The notes below the pieces were generated by a model. It was not told where the DNA came from. It did no database searches and worked only from the letters and a program-made list of their open reading frames with translations. A stretch of 33,764 nt of DNA from a virus. The stretch is taken from positions 1 to 33,764 of the IMG/VR virus record IMGVR_UViG_3300030406_004736; one strand, written 5' to 3'. A program made the translations under genes and the position numbers. Below are positions 1 through 33,764 of this stretch, piece by piece; the first letter of the stretch is position 1; each line of letters starts with the position of its first letter.

Positions 1-86
1 CAACGAGCCCAGAAAAGAAAGATCCTATGGTATTCAAGCCAGGTGGTACAGCCAATAAGAAGGATATGGAGCTACCTAAGAAATGA
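1..86 (+). CDS. C-terminal end of an unidentified phage protein (partial)
   Basis: An open frame runs in from the left edge (first full codon at base 3) and ends TGA at 84-86. Only 27 residues are visible, starting TSPEKKDPMVFKPGG and ending MELPKK; they are Lys/Pro-rich and charged. The stop overlaps the start of the next gene as ATGA, so it belongs to the same rightward operon. Nothing can be said about its function from this tail. Confidence 0.6.
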   Translation, partial: TSPEKKDPMVFKPGGTANKKDMELPKK

Positions 87-448
87 GTTTAAGCGCTACC
101 GGATTTGACGACGCGCTGTCTCATAAAATAATTCATGAGACCGCGTCAACAAACAGCCTGAATACCAACGTCGCAACGACGGAGGGTACTCTGTTTTCCG
201 TAAAGATGGTCAATGGATCATCGAGCGCAGCGTATTTGAAAGTATTTGACGCTGAGAACCCTGTTCTTGGTACAACCTCTCCGTTTCTTGTGCTTCCGGT
301 AGCTGGTAGCGCCACAGGTTTTTATTCAATTCCTGGGGGCTTATCGTTTACCTCACTTAGTTTTGCATGCACCCTAAACCCAAATCCACTGGATACAACC
401 GCGCCATCTGGAAATACGGTTGCCGTAACACTCGTATGTGGTGAGTAA
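83..448 (+). CDS. Small beta-rich phage protein, copy 1 of a four-member family
   Basis: 121 residues, with no membrane segment or charged coil. It is Ser/Thr/Gly/Val-rich with alternating hydrophobic residues, as expected for a beta-sandwich. Residues near 37-53 (LFSVKMVNGSSSAAYLKVFD) and the later IPGGLSF block match equivalent places in the proteins at 451, 10534 and 10911. The start overlaps the upstream stop by 4 bases. The family is not recognised by name. Small beta proteins of this size in phage late operons are often decoration or minor virion proteins, which is inference here. The family match was read by eye. Confidence 0.75.
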   Translation: MSLSATGFDDALSHKIIHETASTNSLNTNVATTEGTLFSVKMVNGSSSAAYLKVFDAENPVLGTTSPFLVLPVAGSATGFYSIPGGLSFTSLSFACTLNPNPLDTTAPSGNTVAVTLVCGE

Positions 449-450
449 TC

Positions 451-846
451 ATGGCTTCTACAACAACATCTACAATCGCATCATTGGGCGGAAAGCTTGT
501 TGTAGATCTCTCTGTTTCTGCAAACGACCAGACTGGTGTAAACAACAACGTCACAGCAGGCACTAGCGGATCAATTCATTTGATTGAAATTACCAATCCT
601 GGGGCTGAAGCGTTGTATGTAAAAATACGAGACGCATCGAGCGCTGTACCAAGCACAACAACCGCTAATGGCAACGGAACACCGCACATGATGTTGTACT
701 GTCCAGCCTACGGAAGCACTTCATATGCAATCCCAGGAGGGTTTTCTTACTCTTCTGGTCTTTCATTTTGGGCATCAACTTCAGCATCAGTTGGCTCCAA
801 CTCCAGCCCATCTGGATCATCAATCGTTAGGATTGCTTGCTCATGA
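451..846 (+). CDS. Small beta-rich phage protein, copy 2 of a four-member family
   Basis: 131 residues beginning MASTTTSTIASLGGK. It shares the core pattern of the gene just upstream: a strand ending IEITNPGAEALYVKI, then a loop, then AIPGGFSYSSGLSFWAS and a Ser/Pro-rich end. It starts two bases after the stop of copy 1, so the two are probably co-translated. The opening MA-TTSTI and the FWAS/MWAS block are especially close to the protein at 10911. Probably a virion or surface beta-sandwich protein; function unknown. Confidence 0.75.
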   Translation: MASTTTSTIASLGGKLVVDLSVSANDQTGVNNNVTAGTSGSIHLIEITNPGAEALYVKIRDASSAVPSTTTANGNGTPHMMLYCPAYGSTSYAIPGGFSYSSGLSFWASTSASVGSNSSPSGSSIVRIACS

Positions 847-1085
847 AGAAAATTTGGACGATTGTTGTAACTGTTATTGCTGGTATTTTTGCTATTTTTA
901 TCAGCAAGAAAAGGTCGTCTAAAAAACAAAAAAACGAAGAGCCACCTAAAAATATCGTTTCTGATGTTGCTGAAGGGTCGGTTCAAGAAACATTTGAAGA
1001 GAATGTAGATAGAATCAAATCAGCTACTACAGGCAATTCTCCTGCTGATGATCTTGCTGATCTTGGCAACTCGAGACGACGATGA
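843..1085 (+). CDS. Small single-span membrane protein
   Basis: 80 residues from the ATG at 843, which overlaps the upstream stop as ATGA; an in-frame TTG at 837 is less likely. Residues 3-22 (KIWTIVVTVIAGIFAIFISK) form one membrane helix, followed by a Lys/Arg-rich stretch (KKRSSKKQKNEE) and an acidic polar tail ending SRRR. The positive segment directly after the helix suggests the tail stays in the cytoplasm. It opens a run of overlapping membrane-protein genes around a lysin, so a holin or lysis-accessory role is possible but unproven. Confidence 0.65.
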   Translation: MKKIWTIVVTVIAGIFAIFISKKRSSKKQKNEEPPKNIVSDVAEGSVQETFEENVDRIKSATTGNSPADDLADLGNSRRR

Positions 1086-1522
1086 CGGCCCCAACCCTCC
1101 TTTTACTTGGCACGGTATGGGCGTCTAGTCCAATCGATAGACCAGAAGCACCAAAACCAGTGGACGGAGAGTGCACAAGGGTTTACTCAATAAATGAGGG
1201 CCAGCCACTTCCATCTCCGGTTTTTTCTCCGTCTGGAAATGCAGGTTGTTCGGCGGTGGCTGTTCCTCTTTCCCAATTTTCTGATTTACTTCAGACAGAA
1301 GAGTGGGGAAAAGCTGTGGCGCAACAGTACAAGATAAGAACTGCCACCTTAGAGATGGAACGAGATTGGTACAAAAGTAAGCTTAATAGCGAGTTAAAAC
1401 CAAAACCTTGGATTGAAAGGCCTGCAACTCAACGCTGGCTTGGTAGAATAGAAACAATGCTTGTAGTTGGAATTGTTTCTGCCGGGTTAGGTACTACATA
1501 TTACTACACATCAGGGAGATAA
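1082..1522 (+). CDS. Exported or membrane protein with N-terminal signal and C-terminal anchor
   Basis: 146 residues. The N-terminus (TAPTLLLLGTVWASS) is a short hydrophobic signal-like segment with a plausible cleavage site after WAS. Near residues 122-143 a second hydrophobic stretch (TMLVVGIVSAGLGTTYYY) could anchor it. Between them lies a Pro-rich, then helical charged region. Two Cys in the first half (positions 31 and 56) could form a disulphide outside the cytoplasm. The start overlaps the previous stop (ATGA). The topology fits a lysis or spanin-like accessory protein, but no family is recognised. Confidence 0.6.
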   Translation: MTAPTLLLLGTVWASSPIDRPEAPKPVDGECTRVYSINEGQPLPSPVFSPSGNAGCSAVAVPLSQFSDLLQTEEWGKAVAQQYKIRTATLEMERDWYKSKLNSELKPKPWIERPATQRWLGRIETMLVVGIVSAGLGTTYYYTSGR

Positions 1523-1524
1523 AA

Positions 1525-1812
1525 ATGGCAGTTAAAGAATGGATTATTCCTGGTGTAACTATGATTTTTGCTGCTGGAGCAGCGTTTACGTCTTTCGATT
1601 CTGCTGCTAAAGATGTTGAAGAGATTGATAAGCGTGTTCAAGTTTTAGAGTCTAAATCAGGAAAGCAAGAGATTGTAGACATTAAAATCGAAGGCGTAGA
1701 AAAACGCCTCGATAAGATGGAAGACTTGATGGCTAAAATGCTTGAGGTACAACAACAACAAGCTATCAACCAAGCCAAGATCTGCTCTGCTACCAATGCG
1801 GATTGTGACTGA
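1525..1812 (+). CDS. Holin-like small membrane protein with coiled coil
   Basis: 95 residues. Residues 5-24 (EWIIPGVTMIFAAGAAFTSF) form one membrane segment. The rest is a heptad-like charged helix (DVEEIDKRVQVLESK, then VEKRLDKMEDLMAKMLEVQQQQ). Size and shape fit single-span phage holins or holin-like proteins. It starts 3 bases after the previous stop, and its TGA overlaps the lysin ATG by one base, so it is translationally coupled to the lysin. Assignment rests on topology and context only. Confidence 0.6.
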   Translation: MAVKEWIIPGVTMIFAAGAAFTSFDSAAKDVEEIDKRVQVLESKSGKQEIVDIKIEGVEKRLDKMEDLMAKMLEVQQQQAINQAKICSATNADCD

Positions 1813-2387
1813 TGAGGCCTGTTTTACTAGATTATGTAGAGTCTCTTGGTCACGTTGTATTTGAGACAGGGCAATACAACCTGAACATTATTGGTATTCG
1901 CAGTAGAGACCACAAGGCGAATAAGTTTGATGACCGAATATGCGTTGTTTTTCGTGACGAGCAGGGCTGGATTACGAGAACTTGGGAGTGCACTACAGAG
2001 CCAGGTAAATATTGGCTGGAGAACCCCACCAACGTAAACGGAACTGCTATCCTTGTACCCGGCCAATATAGGTCTGTTTGGAAGATTGATAAGCACCAAG
2101 GGAAGTACGATGCGCTCTGCCAGAGGAACGGCACGGTCAAGACTTACCGGGACAGTAATAAAGACGACGTTGTTGATCTTGATGTACAGTCTATTACTGA
2201 AGGCTATTATGGAATCAATATCCACAAAGCTGGGTCTTCGTCTACGCAAATAGATAAATGGTCAGCGGGTTGCCAAGTATTTAGTAACAGAAGCGACTTT
2301 GAAGAGTTTATGAGCATTTGCTACGCAGCAAGGGAGAAGTGGGGAAACAGCTTTAGCTACACGCTTATTGATGAACCGGAGTTCTAA
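1812..2387 (+). CDS. L,D-transpeptidase (YkuD)-like peptidoglycan enzyme, probable endolysin
   Basis: 191 residues. The segment GINIHKAG followed about 11 residues later by WSAGCQVF matches the catalytic His ... Ser-x-Gly-Cys signature of YkuD-type L,D-transpeptidase folds, with Cys as nucleophile. This kind of protein, with TEPGKYWLENP and VPGQY upstream of the catalytic block, is common in phages beside holin genes. The chemistry would be attack on peptide cross-links in the cell wall; in a phage that suggests cleavage for lysis or entry. No signal peptide is visible, so release would depend on a holin. It overlaps both neighbours by one base (TGATG, TAATG). Confidence 0.65.
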   Translation: MRPVLLDYVESLGHVVFETGQYNLNIIGIRSRDHKANKFDDRICVVFRDEQGWITRTWECTTEPGKYWLENPTNVNGTAILVPGQYRSVWKIDKHQGKYDALCQRNGTVKTYRDSNKDDVVDLDVQSITEGYYGINIHKAGSSSTQIDKWSAGCQVFSNRSDFEEFMSICYAAREKWGNSFSYTLIDEPEF

Positions 2388-2695
2388 TGGAAGCGCTGGT
2401 CGATTCTCTCCTTGCAGATGGTCACTTAGGTGTATTTGCTGCATTCTTGATATACCAATTCGTTACAATGCAGAAGCGTCTAGACAAGCTGGTAGAAGGA
2501 TTTCAAGAACAGCTTGATACGTTGCGAAAAGAATATGATGAGCGATCGGAAAAAATGCGTGATCGATACGACAGGGTAATTCAAGAATATCGTGACAACA
2601 GCGATACCCAATCGAAAGATTTTCTGGTTACTAGAACCAAGGTTCACAATGACATTGTAGCCAAGCTCGACCGTATATTAGATCGAGACAAGTAG
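2387..2695 (+). CDS. Holin-like (UviB/BhlA-type) single-span protein
   Basis: 102 residues: a short outside N-terminus (MEALVDSLLADGH), one membrane segment near residues 13-28 (LGVFAAFLIYQFVTMQ), then a long charged coiled coil (LDTLRKEYDERSEKMRDRYDRVIQEYRD). This layout resembles small phage BhlA/UviB holin-like proteins. It is the second such protein flanking the lysin; the first is at 1525. The start overlaps the lysin stop by one base. Confidence 0.6.
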   Translation: MEALVDSLLADGHLGVFAAFLIYQFVTMQKRLDKLVEGFQEQLDTLRKEYDERSEKMRDRYDRVIQEYRDNSDTQSKDFLVTRTKVHNDIVAKLDRILDRDK

Positions 2696-2701
2696 GTTGT
2701 A

Positions 2702-3340
2702 ATGGAGTGTGTTGTACAAGAAGGGTCTGACTGTAAGCTTGATGTGGGCTCACCCATTCGCATTTACGACGAGAATCCTGTTCAAGAGGAGACAAAGACT
2801 GTGGCAAACGAAACAAAACAAGAAGCACCTAAGCCTCCACCTGCACCAGTTAAGGCGCCTGATCCTGTTCCTGAGCCCGCACCTGCGGCTGTTGAGACTG
2901 TTGCTGCTCCTGCCGCTCCAGAGCTTGTGGAATCCGTGGGGGTCTCTCAAGACATCACAGCGGCTGCTGACGCGGCCAAGTCACTCGGAGGCGACTATGC
3001 CCCTATGGTAGCGATTGCATTGGCTGGAATGGCTGTTGCAGGCGGCTCAAAGGCTTGGAGTTACTACCGTGATCGAGCAGAGCAAAAGCATGAACAAGAA
3101 ATGCAGAAGCTTAAGATTGAAGCACAGTCACAAGGTATGGACGGCCAGCAACCTCCACCATGCCAAGCAGCCAATCAAAAGATGCAGGCTGAGTTGGACG
3201 ATGTAAAGTCAAAGCTGAGTGCAGTGCAAAAGAAGACATCGATGATCTCCGCAGACTTTGACGGTGAAGATGTCGAGCGCCAAATCAAGCGCATTAAGAA
3301 GCGCATTGATGAGTTGTTTGAGATCACAGACCAGAAATGA
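2702..3340 (+). CDS. Pro/Ala-rich membrane protein with coiled-coil tail
   Basis: 212 residues in three parts: an acidic start with two Cys, a Pro/Ala/Glu-rich rod (residues about 42-75, PPPAPVKAPDPVPEPAPAA), a hydrophobic stretch near 98-117 (YAPMVAIALAGMAVAGGSKAW), and a charged helical tail (AELDDVKSKLSAVQKK, then RQIKRIKKRIDELFE). A rigid Pro-rich part and a coil on opposite sides of a membrane segment fit an envelope-spanning, spanin-like role, but no family is recognised. It overlaps the next gene as ATGA. Confidence 0.6.
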   Translation: MECVVQEGSDCKLDVGSPIRIYDENPVQEETKTVANETKQEAPKPPPAPVKAPDPVPEPAPAAVETVAAPAAPELVESVGVSQDITAAADAAKSLGGDYAPMVAIALAGMAVAGGSKAWSYYRDRAEQKHEQEMQKLKIEAQSQGMDGQQPPPCQAANQKMQAELDDVKSKLSAVQKKTSMISADFDGEDVERQIKRIKKRIDELFEITDQK

Positions 3341-3708
3341 TTGTAGCTGCTCTCGTATTCTTTGGGACTCTTGTGATACTCCCTGCGGGTATGAGCTTTG
3401 CTGTGCAGAGAGAGGGTAGGCAGAAGGCGCCTAAGCCACCAATCGTTGAAGTTGTACCGGAGCCAGATCCCAAACCAATACCTGAGCCAGAGGTGGTCGT
3501 TGAGCCTGAGCCTGAACTCATACCAACTACTGTTGTGACCATTGCACCCAAGTGTGACGACGAAGAATCAATCGTTCGGCTCCGCGCAGCCACCTTCAAC
3601 TTCTTGTCTCAGGTTAGTGACTTACCATCCGACATCTCGTTCAACGTCATCGACTGCACAGAAGAGGGCATGGTCGATATTGAGATTGTCGAGGTTCAGA
3701 AGAAATAG
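3337..3708 (+). CDS. TonB-like Pro-Glu rod protein with N-terminal anchor
   Basis: 123 residues. A hydrophobic N-terminus (VAALVFFGTLVILPAGMSFA) serves as anchor or signal. It is followed by a Pro-Glu/Pro-Lys rod (EPDPKPIPEPEVVVEPEPE) like the periplasm-spanning part of TonB, and a globular end with two Cys (positions about 69 and 106). Together with the Pro-rich protein just upstream it could bridge the periplasm during lysis; the sequence does not prove this. It is the last gene of the rightward block, and a hairpin region follows. Confidence 0.6.
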   Translation: MIVAALVFFGTLVILPAGMSFAVQREGRQKAPKPPIVEVVPEPDPKPIPEPEVVVEPEPELIPTTVVTIAPKCDDEESIVRLRAATFNFLSQVSDLPSDISFNVIDCTEEGMVDIEIVEVQKK

Positions 3709-3713
3709 CCTAA

Positions 3714-3780
3714 CCCCCCACCCGGTAGGAATCGCCCATGCTCTCGCACCGAGATGGGAACAGACGATGTGGGTGGGGGG
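3714..3780. terminator. Nested hairpin between convergent operons (possible bidirectional terminator)
   Basis: CCCCCCACCC at 3714-3723 is the exact inverted repeat of GGGTGGGGGG at 3771-3780. Inside it, CCCAT (3735-3739) plus CTCG (3743-3746) pair with CGAG (3750-3753) plus ATGGG (3754-3758), with a 3-base bulge and a CAC loop. It fills the 81-base gap between convergent stops. There is no T-tract on either side, so simple intrinsic termination is uncertain; it may instead block readthrough or protect 3' ends. Confidence 0.5.
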
Positions 3781-3789
3781 CCAGGGGGA

Positions 3790-4452
3790 CTATTGATGAA
3801 AATCTTCTGAGTCGATTTCTTGTTCTTTAGGCTCTTCTTTAGTCTTAGACTCAGATGTCTTCTTGTTGATGACATCAGCAGCCATGACTTGAATGAATTG
3901 CTTCATAAGCTCTTTCAATTCAGCATCATCAGATTCTTGGCTCTTCTTGGTGATAGCCTCAACAAGCTCTTTGTTGTTGTCGGAAACGTTTACGTTTACA
4001 TCGATAGCTGGAACACCGTTAGTGTAGCGAAGTTCTTGTCCGTTTTCTGAGTCCACAAACTTACAAGCAATCATGATGGTTTCTTGATTGTTCTTGTTCA
4101 TGCGAATGTCGGCCTCATAATCCATCAAAACCCACTCTCCGTTTGGCTGAGAGTTTCGGATGTTCTTGACCATGTATGTGATCGTGTCCTCGCAGATCTC
4201 TTTCCAGGCTTCTTTGTCTACGTGACCCATAACTCCCTCAAGGGGCCACTCTGCCTTCCGCAGCCGAGTTCGGTAGTCCTTAAAATCTTTCTTTGACTTT
4301 TTGTCCAAAGACCTTGATTCGTATACCTCTCGGACAATCGACATGAAGTCGGTAGACTTAATCATCTTCGGCGGGCCTTGTTTTGTGCCTGCCGTCTCAT
4401 GCATCTTAAGTTTGTTCTTGCCGTTTTCTGCGATTTGATCAATGAGTGACAT
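3790..4452 (-). CDS. Unknown protein encoded downstream of recT
   Basis: 220 residues, soluble, charged, Lys/Glu-rich, with a disordered acidic C-terminus. The first part has a helical basic stretch (RSLDKKSKKDFKDYRTRLRKAEW). The start has an AGGAG five bases upstream. It lies 8 bases downstream of recT in the same leftward transcript, so a recombination or replication accessory role is plausible. No motif is recognised. Confidence 0.7.
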   Translation of the reverse strand: MSLIDQIAENGKNKLKMHETAGTKQGPPKMIKSTDFMSIVREVYESRSLDKKSKKDFKDYRTRLRKAEWPLEGVMGHVDKEAWKEICEDTITYMVKNIRNSQPNGEWVLMDYEADIRMNKNNQETIMIACKFVDSENGQELRYTNGVPAIDVNVNVSDNNKELVEAITKKSQESDDAELKELMKQFIQVMAADVINKKTSESKTKEEPKEQEIDSEDFHQ

Positions 4453-4460
4453 TCATTCTC

Positions 4461-5348
4461 CTACTCAGTGAAGTCTTCTTCTGGCTCGGGAAGATTGTTT
4501 TCTTTGGCCTTTTCAACCAAGTCTTTAACCTTCGATTTCCGCCGCCCCTTTGGTTTTTCGTCCGGTTGGACATCTATAACGTTCTGTTCGATTGTAACAC
4601 CATTGGCATCAGAAACACCATTGACGCTAATATTTTGCTCAGACCAAGAATCTTCCTCAAAGTCTGACTTGATGTCGTGGGCAAGAACTTCCTGAGTCTT
4701 TGGCGTAAGCGGAAGGTACTTGCAGATGCGTCTAATAACAGTCTTCCGCCACATCTCCTCTGTGTGCTGTGACCACGGCCCGCTGTCTGGGCTTCTGGAG
4801 GACTGTCGAATCTTGTTGATCTGGTCTTTACGCATAACTTCAACTTGACGCTGCCCGTCTTTATAGAAGCACACAGCATAGGCTAGAAGCATTTCGCCAG
4901 GATCTTGATAGCACTTCTTGTGCTTGAGTATCTCTCCTTGCTCAAGGTCAAACGAGTGTTCAAACTCGTCATTCTCGTAGACAATCTCAGCCTTGAAGTG
5001 GGCTACCTCGCCAGACCTCTTTACTAGATCCATCAGTCCCGTATACTCAATCCAAAGTTCAGCATCGTAGCACTTTGCTCGCTTGTTCCACATGGGCACT
5101 AGAGAAGCCCTATGCAATGCTCCTCCGCCAATAAGGTCAAGCTCGCAAGCCTTTGCTAGAGCCAAGTACACGGATGTAGGGGAGCACTGAACCAACCGTT
5201 CGTTCTTTGCTGCCTCCATCATTGCAATGCGTATGATTCGGTCTACGTCTGCGCCTTTCGGTGCAATTTGAGTGAGGCTAGTCTTCTTTGTTCCAAGAAA
5301 CTGATTTAGTGCTGCAAGCTGGTCTCTGCGGCTAATTGCTGTCGTCAT
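4461..5348 (-). CDS. recT: RecT-family single-strand DNA annealing protein
   Basis: 295 residues. The N-terminal two thirds show the RecT pattern: a helix with CSPTSVYLALAKACELDL, the GGALHRASLVPMWNK turn, AELWIEYTGLMDLVKRSG, and the late SGPWSQHTEEMWRKTVIRR segment, which is highly typical of RecT/RecP annealases. The C-terminal 60 residues are acidic and poorly conserved. It anneals complementary single strands during phage recombination and replication. It overlaps the upstream nuclease gene by 17 bases, the usual recombinase-exonuclease pairing. Confidence 0.9.
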   Translation of the reverse strand: MTTAISRRDQLAALNQFLGTKKTSLTQIAPKGADVDRIIRIAMMEAAKNERLVQCSPTSVYLALAKACELDLIGGGALHRASLVPMWNKRAKCYDAELWIEYTGLMDLVKRSGEVAHFKAEIVYENDEFEHSFDLEQGEILKHKKCYQDPGEMLLAYAVCFYKDGQRQVEVMRKDQINKIRQSSRSPDSGPWSQHTEEMWRKTVIRRICKYLPLTPKTQEVLAHDIKSDFEEDSWSEQNISVNGVSDANGVTIEQNVIDVQPDEKPKGRRKSKVKDLVEKAKENNLPEPEEDFTE

Positions 5349-6312
5349 TTTTTGGCTCCATAATTTTTAAAATCCTATTCCCTGGGCTCTCGGTAACGTA
5401 TTCCTTGTAAAGGTCTGGATGCTCTTGAGAGAACCTTTTCTTATCAAAGTTCGCGCGAGGCTTTGATGGCTTCCACGTAGCAACCCCAGCGATACCTAAA
5501 GACTCTCCAATACAACTTCGTAGTTGATTTTCTAGTTCGTTTTTCTTTGTTGTGGCTACTTTATGCTCTTCTCTTGCTTTTAGTATCTTTTCGTACAGGT
5601 CTCTCTCTGCAACGCTTGCAACCCTAAGTGGTTCATCTACAACTCTTGGGTTTAGCTTAAAGACTTTTCCAAGAGCCTCTCGGCACATGTCTGTTGAGTC
5701 TGGAGGAGGAGGAGTTTCAGATGCAACATACTTTTGCCACCACTCTTCAGCGATATTAAGTATCTGCTCACCAAGCTCCTTATCCCTTTCGATTCGATAA
5801 ACGCGAAAGTCATCAAGGCTAAACAATGTTGCTATGTCCCAGTATGGAGCGTCAAATATCTCCATATAGACTCTCATTTGGACCTCTACATCTAGAGGAA
5901 TATCAGTCGTTCCTGTCTTGCCCCAGCCCTTCCTGAACCTTCGGGTCTTGGCGTCCATGCCAAAAGAAACTCCGTTTTGTTCAACCATTGCGTCTGGTGT
6001 GCCAAAGATACGTGGCCGGGTTGGGTGCCAAGTTAAGCCCCTCTCCCAAAGGCGACATCCCTCCCCTAAATGAAGCTCGTATAGCTCAAATACGTATTTC
6101 TCCATCACCCGGCCACGCATCAAAACTGCGTCATCGCTTTCTTCTGATTCAAACAGACCAGTCTTTTCAGACCAAATCTTAAATAAACTTTTTTCAAACG
6201 AACCTATTTTGTCTGATGCTTCAGCGCCTGACATCATAATTGCTGCTATGTCTGTTCCTCCCAGACCTTTCTTTCGCTCTTCAAGCCATGCTTGGCGTTC
6301 AGTTTGGTTCAT
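5332..6312 (-). CDS. YqaJ/lambda-Exo-type nuclease
   Basis: 326 residues from the ATG at 6312, preceded by AGGAG; an upstream in-frame start would add 24 residues, run through the promoter and lack a ribosome site. EERKKGLGGTDIAAIM at the N-terminus is the classic YqaJ opening (R-x-x-G-GG-T/S-D). Later come GMDAKTRRFRKGW (metal and catalytic D...K) and VEVQMRVYMEIF (conserved Gln helix). It should resect double-stranded ends 5'-3' to make substrate for RecT, whose gene overlaps its 3' end. It is the first gene of the leftward recombination operon behind a strong promoter. Confidence 0.88.
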   Translation of the reverse strand: MNQTERQAWLEERKKGLGGTDIAAIMMSGAEASDKIGSFEKSLFKIWSEKTGLFESEESDDAVLMRGRVMEKYVFELYELHLGEGCRLWERGLTWHPTRPRIFGTPDAMVEQNGVSFGMDAKTRRFRKGWGKTGTTDIPLDVEVQMRVYMEIFDAPYWDIATLFSLDDFRVYRIERDKELGEQILNIAEEWWQKYVASETPPPPDSTDMCREALGKVFKLNPRVVDEPLRVASVAERDLYEKILKAREEHKVATTKKNELENQLRSCIGESLGIAGVATWKPSKPRANFDKKRFSQEHPDLYKEYVTESPGNRILKIMEPKNDDSN

Positions 6313-6331
6313 GGTTGTTTCTCCTAAATGA

Positions 6332-6360
6332 AAGATACTTCCTTGATCAAAGTGTGTCAA
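6332..6360 (-). promoter_or_regulatory. Sigma70 promoter for the nuclease-recT operon
   Basis: On the minus strand TTGACA (6355-6360), a 17-base spacer and TATCTT (6332-6337) lie just upstream of the AGGAG and ATG at 6312. The -35 box is an exact consensus. It faces away from the rightward promoter at 6373-6401. Confidence 0.7.
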
Positions 6361-6364
6361 GGGG

Positions 6365-6380
6365 CCACACCCTTGTGTGG
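6365..6380. promoter_or_regulatory. Operator palindrome CCACAC-N4-GTGTGG
   Basis: A perfect 16-bp inverted repeat (CCACACCCTTGTGTGG) lies between the two divergent promoters. It sits just upstream of the leftward -35 and overlaps the rightward -35. This is where a switch repressor would act on both; the neighbouring Cro-like protein is the obvious candidate. Confidence 0.55.
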
Positions 6381-6401
6381 ACAAAACTTGTCCGCTACGC
6401 T
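6373..6401 (+). promoter_or_regulatory. Rightward promoter for the Cro-like gene
   Basis: TTGTGT (6373-6378), a 17-base spacer and TACGCT (6396-6401) precede the ATG at 6427. The spacer is almost entirely filled by the palindrome at 6379-6393. The match to consensus is moderate. Confidence 0.45.
6379..6393. promoter_or_regulatory. Operator palindrome GGACAA-AAC-TTGTCC
   Basis: A perfect 15-bp inverted repeat within the spacer of the rightward promoter. A second site with the same half-site and spacing (GGACAG-AAT-CTGTCC) occurs at 18394-18408 upstream of the methyltransferase-like gene. That suggests one phage regulator acting at two places. Confidence 0.55.
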
Positions 6402-6426
6402 ACTTTTTATTCACAAGGTGTGTCAG

Positions 6427-6666
6427 ATGATCATCGAGAGTTACAGAAAAAGCCTGCCAGGAAGAAGCACTAGAGTGCTATTCATACAGTGGCTAAATGG
6501 TGAGCTAGTAAAGTTCGACCTAAAGCTTAGTGTTGGGTACTTGCGAGATTTAGAATATGGAAGGAAGACGCCTTCTTTACCTCTTGCTATTGGTATCGAA
6601 AAAGCTACGGGTGGTGTAGTATCTGTAAGAGAGTGGCTTGGTTTAAACTCAAGCCTTCGTTCATAA
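6427..6666 (+). CDS. Small Cro/C1-type helix-turn-helix regulator
   Basis: 79 residues from the ATG at 6427, with AAGGTG upstream; longer upstream starts would run through the promoter. The middle part (VGYLRDLEYGRKTPSLPLAI) reads as the second half of a Cro/XRE helix-turn-helix, with the typical Y-G-R-K-x-P turn, followed by EKATGGVVSVREWLGL, a common end in Cro-like proteins that interpret host or phage operators. It is divergent from the recombination operon and flanked by palindromic operators, as in a lambda-type switch. Whether it acts as Cro or repressor is unknown. Confidence 0.75.
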   Translation: MIIESYRKSLPGRSTRVLFIQWLNGELVKFDLKLSVGYLRDLEYGRKTPSLPLAIGIEKATGGVVSVREWLGLNSSLRS

Positions 6667-6677
6667 ATGGAGCAGAC

Positions 6678-6917
6678 ATGAGTCTAAAAGAAAAAGTTCA
6701 AGAAATGCGCGAGGTAACTCGAGTCAGGTCATTTCAGCACCAGTGGTCTACGCAGCAGGTATACGCAACCCTGTATGCATATATTGATGAGCTTGAGGCC
6801 AAGCTGGAACAAGCATCAAAGCCAGAGCCAAAAAAGGCTCCAGCCAAAAAGGCTCCAGCTAAGAAAGCCCCAGCTAAGAAAGCCCCAGCCAAGCGGGCTC
6901 CAGCCAAAAAGAAGTAG
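6678..6917 (+). CDS. Small protein with histone-H1-like Lys-Ala-Pro tail
   Basis: 79 residues from the ATG at 6678, preceded by GGAG. The first 50 residues are helical (SLKEKVQEMREVTRV, then YATLYAYIDELEAKLEQA). The last 28 are five near-perfect KKAPA repeats, like the tails of histone H1, AlgP or bacterial HctB proteins. Such tails bind DNA or RNA without sequence specificity. It follows the Cro-like gene by 11 bases and abuts a convergent gene with no gap (the stops touch). The repeat DNA is prone to slippage, so tail length may vary. Confidence 0.75.
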   Translation: MSLKEKVQEMREVTRVRSFQHQWSTQQVYATLYAYIDELEAKLEQASKPEPKKAPAKKAPAKKAPAKKAPAKRAPAKKK

Positions 6918-7145
6918 CTATGCGTCTACAGGATCTTTTAGTGCAGACATAAGAATCTCAAATTCTGCATGGTTTTTTTGAGAATCTAAATGATCCTTAA
7001 GTTTCTTTAGTGCTGACTGTTTAGTAATCGTTTCTATTACTGGGTCTTCATCAACGTCGAATATTTGAACAGATTGTTCCCCAGCAATTATAGTCCACCC
7101 GTCTTCAGTGGACCATTTTCTTTCGTTTGCTTTTACTTCAAGCAT
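6918..7145 (-). CDS. Small unknown protein
   Basis: 75 residues, soluble. It starts with an antiparallel beta-like stretch (KWSTEDGWTIIAGEQSVQIFD) followed by a helical charged part (ITKQSALKKLKDHLDSQKN). It overlaps the upstream gene by 8 bases and is the last gene of the leftward primase-helicase transcript. No family is recognised. Confidence 0.6.
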   Translation of the reverse strand: MLEVKANERKWSTEDGWTIIAGEQSVQIFDVDEDPVIETITKQSALKKLKDHLDSQKNHAEFEILMSALKDPVDA

Positions 7146-7752
7146 CTACTTCCTGCGGCTTAATGATGTTTTTGTAGCCACAACCACCATACGGTATTGG
7201 GGCGTTGTCCATCCAGTGCTTCATTGATTTAACAATTTCTCTTTCTCCAACATCGTAGCACTGAACGTGAAGAGACTTGTCTGGCACAAGTGGGGCCATC
7301 CATAGAAAGTCAACGATCATGTGCATCTTTCTTCGTGCTTCCTCAGTCATAGATAGCGCTACGTATGGTGTTGTCATCATCCAAACATAAGCCTTGTCCA
7401 GAGTATCATCATCCAAAGACCCTTCTTGGTACCACTCGTAAAAGTATGCTCCAGCAAAATCTATCAGGTCATCAATGCTTTCAAGGTCGCCACAGGCAGA
7501 CATAAACGTGCTTGATGTTTGAAGCATTATGTAATCCAAACCATACGCTAAAAACTTTACATAGTGACCATCTTCAATAAACCTCATTACTTTGTTTGCG
7601 GCAGAGTGAAGAAGGAACTCGTCTCCACCTCCTACAGACATAGTTTTGGTTATCGCCGGACTTCCAAGGACAATCTTCTTGTCGTCCTCGCTAAGATATT
7701 TATCTACAAAAGTTGTCATTTTAGTCGTGGTGTCTTGTGATTCAGGAAACAC
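7138..7752 (-). CDS. Unknown helical protein next to the replication helicase
   Basis: 204 residues, mostly helical, without a recognised motif. Features are an acidic middle (GDLESIDDLIDFAGAYFYEW) and a C-terminus with GGCGYKN. The start lies at the stop of the VirE-type helicase gene (one-base overlap), so it is translationally coupled and likely works with replication. Confidence 0.65.
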   Translation of the reverse strand: MFPESQDTTTKMTTFVDKYLSEDDKKIVLGSPAITKTMSVGGGDEFLLHSAANKVMRFIEDGHYVKFLAYGLDYIMLQTSSTFMSACGDLESIDDLIDFAGAYFYEWYQEGSLDDDTLDKAYVWMMTTPYVALSMTEEARRKMHMIVDFLWMAPLVPDKSLHVQCYDVGEREIVKSMKHWMDNAPIPYGGCGYKNIIKPQEVDA

Positions 7753-9089
7753 TATTTCTCTTCCTTTTTGGATTTTTCTACTAATTCTGGTTTAGCGATT
7801 GGTATTACGTTTTCGTTCTTTTCTTTGACCCAAACGTATGTCCTTTGCCCCATGATCCTTCGTCGAACTCGCTCGTATCCGAGCTGCCTCATGATGTCCC
7901 CAACCCTCATCTCATTGTTTCGGGTCATTTGGTATTTTTCCAAACTCAAGGCTTGGGTCATTATTTCACTTGTGGATGACCTTCTCATGTTTCCAATCAG
8001 CCACTCTTCAATCACTTCGTGCCAAGGGTCGTACTGTCTGAAGTCAGATGACTGAGCTTCAAGCTCTTGCGCAGCTTCATTTTCAAGGTACCACTTCTCC
8101 CCATTATTGTATGCAACGATGGCCTCTGCCCATATCTGAGACCTGTTGTTGATTGTCCAGTCAGTATCAATTGTTCCGATCTGAACAGGCCAATACCGTC
8201 GAGACCCAGTCATGTCAGTGATAAACTCACCCTTGTTGGTAGTACCGCAGAACACTGTATGCCTTTTTAGTGTGATCGGCATTCGTCCGTACGGTGGCCT
8301 AAACGTGTCTTCCTGCGCGGAAAGGAACGCTTTGGTTGATGAGTTGTGCGCCCTACGGATAGAGTCAAGCTCTGCAACCTCGTACAGCCATGCCCTATGA
8401 ATTTGCATGTATGCATTGCTTGAGCCAATATCCATTGGAGTGTCGCAAAAGTATTCGTCTGAGGCAAGAAGCCTGAACGTCGTGCTCTTCCTTGCTCCCT
8501 GAGGACCAACAAGGATCAGAACACAGTCAGCTTTACAGCCAGGGTTCATGGCTCGCGCAATACACTGCACAAGCCACCTTCGTCCCATCTCTCTGGTCAG
8601 CTTAGTGTCTTCGGCTCCGACAGCCCTAATCAGCCACTCGTCTATGCGTGGAGTCCCATCCCATTCGAGTTCCTTCAACCAATCAACAAGAGGGTTCTTT
8701 CCGTTCTCTTCGGCAAAGAATCCAACAGACTCAAGTATGCAATCGGTGCTGAAATGAACATCATAATGGCGGTGCATCCATCTTTTTATTCTGGTTGCAT
8801 CGGTGTCTGAAAAGTCCTTTTCATCCATCTTGATGACGTTTCGGAATGTGTCGAGCCAGATTCTTCCAGACCATCGTCTATCGTATTGAAGAATGGTGAT
8901 CAGGTTAGGCACTGTTGAAGACACCTTCTCTGTTCCATCTCGTTTTGTCATTACCTCTAGACGCGATGATACTCGAGCCTGTGGCCCAACTTGATTTCCA
9001 GAGTTGTATGACTCTTTTGCGGCTGAGAGAAGTTGAGAGAGAGTGGGTGCGCTGGGGTCACCGTTTAGTATTTCGTCAAGGTCTTTCAA
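7752..9089 (-). CDS. VirE-type (virulence-associated E family) phage helicase
   Basis: 445 residues. An N-terminal helical part including WLKELEWDGTPRIDEWL (residues about 137-153) is typical of the VirE family. It is followed by a superfamily-3-like ATPase core: Walker A GPQGARKST at 195-203, Walker B WLYEVAELD at 234-242, sensor CGTTN at 281-285, and GSRRYWPV at 295-302. The C-terminus ends in a winged-helix-like block (IMRQLGYERVRRRIMGQRTY). It probably unwinds DNA at the phage origin together with the primase, whose gene overlaps its start by 14 bases. Confidence 0.88.
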   Translation of the reverse strand: MKDLDEILNGDPSAPTLSQLLSAAKESYNSGNQVGPQARVSSRLEVMTKRDGTEKVSSTVPNLITILQYDRRWSGRIWLDTFRNVIKMDEKDFSDTDATRIKRWMHRHYDVHFSTDCILESVGFFAEENGKNPLVDWLKELEWDGTPRIDEWLIRAVGAEDTKLTREMGRRWLVQCIARAMNPGCKADCVLILVGPQGARKSTTFRLLASDEYFCDTPMDIGSSNAYMQIHRAWLYEVAELDSIRRAHNSSTKAFLSAQEDTFRPPYGRMPITLKRHTVFCGTTNKGEFITDMTGSRRYWPVQIGTIDTDWTINNRSQIWAEAIVAYNNGEKWYLENEAAQELEAQSSDFRQYDPWHEVIEEWLIGNMRRSSTSEIMTQALSLEKYQMTRNNEMRVGDIMRQLGYERVRRRIMGQRTYVWVKEKNENVIPIAKPELVEKSKKEEK

Positions 9090-10086
9090 CTTGGCCTCCC
9101 TCTACTTCACTAAGAGGAAGACGATAACAAGCTCGAGCACCAAGCTGCATCTGTATTGTTCGAGCGTACTCATCACCCTTGGAGTCAGGGTCCGTGCCAA
9201 CATAAACATCTACGTCGTTTGGCATCACAAGGCTCCCTACGCTTGTGAATGAACCTGATGTACCTCCAAGAACAGCAAGCTTTAGTCCTTCTTTTTCAGC
9301 AACAGCAGAAACTTTTATGAAGTCTGTGATTCCTTCAACGAATAGAACCCCATCAATTTCTTCTGAACTACCCTTCATCATCTTTACAGCGTGCCTGTTT
9401 GGCATGAACAGTCCGCCAGCCTGAAACCCACTTGGCCACAAGGTCTTAGGTGCACCGTTTGTTTCACAGATAGCCCTCGCATGAATGCTACAAAACCTGC
9501 CTTGAGAGTCAAACGCAGGTACAATCAGCCTCCATGTCATGCTGCGCCCTCCCGGCCACCACTTTGGCCATGCGTATGCTGCTCTACTTGGAGTAACTCT
9601 AGCCACACCTGTTCTGGCGAGGGACGCTACATCTAGATTTCTTGATGACAAAAACTCAAAGATAGGATCATCTTCTGGCACTTCGTGAAGCTTAAGTGAG
9701 CTTTTCCAAAGAGAATGAACCTCATTTATGGGTGGTCTAGAGTTTTGTTTTGCCGCTGCCTTTTCTGGAGTAATCACCTCAAGGTTTCGAGATTGCTCAA
9801 ACCACTCTCTGGTTTTATCTTTGTCAGAGTCAGTTGAGTTCTTGAAGTTAGACCCGGAGATTGTGTAGCAGACAAGGTCTGCACCAGAACCGCCGATACC
9901 ACAACGATGACACTTCCATCCAAGCTCATCTCTGCGGAGACCAATTGGGCCACGCTTGTCTGTGCTTCCTCGCTCTTCAGCGCCGCATGACGGGCAAGGT
10001 CCAAATGAGTTGCCTCTTTTTGGTGTTAATCCTAAATTTTTTGCTATTCCAGATACAGATATAGATTCTACTTTTTTCAGCCACAC
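9076..10086 (-). CDS. Phage DNA primase with zinc ribbon and TOPRIM domain
   Basis: 336 residues from a GTG at 10086 with GGAG upstream. The N-terminal zinc ribbon has Cys at 31, 34, 59 and 62 (CPSC ... CHRC). In the C-terminal half, LFVEGITD carries the TOPRIM glutamate and GTDPDSKGDEYA the D-x-D motif that binds metal. This is the layout of T7-gp4-like and bacterial primases without a fused helicase; the separate VirE helicase is next. It makes primers for lagging-strand synthesis. Confidence 0.88.
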   Translation of the reverse strand: MWLKKVESISVSGIAKNLGLTPKRGNSFGPCPSCGAEERGSTDKRGPIGLRRDELGWKCHRCGIGGSGADLVCYTISGSNFKNSTDSDKDKTREWFEQSRNLEVITPEKAAAKQNSRPPINEVHSLWKSSLKLHEVPEDDPIFEFLSSRNLDVASLARTGVARVTPSRAAYAWPKWWPGGRSMTWRLIVPAFDSQGRFCSIHARAICETNGAPKTLWPSGFQAGGLFMPNRHAVKMMKGSSEEIDGVLFVEGITDFIKVSAVAEKEGLKLAVLGGTSGSFTSVGSLVMPNDVDVYVGTDPDSKGDEYARTIQMQLGARACYRLPLSEVEGGQVERP

Positions 10087-10106
10087 TGTTGTTTCTCCGT
10101 GGTGTC

Positions 10107-10379
10107 TTATGTTTGGGACGGCTTAATTTTGTACATCACCTGTTGTTTGTCAGTGATAAGTATAGACATTGAAATGCCAGTTTCTTTGCCTACTTTTGCA
10201 GCATATCGAACCAAGGTATCAACGGTAGCCGGTGGTCTCTTACCGTTGAGAACTCCCCAAAGGTGTGTGTGACCACACCCCATAAGATTTGCGGCCTCAC
10301 GATAGCTTCCGCCAACGTGGTCGAAAAGCGCTTGAAGTGCGCTTGTGGTGTCGATTACGATTCTTTGTGAATGTGGCAT
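10107..10379 (-). CDS. XRE-family helix-turn-helix regulator
   Basis: 90 residues with a strong ribosome site (AGGGAGAG). Residues about 24-55 (YREAANLMGCGHTHLWGVLNGKRPP) form a standard HTH: helix 2 EAANLMG, turn, recognition helix THLWGVLNG, then a following helix ATVDTLVRYAAK. It is the first gene of the primase-helicase transcript and lies directly behind a promoter whose spacer holds a near-palindrome, so it probably regulates its own operon. Confidence 0.8.
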   Translation of the reverse strand: MPHSQRIVIDTTSALQALFDHVGGSYREAANLMGCGHTHLWGVLNGKRPPATVDTLVRYAAKVGKETGISMSILITDKQQVMYKIKPSQT

Positions 10380-10403
10380 TCTCTCTCCCTTTTAGGTGTT
10401 ATC

Positions 10404-10432
10404 ACCGTAGGCCACACGATGTGACCTGTCAA
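10404..10432 (-). promoter_or_regulatory. Promoter for the HTH-primase-helicase operon with internal operator
   Basis: Minus-strand TTGACA (10427-10432), a 17-base spacer and TACGGT (10404-10409). The spacer is nearly palindromic: GGTCAC-N5-GTGGCC, one mismatch. It also contains CCACAC, the half-site of the operator at 6365-6380. Confidence 0.6.
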
Positions 10433-10492
10433 GCTCTCCAGTACACTACATCTTGTTCAAATCTTTTACGGGCGCAAATTTCATCTTCCTGC

Positions 10493-10498
10493 TATGAT
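10493..10498 (+). promoter_or_regulatory. Extended -10 box for the second beta-protein pair
   Basis: TGCTATGAT gives an extended -10 (TGnTATGAT) 35 bases upstream of the ATG at 10534. No good -35 is visible. It would drive only the two rightward genes in this island. Confidence 0.4.
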
Positions 10499-10533
10499 AC
10501 GATTGATAAAATGCTCAACTTTTTGGTGGTTTT

Positions 10534-10902
10534 ATGGCTCTCAAAGTAAGTGGATACGCCAGTTCAAGTGGATTGAAAAACAAAATCGTTTTTCAGTCAA
10601 CAGTCACTGCAACTACGGACATAGATGTTCTTGGCACTGGTGGTTCAATAATCTCTCTTGATCTTGATAATCTTCACAGTGCTGCAATTTATTTTAAAAT
10701 GAAGACAAGCTCTGGGACTTACACTGCTGGGTCCACGTTTCCTGACTATCAATTTCGTATTCCTGCAAACACAGCAAAACGATTTGACTTTACTGATGGT
10801 TTGCCATTTGATCAGCTTACGTTCTGGTGCAATGATGGACCTCAGGCATCAGACACTGACAACCCAGGTGGCACAGTACTTGCGACTTTTGTTATTAAGT
10901 AG
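10534..10902 (+). CDS. Small beta-rich phage protein, copy 3 of a four-member family
   Basis: 122 residues starting MALKVSGYAS. It has the family core: GSIISLDLDNLHSAAIYFKM, a loop, RIPANTAKRFDF, then GLPFDQLTFWCND. Its own extended -10 promoter and a TGGTGG ribosome site lie upstream. It sits as a rightward two-gene insert inside leftward early genes, about 10 kb from copies 1 and 2, so it looks like a mobile cassette or a duplicated pair. Function unknown; probably a secreted or virion beta-sandwich. Confidence 0.75.
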   Translation: MALKVSGYASSSGLKNKIVFQSTVTATTDIDVLGTGGSIISLDLDNLHSAAIYFKMKTSSGTYTAGSTFPDYQFRIPANTAKRFDFTDGLPFDQLTFWCNDGPQASDTDNPGGTVLATFVIK

Positions 10903-10910
10903 GAAGAAAG

Positions 10911-11279
10911 ATGGCTCTCACAACAAGCACAATCTCTCAGAATCTCTTTACCACTATTTCTGAAGAGACTGATCTAGACCTTACTTTGGTTGGGTTCAAT
11001 AATGTAGACACTACGATTTACGCTATTGAGTTTGTAAACCCTAACACTGCCCCAGTTTACATTCGGCACATTTGGGGAACCAATGCTTCTGCTTTGAGTA
11101 CAAGCACTGATTACGACAACTGCTATCTTGTCCCCGCAGAGGGTAGCTTTTCTATATATTGTGGAACTGGGTACCTTACTGGTGGAGTCATTATGTGGGC
11201 TTCAACAGAAACTGGAGTAAACTCTTTGACTGCTCCTACGAGCCCAGTGTCTGTAAAGGTTGCTTACAAGAACACATGA
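10911..11279 (+). CDS. Small beta-rich phage protein, copy 4 of a four-member family
   Basis: 122 residues, MALTTSTISQNL..., with AGGAAG upstream. The core IYAIEFVNPNTAPVYIRHIW closely follows the copy-2 pattern (IEITNPGAEALYVKI). GGVIMWASTETGVNS parallels the GLSFWASTSASVGS block of copy 2. Thus copies 2 and 4, and copies 1 and 3, look like corresponding members of two pairs. The stop comes one base before the stop of the convergent gene. Confidence 0.75.
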   Translation: MALTTSTISQNLFTTISEETDLDLTLVGFNNVDTTIYAIEFVNPNTAPVYIRHIWGTNASALSTSTDYDNCYLVPAEGSFSIYCGTGYLTGGVIMWASTETGVNSLTAPTSPVSVKVAYKNT

Positions 11280-11280
11280 T

Positions 11281-11592
11281 CTACCTGTAGTAATCGTAGA
11301 TGTACTCTTGAACAGCCAGGCAGCTTTTAAGGTCGCAGCTTCTTACTTCTGAGTCAACTACGTAGTAGATTGTTAAAGGGTCGTGCCAAGTTGGCTTCTT
11401 TGATCTAATGATCATCCCGGCTTCTAGTTCACCACAACGAACAGTAGCTGTGCATTCGTACAGCCCGTTTGATGCCTGAACAATCCAACTCTTTTCTTTG
11501 ATCACTTCATCAAAAATCTTGTACCTATACGATCCCCTGTCGAAGTCTGAAGCAAATGATTCAAGGGCCAAAAACATTAAATGCATAATCAT
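11281..11592 (-). CDS. Unknown small protein with signal-like N-terminus
   Basis: 103 residues. The first 16 residues (MIMHLMFLALESFASD) could be a short signal peptide cut after FAS. The rest is beta-rich with four Cys (CTATVRCGE and CDLKSC) that could form two disulphides, consistent with export. The start overlaps the FmdB-like gene as ATGA. No family is recognised. Confidence 0.6.
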   Translation of the reverse strand: MIMHLMFLALESFASDFDRGSYRYKIFDEVIKEKSWIVQASNGLYECTATVRCGELEAGMIIRSKKPTWHDPLTIYYVVDSEVRSCDLKSCLAVQEYIYDYYR

Positions 11593-11780
11593 TGTTTAGC
11601 CTTCTTTAGTCCGTAGTTGTCTTTTGCCCAGCTATCCCCTTTGAGGCTAAAGCTGGTAAGTGCAGGCTTTTTCTTCATCTGCTTCTTGCACTCGGTGCAG
11701 TCAGGCCATGGGTCAGCGAAGCTTTGAAGAACCTCAGCCATCCTTCCGCAAGAGTTGCATTCAAATATATAAAGTGGCAT
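11589..11780 (-). CDS. FmdB-like zinc-ribbon protein
   Basis: 63 residues from the ATG at 11780 with AGGAG upstream; a longer frame would run into the tRNA-like gene. MPLYIFECNSCGRMAEVLQS and CTECKKQM give the two CxxC knuckles of the FmdB zinc-ribbon family, often written as a putative regulatory protein and common in phages. The substrate is unknown; such ribbons bind nucleic acid or protein. It is the first gene after the tRNA-like RNA. Confidence 0.8.
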   Translation of the reverse strand: MPLYIFECNSCGRMAEVLQSFADPWPDCTECKKQMKKKPALTSFSLKGDSWAKDNYGLKKAKQ

Positions 11781-11796
11781 TGTTTCTCCTGAAAGT

Positions 11797-11947
11797 GAGG
11801 GATGGGGGGATTTGCACCCCCAAAGCCACATGGGCCAGCAAGAATCTATTCCACGCCAAGTTGATCGTTCTTGGTTGCCTACCCAGGTGTATACCCCACA
11901 GGTCGCAGGTCATTCTTTGCCGCGTTTACTATTTTCGCCACATCCCC
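11797..11947 (-). tRNA. Class II (Leu/Ser-type) tRNA-like gene with an insert in the anticodon arm
   Basis: Read on the minus strand from 11947, GGGGATG pairs with CATCCCT at 11804-11798 (one G-U, six Watson-Crick pairs), a 7-bp acceptor stem. U8 follows, then a D-arm GCG/CGC with an 11-base loop of the length seen in tRNA-Leu, and near the 3' end a T-arm of five G-C pairs around TGCAAAT (consensus TTCRANN with one change). A small variable arm GCC-CATGT-GGC marks class II. Acceptor, D, variable and T arms are contiguous as in a tRNA, but between GCAA (11920-11917) and TTGC (11841-11838) lie about 73 bases instead of a 7-base loop. No CCA is encoded. It exactly fills the gap between ssb and the FmdB gene. 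The anticodon cannot be assigned. It could be an intron-bearing, decayed or non-canonical tRNA. Confidence 0.5.
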
Positions 11948-11956
11948 ATTTTATCC

Positions 11957-12349
11957 TTAAAAAGGAATCTCTTCGTCATTCGCTTGGTACCCAGACTGAG
12001 GTTGGACTTGAGCTTGAGACACGCCATTCACTGGCTTGGTCAGAAACTCAACACGGTCTGCAAGAATCTCTGTACTCTTGCGGTTGTTGCCTTCCTTGTC
12101 TTGATATTCGCGAGTGCGAATCTTGCCTTCAATCGCAACCTTTGAACCCTTGTCGAGGAAGTTGCAGCAGTTCTCAGCCTGCTTGCCAAAGACAACTACA
12201 GTGTGCCACTCAGTGTGGTCCTTGTACTGGTCGCCGTCCTTGACGCGCTCGTTGGTTGCAATCCGAAGATTGGTAATGGCCATACCAGAGTTGGCCTTTT
12301 TAATCTCAGGCTTCTGGCCCAAGTTTCCAGTCAAAATGACTTTATTCAT
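11957..12349 (-). CDS. ssb: Single-stranded DNA-binding protein
   Basis: 130 residues. MNKVILTGNLGQKPEIKKANSG opens the OB fold in the usual bacterial SSB way. Next come AITNLRIATNERVKDG, TEWHTVVVFGKQAENC and SKVAIEGKIRTREYQDKEGN. The C-terminus DEEIPF is the acidic tip that recruits partner proteins. It coats single strands for replication and RecT-mediated annealing. It overlaps the upstream zinc-ribbon gene by 4 bases. Confidence 0.95.
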   Translation of the reverse strand: MNKVILTGNLGQKPEIKKANSGMAITNLRIATNERVKDGDQYKDHTEWHTVVVFGKQAENCCNFLDKGSKVAIEGKIRTREYQDKEGNNRKSTEILADRVEFLTKPVNGVSQAQVQPQSGYQANDEEIPF

Positions 12350-12609
12350 CTCTTCTCCTTTGTTGTTAAGTATTCGGGCGCGTGCCCGTTTTCTATTTCT
12401 TCGACGATTCCTTTCACGTCATCAGTAAAAATCTCTACGGTGAATCCCTTGTATTCACAGTCGGTGCACCTTCTTCTTCTGGCAATAAAGTCTGTTGTGT
12501 ACCAGCCGATTGCCTTTCTTCCGACTCCCACAGTCCAACCTGACCCCGGCTTATAAACACTTCGAGAGGCCACCACCTTTGTCTTCGCTCCACATAATGG
12601 ACACATCAT
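12346..12609 (-). CDS. NrdR-like zinc-ribbon protein without ATP-cone
   Basis: 87 residues. MMCPLCGAKTKVVASRSV, then RRRRCTDCEYKGFTVEI, mirrors the zinc ribbon of NrdR (CPxC ... VxxSR ... RRRxxCxxCxxRFTTxE). NrdR's ATP-cone domain is missing: only about 30 helical residues follow. It may bind DNA as a regulator or help SSB, to which it is coupled by a 4-base overlap. The family link is by motif only. Confidence 0.7.
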   Translation of the reverse strand: MMCPLCGAKTKVVASRSVYKPGSGWTVGVGRKAIGWYTTDFIARRRRCTDCEYKGFTVEIFTDDVKGIVEEIENGHAPEYLTTKEKR

Positions 12610-12623
12610 CTTCTACTCCGCCC

Positions 12624-14033
12624 TCAAAGTTCTTGAACATTGCAACCTAGCTCTTCATAAAATCGAGCACGCTTTTGGTGTGAGTACCATGCAGCCTGAC
12701 TGTTATCGACAAGGTCAACCACAATGGGCTTCTTCTTGTTTTCCGCTGTCCTCATGATTCTGCCGATTCTTTGCTGAATGCGCCCCATAGCCTTCGTCGG
12801 AGTAGTCAGCACAACAGTGTCAAGGCCCGGAAGATCTAAGCCCTCATCGGCTACAGTGGTTGCAAAGATGGCCTTCAACTCTCTAGAGTCTGCTGCCTCA
12901 AGAACCTCTGCCCTCTGCTTCTTGGTCATCTTGCCAACAAGAGCCGCTGCGCTCATACCACGGTTTGCAATGTGCTCTGCCATATCAATGCAGTGTTGAA
13001 CCCTGTCAGAAAGCACAAGCACTTGCCTTCCCTCCTGTATAAATCCCTCGACCATTGAGAGTATCTGCTCATTCCTGTCGATGTCCTCACATGTCTTGTT
13101 GATAAGTTTTGGCCAATCTACGTTGGGAGGAGTGAACCTCGTCCGCTCAAAGCGAATGTCTGGCTTCATTACTCGACCTTTATCAATCAACTCCTTCGTT
13201 GTGATTCGGAACAACTGCTTACCAAAATGCCATCCCAGCATTGCACCAAGACCGTCAGGCCTGTCCGGTGTGGCAGTAAGGCCAACACGAACCTTGGCAG
13301 GCATGGACATCATTACTTTACTGAATGTGTTCGCTGGCACATGATGCGCCTCGTCAACGATGCATACACCGAACTGCTTGGCCCAGTCCTGAACCTCTTC
13401 CCATCTTCCCTTGGCAAGGGATTGAAACATGGCGATAACAATCTGGCCTGAGTCGTCTCTCTTGCCGTCGCCACAGATACTGACGCTTGGCACTTCACCG
13501 GTACTGGTTCGTAGCTGCGCCTCGATACGCTGCTTCCACTGTTCAGCAAGGTCATGGGTATGCACAAGGACAACGATACGAGTGTCGAACCTTGTCATCA
13601 CCCCAAGCCCTATCATTGTCTTCCCTGCCCCACATGGCGCAATAATAAGACCGTTGTAGTTGTCTACCACTTCATCTACAGCGTCTTGCTGGTATGGTCG
13701 AAGGCTCATTCCATCAGCAAGCCTTAGGCTACTCTGATCGTCTTCAAGCGCTGGAAACGACATTACTGAGTGCAGTGCAACATCGACTTCACTCTGAAGC
13801 GGGATGCCCCTTGGCACCATGATTCCAGTTCCCCACTTGTGTCGAAGGGGAATCATCTTGCATGCGTACACCTTGTCGTCTGGAACATCTACCCACTTGC
13901 CCTTCTTTCTAAGGGCCATTGCCTGATTGTACTGTGGGTTTGGGCATGTATACTTTGCCCTTAGTTGGTCCATGTATGGCGAGCCTGGAGGCAAGAACCA
14001 GCCCCCTCCGACTACGCAACGCAAGTCTGTCAT
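12624..14033 (-). CDS. SF2 DNA helicase (DEAH, XPB/UvsW-like)
   Basis: 469 residues. Helicase motifs in order: LRPYQQDAVD (Q-like, about 111-120), Walker A APCGAGKT (132-139), DEAH (227-230), TATP (253-256) and QQRIGRIMR (motif VI, about 430). An N-terminal 90-residue part ends ALHSVMSFPALEDD. It resembles phage UvsW and RadD/XPB-type helicases that remodel forks and recombination intermediates, fitting with recT and ssb nearby. It has its own promoter (14053-14081). Confidence 0.9.
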   Translation of the reverse strand: MTDLRCVVGGGWFLPPGSPYMDQLRAKYTCPNPQYNQAMALRKKGKWVDVPDDKVYACKMIPLRHKWGTGIMVPRGIPLQSEVDVALHSVMSFPALEDDQSSLRLADGMSLRPYQQDAVDEVVDNYNGLIIAPCGAGKTMIGLGVMTRFDTRIVVLVHTHDLAEQWKQRIEAQLRTSTGEVPSVSICGDGKRDDSGQIVIAMFQSLAKGRWEEVQDWAKQFGVCIVDEAHHVPANTFSKVMMSMPAKVRVGLTATPDRPDGLGAMLGWHFGKQLFRITTKELIDKGRVMKPDIRFERTRFTPPNVDWPKLINKTCEDIDRNEQILSMVEGFIQEGRQVLVLSDRVQHCIDMAEHIANRGMSAAALVGKMTKKQRAEVLEAADSRELKAIFATTVADEGLDLPGLDTVVLTTPTKAMGRIQQRIGRIMRTAENKKKPIVVDLVDNSQAAWYSHQKRARFYEELGCNVQEL

Positions 14034-14052
14034 GGTGTCTCTCCTAACACTA

Positions 14053-14081
14053 TATGTAGTGTAAAATCATTGTGGTGTCAA
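14053..14081 (-). promoter_or_regulatory. Sigma70 promoter with palindromic -10 region
   Basis: Minus-strand TTGACA (14076-14081), a 17-base spacer and TACATA (14053-14058). The -10 is embedded in CACTA-TATG-TAGTG (14049-14062), a perfect inverted repeat that could be an operator. AGGAG and ATG (14033) follow. Confidence 0.7.
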
Positions 14082-14134
14082 TGGTGTTGAGGCATCTATT
14101 GGTACGACATGCCTCCCTGCTCGTGGCTGAATCC

Positions 14135-15517
14135 TTACTCTTCGCCCCCGCTAATGAAGAACCAAATGTCCTCATCAGCGTCCCACTCAAGCATACGTTC
14201 TGATGGATACTTTTCAGTACCCTTAAGGTATACGCCAGTGTGCTTCATAATGATAGTGGCAAGGTAAACCTTCTCATACCCTTCTGGCCCGATCTCCTTG
14301 ATGTACGCAGAGTCTTCAACAGGTTCTGATTGTCCCTCTTCACCATCTTCACCGGATGGATCGGTCATGTCTGGCCAAGGAAGATCATCTTCAGGTTCGT
14401 TGTCGCTTAGTCGTGGAAGTGCGTCAGCAATAGTGGGACCGTCATCTCCTTCAATGACGACTCCAAACCCTGCTTCAAAGTAAGCCTTCTCGTCTTCAGT
14501 CATCTCCGGTACGATTTCAGACTTCTTCCTAAGAACAGTCTCTGGCTGATTCTCCTCACTCCAACTATCAGGGAAAGTTTCTGGGGGATGCCATCCAGAC
14601 TTTGGTATACCATCGATTCGTCTGGTCTTCTTTGACCATCCCATAGACTTCATGGTTGCTCCAATGGATAGCTTTGCCTTGTGAGGCATTGTTGATTCAT
14701 CCTTTGGAACATCCAAACCGTTGCCATCGAAGTCATAGCTGGACATTGCAATCTCGTAAGAACTGATACCAGCATACAGGTTCATGCTTGAGATTCGTAG
14801 TTGAAGCTCTTCATCTGGCTTAACTCCACTCTGCTTCTTCCTTGGCTTTGTTCTGATGTTTGTATGGTCTTCTTTATCGACAGAATCATCAGCAATGTCA
14901 TCGGACCAATCGTCAAACACATCGTCAACACCGCTGGCATCGATGGCTACATCGTCTGCGTCACTGACCTCGTTTGGCGTTTCAGAGTCGAAGAAGCCCT
15001 CTGGAGGGTACCATCGGTATGCTCTGGTGCCTCCAGTCATTTGCCGCCGTCTCTCCCATCCGAGCATTCGTAGCGCAACACCAAGGCCTTGCTCTACTGT
15101 TCTGTATGAATGAGATGACGGATCGTATAGCTGAAACTTCTCAATGATGTCTTTGATCTCTGCACCAATGTCGTCTTGGGTAAGCTTGCCTTCGATCTCT
15201 ACAGCGAACTCGGAGCCAATGTTGTCGAAGTTTGGACCAGTTCTCTGCTTCTTGCCGTTGCTGACCGAAGCTGTTGCGGCTGCAAGAAGACCCATCTCAA
15301 CCTCTTCAAAGGTAAGATGCTTGCTGTATCGACCGGCCATGTAGACCATAACGTTTGCGATTGATCGCTTGGTTGCTTTTGCTGGCCCGTCAATCAATGA
15401 CTTGCCATCTGTGTGGCTGAATCGTCCAGCCAAGTTTTCGTCGTGTTTTGCAGCAAGGTAAACGCTGTGAACTCCCACTGCGCCCTTGATACCATCAGCC
15501 AACTTTTCGCTTGGCAT
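14135..15517 (-). CDS. Large acidic phage protein with two wing-like repeats
   Basis: 460 residues from the ATG at 15517, with a strong GGGAGG eight bases upstream; an earlier in-frame start would overlap the upstream gene. It starts with a helical domain, then has two copies of a similar block: LGVALRMLGWERRRQMTGGT ending RWYPPEGF, and LSIGATMKSMGWSKKTRRID ending GWHPPETF. These read like winged-helix ends of primase or helicase proteins (compare the end of the helicase at 7752). Long acidic linkers (DDVFDDWSDDIADD) separate them. It probably binds DNA; the exact role is unknown. Confidence 0.75.
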   Translation of the reverse strand: MPSEKLADGIKGAVGVHSVYLAAKHDENLAGRFSHTDGKSLIDGPAKATKRSIANVMVYMAGRYSKHLTFEEVEMGLLAAATASVSNGKKQRTGPNFDNIGSEFAVEIEGKLTQDDIGAEIKDIIEKFQLYDPSSHSYRTVEQGLGVALRMLGWERRRQMTGGTRAYRWYPPEGFFDSETPNEVSDADDVAIDASGVDDVFDDWSDDIADDSVDKEDHTNIRTKPRKKQSGVKPDEELQLRISSMNLYAGISSYEIAMSSYDFDGNGLDVPKDESTMPHKAKLSIGATMKSMGWSKKTRRIDGIPKSGWHPPETFPDSWSEENQPETVLRKKSEIVPEMTEDEKAYFEAGFGVVIEGDDGPTIADALPRLSDNEPEDDLPWPDMTDPSGEDGEEGQSEPVEDSAYIKEIGPEGYEKVYLATIIMKHTGVYLKGTEKYPSERMLEWDADEDIWFFISGGEE

Positions 15518-15519
15518 TG

Positions 15520-16032
15520 TCACACCTCCCCGTGTGTTGTTGTTTGTGGCCACCATGCAGGTGGCTTGGTTGTCTTGTTCCACTTAGCGAATCTCGACTT
15601 CTCTCCAATGTAGAACCGTCGATAAGATTCAAATACATCTTCACCCTTGTACTGATCAGGCATGCACAGTGGGTGCGGCGTCACCGTTCGAGACTTGAAG
15701 ATTGGACCACCGAGCCAAGCCACATCTTTGATTGCTTTGCGGCAGTGACGAATGACTGCCTCTGACTTGTGGACTTTGCCGTACCGATCAGTGTACTCCT
15801 TGGCCAAGGCCATACCGTGTTCCCACAGCCATATGAAGTTGCCCATCGTCTGGCGTGCCCACACAGAGCAGGGATGATTGACGTGTGCAGACTTGTACGG
15901 AGACGTTCCGCCTAGCTCGTTGATTACCGTGCATAGCATCTGCGCTGTCTCCAAGGTCATCTTGGATACGTGCTTGTCGCACTGCATACGCGCAGCGATG
16001 CGTGGATCTTTATCCAGCACAAATATGTTCAT
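15520..16032 (-). CDS. Conserved phage protein of the MNIF-LD-DP / CDKHV type
   Basis: 170 residues with a distinctive layout: MNIFVLDKDPRIAARMQCDK, HVSKMTLETAQML, NHPCSVWARQT, AKEYTDRYGKVH, TPHPLCMPDQYK and FAKWNKTTKPPAWW. Proteins of this pattern are widespread in marine and T4-like phages and are usually left as unknown. Conserved His, Cys, Asp and Lys suggest an enzyme, but no reaction is established to my knowledge. AGGAGAAACACC precedes the ATG. Confidence 0.7.
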   Translation of the reverse strand: MNIFVLDKDPRIAARMQCDKHVSKMTLETAQMLCTVINELGGTSPYKSAHVNHPCSVWARQTMGNFIWLWEHGMALAKEYTDRYGKVHKSEAVIRHCRKAIKDVAWLGGPIFKSRTVTPHPLCMPDQYKGEDVFESYRRFYIGEKSRFAKWNKTTKPPAWWPQTTTHGEV

Positions 16033-16089
16033 GGTGTTTCTCCTGACTGTAACCTACCACGGAAACAGCATAGACGCAAAGGTATTCGA

Positions 16090-16311
16090 TTAGTTGGCTG
16101 GAATGTCATTACGAGATGTTTGCAATGCGATTCGCGCAAACTCCCATGCACCGATGTCCAAGTCTTCATTCCTGAAAGTGTTTACGTCAACCGAAAGCTG
16201 CAACTGCTCCACTGCATGAGTGATAGCGAACAGTGCATGCCACAGCAGGTCTGCGTTCTCTGGATTGATTTCCGGCATTGGTTTACCTGCTTGTTGTTTA
16301 ATCGTTGGCAT
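16090..16311 (-). CDS. Small unknown protein
   Basis: 73 residues, helical (ENADLLWHALFAITHAVEQL), soluble, AGGAG-led. The start overlaps the upstream cysteine-rich protein by 14 bases. No motif is recognised. Confidence 0.55.
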   Translation of the reverse strand: MPTIKQQAGKPMPEINPENADLLWHALFAITHAVEQLQLSVDVNTFRNEDLDIGAWEFARIALQTSRNDIPAN

Positions 16312-16915
16312 TTGTTTCTCCTTTATTTAGAGCGCGAATGATGCGCTCACTTATTGTTTCATCGATCTCTTCAACGACGACCACCGTGGGCGTGTGATGA
16401 ACGATGCGTTCCCCTTCGGGCATTGATTGTTTAATTAGTTCTATACTCTCCTTGAGCCATTCCTTTGCGCTGCCGTGCCGATGCTCGAATGGTTTGTCTT
16501 GCGCCATGTTCTCCATGGTCCACAGCATGTACTTGAGATGGCCAATCGGAATCTCCACTGGAGTGTGGTGGAGAGTCTTATTGTCTGCCGCCTCTTCATC
16601 GCAGTGTGTGCACATGTATACATCCATGGTCAGGTCTAAGTTTGCTATGTCATCGTTAGGGAAGATGTCCCCGCACACCTCGCAGTTGAATGCTTCGTCA
16701 TCAATGCAGTCCTTGCACCACATTTCTCCATCGAATGTCTTGGTCAGTTCATCTTCGTCCTCGACCTCTTGTGAGCATTGACCCCAAGAGAAGTGATGTT
16801 CACACCTAAATGTCTCAACGCAAGCGCACTCGTCTGTTCCGCTTGCATGCCAGTAGTGTCCGCACTCTCTACATGTGCCACCATAGGCACCCCAATCGTC
16901 AGGTACGTTGCTCAT
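16298..16915 (-). CDS. Cysteine-rich zinc-finger protein
   Basis: 205 residues. The first 110 carry many Cys/His in knuckle-like pairs (CRECGHYWH, CACVETFRCEHH, CKDCIDD, CEVCGD, CTHCDEE). This looks like several zinc ribbons in a row, as in adaptors or nucleic-acid binding proteins. The rest is acidic and helical. Its start shares one base with the stop of the methyltransferase-like gene, so they are co-translated. No family is recognised. Confidence 0.65.
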   Translation of the reverse strand: MSNVPDDWGAYGGTCRECGHYWHASGTDECACVETFRCEHHFSWGQCSQEVEDEDELTKTFDGEMWCKDCIDDEAFNCEVCGDIFPNDDIANLDLTMDVYMCTHCDEEAADNKTLHHTPVEIPIGHLKYMLWTMENMAQDKPFEHRHGSAKEWLKESIELIKQSMPEGERIVHHTPTVVVVEEIDETISERIIRALNKGETNAND

Positions 16916-18336
16916 TAGTACTCCGGTGCCACTATTGCAAAGCCGTGCTCATGTGGGTTTACCTCCCACTCGCTCAATGGTGACCTTCCGTTCGCGGACA
17001 TGATTGATCGGTTGGCTCTGTAGACATCTCTTAAGTTGAGCGCGTCAGGATCTGGCCCAAAGTTTAGGCCCCAGTGCTCACACCCTGAGAGTAGCCTTGC
17101 TCTTGCCTCTTCGTACTCAATGCCCTCTCTTGGAGCGAGCGTCAGGTTTTGGCACTTAAGTTGCTCAAGAAGATTGTTGTACGTCCCCATATTAAGATGA
17201 GCTAACCATGCGGCCACTGTGCCCTTGGGTAGGTCAAAGACCTTGGCTGCTACCGCTGTCCCCACAAGTTTTGCATATCTTGCCACGTATGGCCTGAGCG
17301 CCAGTTCTCCTTGCGATGCAGTTATGGCGCGGTAGTAACCGTAGTTTGATGCTCCATAGCCAAAGTAACACTCTCCGTTGTACTCAGGCATGGGCCTGCA
17401 AAGTAGCTCAAGAACAATCCCGTGAGCGACAACGAATGTCATCGTTACGAAGGGTGTGCCGTTTTGTTTTCCGTTTCTGCTGTGGTATCCAAGGAGTCCG
17501 CCTTGAAGTATCCCCATCGCAGCGTCAAGGTCTTGAACGGTTCCCCCAACCCTAATCCTTCCACAGTTGAGGGCTTCAACCGCTTCCTCTTGAATCATTC
17601 TTGACATTAAGCACTCGCGCAGAACCTCCATCCTCGACACGCATGTTCCGAGATAGCTAATCTTTCCGCCTTTCGTTACCGCGTGGCGCACAGCCATGTC
17701 AGAAACTGTGCGATGTTTCCCGTTGCGCCTTGCTTCATGCCACTCTTTTAGAAGAGACTGCTCTCCAATGTCGATGAGCTTGCGGGGCTCGAATGGTCCG
17801 TTCATCATCATGCGTGCAGCAATCTCATTTCCAGTAGACCTGAACTGTTTTGCGTACATCTTTCGCAGGCTGCGAGGCAGCTTCGACACCACCTTACCGT
17901 TGGCCCGCTTATACTCTCGGCCCTTCAGCATTGTGATTGAGAGAATCAACGGCTGGCTCTTGTCTGCGTTGTTGATGACATTGACCAGCGTGTTGATATT
18001 TGGCATGGTCAAGCCACCGCAGAAGTCTACGTGTGCCATGTTGTAGTGCACGTTTGGGTTCTTCACCACAGACCCAAGCTGACCGTGCATCACATTCATG
18101 TTGGGAAACCGTTGGCGACACCTGTCAACGCTATCCTTCTCCATGTCCACTGCGGTAATCTTGTCGTGGTCGATACCCCACCCATCGAGTGCGGACATGT
18201 CACCACCATCACCAGCAAGAACGACGATGCCATCGTTGCTCATGTTGAGCCAGTTTGCGAAGTAGAACATCTGGTGCCACATTCGTAATCTGGTGATTTT
18301 CTTACCGGGGCTGTCGCCCTTGTATGTGCTGGACAT
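16915..18336 (-). CDS. Rossmann-fold, methyltransferase-like protein
   Basis: 473 residues from the ATG at 18336, preceded by AAAGGAG; an upstream in-frame start would cross the promoter. Residues about 28-60 give IVVLAGDGGDMSALDGWGI and ITAVDMEKDSVDRCRQRFP, the glycine loop and acidic end of strand 2 of class I SAM-dependent methyltransferases. They are followed by AHVDFCGG, a motif-IV-like acidic strand. The C-terminal two thirds match no family I know. The substrate is unknown; DNA, RNA or a small molecule are all possible. A palindromic operator lies at its promoter. Confidence 0.6.
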   Translation of the reverse strand: MSSTYKGDSPGKKITRLRMWHQMFYFANWLNMSNDGIVVLAGDGGDMSALDGWGIDHDKITAVDMEKDSVDRCRQRFPNMNVMHGQLGSVVKNPNVHYNMAHVDFCGGLTMPNINTLVNVINNADKSQPLILSITMLKGREYKRANGKVVSKLPRSLRKMYAKQFRSTGNEIAARMMMNGPFEPRKLIDIGEQSLLKEWHEARRNGKHRTVSDMAVRHAVTKGGKISYLGTCVSRMEVLRECLMSRMIQEEAVEALNCGRIRVGGTVQDLDAAMGILQGGLLGYHSRNGKQNGTPFVTMTFVVAHGIVLELLCRPMPEYNGECYFGYGASNYGYYRAITASQGELALRPYVARYAKLVGTAVAAKVFDLPKGTVAAWLAHLNMGTYNNLLEQLKCQNLTLAPREGIEYEEARARLLSGCEHWGLNFGPDPDALNLRDVYRANRSIMSANGRSPLSEWEVNPHEHGFAIVAPEY

Positions 18337-18365
18337 GGTGGTGTTTCTCCTTTTAGTTGTGGTGT

Positions 18366-18371
18366 ACTGTA
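18366..18371 (-). promoter_or_regulatory. -10 box of the methyltransferase-like gene
   Basis: Minus-strand GGTTACAGT gives TACAGT as a -10 box. The -35 position (18389-18394) overlaps the palindrome at 18393-18409 and does not match TTGACA, which fits a promoter controlled by a bound protein. Confidence 0.4.
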
Positions 18372-18382
18372 ACCTTAGTAGG

Positions 18383-18814
18383 CTACACGTGGCGGACAGA
18401 ATCTGTCCGGCGCTGCTCTTGCATCCAAGCGCGAGCCTCCTTGCATTTGTCTCGGTAGTCTTTGGCCCAGTCAACGCATCGAGTAGATAACATCTCACCA
18501 TCGAAGTAAAACAGTCCTGAGTCTATGGCCTGCTGTAGTGCCTCTTGATGCCCGATGGGGTGATTCTGTATGAGTCGAATATCGAACTCATACTCGCAGT
18601 CTTCGGTGGAGTCGATGGTGTACCAGTAGGTCAACCTGTTGTACAGGTCTTGGTCTTTGTAGACGTGGTATACCTCGTAGGTAAGGCCACCCTCGTTGTC
18701 GAAGTCCCGAAGGTCATTGTTTGGTGATAGGGCACAGTGCGCCTCAATCTCTTCGCGGGTGCATTGCACTCGAATCTCAAAGGCCACTTCTGGCTCAACC
18801 CATGTCATTGGCAT
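18383..18814 (-). CDS. Unknown acidic protein
   Basis: 143 residues from the ATG at 18814 (GGAG upstream), overlapping the upstream stop as TAATG. It is beta-rich and acidic, with many aromatics (YHVYKDQDLYNRLTYWYTID). No motif is recognised. The 3' end carries the operator palindrome at 18393-18409. Confidence 0.65.
   Translation of the reverse strand: MPMTWVEPEVAFEIRVQCTREEIEAHCALSPNNDLRDFDNEGGLTYEVYHVYKDQDLYNRLTYWYTIDSTEDCEYEFDIRLIQNHPIGHQEALQQAIDSGLFYFDGEMLSTRCVDWAKDYRDKCKEARAWMQEQRRTDSVRHV
18393..18409. promoter_or_regulatory. Operator palindrome CGGACAG-AAT-CTGTCCG
   Basis: A perfect 17-bp inverted repeat. It has the same half-site and spacing as the operator at 6379-6393 (GGACA, five bases, TGTCC). 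It covers the -35 position of the methyltransferase-like gene. Confidence 0.55.
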
Positions 18815-19005
18815 TACTCGTCTCCTTCGCAGCAGTCTTCGCAAACAATCTCGTCATCCATTGGTGCCTTGGCCTCGCACAAGTGGCACATCTCTGGCCA
18901 CATACAATCAGCGCACAGCCAACCGTTACCAGTCTCAGTCCGGTTAACGAACAGGCCTGAACCGGGAGCAGTCGATGCTCCGCAATCTACACATAAATCT
19001 TCCAT
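18814..19005 (-). CDS. Small zinc-ribbon protein
   Basis: 63 residues from the ATG at 19005; GTGGAG six bases before acts as ribosome site, and a longer GTG start would lack one. It has eight Cys in four pairs (CVDCG, CADC, CHLC, CEDCC), probably two zinc sites. Such mini-ribbons are common in phage early regions and can bind nucleic acid or host proteins. It is the first gene of a small operon behind the promoter at 19045-19073. Confidence 0.65.
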   Translation of the reverse strand: MEDLCVDCGASTAPGSGLFVNRTETGNGWLCADCMWPEMCHLCEAKAPMDDEIVCEDCCEGDE

Positions 19006-19044
19006 TGATAACTCCACGTATCCAGTTGTTGTCTACACAGATAA

Positions 19045-19073
19045 CACTTATGGTTTATTTATTATTCCGTCAA
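19045..19073 (-). promoter_or_regulatory. Putative promoter for the zinc-ribbon operon
   Basis: Minus-strand TTGACG (19068-19073), 17 bases, TAAGTG (19045-19050). The spacer is AT-rich. The -10 is weak, so confidence is moderate. Confidence 0.45.
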
Positions 19074-19279
19074 TCCGAACCAAACGGTTCGCCGTGAATC
19101 TTGGCGACCAACTCATCCGCCGCGTGGTTCCAACTGTCGTCGCACTGGTCCCAATGTGCAGACAGTTGCTCCTTGATGAAGTCCACGATCTCTGACTTGT
19201 GGCCTCGGGCGTCAGGACGCAACTCGCTCACAATAATCTCAGCCACCTGTTCTCGGTTCTCTTTTGTGTTTGCAGCCAT
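19070..19279 (-). CDS. Small unknown helical protein
   Basis: 69 residues from the ATG at 19279 with GGTGAG upstream, sharing one base with the stop of the micro-gene before it (TGATG). It is helical and charged (REQVAEIIVSELRPDARG, then IVDFIKEQL). No motif is recognised. Confidence 0.55.
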   Translation of the reverse strand: MAANTKENREQVAEIIVSELRPDARGHKSEIVDFIKEQLSAHWDQCDDSWNHAADELVAKIHGEPFGSD

Positions 19280-19404
19280 CACTCACCCCCTTCATCTGCG
19301 TACAGACCGTCAATGTCACCAGCGAATCCATCACACAGGTACTCGCTATCGTCTGGTTCGTTGGGGCAGTTGCCCCCACAGTATCGACATGTTTCGTCTT
19401 CCAT
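19279..19404 (-). CDS. 41-residue Cys-rich micro-protein
   Basis: A short gene with strong GGAGGTGAG before the ATG at 19404 and one-base coupling on both sides (TGATG). It encodes MEDETCRYCGGNCPNEPDDS and continues to about residue 41, ending in GGE. Three Cys in a C-x2-C-x3-C arrangement plus one later Cys suggest a zinc knuckle. The spacing, ribosome site and couplings make it a real gene. Confidence 0.6.
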   Translation of the reverse strand: MEDETCRYCGGNCPNEPDDSEYLCDGFAGDIDGLYADEGGE

Positions 19405-19694
19405 CACTCACCTCCTGATGCTTGGTTGTAGATGCGGCGAGCGAAGTTGATGACCGTGGAATCGTCTTCGCTGTACTGTTCATTGTCTTCAAAGTGGTCA
19501 AGCATCTCACCCAGAGCGTTGAGCAGGTCAGGTGCTGCACAGATTAGGCGGCTGTTGGCATCAGCGACAGGTGAATAGGGATAGTTGACCCCACTGTCCT
19601 CTGGTCGCACCAGCATCTCACAGATGGGTGAGCCATCTTCGGCTTGAATCTCGCAGGCGTTTTCGGTCCATGGTCCAAGTGTATGCGTAGGCAT
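19404..19694 (-). CDS. Small phage protein with AAPDLL motif
   Basis: 96 residues from the ATG at 19694, GGAGGTGAG upstream. ANSRLICAAPDLLNALGEML is a hallmark seen in many small phage proteins of unknown function. An acidic helix follows. It is coupled by one-base overlaps on both sides. Confidence 0.65.
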   Translation of the reverse strand: MPTHTLGPWTENACEIQAEDGSPICEMLVRPEDSGVNYPYSPVADANSRLICAAPDLLNALGEMLDHFEDNEQYSEDDSTVINFARRIYNQASGGE

Positions 19695-20389
19695 CACTCA
19701 CCTCCAATCTGCTTGCGGTTACCACTGCTGCCGACACCAGCACTGAGCTTTACGTTTCGACCAGCCTTGTAGCCAGCACTGTTGTGGCCATAGTTGCTGG
19801 TAGAGCCAGAGCGGAAAGAGAAGTTCTGGTTGACCCAGTCATCCACCTTCTGCTTTCGGGTGCGAACAATGGCGAAGCCCTCAGCGTTCTCTTCCTTGGT
19901 GTCCTTGCGAATCTCTTCCAGTTTGCTGTGCAGCCCTCTTACGGCACTGCGGCGGAAGTTGTTGCCCAGCATCTTCTTTGTGCCACGGTCCCACTCGTCG
20001 AGGCTGTTGATATAGCTGCGAGCTTCGGCTTCAATCTGACGCTCGCAAATCTCGTAGAGGTACCGAAGAATCTCGATGTCGGTACGATGACCGTACATGC
20101 TGATGAACTGTCCGATGCCCTTGTGGGAAGTGTAAGCAACCTGACAGTTGCAGTGAACACCCAGCGTGGACGCAAGTATTCGACGCCAGACGCTGACGCG
20201 AACCTTCATGTCCTGCTTCTCGACAGGGTCGTGCTCGACCTCCTTGTCGAGATCAATGCTTGCCATCTCAATGGCGTGTGCTGCCATCATACGGCTGGCA
20301 AGTCGCGCGGCAGTCTCACCTTCTGGTGTGCCGTCTTGGTCTTGGGAGAGTCGGAGGAGCTTTTCAATCTTGGCAATGATGGGGTTCAT
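19694..20389 (-). CDS. DUF2786-like phage protein
   Basis: 231 residues. The N-terminus IIAKIEKLLRLSQDQDGTPE, then GETAARLASRMMAAHAIE, fits DUF2786, a helical phage and bacterial family of unknown role. The C-terminal half is basic with helices (EEIRKDTKEENAEGFAIVRT) and a Gly/Ser-rich end. AAGGTGAAAC precedes the ATG. It heads a cluster of small coupled genes. Confidence 0.7.
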   Translation of the reverse strand: MNPIIAKIEKLLRLSQDQDGTPEGETAARLASRMMAAHAIEMASIDLDKEVEHDPVEKQDMKVRVSVWRRILASTLGVHCNCQVAYTSHKGIGQFISMYGHRTDIEILRYLYEICERQIEAEARSYINSLDEWDRGTKKMLGNNFRRSAVRGLHSKLEEIRKDTKEENAEGFAIVRTRKQKVDDWVNQNFSFRSGSTSNYGHNSAGYKAGRNVKLSAGVGSSGNRKQIGGE

Positions 20390-20515
20390 GTTTCACCTTG
20401 TGTTGTTTCGGGAGAGGTTGCGCCCTGTTTATGTTGCGTACTGACCCGGACGCCCGGTCGTTGTACGCTCACTCGCTGCGTGGCCGAGTACTCTCTACCG
20501 CAGTCTCACCACACG
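20390..20515. other. Leader gap without gene
   Basis: 126 bases between two leftward genes with no gene seen. It contains a CG-rich short repeat (CCGGACGCCCGG at about 20448-20459) that could form a small hairpin; no T-tract and no clear promoter boxes are visible. Confidence 0.3.
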
Positions 20516-21019
20516 TTAGTTTTGCAAGTCATCGCTGAGCTTGTCCATCGCATCGTTGGTGCGCTGGTGCTCTGCTTCTTCACCGTGAGCGCCATTTGTA
20601 TAGGCGTTCTTTGCATCTTCAATGATGCGCTTGGTCAGTGCAGTAGAGAACTCTGACTGGTCACTGGCAAGGAACTTTTCAAAGTGGCGAATCATTTCTC
20701 CCAGCGCATCGCGCAACCTTTCGTCTTCTGACTGCTGCATGTTGTCTCGGAAGTGTCGAGCCCCGATGGCCTCACCGTAGATGGACGCCAGTTCCAGAAC
20801 ATTCATGTCCCAGCACCGAAGGTTCCCCGTGTCAAGTTGACACAGATGGTGCCACAGTGTGTGCACCGCGTCAGCCAGATTCTCCAAGTATTGAGGGTCA
20901 GCATACTCCCGGCACGGAAGCCCAGCGTTAATCAGAATCCTCAAGATATAGGACGCTCGGCTATCGAGGTTGTCGTTGATGCGCTCAAGATTATCGAGTG
21001 CGTGTTTCTTTTCAGACAT
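20516..21019 (-). CDS. Unknown helical phage protein
   Basis: 167 residues from the ATG at 21019, preceded by AGGAG; the longer frame contains this ribosome site and is not used. It is helical and acidic, with a motif-free repetitive look (LDNLERINDNLDSRASYILR; ERLRDALGEMIRHFEKFL). No family is recognised. The start lies 14 bases after the upstream gene's stop. Confidence 0.6.
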   Translation of the reverse strand: MSEKKHALDNLERINDNLDSRASYILRILINAGLPCREYADPQYLENLADAVHTLWHHLCQLDTGNLRCWDMNVLELASIYGEAIGARHFRDNMQQSEDERLRDALGEMIRHFEKFLASDQSEFSTALTKRIIEDAKNAYTNGAHGEEAEHQRTNDAMDKLSDDLQN

Positions 21020-21033
21020 GGTGTATTTCTCCT

Positions 21034-21390
21034 TCATCCGTAGATGACTTCGCCAAAACAGGCTTGTTGAATGATGACATCTGCGATGTCGGAACCGACA
21101 TCGTATGATTCGCCTTTGACCACAAGATACCGGATTGCATCTTGGTAGTAGTTGTTGAGTGACTGCTTGACATGAAGGTCAAGTACAGCCTGCTCCACCT
21201 TTGCAAGACTCAAAGCATACTCCTTGGAGTCTTCGGCATCAGTAACGAAGTAGGTCAGGTACTTGCCGCCCTCGCCAGTGTTGTCAACAAGCCTCTTGCT
21301 TGCCCAGTAGCTGGTGCCTTCAGCAGCCATATCAACGATTGTCTCGAAGTCTGTTTGCGAAAGGTTGAATGTGATGATTGCGTTGGCCAT
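21034..21390 (-). CDS. Unknown small protein, first gene of the leftward cluster
   Basis: 118 residues, MANAIITFNLSQTDF... Beta strand start then helices; soluble. It follows a good promoter at 21491-21519. No motif is recognised. Confidence 0.6.
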   Translation of the reverse strand: MANAIITFNLSQTDFETIVDMAAEGTSYWASKRLVDNTGEGGKYLTYFVTDAEDSKEYALSLAKVEQAVLDLHVKQSLNNYYQDAIRYLVVKGESYDVGSDIADVIIQQACFGEVIYG

Positions 21391-21490
21391 AGTAGTGCTT
21401 GTTTCCTTATTGAAATAATGGCGAGCGGTTCCCAGTGGTATGCTCGACCTGCCTTGTGATTGGTGTTGAGGGTGTCCTGTGTGGTATTAC

Positions 21491-21519
21491 AAGGTAACCT
21501 ATATAGAATAAACTTGCAA
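21491..21519 (-). promoter_or_regulatory. Sigma70 promoter of the 21390 gene
   Basis: Minus-strand TTGCAA (21514-21519), 17 bases, TACCTT (21491-21496), with GGTTAC at the -10 as in the array promoters further right. Confidence 0.55.
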
Positions 21520-21543
21520 GTATTATCTGTTAGAAAGATTGAT

Positions 21544-21750
21544 TGTCCAGAGCGGTGGGACAGTGTCCCTCATGGGGGGACAGGGTAAAAATGTAGCTTG
21601 AACCTTTGCTTTCTCTACTGTCCTTCTTGTCCCTACCTTCTTCTATAAAAGGGTAAAGAGTAAAGAGAATATATAAAGATAGTAAGATAATATTGTGTAC
21701 CAATAGGGTTATATAGGGGAGAGTAGGGACGGGGGGACAGGTAGGGACAG
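21544..21750. other. Candidate replication origin: inverted GGGACA iterons flanking an AT-rich stretch
   Basis: This gene-free region has at least seven GGGACA/TGTCC-type boxes: GGGACAGTGTCCC (21557-21569), GGGACAGGG (21577-21585), CTGTCC (21618-21623), TGTCCCTACC (21628-21637), GGGAC (21726-21730), GGGACAG (21734-21740) and GGTAGGGACA (21740-21749). TGTCCCTACC and GGTAGGGACA are exact inverted copies on either side of an AT-rich segment (about 21640-21715, e.g. AATATATAAAGATAGTAAGA). Such iteron-plus-AT layout is typical of phage origins. It could instead be a regulatory region. Confidence 0.45.
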
Positions 21751-21751
21751 C

Positions 21752-22195
21752 CTACTCCGAAGGCCTCATGTAAACCATGGGCTCTATGATTCCGGTGGGA
21801 TGGCATAGAAGGTACAGGATGACACCCTCTTCTTCCCAGTACTTAGTAAGAAGGCAGCACCATGATTGTAGAATGTCGATAGTGTATCGCTTGATGCCTG
21901 TGGAGCCACGAAGCCAGTTATACACTTGTGGTGGACGCTCACCCAGTGCGCGAGCAAATGAGTCAACACTGTGGCTTCTATTGAGTTGCTGCTGAATCTC
22001 ACGGTACAGTACAAATATGCGCAGACCTCCAGCCTGAACCTCGGACTTAATGAATGCACCAGTCAGATGACCATCAATCTCTCGATAGAACTGTTCAACC
22101 TCTTGAACCGTTTGCGGACGGAGAGAAGGGTTCGTTCTCTCAAGCATCCTGTGGAACCTATGCCAAGGTCGAGCTTCTTTGTAGTTGTCTTTCAT
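21752..22195 (-). CDS. Small helix-turn-helix protein beside the iteron region
   Basis: 147 residues, AAGG upstream. The middle (DSFARALGERPPQVYNWLRG) is a typical Cro/XRE helix-turn-helix with recognition helix PQVYNWL. The N-terminus is basic and helical; the end has a beta-rich stretch with Cys (CCLLTKYWEEEGVILYLLC). Its stop is just two bases from the last GGGACA box, so this may be the protein that binds those boxes, either as repressor or as replication factor. Confidence 0.65.
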   Translation of the reverse strand: MKDNYKEARPWHRFHRMLERTNPSLRPQTVQEVEQFYREIDGHLTGAFIKSEVQAGGLRIFVLYREIQQQLNRSHSVDSFARALGERPPQVYNWLRGSTGIKRYTIDILQSWCCLLTKYWEEEGVILYLLCHPTGIIEPMVYMRPSE

Positions 22196-22290
22196 TGGAT
22201 ACCTTATTCGATTATTGGGGCTTCAATAATGTTAGAAGTCAACAAGTTTCGCCTTGGATAGACCCTTACGATTTTAGTGGGGGAGAAGTT

Positions 22291-22494
22291 GTGCGCGCCG
22301 TCTGTGCAAATGTCGCCCCTTCCACAATGGTGTCCGCCGTGCTGGGGTCAGCCAAAATGGCAGGTTTAACCTGCGATATGCGCGTGCGTCAAAGATTAAA
22401 GATCACCGGCAACCCGAAAAAGGCTACCCAGAAGAGTGTGTCTACCCGGCGTTCACTCCGTAGAGTACTGCGCCATAAGCGAAAGGTCAAGTGA
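22291..22494 (+). CDS. Small basic protein (putative)
   Basis: 67 residues from a GTG at 22291 behind GGGGGAG. It contains SAKMAGLTCDMRVRQRLKIT, then RSLRRVLRHKRKVK; strongly basic, DNA-binding-like. However, a possible leftward promoter overlaps its end, and no promoter is seen upstream. It is the only rightward candidate in a leftward region, so it may be false. Confidence 0.35.
   Translation: MRAVCANVAPSTMVSAVLGSAKMAGLTCDMRVRQRLKITGNPKKATQKSVSTRRSLRRVLRHKRKVK
22462..22490 (-). promoter_or_regulatory. Putative leftward promoter upstream of the HTH gene
   Basis: Minus-strand TTGACC (22485-22490), 17 bases, TACTCT (22462-22467). A second TTGACT lies at 22239-22244, closer to the gene. Confidence 0.4.
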
Positions 22495-22572
22495 TTTTAT
22501 GGCGCGGTAACCAATGGGCAGTTGCTATTGGTGTGCCATCCCCGTTGCCGCGTGCGAGTACACCCAGCACAG

Positions 22573-22609
22573 GGGCGCGCGCGTGTGTGTTCAGGAGGCT
22601 GATAGGGCG
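22573..22609 (+). repeat. Boundary repeat R1 (diverged)
   Basis: GCGCGCGCGTGTGTG followed by a changed middle and the fixed end CTGATAGGGCG. It is the leftmost of seven copies. Other copies are at 23492, 24393, 25027, 25466, 25881 and 26673. Confidence 0.6.
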
Positions 22610-22623
22610 AACCTTCAGCCGAC

Positions 22624-22716
22624 TCAGGTGACGAGCCGGATGAAAGCGACCAGCACCAACCATGTTAGTGCGAGGTATGCGAGTGAACCGAGGACTTGTT
22701 GATAGACTGGAAACAT
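22624..22716 (-). CDS. 30-residue single-span membrane micro-protein
   Basis: AGGAGG lies nine bases before an ATG at 22716 that shares one base with the stop of the upstream gene (TAATG). It encodes MFPVYQQVLGSLAYLALTWL followed by about ten more hydrophobic residues, one clear membrane helix. Strong ribosome site plus stop-start coupling support a real gene. It could be a holin-like or toxin-type peptide; not testable from sequence alone. Confidence 0.5.
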   Translation of the reverse strand: MFPVYQQVLGSLAYLALTWLVLVAFIRLVT

Positions 22717-23399
22717 TATCGTTTCCCTCCTGGGCTGTGGTCAATGAAGCCAACAACCGGGCCGTCCTTTGAACCGTCGCAGACTCGGCAAGTGTTGCAC
22801 GTTACAACTTCCGGGTCCAACTGTGCAGGGCATACGATGCCAGCGTGGCCATCTGGGGTGGTGAACTTTCGCCCGATGTAACCCTTGGGCAGTAAAACAG
22901 TAGCACGCCAACCGTCCGCCACTGCCTTGTCAGCTTGTGCGAGCGTATCGCATGAGGCCATGATGTGGCCCTTCCAGCGCCTTGACGTGTCAAGCGCCCA
23001 ACCGTGAGTGTATCCGATGAGGGCGAGACCCTCGCGCCTTACAGTCTCGCGAATGTACGCGCCATCAATGGGAGACAGTCCCGCAGGGTCTCCGAGTGAG
23101 CCGAGCCGTACCATTTTAGCCGCGCGTGATGCATTGGCGAGCGCGCCGCGTAGGCTGTAGTTCTTGCCGCGTTTGTTGGCTTTGACCATTGCAGCGTGTG
23201 AGAATGACGGCGTGCCGTGTTGTGCGTAGCATAGCGGCTTTCCGTTGCCACCCTTGCCGCCGTGCTTTTCGTGTAGCAGCGGACAGCCCACATCCCGGCA
23301 GGATTGTAGCGACTCCTCTCGGGTCTCGCCTATCCATATAGTGGGGACGTTGCCGGTTTTCTTGTTGGTGCTGGTAGCTGTGCAAAGGTATTTCGCCAT
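22716..23399 (-). CDS. Cysteine-containing phage protein (Gp88/DUF7227-like)
   Basis: 227 residues. The opening NKKTGNVPTIWIGETREESL, CRDVGCPLLHE and KPLCYAQHG, plus a late CNTCRVCDG, look like phage proteins such as mycobacteriophage Gp88/DUF7227 with several metal-like Cys. The middle has LSPIDGAYIRETVRREGLAL. The family is suggested, not certain. It is the left-end gene of the repeat-separated array, with its own promoter (23433-23461). Confidence 0.6.
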   Translation of the reverse strand: MAKYLCTATSTNKKTGNVPTIWIGETREESLQSCRDVGCPLLHEKHGGKGGNGKPLCYAQHGTPSFSHAAMVKANKRGKNYSLRGALANASRAAKMVRLGSLGDPAGLSPIDGAYIRETVRREGLALIGYTHGWALDTSRRWKGHIMASCDTLAQADKAVADGWRATVLLPKGYIGRKFTTPDGHAGIVCPAQLDPEVVTCNTCRVCDGSKDGPVVGFIDHSPGGKR

Positions 23400-23432
23400 G
23401 GTAGCCTCGGGTGTGGTGTTGTTTCTTCTAAT

Positions 23433-23461
23433 AATATAACCGAATAACTTTTAACCGTCAA
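23433..23461 (-). promoter_or_regulatory. Array promoter (unit ending at 22716)
   Basis: Minus-strand TTGACG (23456-23461), 17-base spacer, TATATT (23433-23438), with GGTTATATTATT like the others. Confidence 0.7.
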
Positions 23462-23491
23462 GCGTTTTTATTCGATTAATGTCAGCAGGGG

Positions 23492-23532
23492 AGCGCGCGC
23501 GTGCGTGGACCCTCGATCGTGATAGGGCGCGC
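23492..23532 (+). repeat. Boundary repeat R2
   Basis: GCGCGCGCGTGCGTGGACCC, then CTCGATC and GTGATAGGGCGCGC. Same layout as the others, with a diverged middle. Confidence 0.75.
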
Positions 23533-23564
23533 AAAAATGGGGTGAGGGCCGAAGCCCCCACCCC
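23533..23564 (-). terminator. UUCG-loop intrinsic terminator
   Basis: Stem 23539-23549 with 23554-23564 around CGAA (UUCG on the minus RNA), T-tract of five on the minus strand. The one A-C mismatch on plus is a G-U pair on minus, so the hairpin acts leftward. It follows the stop at 23576. Confidence 0.75.
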
Positions 23565-23575
23565 TCGCGACACAC

Positions 23576-24289
23576 TCAGACGCTCTGCACAAGTGGCAGA
23601 AGGTCTGGACGGAAGTGCGCCACGACCGACAGAAAATCTGTGTGTCTGTGCCCATTGATTGCGATGCTCTCAACCTTGGATTGATTCGGTCCAATCAGCG
23701 TAAGCGTCCTGTATTGGATGACTTCCCAAGGCGTAGGGATGCACTTGTTCAGCAGCGATACGATGGAGCTGATTGACTGTGCCGGGTTACTCTTGCGCTT
23801 CTCGGCTTGCTTTTGCGCTTGCTCGATGTTCTTTTGAAGTCGTCCAGCGTTCACGGCGTCATGGTCTACAATGCCGGGTTTTATCGTGAAGGCTTGCACC
23901 TGTTCTCCAACCGCTTGAAGCGCCCACTCTTCTTTGACCGATACGATTTGGAGTATTGCGCGACCGTTGGCGCCTCGTGCAATGACGTGTTTTACCTTTG
24001 CGCCGCCTTGACTCTTTCCGCTTTGTCGAGCCTTGACCCGGTCCACCAAAATGGTGAGCGCCTCGGATGCAAGGTCAGCCGGGATGCCGTAAGGGTTGAG
24101 AAGGTGCGCGGCATCGAGCGCCGTCAAGCCGTCAAGGCGCTGTGCGTCTTGGTCAACCTTGCGGGTCACTGCCGCTGTCGATGCTTGCAATATCCGGTTT
24201 TTGATAGACTTGTCTGTCTTGGACTCGTGTCCAATCACTGCAAAGTATTGCCCGCCTTTGGTCATCTCGATTGTATCTAAAATGTTCAT
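23576..24289 (-). CDS. Unknown phage protein
   Basis: 237 residues from the ATG at 24289 with GGAGAAACAA before it. Basic, mixed alpha/beta (TDKSIKNRILQASTAAVTRK; RLQKNIEQAQKQAEKRKSNP). No motif recognised. It is a single-gene unit with its own promoter, terminator and repeat. Confidence 0.65.
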   Translation of the reverse strand: MNILDTIEMTKGGQYFAVIGHESKTDKSIKNRILQASTAAVTRKVDQDAQRLDGLTALDAAHLLNPYGIPADLASEALTILVDRVKARQSGKSQGGAKVKHVIARGANGRAILQIVSVKEEWALQAVGEQVQAFTIKPGIVDHDAVNAGRLQKNIEQAQKQAEKRKSNPAQSISSIVSLLNKCIPTPWEVIQYRTLTLIGPNQSKVESIAINGHRHTDFLSVVAHFRPDLLPLVQSV

Positions 24290-24310
24290 TTGTTTCTCCG
24301 TCTGAAACAT

Positions 24311-24324
24311 GTCCTTTATTGGAC
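24311..24324. promoter_or_regulatory. Conserved leader palindrome GTCC-N6-GGAC
   Basis: GTCCTTTATTGGAC. Lies just after the -10, near the expected start of transcription. The same N6-spaced palindrome occurs at 24947-24960 and 25366-25379. Confidence 0.55.
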
Positions 24325-24330
24325 CTTATT

Positions 24331-24359
24331 AATATATCACGCGTTCATTCTAAAGTCAA
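24331..24359 (-). promoter_or_regulatory. Array promoter (unit 24289)
   Basis: Minus-strand TTGACT (24354-24359), 17 bases, TATATT (24331-24336). It is the strongest of the array. Confidence 0.75.
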
Positions 24360-24392
24360 CACTTTATTGCGGATTATTTCCAACCCATTGCA

Positions 24393-24432
24393 GGGCGCGC
24401 GCGTGTGAACCCTTACGAGTGATAGGGCGCGC
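24393..24432 (+). repeat. Boundary repeat R3
   Basis: GGGCGCGCGCGTGTGAACCC then TTAC and GAGTGATAGGGCGCGC. It lies between the terminator of the upstream gene and the promoter of the next. Confidence 0.8.
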
Positions 24433-24466
24433 AAAAAATGGACGCCGGACCCGAAGGCCCGACGCC
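24433..24466 (-). terminator. UUCG-loop intrinsic terminator
   Basis: Stem 24440-24451 with 24456-24466 around CGAA; minus T-tract of six (24433-24438). Two plus-strand mismatches become G-U on minus; one base is bulged. Confidence 0.75.
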
Positions 24467-24477
24467 CTGCCCCTTCC

Positions 24478-24918
24478 CTATTTGTTTACAGGATGCTCGT
24501 CTGCTGGGGTTGCGACCGTGAGCATGCCCGCAGCCCTGCGGATTGCTGCAAGCTCTGCACCAATCACCGCGTGCTTCGCGTTAATCTCGTCGAGACGCTC
24601 CATCAGAATCTTGATTGCTTGGGCGTCGTTTGTCGGTCCCGTCAACCCGGTGCGCTGACTCATGAGTTCGGGGTGGTACTTGAACAACGCATCGAAGAGG
24701 TTGTCAATATCCTCAGTACTCATATCGGCCACGTCTGCGACATCGAAATCTGCTCGAACCTCAAACTCTTCATCGCAAAGGTCTACGCTTCCATAGTTGG
24801 CGTCACCTCCAATGTCGATGTGATACTCAACTTCACCGGAGGTAATCTGACCAGTCTTCTCGATTGAGAGTATGGTTATGTAGTCATTGATTTCGGGATT
24901 TGGAGTGTACTTACTCAT
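24478..24918 (-). CDS. Unknown acidic phage protein
   Basis: 146 residues. Beta-rich acidic start (YHIDIGGDANYGSVDLCDEE), helical end (KILMERLDEINAKHAVIGAE). GGAAG before ATG. One gene, own promoter and terminator. No motif recognised. Confidence 0.65.
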   Translation of the reverse strand: MSKYTPNPEINDYITILSIEKTGQITSGEVEYHIDIGGDANYGSVDLCDEEFEVRADFDVADVADMSTEDIDNLFDALFKYHPELMSQRTGLTGPTNDAQAIKILMERLDEINAKHAVIGAELAAIRRAAGMLTVATPADEHPVNK

Positions 24919-24946
24919 TTTATTCTTCCGTCTGGAAAGGGTTGAT

Positions 24947-24960
24947 GTCCATTGTTGGAC
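24947..24960. promoter_or_regulatory. Conserved leader palindrome GTCC-N6-GGAC
   Basis: GTCCATTGTTGGAC just after the -10 of the 24918 gene; same place as at 24311 and 25366. Confidence 0.55.
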
Positions 24961-24966
24961 CTTATT

Positions 24967-24995
24967 AATGTAACCGATGTTGTCTATGGAGTCAA
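24967..24995 (-). promoter_or_regulatory. Array promoter (unit 24918)
   Basis: Minus-strand TTGACT (24990-24995), 17 bases, TACATT (24967-24972). Confidence 0.72.
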
Positions 24996-25026
24996 CACTT
25001 TATTATCGATTATTTGTGAACATAAA

Positions 25027-25065
25027 GGGCGCACGCGCGTGTGAACCCATTCGAGTGATAGGGCG
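25027..25065 (+). repeat. Boundary repeat R4
   Basis: GGGCGCACGCGCGTGTGAAC, then CCATTC and GAGTGATAGGGCG. Its 23-base core is identical to that of R5. Confidence 0.8.
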
Positions 25066-25074
25066 AATATAAAA

Positions 25075-25096
25075 GGCGAGGGCCGAAGCCCCCGCC
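25075..25096 (-). terminator. UUCG-loop terminator
   Basis: Stem 25075-25083 with 25088-25096, CGAA loop; the plus A-C mismatch is G-U on minus. The T-tract is short (TTTT then ATA). Confidence 0.65.
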
Positions 25097-25102
25097 ATTC
25101 TT

Positions 25103-25345
25103 TTACACCAACCCCAGAACCAGAAGCCATGATGGGCAGCCTTCGAAGTTCCACCCATCGGGTTCTACCATGTCACCGTCAAGAGTTTCGCAAAGGCTAT
25201 CGAATACCCATCCTTCGATTTCCTCAAGTGGGGGAACGTCAAACACCTGACCTCGCCACTCGATAGTTTCGGGCAGGCCGTCATCTGGTCGGCATCCGCG
25301 CTCGATGATTTCGCCCACGGCTTTATTGATGGTAATAGTTCTCAT
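25103..25345 (-). CDS. Small unknown phage protein
   Basis: 80 residues from the ATG at 25345 (GGAG upstream), MRTITINKAVGEIIERGCRP... acidic, one Trp-rich end. Single-gene unit in the array. No motif recognised. Confidence 0.6.
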   Translation of the reverse strand: MRTITINKAVGEIIERGCRPDDGLPETIEWRGQVFDVPPLEEIEGWVFDSLCETLDGDMVEPDGWNFEGCPSWLLVLGLV

Positions 25346-25365
25346 GATTGTACTCCGTCTGTACA

Positions 25366-25379
25366 GTCCTTCATTGGAC
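25366..25379. promoter_or_regulatory. Conserved leader palindrome GTCC-N6-GGAC
   Basis: GTCCTTCATTGGAC, third copy of the array leader palindrome, downstream of the -10 of the 25345 gene. Confidence 0.55.
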
Positions 25380-25385
25380 ATTAAT

Positions 25386-25414
25386 AGTTTAACTGATGTT
25401 CATTCTAAAGTCAA
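25386..25414 (-). promoter_or_regulatory. Array promoter (unit 25345)
   Basis: Minus-strand TTGACT (25409-25414), 17 bases, TAAACT (25386-25391). The first ten spacer bases (TTAGAATGAA) equal those of the promoter at 24331-24359. Confidence 0.7.
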
Positions 25415-25465
25415 CAGTTACTTAAAGAAAGTTTCGCGTGTGTGTGTCTGACCAATCAGAGGCCT

Positions 25466-25503
25466 GCGCGCGCGCGTGTGAACCCATTCGAGTGATAGGG
25501 CGC
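25466..25503 (+). repeat. Boundary repeat R5
   Basis: GCGCGCGCGCGTGTGAACCC, then ATTC and GAGTGATAGGGCGC. Longest alternating purine-pyrimidine run of the set (about 16 bases). Confidence 0.8.
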
Positions 25504-25511
25504 ATGAAAGG

Positions 25512-25537
25512 GGCGGGAGCCCCGAAGGGCCCCCGCC
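25512..25537 (-). terminator. UUCG-loop hairpin terminator
   Basis: Eleven-position stem GGCGGGAGCCC with GGGCCCCCGCC (25512-25522, 25527-25537), loop CGAA. The single A-C on plus is G-U on minus. Only a short T-run (CCCCTTTC) follows, so termination may be partial. Confidence 0.65.
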
Positions 25538-25542
25538 TGTGC

Positions 25543-25743
25543 TCAGTCCTTGACGATGAGTCGCTGACCGATTCCGGTTCCCAGCTTGCCGGGCGCTGCG
25601 GCGAAGACTGACCAGCAGTCCTCACACATGTACGCCCACGGACCCCTGTAGGTCTTCGCGTCGTACTCCGCCTTTGCGCTCTTCCCCTGCATCTTGCAGG
25701 TGTCGCAGTCAGGCAGCTCTGACATTGTCACTTGAGTTCCCAT
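25543..25743 (-). CDS. Small zinc-knuckle phage protein
   Basis: 66 residues from the ATG at 25743 (GGAGG upstream). CDTCKMQGKSAKAEYDAKT then GPWAYMCEDCW gives a two-knuckle zinc site; short proteins of this pattern recur in phages. A longer upstream frame would run through the promoter. Single-gene unit. Confidence 0.7.
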   Translation of the reverse strand: MGTQVTMSELPDCDTCKMQGKSAKAEYDAKTYRGPWAYMCEDCWSVFAAAPGKLGTGIGQRLIVKD

Positions 25744-25787
25744 TTGTCCTCCGTCTGGACGGGTTGTATCGCTTGATGCGATGTGAT

Positions 25788-25816
25788 ACTGTACCTCGCG
25801 TTCACTGCAAAGGCAA
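25788..25816 (-). promoter_or_regulatory. Array promoter (unit 25743)
   Basis: Minus-strand TTGCCT (25811-25816), 17 bases, TACAGT (25788-25793). Weaker -35 than the others. A GTCC-N7-GGAC inverted repeat (25747-25761) encloses the ribosome site of this unit. Confidence 0.6.
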
Positions 25817-25880
25817 CAACATTTGTGTGATTTTTTATGATGCGTAGCTCGCCCGTTGTTAGCCCAGCATTGCGCCATGT

Positions 25881-25920
25881 GGCGCGTGCGCGTGTGAACC
25901 CACTTGAGTGATAGGGCGCG
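25881..25920 (+). repeat. Boundary repeat R6
   Basis: GGCGCGTGCGCGTGTGAACC, then CACTT and GAGTGATAGGGCGCG. Same element. Confidence 0.8.
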
Positions 25921-25922
25921 TC

Positions 25923-25955
25923 AAAAAAAATGGCCGGGAGCCGAAGCTCCCGACC
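25923..25955 (-). terminator. UUCG-loop intrinsic terminator with eight-T tract
   Basis: Stem 25932-25941 with 25946-25955 around CGAA; eight T on the minus strand (25923-25930). The C-A mismatch on plus is G-U on minus. Confidence 0.8.
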
Positions 25956-25968
25956 GGGCGGACACCAT

Positions 25969-26562
25969 TCACCCAACCCTCATATACTCTCGCTCGACGT
26001 TGACGATGTCCTCGCACATCTCAACAAGTCGCGCTTTGCTGTAGTCCTTGTAATCGTTGTTGCCGCCTGCAAGGTTCCGAACGAATCGGTGCGACGACAC
26101 AGCCGGTGGCTCATCGTGTGCTGATGCCAGGAACGTGACGAGCACATACTCAAACCCGCCAGATTCGATTTCATTCCGCTGCTCATCTGTCATGTCAGGG
26201 TCAGCGAGGGCCTCGTCCTTGGTGTACACGATGCAAGCGAGCTTGCTGCACTTGAGCGCGGACAGCTCGACCTTGCTGCGGTCAACGCATACAAGCGCCT
26301 CTCCACGATGGAGCCGAGCTTTAAACATGTCCTCTGTCATGTCATCCGTCAGCTTATAGTTGCCCGACAGAAACAAGTCTTCATTGAAAAGAAGCTTGTA
26401 TGCTCCTTGTCTGCCAAGGTTAATAGCATCCCTTACACACTCGATAGCGGTGCCACGGTCAGCCGGGTTCTTGAGGATTGAACCGACTGCCGAGCCGTCA
26501 AGCTGACGGTCAGCGATTGGGTGGATGTAGATGTTGCCAATAGTTGCGAGTGGTGTCGCCAT
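25969..26562 (-). CDS. Unknown phage protein
   Basis: 197 residues from the ATG at 26562 with AGGG upstream; a start 13 codons earlier (26601) lacks a ribosome site. Mixed alpha/beta, soluble, with KCSKLACIVYTKDEALADPD and a basic end. No motif recognised. Single-gene unit; its upstream region holds a GTAGCCG palindrome. Confidence 0.65.
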   Translation of the reverse strand: MATPLATIGNIYIHPIADRQLDGSAVGSILKNPADRGTAIECVRDAINLGRQGAYKLLFNEDLFLSGNYKLTDDMTEDMFKARLHRGEALVCVDRSKVELSALKCSKLACIVYTKDEALADPDMTDEQRNEIESGGFEYVLVTFLASAHDEPPAVSSHRFVRNLAGGNNDYKDYSKARLVEMCEDIVNVEREYMRVG

Positions 26563-26612
26563 GATAGTTACCCTATGGGTGATGTGAGCTTGATTGCTCA
26601 TTGATTAAACAC

Positions 26613-26641
26613 GTAGCCGAGCTGTTATCTTCCCCGGCTAC
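26613..26641. promoter_or_regulatory. Inverted repeat GTAGCCG-N15-CGGCTAC
   Basis: A perfect 7-bp inverted repeat in the leader of the 26562 gene. This unit lacks a clear TTGACT promoter, so the palindrome may be an operator or a 5' RNA hairpin. Confidence 0.4.
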
Positions 26642-26672
26642 ACAAGAAAAGTGATTATTTGTTGATGACCCA

Positions 26673-26710
26673 AGCGCACGCGCGTGTAAACCCGCACGAG
26701 TGATAGGGCT
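26673..26710 (+). repeat. Boundary repeat R7
   Basis: GCACGCGCGTGTAAACCC, then GCAC and GAGTGATAGGGC. Rightmost complete copy. Confidence 0.78.
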
Positions 26711-26720
26711 AAAAGAAATA

Positions 26721-26744
26721 GCCGCCACCCCGAAGGGCAGCGGC
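26721..26744 (-). terminator. UUCG-loop hairpin
   Basis: Ten-position stem 26721-26730 with 26735-26744, CGAA loop. Two plus mismatches are G-U on minus. Followed by TATTTCTTTT on the minus strand. Confidence 0.7.
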
Positions 26745-26751
26745 CAGTGGT

Positions 26752-27117
26752 CTACTTTGCAGAACACTGCTCGAACTCTGCAACCTCATGGCTGCAAATG
26801 TACTCGCCGGTTGTCTTGCTGACTTGGTTCCAGACAAGAGGGAACCGCAGAGGTGCGCCACACTCGCAACGGTGCGATGGGGTGTAGAAGTATGGAAGCG
26901 GCTCAAGGTTTTGGCAGATGTCACGGATAGCCCTGAGTCCTGCGTCGGTTTCTTGGGCCATGTTCATGGTGAGTCGGAATCCTTCAAAGGCACCTTCGGT
27001 ATTGCCTTCTGCGAGTAGGTCCATAATTTTCTTAAGGCCTAAAACTGTAGCAATGTTTGCGGCAATAGCTGCCTCTGCAAAGAAAAGGGGCGTAGGGATA
27101 GGGTTATTTTTTGGCAT
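26752..27117 (-). CDS. Unknown phage protein with cysteine motif
   Basis: 121 residues; helical first half (FFAEAAIAANIATVLGLKKI), then CECGAPLRFPLVWNQVS and YICSHEVAE, which looks like a rubredoxin-like zinc site. AGGACACC before the ATG. It is the first (rightmost) unit of the leftward array. Confidence 0.65.
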   Translation of the reverse strand: MPKNNPIPTPLFFAEAAIAANIATVLGLKKIMDLLAEGNTEGAFEGFRLTMNMAQETDAGLRAIRDICQNLEPLPYFYTPSHRCECGAPLRFPLVWNQVSKTTGEYICSHEVAEFEQCSAK

Positions 27118-27148
27118 GGTTTTGGTGTCCTATGCAGTGTTGTTGAGA

Positions 27149-27168
27149 TGAGAACCACATCGTTCTCA
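27149..27168. promoter_or_regulatory. Operator-like palindrome TGAGAAC-N6-GTTCTCA
   Basis: A perfect 7-bp inverted repeat (20 bp in total) in the divergent region, upstream of the leftward gene at 27117. Size and spacing fit a dimeric repressor site. Confidence 0.5.
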
Positions 27169-27235
27169 CCATACAGAACACCACTTGTATCCGTTCCATT
27201 CCGAGATAACGCGGAAAAACTAAAAAAAAGTTCAA

Positions 27236-27252
27236 GCCCTATCACCCTCAAG
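27236..27252 (-). repeat. Inverted part-copy of the boundary repeat (R8)
   Basis: The minus strand reads CTTGAGGGTGATAGGGC, close to the conserved core CTTGAGTGATAGGGC of R6, with two extra bases. It is the only copy in reverse direction and lacks the GC/GT tract. Confidence 0.45.
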
Positions 27253-27406
27253 CCAAGCCCCGACCCCAACCACGACCCCGACCCCAGCCCAGACCATGTC
27301 CACAGCAGCCCCGACACAGTCGTAAGTGCAGTAAGCCCATACAAGGCATTACATGGTTAGATTGCTAATAGTGTGTCTCTTGGCTACACTCACAAAGGTA
27401 AGCATT

Positions 27407-27718
27407 ATGAATTCATATGATGATCAATACAAGGTAGTTGACGAGGACGAGGAAGAGGACTTGAGCTTCTATCCAATCGACAGCGTAGACATATCTGAAG
27501 ACACAGAGTTTTTCTTTGATGGAGCTTGGTCAATCATATCTGACTGCATTGAGGGAGAGTATCCAGAGATGAAGATCAGTGATCCAATGTGTAGCGAGGA
27601 TGATGATGGTTTCTTGGGCATATGGGCCAGGGTGGATTGTGGTCACTCTGCACTATGGATACGAGTGATGACTCTTGGATGTACTCGATGGTGTTGGTCT
27701 GACGAGGAGTACCACTGA
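27407..27718 (+). CDS. Unknown acidic protein
   Basis: 103 residues from the ATG at 27407, behind AAAGGTAAG; an upstream ATG at 27353 would add a hydrophobic 18-residue segment that looks like a signal, so export cannot be excluded. Very acidic (VVDEDEEEDLSFYPID) with four Cys in the last part (CIEGE, MCSED, DCGH, CTRWCW). No family recognised. It overlaps the next gene as TGATG. Confidence 0.6.
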   Translation: MNSYDDQYKVVDEDEEEDLSFYPIDSVDISEDTEFFFDGAWSIISDCIEGEYPEMKISDPMCSEDDDGFLGIWARVDCGHSALWIRVMTLGCTRWCWSDEEYH

Positions 27719-28638
27719 TGGAGTTCATGGTTCTTGCGGAGTTCTTTCCGTCGTCTGGCATTGATGGAGTTGATGAGTCTCCGGTGTACGGTGATGCCGT
27801 AGATCAATACAGGGAATCTATGGGTCTTGGTTTTGGCGAAGAAGCTTTGTTCTTTCGTATTGATAAAGCGAGAGGAAAGGCTGCTGATTGGTTGGTTGTC
27901 GGTGACGTTGTGTGTCGTCGTCTTGGTGTGGATGAGGAGAGGTGCGATGTACTTAGGTCGATTGCTGACAAGGTGTTCTGTACAAAAGCGTTTGCTGATG
28001 TCTTGTATGAAGAAGAACTTGAATCTCTGCGAAGGGAAGCTATCGAGTCTCACAAGTGGAAGGTCCACCGTGATGATGATTGGTGTACGGTCATCGATCC
28101 GCAGGGCAGAGCACTGGTTGTTGCATACAGTGGTGCATTCAGGCAGTGGCGAAAAGTGATGGAGCAACTAGTTCCACGGCAGGTCAGGAGTAAAGCTGCG
28201 AAGACTCCAGTGCATCGTGTAGCAGCAGCATGGTGTGCTCTGCGTGCTGTGCATCGTAGGTTCATACATGAGCATGATGGTGAGATTACACGCAGTGATC
28301 TGTGGGATTCTGACTACATGGCAAAGGACATCTACGAGCATCGTCTAAGGTTAGGACGGTTTGCTGGTAATGGCAGAGTGGTGAAGATGACGAAGTATAG
28401 AAGCACTTCTCATGGTCCGTTTTGGAGCAAGTGCTTTGCTCTGCTGGAGGATGGCGAGAAGGTACCGTTTGCTGTGCGTCATGTGTATGATCATCCATCT
28501 ACAAAGTGGGTATCTGTTGGTGTGGATGATGCTGAGTGGATGCTTGGATGTTCTTGGTGGCCAGAGTGGTCAGGCAAAGGACCAGTAAGATTCGACAAGT
28601 TTAAAGAGAGTGGAAGTGAGACAGGCAATTGGAAATGA
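27718..28638 (+). CDS. Unknown phage protein
   Basis: 306 residues, soluble, mixed. ESLRREAIESHKWKVHRDDD, then a basic helix region (RQVRSKAAKTPVHRVAAAW) and a Trp-rich end (GCSWWPEWSGKGPV). No motif recognised. Coupled to the gene before it; overlaps the next by 29 bases. Confidence 0.65.
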   Translation: MEFMVLAEFFPSSGIDGVDESPVYGDAVDQYRESMGLGFGEEALFFRIDKARGKAADWLVVGDVVCRRLGVDEERCDVLRSIADKVFCTKAFADVLYEEELESLRREAIESHKWKVHRDDDWCTVIDPQGRALVVAYSGAFRQWRKVMEQLVPRQVRSKAAKTPVHRVAAAWCALRAVHRRFIHEHDGEITRSDLWDSDYMAKDIYEHRLRLGRFAGNGRVVKMTKYRSTSHGPFWSKCFALLEDGEKVPFAVRHVYDHPSTKWVSVGVDDAEWMLGCSWWPEWSGKGPVRFDKFKESGSETGNWK

Positions 28639-28987
28639 CTCTAATGACAAGCACGTAAGGATGCTGTGCCAGAGGGTGCAGCGTCTGTTGCGTATGGCTC
28701 TCAGTGATTGGTATGGGTATCTGAGCAGAGAATCGTTGGGATCTAATGAGTGGAAGTATGGTGTTCCGTGGTGGGTAAAGCGTCTACCAAGTAGGCTGGA
28801 TTTAGACTGGGCCATGAATGATCTATACGAGAAAGCTAAGATTCCAGGGCTGCTGTTGTCTTTGTATGAGGTCGTGGATGAAGCTGTTCTATCTATGAAG
28901 AGAGATGAAGATGTGCTGAGTAATCCACCGGATATGTATGTTCTGCACGGTGCACTGAAGGAGTTGATTGATGTCTTGGAAGTTTGA
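28610..28987 (+). CDS. Unknown helical protein
   Basis: 125 residues if the GTG at 28610 is the start (a second GTG at 28616 or an ATG at 28661 are alternatives). Basic helical start (MLCQRVQRLLRMALSDWY) and acidic end. It overlaps both neighbours, including rusA by 17 bases. No motif recognised. Confidence 0.6.
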   Translation: MEVRQAIGNDSNDKHVRMLCQRVQRLLRMALSDWYGYLSRESLGSNEWKYGVPWWVKRLPSRLDLDWAMNDLYEKAKIPGLLLSLYEVVDEAVLSMKRDEDVLSNPPDMYVLHGALKELIDVLEV

Positions 28988-29414
28988 TTGTTTGATACCG
29001 GGTCCACCGATTGGTAAGGGTCGTCCAAGGGCTACGAAGATGGGTGGTCATGTTCGTCTGTATACGCCAAAGAAGACTGCTGATTGGGAAAGGTCTGCGG
29101 CTCTGTTGGCAAGGAATGCGTGGTGTCGTCCACCGAGTGAGGACTTGTGTAAACTGGAAGTGGTTGCTGTGTTTCCACGACCAAAGAGATTGCTTCGCAA
29201 GAAAGATCCAGAGCATCGGCTGTGGCATGCATCTAAGCCAGACATAGACAACGTAGTCAAGAGTGTGGCTGATTCTCTTGTGATGGCTGGTGTTATTCGT
29301 GATGACACGCAGGTGGTATTGCTGACTGCTAGATCTGTTTATGCATCTAAACTTGAGGGTCCATGCGTAGAAGTAAAGCTCAGTTCGATTGACGAGGATC
29401 CGTTTACCGGGTAG
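28971..29414 (+). CDS. rusA: RusA-family Holliday-junction resolvase
   Basis: 147 residues from the ATG at 28971 with AGGAG upstream. IPGPPIGKGRPRATK at the N-terminus and KPDIDNVVKSVADSL (D91, D93, K97) followed by GVIRDDTQV (D111/D112) match the RusA metal-binding and catalytic residues. It cuts Holliday junctions and branched DNA made during RecT-type recombination and packaging. Last gene of the rightward four-gene operon. Confidence 0.88.
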   Translation: MSWKFDCLIPGPPIGKGRPRATKMGGHVRLYTPKKTADWERSAALLARNAWCRPPSEDLCKLEVVAVFPRPKRLLRKKDPEHRLWHASKPDIDNVVKSVADSLVMAGVIRDDTQVVLLTARSVYASKLEGPCVEVKLSSIDEDPFTG

Positions 29415-29506
29415 TCTTGTCTTGCTAGTGTGCTCTTTCGTTTAGCGAGTGGTGTCCTATGCGACTTGTTGAGCAGGCTGGTAGCACAGTAAGTGTTGTT
29501 TCTCTG

Positions 29507-29543
29507 GCCTCCGATTTCTTGATAAGTGATCGGAGGCTTTTTT
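29507..29543 (+). terminator. Intrinsic terminator after rusA
   Basis: GCCTCCGAT (29507-29515) pairs with ATCGGAGGC (29529-29537), then TTTTTT (29538-29543). Confidence 0.85.
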
Positions 29544-29568
29544 ACGTGTTAAAGAAACAGTGTATGAT
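29541..29568 (+). promoter_or_regulatory. Putative promoter of the late operon
   Basis: TTTACG (29541-29546), 16 bases, TATGAT (29563-29568), followed by AAGGAG and the ATG at 29585. The same TATGAT box occurs at 10493. The leader is short, so confidence is modest. Confidence 0.4.
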
Positions 29569-29584
29569 GGTGTAAGGAGTAAAG

Positions 29585-30226
29585 ATGCACGGAAAACAAG
29601 GCATGCTTGTAATTTCTATTGAGCCATCTGAGAAAGAGCAGGAGAGTGCTCGTCTACAGGAGATCGCTCATAACGCCGGAAAGGTACATGAATCTAAAGG
29701 TCGTGGTCCAGATCTAGTATTGATGGACAATTTGAAGAGCGAGTTTTCTCCACAGCAGGCTCTTGAGTCTTACGCAAAGCAGAAAGAGTACGAAGCTGGG
29801 TTTGGATTTACCAAAGGCTTGGATGAGTTGGATATGTTGCGCCAAATTATTCCGAGTGAGTCTGGCGATCTTCAAGGAAAGATGAACAAAAAAATGCATG
29901 GTGCAAAGAAGGACATGGAGGACTACCAAAAGTTTGGTGGTGACATGGTGTCCATGGAGTTGGACCGTGACGATGACTGCTGCTGCCACCAGATGAACGA
30001 ATCTGATGACGATCTCTTGAGTTCAATGGCTCTTAATGGTGCGGATGACCGTGACTTGTCAGACATTGAGCGCGCACTGATTGCGATGCGAGAGCATGTG
30101 GGTGACGATGCGTATGCTGAGGTTGCTGGAATGATGGATGGTCACGTTATTCTTAACGTTGCGACACCATCTGAGAGCTTTATGTACGCTTACAGCATTG
30201 ATACAGATTCTGGTTCTTTTCTTTAG
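29585..30226 (+). CDS. Unknown late-operon protein
   Basis: 213 residues, acidic, helical; includes a Cys/His cluster (DDDCCCHQM) that may bind metal. AAGGAG upstream. First gene behind the post-rusA terminator. No family recognised. Confidence 0.65.
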   Translation: MHGKQGMLVISIEPSEKEQESARLQEIAHNAGKVHESKGRGPDLVLMDNLKSEFSPQQALESYAKQKEYEAGFGFTKGLDELDMLRQIIPSESGDLQGKMNKKMHGAKKDMEDYQKFGGDMVSMELDRDDDCCCHQMNESDDDLLSSMALNGADDRDLSDIERALIAMREHVGDDAYAEVAGMMDGHVILNVATPSESFMYAYSIDTDSGSFL

Positions 30227-30235
30227 AGGTTTACA

Positions 30236-30859
30236 GTGAGCATCGGTACAGATTGGGGTGGGGACGACGACTCACTTGCTCAAAACATGAACGTTTACGG
30301 GCAAGTTTACGGTCAGAACGTTGCTGGATTGAAGAGAAGGCTTGCGCAGCAATCCAAGTCTGATATTGATGCTAGCAAGTCGGCAGAGGCTCAGGCGAAA
30401 TCAATGCAAGAGGACGACGACAGGGCTGCTACGTCAAATTTAATTAAAGCTGGTGTAGATACTGTAGTAGGTGTAGGAATGGCCGGTGTTCAAGCGGGGT
30501 TCTTTGATAAAGGGGCTCAGGCTTCGTCAATGGCCAATAAATCATCGTCTCTTGATGTAAAACGTCAGGCTGCACTGGATGCAGGAAATACAAAAAGGGC
30601 AGCTAGACTTGGGAAAAGGTCTCTTGCACTATCAAGAAGGGCTACACAGGCTGGGCTGCAATCAAACCCTCTTTACGGGGCTCGCGGCGAAGGCGACTAC
30701 ATCCCAGGAACAGAGACTGGTCAAATTGGTAGACTTGCTCAGACTGGAACAACGCCTTCTATTGCTATCTACAATGAAGGCGATCCTCTTGAGGGTATCC
30801 GCCAATATCAAGAAGACATGAAATTTAGACAATCAATTTCTGAGCTAAAGGGAGGGTAG
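30236..30859 (+). CDS. Unknown late-operon protein with hydrophobic middle
   Basis: 207 residues from a GTG at 30236 (GAGG upstream). Ala/Gln/Lys-rich helices (AEAQAKSMQEDDDRA), a hydrophobic stretch (GVDTVVGVGMAGVQAGFF) and a basic helical part (AARLGKRSLALSRRATQAG). Typical of small structural or internal virion proteins; no family recognised. Confidence 0.6.
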   Translation: MSIGTDWGGDDDSLAQNMNVYGQVYGQNVAGLKRRLAQQSKSDIDASKSAEAQAKSMQEDDDRAATSNLIKAGVDTVVGVGMAGVQAGFFDKGAQASSMANKSSSLDVKRQAALDAGNTKRAARLGKRSLALSRRATQAGLQSNPLYGARGEGDYIPGTETGQIGRLAQTGTTPSIAIYNEGDPLEGIRQYQEDMKFRQSISELKGG

Positions 30860-30860
30860 A

Positions 30861-31241
30861 ATGGCCCTAAATCTAACAGATCCACAGCTTTTGCAGCTTG
30901 CACAGCGAATAAACGAATCAAATGAAAGCCCATACGACATGGGCAAGCGACATCAGAGTGAAATGACCATGGCTGAGCTAAGGGCCACTCGAGACGGGAT
31001 CATTGCTGAGCAAAATGCCGCCATCGATCAGCAAAACCAGGATGTTCTTTCGTCTCATATGCAAGGAATGGCCAATCGTGGCGCTTCACCTGATGCTATG
31101 GCTCGCGCAAAGCAGCAATTGTCTCGATTTTTTGGCACTCCGGGCACTCAACCCGTTCCACCGGCTGCTGGGGCATCTGTTTCTGCCTCGCCAACGCAAT
31201 CTGACTTGATTAATCCTGCAAATCCAACAAAAATGGCATAA
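30861..31241 (+). CDS. Unknown late-operon protein
   Basis: 126 residues, GGGAGGG upstream. Gln-rich helix (LLQLAQRINESNE; EQNAAIDQQNQDVL) with a Pro/Ala-rich end. No motif recognised; likely a structural or assembly protein by place. Confidence 0.6.
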   Translation: MALNLTDPQLLQLAQRINESNESPYDMGKRHQSEMTMAELRATRDGIIAEQNAAIDQQNQDVLSSHMQGMANRGASPDAMARAKQQLSRFFGTPGTQPVPPAAGASVSASPTQSDLINPANPTKMA

Positions 31242-31255
31242 TTTAGGACATTATC

Positions 31256-31507
31256 ATGCGATATAAGCTTAACGATGACGATAAAACGCTGGCTCACAAT
31301 CCGGCAAACAAGCCAAAAGACGCCAAAAAGGCCATGAAGGATGTCTCAAAGAACCTGAAAAAGGCTTCTAAGATGCACAAAAAGCAGTCACAGCAACTGG
31401 CGAATGCATCTGAGATGCACGCTCAAGATGCTGAGACGACCGAAAAGCTTGCCAAGGACATGAAGCGCACCAAAAATCCTGGCTACAAGATGGATAAGTC
31501 TTACTAA
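31256..31507 (+). CDS. Small basic phage protein with DDK-type N-terminus
   Basis: 83 residues. Starts MRYKLNDDDKTLAHNPANK, then a Lys-rich helix (KAMKDVSKNLKKASKMHKKQ). The N-terminal pattern recurs in the protein at 32206. Ends with a one-base overlap to the next gene (TAATG). Function unknown. Confidence 0.65.
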   Translation: MRYKLNDDDKTLAHNPANKPKDAKKAMKDVSKNLKKASKMHKKQSQQLANASEMHAQDAETTEKLAKDMKRTKNPGYKMDKSY

Positions 31508-31677
31508 TGTCTGAGAATACGCCAACAAACCCAGAGCTTTGGAGTTCTGCCAAGGCTGCTGCAAAGAAAAAATTCAAGGTGTACCCGTCTGCTTATGCAA
31601 ATGGATGGGCGGTACAGTGGTACAACAAGAAAGGCGGCGGCTGGAAAAAGAAATCTAAGAAAAAGAAGAAAAAATGA
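31507..31677 (+). CDS. 56-residue basic protein (KFKVYPSAYAN type)
   Basis: ATG at 31507 overlapping the previous stop; encodes LWSSAKAAAKKKFKVYPSAY, then ANGWAVQWYNKKGGGWK and a Lys tail. This KFKVYPSAYAN pattern is found in small basic proteins of aquatic phages and of large eukaryotic viruses; role unknown. The Lys-rich end suggests DNA contact. Confidence 0.65.
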   Translation: MSENTPTNPELWSSAKAAAKKKFKVYPSAYANGWAVQWYNKKGGGWKKKSKKKKKK

Positions 31678-31928
31678 GCCTAAAGCGTTGGTTTAAAGAG
31701 GATTGGGTTGACGTAAAAACCGGCAAGCCATGTGGTCGAAGGAAGGGCGAGAAGCGTAAAGGTTATCCTGCGTGCAGGCCCAGCAAGCGTGTGTCTAAAG
31801 ACACCCCCAAAACCACTGGCGAAATGTCTAAGTCAGAAAAAGCAAGCTTTGCCAGCAGGAAGACTAGCTCTAAACGAACAAAAGCCGACACTGACGACGA
31901 TAAGACACTGAAAAGCGCGATGGCGTAG
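31674..31928 (+). CDS. Small basic phage protein (RWFKEDWVD type)
   Basis: 84 residues, overlapping the previous gene as ATGA. RWFKEDWVDVKTGKPCGRRK, GYPACRPSKRV: a basic, two-Cys protein of a pattern seen beside the KFKVYPSAYAN type. It ends with the DDDKTLKSA motif. Possibly a DNA-binding virion protein. Confidence 0.65.
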   Translation: MSLKRWFKEDWVDVKTGKPCGRRKGEKRKGYPACRPSKRVSKDTPKTTGEMSKSEKASFASRKTSSKRTKADTDDDKTLKSAMA

Positions 31929-31939
31929 CGAGGTGACCT

Positions 31940-32200
31940 GTGTCTACTGATAAAGATAGAATGAAGTGCAACAGCCCTCGCCGAATCCGTAAGGGTGAGC
32001 CGGGATATGGACGAAAAAAGTTTGTCGTAAAGGCATGCCTCAAGGGAACTGAGAAAATTATTCGGTTTGGTGATGCCAAAATGGAGATCAAGCGGGACAA
32101 CCCCGCTCGCCGCAAGAACTTTCGTGCTCGCCACGGATGTGACAAACTGGATGCAGACGACAAACTGATGGCCAAGTACTGGTCATGCAAGAAGTGGTGA
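31940..32200 (+). CDS. Small basic phage protein (KYWSCKKW type)
   Basis: 86 residues from a GTG at 31940 (AGGTG upstream). GYGRKKFVVKACLKGTEKII, KRDNPARRKNFRARHGCDKL, then AKYWSCKKW: a pattern recurring in aquatic phage genomes, with three Cys that may bind metal. Function unknown. Confidence 0.7.
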   Translation: MSTDKDRMKCNSPRRIRKGEPGYGRKKFVVKACLKGTEKIIRFGDAKMEIKRDNPARRKNFRARHGCDKLDADDKLMAKYWSCKKW

Positions 32201-32205
32201 TCGAT

Positions 32206-32490
32206 ATGCGACCAAAACTCGATGAAGACGACAAAATTCTGGCCCACAACAGCGCTGGCCTACAATTGTCGGGCTCTGCGGGTTCTGGAGTGCTTAGGCC
32301 CCCCAAGATGACCAAGGAACAGCAAGACAGGTACAATCAGGCTGTTGCCAGAAGGTCCAGCAAGCCGAGCACTGAAATGCAGATGATGCTAAATTTGGAT
32401 GAGTCTATTCCAAAAAATAAATTCATAAAGATATACAACCAGAGGTTTGGAAGTAATCCATACAATCAATGGTATAGACCTACCGTTTAG
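32206..32490 (+). CDS. Small late-operon protein with DDK-type N-terminus
   Basis: 94 residues from the ATG at 32206; an earlier ATG at 32185 is possible but overlaps the previous gene. MRPKLDEDDKILAHNSAG matches the start of the protein at 31256 (MRYKLNDDDKTLAHNPAN). Basic with a Pro-rich middle. Function unknown. Confidence 0.65.
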   Translation: MRPKLDEDDKILAHNSAGLQLSGSAGSGVLRPPKMTKEQQDRYNQAVARRSSKPSTEMQMMLNLDESIPKNKFIKIYNQRFGSNPYNQWYRPTV

Positions 32491-32499
32491 AGGTTTGCT

Positions 32500-33279
32500 A
32501 TGGCTCGGAGTACGGACACATCTGTAGAGACGTTTTTCAAAGAAAACCCTGAGTACAACATCAATAGATTGTTGGAAAAGATACCAAAAATGGTGAACGT
32601 CCCCCTTCGAGAGGGTGCTCCATCCTCTCTTGCTGCCGTACGCAGACGAGTTTCAGATAAGGATCGCGTAGATCAAGCTATGCGAATGACGCGAGACGCA
32701 TACCGAAAGTGGAGGGAGCGCCGCCTTGGTGCTCTAGGATACCGCTCTACTGCTTCTGTATCTGATCAATTAGGTAGTGTTCAAAGGACATACGATCCAG
32801 AAGCACAAAGAATAGCTAAAAATATTGAAGAAAGAATGCAGCGCTTTGCAGAAAAAGATTCTGGTTTTATCCAAGGGATTGAACCCCTTAGCTATATGGA
32901 CGAACTTTTCTCTTTAATTCCAGAAGAGTTTGATACAGGTAGGTCTGAAGAGTTTGAAGACACGGGAGACTTTGAGGACACGGGAGACTTTGAAGACACG
33001 GGCGCTTATTATGATTTGGATGACCTTACAGGAATTAAACCAGCAAAGCCGCCTGCTTGGCTCACGGAGATGAGCGAAACGGTTCTCAACTTATCTATTG
33101 ACGATATGATTGACTACAATCAAGAGCGATCAAAGTATGGCCTTGAGCCCATGCGTTTTCGTTATGACGAAGCCACTGATACTCTTATTCCTATCCCTGG
33201 CTCTGAAGAGGCCGCTGAGAGAGCCAAGGATGTGCGGGAGGGCAGTAAAGGGTATACTCCCCCTACAGGCACATTTTAG
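32500..33279 (+). CDS. Late-operon protein with FEDTGD tandem repeat
   Basis: 259 residues, GAGG upstream. Basic first part (AMRMTRDAYRKWRERRLGAL) and acidic second part with three copies of a six-residue repeat (FEDTGD; DNA repeat of 18 bases at 32953-33006). Likely a structural or scaffold-type protein by place; no family recognised. Confidence 0.65.
   Translation: MARSTDTSVETFFKENPEYNINRLLEKIPKMVNVPLREGAPSSLAAVRRRVSDKDRVDQAMRMTRDAYRKWRERRLGALGYRSTASVSDQLGSVQRTYDPEAQRIAKNIEERMQRFAEKDSGFIQGIEPLSYMDELFSLIPEEFDTGRSEEFEDTGDFEDTGDFEDTGAYYDLDDLTGIKPAKPPAWLTEMSETVLNLSIDDMIDYNQERSKYGLEPMRFRYDEATDTLIPIPGSEEAAERAKDVREGSKGYTPPTGTF
32953..33006 (+). repeat. 18-bp tandem repeat inside a coding sequence
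   Basis: Three copies beginning TTTGAAGACACGGGAGAC (second with one change, third ending GCGCT); encodes FEDTGD. In frame, so copy number can vary without frameshift. Confidence 0.75.
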
Positions 33280-33288
33280 GCGGTATGC

Positions 33289-33764
33289 ATGGAAAGAGAT
33301 GACGCACTACTGATGGACTCAATTGGCTATGCGCCAATGGATGATTTTCAGTTACCCGATTTTGATCCAACGGTTGTTAGCCCAACACAGCAGCCACCAG
33401 AAAGTGAGTCTGGTTTCTTTAACCAATTTTATGGCTCAATTGGTAAAACTATATTTCAAGACAACCCACGCTTGAGTGGTCGTGCGATTGAGGGTCTTGG
33501 TAGAGTCATTGGATCTGATTCAATGAAGGCATTCGGACAGAAAATCGTTGCTGATTTTGATGCCACACCCGCAAATGAAGTGTTTGTTCCTCGAGTCACC
33601 GAGCCGCAAGAGATCGAAGGCGTAAAATCTGCTCTTGATTACCTTGGCTCAACGTTGGGTCAGGGTCTTGGGTCAATGACTGTTACTGTTGCTAGTGCCG
33701 CAACTGGAGCAGGGGTTGGAGCAGGCGTTGGGTCAGTCGTTCCCGGTCCTGGCACATTGGCTGG
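33289..33764 (+). CDS. Large internal-virion-like protein (N-terminal part only)
   Basis: The frame opens at the ATG at 33289 (AGGCGG upstream) and runs off the right edge; 158 residues are visible. A disordered acidic start is followed by helical segments and a long Gly/Ala-rich hydrophobic stretch (SALDYLGSTLGQGLGSMTVT; GAGVGAGVGSVVPGPG). Podovirus internal core or ejection proteins and other large phage proteins have such parts near their N-terminus. Identity is tentative. Confidence 0.6.
   Translation, partial: MERDDALLMDSIGYAPMDDFQLPDFDPTVVSPTQQPPESESGFFNQFYGSIGKTIFQDNPRLSGRAIEGLGRVIGSDSMKAFGQKIVADFDATPANEVFVPRVTEPQEIEGVKSALDYLGSTLGQGLGSMTVTVASAATGAGVGAGVGSVVPGPGTLA

Follow-up and report, generated by a model that had tools for sequence, protein, structure and literature searches.

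The window analysed here is the whole stretch of 33,764 nt of a viral record (IMG/VR record IMGVR_UViG_3300030406_004736). On its minus strand, an ssb gene is followed, after a gap of 176 nt (11956–11781), by a gene for a small protein that gave no match in a PHROG search and that we take to be fmdB-like, a name given in the first-pass annotation of this DNA. Between the two genes lies an RNA framed like a tRNA (Table 1), which the same annotation had described as exactly filling the gap. It does so only nearly: 9 nt precede the RNA and 16 nt follow it, the latter including the ribosome site of the fmdB-like gene.

Table 1 The tRNA-framed RNA and its neighbours in the window; L007 is a related viral contig described in the text.
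Feature	Position	Strand	Basis
Whole tRNA-framed RNA, acceptor to base 73	11797–11947	minus	151 nt; read directly from sequence
Acceptor 5′ strand, GGGGATG; 7 bp including one G-U (11947–11941 with 11804–11798)	11941–11947	minus	7/7 pairs in 3/3 distinct sequences
Acceptor 3′ strand, CATCCCT; base 73 = C at 11797	11798–11804	minus	sequence
D-arm, tRNA-Leu-like, 3-bp stem (11938–11936/11924–11922), A at position 18, loop AAAATAGTAAA	11922–11938	minus	sequence and relatives
Anticodon-position stem, 5′ strand: GGCAA, bulged A, GAAT	11912–11921	minus	two-sided change A-U to G-C in L007
Anticodon-position stem, 3′ strand: ATTC, TTGCT	11837–11845	minus	sequence
Domain between GCAA and TTGC, 75 nt	11842–11916	minus	core 56/69 columns identical to L007
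Insert hairpin A, ACCTG/TGGGT (11903–11899/11885–11881), invariant loop part GGGTATACAC	11881–11903	minus	both variable pairs still pair in L007
Insert hairpin B, CCAAG/CTTGG	11856–11874	minus	invariant stem, variable loop
Variable arm, GGCC/GGCT, 4 bp (11836–11833/11827–11824)	11824–11836	minus	loop 5 nt in window, 3 nt in L007
T-arm, GGGGG-TGCAAAT-CCCCC, 5-bp stem (11821–11817/11809–11805)	11805–11821	minus	sequence and relatives
ssb, upstream neighbour	11957–12349	minus	phrog_44, 6.8e-47
fmdB-like small protein, downstream neighbour	11589–11780	minus	AGGAG at 11790–11786

Direct reading bears out the acceptor of 7 bp, D-arm, variable arm and T-arm that had been claimed, as well as the hairpin CCAAG-N9-CTTGG (11874–11856) within the insert. 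The anticodon-stem strands GCAA and TTGC are split apart as described, by 75 nt (GCAA to 11917, TTGC from 11841) rather than by the ~73 bases first given. Here, GGCAA (11921–11917) pairs with TTGCT (11841–11837), and the stem is extended beyond a bulged A by GAAT/ATTC (11915–11912/11845–11842). The 5′ half of the RNA is of tRNA-Leu type. Held against a canonical tRNA, the RNA has the 7-bp acceptor, D-arm and T-arm at correct spacing, but has no anticodon stem of 5 bp that encloses a 7-nt loop containing U33. It also departs from the canonical D- and T-loops: A-G stands where canonical tRNAs have G18–G19, and the T-loop reads UGCAAAU, with UGC for the canonical UUC (which L007 has). C follows the acceptor, and CCA is unencoded. 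Staphylococcal tRNA-Gly for cell walls is a tRNA kept out of translation, and A18 and the UGC loop of the window RNA are reminiscent of such excluded tRNAs.

ARAGORN, which the first-pass annotation had proposed as a check with introns allowed, called no tRNA in the element at default settings; once introns of up to 200 were allowed and the score was relaxed, it returned Lys(ctt) with a 72-nt insert. An Rfam scan of the element gave nothing above threshold and only chance-level matches under a loosened cut-off. The folding energy of the full element had no advantage over shuffles (z −0.22) and that of the insert alone was no better than shuffles; we therefore dropped the energy argument. The single sequence, taken alone, is thus compatible with chance, and it is the comparison of relatives that shows otherwise.

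A protein search with ssb led to 17 viral loci, five of which (L002, L003, L007, L008 and L009) have the element directly after ssb. Searching with a pattern of the insert added L020, giving six IMG/VR contigs in total, and a broader pattern, with 45 matching stretches, found the element solely in the same known contigs. These six fall into three sequence types: one that matches the window exactly, the L003 form, and the L007 form. The window and L003 differ by a single substitution and in that L003 has 19 nt of the variable-arm region duplicated in tandem (149/150 bases the same outside the duplication; 149/169 columns with the duplication counted), while their four-fold sites are 86% identical in ssb and 29% in fmdB. 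Between the window and L007, 122/153 columns are the same and 31/153 differ, at four-fold identities of 67% in ssb and 50% in fmdB; the fmdB percentages in both comparisons rest on 17–18 sites. The element thus changes more slowly than the synonymous sites of ssb and fmdB. The near identity of the window and L003 elements could alternatively stem from recent transfer.

The changes that did occur largely spare the fold. We modelled the three sequences as a cloverleaf plus the two insert hairpins, 38 pairs altogether, and found standard pairing for 37/38 pairs in all three. The stems, whose conservation in relatives the first-pass annotation had marked for checking, thus stay almost fully paired across the three distinct forms (113/114 pair cells). 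One pair changed on both sides, four changed on one side yet still pair, and one is lost in L007. Changed columns made up 7/76 of the paired and 24/77 of the unpaired positions (Fisher p = 0.001). The covariation score did not exceed that of shuffles (158/500), as three sequences can hardly beat shuffles.

Elsewhere among the relatives, the place between ssb and fmdB is taken by tRNA-Asn alone (L004, L010, L011 and L012), by tRNA-Asn together with two tRNA-framed RNAs (L003), or is without any tRNA-like RNA (L005 and L006), with ARAGORN applied to L003, L004, L010 and L012 among other relatives. Since relatives place tRNA-Asn or nothing there, we regard this place as a slot for tRNA genes.

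What, then, is an RNA with a folded domain where its anticodon loop should be? The anticodon arm is the usual site of introns, and the first-pass annotation had considered an unusual intron while noting that the insert is too short for a typical group I intron. The latter holds: 75 nt is far below group I size, and Rfam returned no group I match. To examine excision in general, we listed the 17-nt anticodon arms that removal of the insert would leave, in two registers, looking for at least 4 pairs, U33, a purine at 37, a 7-nt loop and a place common to the window and L007. No arm combined these features; the window had no purine-37 arm at all, and the excision candidates of the window and L007 differed from each other. 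The insert, moreover, is as conserved as the frame. In favour of a tRNA whose short intron some other splicing system would take out, the second tRNA-framed RNA of L003 would, upon removal of a 40-nt insert (excision between 31 and 32), yield the canonical loop UUGAAAA (Phe). Since none of the excisions tried in the two registers restores a canonical anticodon arm, be it in the window or in L007, we consider this reading very improbable. A decayed tRNA had also been suggested; we judge similarly small, if not smaller, the chance that the element is a tRNA-Leu gene in decay, split by an insertion. The loss of G18, the altered T-loop, the C at 73 and the duplication in L003 would suit decay, but the insert is conserved, and only one substitution and the duplication separate the window from L003 despite diverged ssb and fmdB genes; across the three forms, changes spare the stems and accrue more slowly than at synonymous sites. 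An intron and a decayed tRNA are thus both poor fits, given the conserved insert and the lack of any excision that would rebuild a canonical arm.

The element could instead be part of an mRNA, namely an untranslated leader of fmdB or an intergenic structure of an ssb–fmdB message whose tRNA-like fold controls translation or processing. The RNA ends 6 nt from the fmdB ribosome site, and L003 and L007 retain its position relative to fmdB. However, L004, L005 and L006 possess fmdB while their slot holds tRNA-Asn or is empty, and a 7-bp acceptor and tRNA-Leu D-arm would be superfluous in a leader; we give this explanation a slim chance. The remaining suggestion of the first-pass annotation was a tRNA-shaped regulatory RNA; taken more broadly, as a functional RNA of tRNA shape, it gains support from the conservation of both frame and insert across the three forms.

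L003 offers a further view of such RNAs. Its second tRNA-framed RNA (about 6487–6608) forms a clear cloverleaf whose anticodon loop holds two hairpins (folding z −2.5), and a pattern search with it found one relative, L345 (another contig, reverse strand, about 864–998). The two have in common the insert CGATACC ... TGACTTAA-GGTATTGAAAA, and differ in the sequences of acceptor, D-stem and anticodon stem, all of which still pair (acceptor 6/7 in L003 and 7/7 in L345; anticodon stem 5/5 in both). A conserved domain can therefore occupy different tRNA frames. By eye, TTAGTCA may form a loop–loop pairing with TGACTTAA in both RNAs. Among other long-insert frames, we observed inserts 94–96% identical on three different paired acceptor stems (L197, L214 and L221), as well as a common insert (73–80%) in L226, L247 and L252, from three bacterial phyla (Terriglobia, Chlorobiaceae and Desulfobulbus); the neighbours of L247 and L252 look prophage-like by eye, with a RecT-like protein, a methylase and a D5-type primase.

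Such frames are not confined to this locus. A scan of viral sequences for a tRNA-Leu D-arm followed by a T-arm after 92–122 nt gave at least 120 stretches. Among the matches listed, 54 were ordinary tRNA-Leu genes beside another T-arm, and the other 66 comprised 50 places (47 distinct) with at least 6/7 acceptor pairs. All seven pairs form in 46/47 of these distinct frames among the matches listed, a set selected for pairing (mixed partners: 12.6%), and A73 is found in 38/47 of them. When A at position 18 was required in a second scan (37 stretches, 36 places examined), no ordinary tRNA-Leu appeared (0/36), an acceptor was present in 30/36 places, and the window-type UGC T-loop occurred in 10/36 (10/24 distinct). 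Bacterial genomes, scanned likewise, gave at least 116 places, among them 62 ordinary, 34 end-paired (4 containing N) and 20 other. Frames of tRNA-Leu type with long inserts are thus common in phages and also present in bacteria, with dozens found.

The inserts themselves are mostly unlike one another, and the inserted domain of the window RNA resembled none of those on the other long frames. A search for 4- to 6-mer motifs in 41 inserts, leaving out six of the 47 as near-duplicates or doubtful (L151, L144, L089, L182, L093 and L110), gave a weak excess. An extended anticodon stem as a general trait of long-insert frames was dropped, the stem lengths beside the D-stem resembling those of shuffles. 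Compared with isolated phages and plasmids, three of the long RNAs matched at most through their tRNA-like ends, or not at all. Our literature search yielded no account of the end-paired class beside bacterial and phage Y RNAs, though with the main Y RNA papers outside that search its novelty is unproven.

Bacterial Y RNAs are the obvious precedent. In work by Chen and colleagues from 2014, a bacterial Y RNA was reportedly recognised as a tRNA mimic, with Ro60/Rsr tethered to PNPase. This arrangement is also given in PMC8394870, which further describes YrlA as a tRNA-like part plus an Rsr-binding stem, the stem lying at the 5′ and 3′ ends. PMC7790460 likewise treats bacterial Y RNAs as tRNA mimics and suggests possible inhibition of an anticodon nuclease by YrlA, and phage Y RNAs and Ro60 are already on record in PMC12282133 and PMC7824862. 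We thus considered that the window RNA might be a true Y RNA, whose insert binds Ro60/Rsr (of the host, or from a part of the phage off this contig) and whose tRNA-like portion would tether PNPase, the arrangement found in Deinococcus.

Some long frames do lie next to Ro60. In L256 (Nostoc sp.), four tRNA-framed RNAs stand in a row (5215–5912) on different frames, three plainly with one core, at or upstream of the start of a Ro60 gene (vWA_Ro60 7.7e-38, TROVE 3.3e-16). L229 and L299 have three end-paired RNAs each adjacent to Ro60, and Ro60 is ~1.2 kb away in L243 and ~3.1 kb in L291, so that 5/5 cyanobacterial loci with such end-paired frames are near Ro60. Among the matches listed, TROVE occurred in 8/30 genomes with end-paired long frames, compared with 1/50 controls drawn from the 62 ordinary tRNA-Leu loci (p = 0.001). 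Without the five cyanobacteria, however, the figures among the matches listed were 3/25 vs 1/50 (p = 0.1), and TROVE was present in only 2/49 viral records tested (49 of 76 loci). L085 (a 341-kb record) and L195 (94 kb) are viral and combine a long tRNA-framed RNA with a TROVE protein. Among the scan matches that failed acceptor pairing, we noticed by eye permuted RNAs of YrlA type, with a closed hairpin before the D-arm; four Hymenobacter look-alikes of this kind (L249, L275, L317 and L329) have Ro60-like proteins within 8 kb.

For the window RNA, no such link was seen. TROVE was absent from the window record and from 16/16 relatives' records, all of them fragments. No YrlA (RF02553) match was found around the element at E up to 10, nor any in the record whose element is identical to that of the window. 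The Ro60-binding motif is GNCGAAG; neither this motif nor looser versions of it occur in the window insert or in the second RNA of L003, and L007 matches the loosest form only. As a mark of viral frames in general, this motif was rejected, its occurrence being near shuffle level. The window RNA does have tRNA-like D, T and acceptor domains, as YrlA does, but its 5′ and 3′ ends make an acceptor and not the basal stem that PMC8394870 places there. Taken together, a part of the end-paired long-frame class is Y RNA, and most of it, the window RNA included, has no sign of being so. Because the contig has no Ro60 and the RNA neither a YrlA match nor a Ro60-type motif, we treat it as a probable tRNA mimic and consider a true Y RNA unlikely.

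Other known RNAs share some of its traits. Like YrlA, it joins tRNA-like D, T and acceptor parts to a (here putative) protein-binding domain, which in the window RNA sits in the anticodon loop and not at the ends. The Nostoc-type arrays beside Ro60 (L229, L256 and L299) come close in architecture, with a full 7-bp acceptor, D-arm, T-arm and a domain at the anticodon position, one core being carried on several different frames; that core, GCCU-GCAA-AGGC-CGAAGAAU, is nevertheless absent from the window RNA. The 139-nt species 1 RNA (rnaC) of phage T4 is stable, is encoded next to tRNA genes and has the T-arm and 3′ part of a tRNA, but it has ~5/7 acceptor pairs by eye, no clear tRNA D-arm and an unlike sequence; we know of no function for it. 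Whereas tmRNA likewise combines tRNA-like ends with a substituted anticodon region, the window RNA is less than half its length and matched no tmRNA family in Rfam. A tmRNA-like tag in the insert was rejected, the GCA...TAG frame of the window being lost in L007 (TAC, by eye). A tRNA-Leu(UAA) with a group I intron is also a tRNA-Leu frame broken at the anticodon, but the window insert is far under group I size and without an Rfam match.

We thus favour, with a probability of roughly 60%, a noncoding RNA that stays unspliced and has a frame of tRNA-Leu type, with a conserved two-hairpin domain in place of the anticodon loop, and that would serve as a tether or decoy. Because a folded 75-base domain replaces the decoding part, this is probably no ordinary tRNA but rather a stable imitator of one. 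We infer its transcription, processing, stability and role along the following lines. Given the retained acceptor, D-arm, variable arm and T-arm, host tRNA enzymes could excise the RNA from the ssb–fmdB transcript, and the tRNA frame would stabilise the excised RNA, while the ~75-nt domain in place of the anticodon loop would make ordinary decoding impossible. The frame would then engage tRNA-handling proteins and the inserted domain hold a partner, as in other bacterial tRNA mimics, so that the RNA might be a tether, or might act as a decoy that draws off nucleases attacking tRNAs; by analogy, one of these two roles seems most likely. Counting against this tRNA-framed imitator are A18 and the UGCAAAU loop, which weaken the elbow, a C at base 73 where tRNA-Leu usually has A, and the 19-nt duplication of the variable arm in L003, which one would hardly expect in a tRNA frame of tight fit.

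More speculatively, tRNA-framed RNAs of phages may form a large and varied class, mostly free of Ro60, whose members have different structured domains in place of the anticodon loop and whose frames are swapped or rebuilt around conserved domains. The window RNA would be a member with its own domain and a partner other than Ro60, and might be a decoy against defences that attack tRNAs; this we offer tentatively, as a possibility we would not bet on. The tRNA mimics known from bacteria are Y RNAs and tmRNA. Should end-paired frames with an interchangeable domain prove as common in phages as our scans indicate, and mostly free of Ro60, poorly annotated stable phage RNAs would exist that escape tRNA finders or are misnamed by them, and they would provide a handle on what tRNA-like RNAs do for phages, such as countering defences that cut tRNAs, and on the origin of Y RNAs.

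Two other features of the window caught our attention. At 83–846 and 10534–11279 there are two pairs of adjoining ORFs of 121–131 aa, alike in make-up, one ORF of which had no match in PHROG. Furthermore, between 22572 and 26719 a 47-nt repeat (GTGTGAACCC...GAGTGATAGGGCG) occurs seven times at a spacing of 416–920 nt, some copies being followed by a GC-rich inverted repeat.

Follow-up and report, generated by a model that had tools for sequence, protein, structure and literature searches.

What is the role of a short sequence that recurs in one gene gap after another of a viral genome and always points in the same direction? The question is raised by the record of an uncultured virus, 33,764 bases long and called the window below. 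Nearly all of the region 3790-27117 is coded on the minus strand, followed by late-type genes on the plus strand. Seven copies of the element, lying in one direction in gene gaps, had been described in an earlier note. This observation is confirmed: all seven are present at the positions given there, on the plus strand, and every copy lies in a gap between minus-strand genes.

Anatomy of the element and its position between genes

The first copy (E1, 22575-22608) has an alternating tract at 22575-22590 and the core TGATAGGGC at 22600-22608; it is a variant without CCC and is located upstream of an HTH gene. The other copies on the plus strand are E2 (23493-23528, tract 23493-23507, core 23520-23528), E3 (24395-24428, tract 24395-24407, core 24420-24428), which is the copy named in the earlier note, E4 (25029-25064, tract 25029-25043, core 25056-25064), E5 (25465-25501, tract 25465-25480, core 25493-25501), E6 (25882-25917, tract 25882-25896, core 25909-25917) and E7 (26674-26709, tract 26674-26688, core 26701-26709).

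The design proposed initially was an alternating tract, AACCC and a fixed core. Its outer parts hold, since the alternating tract and the 9-mer TGATAGGGC are fixed, but they are the only invariant portion; AACCC and GAG are variable. AACCC...GAG is kept in five of the seven copies, the copy at 23492 reads GACCC...TCG and CCC is absent from the copy at 22573. A search of the window for AACCC-N5-GAGTGATAGGGC with up to three mismatches yielded 5 matches, compared to 0.08 expected from the shuffled window. GAGTGATAGGGC with up to two mismatches was found 12 times (1.9 expected from shuffles), and its five exact matches are all elements. Recent gene duplication can be ruled out as the source of the copies, because the genes separating them belong to different families that are unrelated to one another.

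The earlier note had overlooked a link to the leftward genes, whose 3' ends the element adjoins with a hairpin placed before it. On the coding strand, the order at each copy is stop codon, hairpin, GCCCTATCA (the box), spacer, alternating tract (CACACGCGCGC) and a sigma-70-like promoter. The box is found 16-51 nt past the upstream stop codon in many gaps (38-51 nt in six of the seven window gaps). The next gene starts well downstream, beyond tract and promoter, at a distance from the box that is variable and larger than that between stop codon and box.

The box is preceded, on the coding strand, by a strong hairpin with which the upstream gene ends; in six of the seven window gaps this hairpin sits between stop codon and box, mostly with a T run. 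The hairpins are all on the minus strand. The one before E1 (22619-22639, CCGGCTC...GAGTCGG) has no T run. The hairpin before E2 (23539-23564), at the 3' end of gene 23576-24310, has a TTCG loop and a T run and resembles an intrinsic terminator. T runs also accompany the hairpins before E3 (24440-24467, 3' end of gene 24478-24918), E4 (25075-25096, gene 25103-25381) and E6 (25932-25955, a T8 run, gene 25969-26601). The hairpin before E5 is located at 25512-25537 (gene 25543-25878), and that before E7 at 26720-26745, with a T-rich run (gene 26752-27117).

On the other side of the element, again on the minus strand, promoter-like sites with 17-bp spacing were observed after E1 (22462-22490, TTGACC-17-TACTCT, conserved in L198, L199 and L200), E2 (23433-23461, TTGACG-17-TATATT), E3 (24331-24359, TTGACT-17-TATATT), E4 (24967-24995, TTGACT-17-TACATT), E5 (25386-25414, TTGACT-17-TAAACT) and E6 (25788-25816, TTGCCT-17-TACAGT). 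E7 is followed by a weak match with 16-bp spacing. In the window group, comprising the window and the related records L198, L199 and L200, promoter matches follow nearly all copies, and 16 of 17 gaps gave a match with p <= 0.05 against shuffled gaps. The -35 offset from the box ranges from 58 to 112 nt in this group without helical phase, which argues against a classical activator site. In the divergent phages L202-L208, hairpins often have no T run and consensus promoters were mostly unrecognised.

The core could also be read as a plus-strand promoter for a single-subunit RNA polymerase of the phage. It is an invariant asymmetric sequence ending in GGG plus C and occurs in a single orientation, and its ATAGGG resembles the start of T7-class promoters. 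Such a promoter would, however, direct transcription antisense to the leftward genes, into their 3' ends, and host-type sigma-70 promoters are present. No PF00940 match was obtained in 12 records of up to 70 kb, although no control genome matched either. We regard this reading as extremely improbable.

Three leaders on the minus strand (24307-24330, 24950-24965 and 25360-25380) have an inverted repeat in common, GTCC-N6-GGAC (variants of GTCCAATAAAGGAC included), directly past the -10 box, and also carry CAGACGGA, a ribosome-site-like motif. Repeat and motif are a candidate for a second operator or leader element.

Relatives of the element and comparison with known sites

Relatives were gathered by DNA-pattern and protein searches of IMG/VR. 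Complete copies (n = 40) were found in 12 phage records, namely the window and 11 IMG/VR records (G001, G002, G005, G006, G007, G008, G009, G010, G011, G017 and G026). The number is composed of 37 copies from a scripted count plus L204-5949, L206-8186 and L178-3683; a truncated extra copy in contig L202, which starts within the box, comes in addition. Most loci returned by broad DNA pattern scans were single chance matches within genes, and only repeated copies or copies in an array context were kept. L121, an unrelated phage, was judged to be a chance match.

The 9-mer TGATAGGGC is exact in every copy, a count that is biased by the use of the exact core in searching. Degenerate copies of the 9-mer were not found in a scan allowing up to two mismatches, and L202 and L205, which were located via protein similarity alone and independently of DNA patterns, carry exact cores too. 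The relatives keep the orientation relative to transcription seen in the window. Up to seven copies per record were observed, restricted to one array, with several of the records being fragments. In L202, two elements form a tandem pair (2766-2810), 36 bp apart, upstream of the gene for F0, a protein described below.

The motif search proposed in the earlier note was thus productive among uncultured phages, with 11 further records, but not elsewhere. The collection of cultured phages, many mycobacteriophages among them, gave no match (the low-complexity filter of BLAST may mask the tract), and plasmids gave only chance-level matches with E-values of at least 1. Relatives were likewise not found in searches of cultured phages, plasmids and GTDB genomes. 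No Rfam family reached the gathering threshold in the window, and the core sequence returned only chance strings from the literature. The statement that no named element has this sequence holds across the collections and literature examined. With nothing found in cultured phages or Rfam and only chance-level plasmid matches, a mobile element, known repeat or known RNA was rejected as an identity. A parS-type partition site of a phage-plasmid was rejected because the 12 records gave no match to ParB (PF02195), with controls matched. The same applies to an attachment or site-specific recombination site: neither tyrosine recombinases/integrases (PF00589) nor serine recombinases (PF00239) were detected in the 12 records, which may be fragments, and positive controls matched. 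We conclude that the element is a real, clade-wide and apparently undescribed phage element, the function of which we infer below.

Two types of described phage repeats invite comparison. The stoperators of cluster A mycobacteriophages (L5, TipsytheTRex) are 13-mer sites, more than 20 of which occur throughout the genome; they are bound by the immunity repressor, a monomer with an HTH and a Stoperator domain, and elongation is blocked (PMC9283540). Like stoperators (PMC9283540), the present element is a short asymmetric repeated site in small intergenic gaps, oriented with transcription, and an HTH-containing phage protein is implicated (here F0, as a candidate). It differs by its sequence (the invariant 9-bp box TGATAGGGC instead of the cluster A 13-mer), by the additional Z-prone tract and hairpin, and by its restriction to one array with up to seven observed copies per record, compared to more than 20 sites genome-wide. 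Furthermore, no integrase was found in the 12 records, and lysogeny is hence unsupported. Since sequence and genome-wide distribution differ, and binding and termination are putative here, we liken it to stoperators but do not class it as one. If the box is a stop site, the stoperator idea would extend beyond mycobacteriophages, and short portable insulators for compact gene arrays would come into view.

The SAS of cluster K mycobacteriophages, GGGATAGGAGCCC, is located 3-7 bp ahead of start codons (PMC3203893). SAS/ESAS share with the element that they are asymmetric, non-palindromic repeats with one main orientation, found in the non-structural half of the genome ahead of a shifting gene set (PMC3203893). 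The present element, in contrast, follows 3'-end hairpins far upstream of gene starts and features an alternating tract.

Alternation of the tract and its calculated Z-DNA propensity

The letters of the tract differ among phages (GCGCGCGCGTGTG, GCGCGTGTGCGTGCGCGC, GTGCGCGTGCGCGTGCGTGCG, CGCGCGAGCGCGCG), with the purine-pyrimidine alternation largely kept. The window tracts alternate over 13-16 bp, and those of relatives over up to 26 bp. In ten searched stretches, pure GC/GT alternating runs that contain no AT/TA steps and span at least 12 bp are nearly confined to the elements, and some of those counted as outside are in fact the truncated copy of L202 or elements that the filter had missed. 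In the window, the sole other pure run of this length (CGCGTGTGTGTGT, 25435-25447) has no core and is located in the same gap as E5.

The proposal that the alternating sequence favours Z-DNA under negative supercoiling is in line with a B-Z energy calculation, for which published B-Z energies (PMC3024258) and a 5-kb domain were used. By prediction, no other site of the window converts to Z-DNA as easily as the seven elements. Their calculated thresholds range from sigma -0.041 to -0.044, compared to a background median of -0.061, and from -0.036 to -0.044 across 37 copies; junction twist and stiffness were taken from general knowledge, so that absolute thresholds are approximate and the ranking is robust.

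A/T letters in the tracts keep the alternation in 104 cases and break it in 6. The neighbouring DUF7227 gene served for comparison: its fourfold sites show 188 transitions and 151 transversions among GC<->AT changes; the difference yields a p-value of about 4e-16, with the ratio of 104:6 biased upward because the tract is delimited by its own alternation. A fixed segment of 13 nt in 13 copies, a smaller set free of this bias, gave 29 to 0 (p about 1e-7); owing to the shared ancestry of the copies, both p-values overstate independence. Taken together, the 40 copies in 12 phage records and the energy calculation support the view that both core and Z-DNA potential are under selection, and the computational support for a conserved Z propensity and an invariant box is strong.

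These data could point to a purely structural supercoil buffer, in which the tract carries the function and TGATAGGGC merely sets the B-Z boundary, as a junction or a site for a host protein. Despite letter changes, alternation and calculated Z threshold are indeed conserved, and each of the seven window elements ranks above all other sites there. However, the 9-mer never varies between copies, an exactness for which a generic junction would have no need. The tract substitutions are also strand-biased (T for C 94 compared to A for G 10), a feature that Z-DNA alone does not predict and that indicates another influence on the tract besides Z-DNA. A buffer of this kind is quite unlikely.

Across the phage clade, selection appears to act on Z propensity, not on the letters, and to keep it in a constant position with respect to terminators and promoters. 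To our knowledge, little is established about what Z-DNA does physiologically in bacteria and in the viruses that infect them, and the 14-bp tract offers a compact natural system for testing Z-DNA function. Z-DNA-forming regions upstream of transcription start sites have been computed for mouse genes (PMC3024258). As in these regions (PMC3024258), an alternating CG/CA tract lies upstream of promoters and is predicted to flip under transcription-driven negative supercoiling; unlike them, the phage tract is coupled to the invariant box and to a hairpin and forms part of a family of phage repeats.

Candidate partner protein, gene cassettes and possible functions

The gene directly downstream of E1 (21752-22195, minus strand) encodes F0, a protein of 147 aa with a predicted Cro/C1-type HTH (helices 77-119). 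F0 homologues with 37-90% identity in the alignment are found in element-bearing records, and all F0-encoding records that include the upstream DNA have an element just upstream of the F0 gene. The pairing cannot be scored in contigs starting at F0 (L201, G019) or in G007, which begins past the expected F0 site; records with an F3 gene and no F0 are contigs that end ahead of the F0 region. Neither F0 nor the element is present in L115 and L116. Both have the DUF7227 gene, but as more distant phages they are a weak negative control.

The AlphaFold2 model of F0 is of moderate quality (pLDDT 78). In Foldseek it matched mostly Cro/C1-type HTH proteins with non-significant E-values, and Pfam gave weak HTH_3 and YdaS matches. 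By sequence, no convincing relation to solved structures, including solved repressors, was detected, and the searches used revealed no relatives of F0 in cultured phages, plasmids or GTDB genomes. Judged from these predictions, F0 is likely a DNA-binding protein. As an element-binding regulator it is a candidate. Its recognition-helix region varies between phages and the box is constant, and thus the HTH of F0 may not be the box reader. F0 also varies along with the rest of the genome, so its co-occurrence with the element could be plain descent.

If F0 or another regulator acted on GCCCTATCA, the element might be an operator or enhancer-type site that switches the whole gene array together. 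The promoter-like site after nearly every copy of the window group, the predicted Cro/C1-like HTH of F0 and the copy upstream of the F0 gene, as autoregulation would predict, are in accordance with this. Such a role nevertheless appears rather unlikely, since the distance from box to -35 (58-112 nt) shows no helical phase and the element lies close to the 3' end of the preceding gene, not to the promoter. The box is no clear palindrome, and its CCC arm is at a variable distance. A palindromic operator in particular was rejected: the CCC...GGG arms are separated by 8-14 nt, a spacing that varies even within one genome, and do not form a rigid dyad.

The genes between the elements change from phage to phage. 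Families F2, F6 (DUF7227), F9, F10, F20, F27 and F28 differ in order and combination across phages. The DUF7227 protein of the window (22716-23399) shares 77-90% identity among these uncultured phages, where it is present with or without the element, and about 30% with proteins of mycobacteriophages and cyanophages. Aligned with L203, the cassette mostly shows 76-91% identity per 100 columns, with homology ending at the gene edges. Window and L203 each have their own hairpin, element and promoter; box and alternation are still kept. Alignment and reshuffling indicate that the punctuation persists even though the genes it separates and the DNA between them change. A boundary function is compatible with this pattern, which does not demonstrate recombination at the element.

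In relatives, contig ends often coincide with an element or fall within about 120 bp of one, as observed for the starts of L198, L199, L200 and L203. Position 1 of L202 lies inside the box, that of L207 three bases ahead of it. Such ends can reflect cassette polymorphism or sequencing drop-out at hairpins.

A recombination boundary or cassette joint, at which homologous or site-specific exchange swaps cassettes between phages, was one of three roles put forward in the earlier note. The differing orders of the named families between elements, the contig ends near elements (one inside the box) and RecE/RecT-like proteins encoded in the window speak for it. On the other hand, the homology between the DUF7227 cassettes of window and L203, the only pair compared base by base, stops at gene edges, with hairpin, element and promoter being each phage's own. 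The absence of integrase and serine recombinase matches in the 12 records, where positive controls matched, also counts against it, and the contig ends are equally explicable by drop-out. We consider this role distinctly unlikely. The other two roles put forward, a putative protein site and a supercoil buffer separating transcription units, fit the anatomy better.

The sequences show the anatomy, orientation, box invariance, conserved alternation, calculated Z propensity, hairpin-promoter placement and F0 co-occurrence. The post-hairpin position, the unphased promoter, the orientation, the invariant box and the Z propensity favour an insulator, a site marking transcription boundaries within an array of early-region genes that are transcribed one by one. 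We put this reading forward tentatively, as possible though short of probable. The element would act after the 3' hairpin of one gene and ahead of the promoter of the next. A sequence-specific protein, for which the phage's own F0 is a candidate, may read the invariant GCCCTATCA box and, together with the hairpin, form an oriented stop for read-through. The tract would be poised for a flip to Z-DNA at about sigma -0.04. By flipping in vivo, it could absorb negative supercoils generated upstream of the next promoter and decouple neighbouring genes. Protein binding, the identity of the protein, Z-DNA in vivo and the read-through block are all putative.

A more specific form of the boundary reading is an insulator that senses superhelicity, in which the tract flip caused by transcription of the next gene would control the block of upstream read-through by the box protein. 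It would couple a fixed 9-bp protein box to a tract that drifts in sequence with its B-Z threshold kept near sigma -0.04. We regard this form as unlikely; if true, the element would give a bacterial virus a dedicated topological boundary.

Apart from the element, the window contains tandem pairs of small-protein genes at 83-846 and 10534-11279. The two pairs are far apart and apparently mutually paralogous, with the same loci matched in L152.
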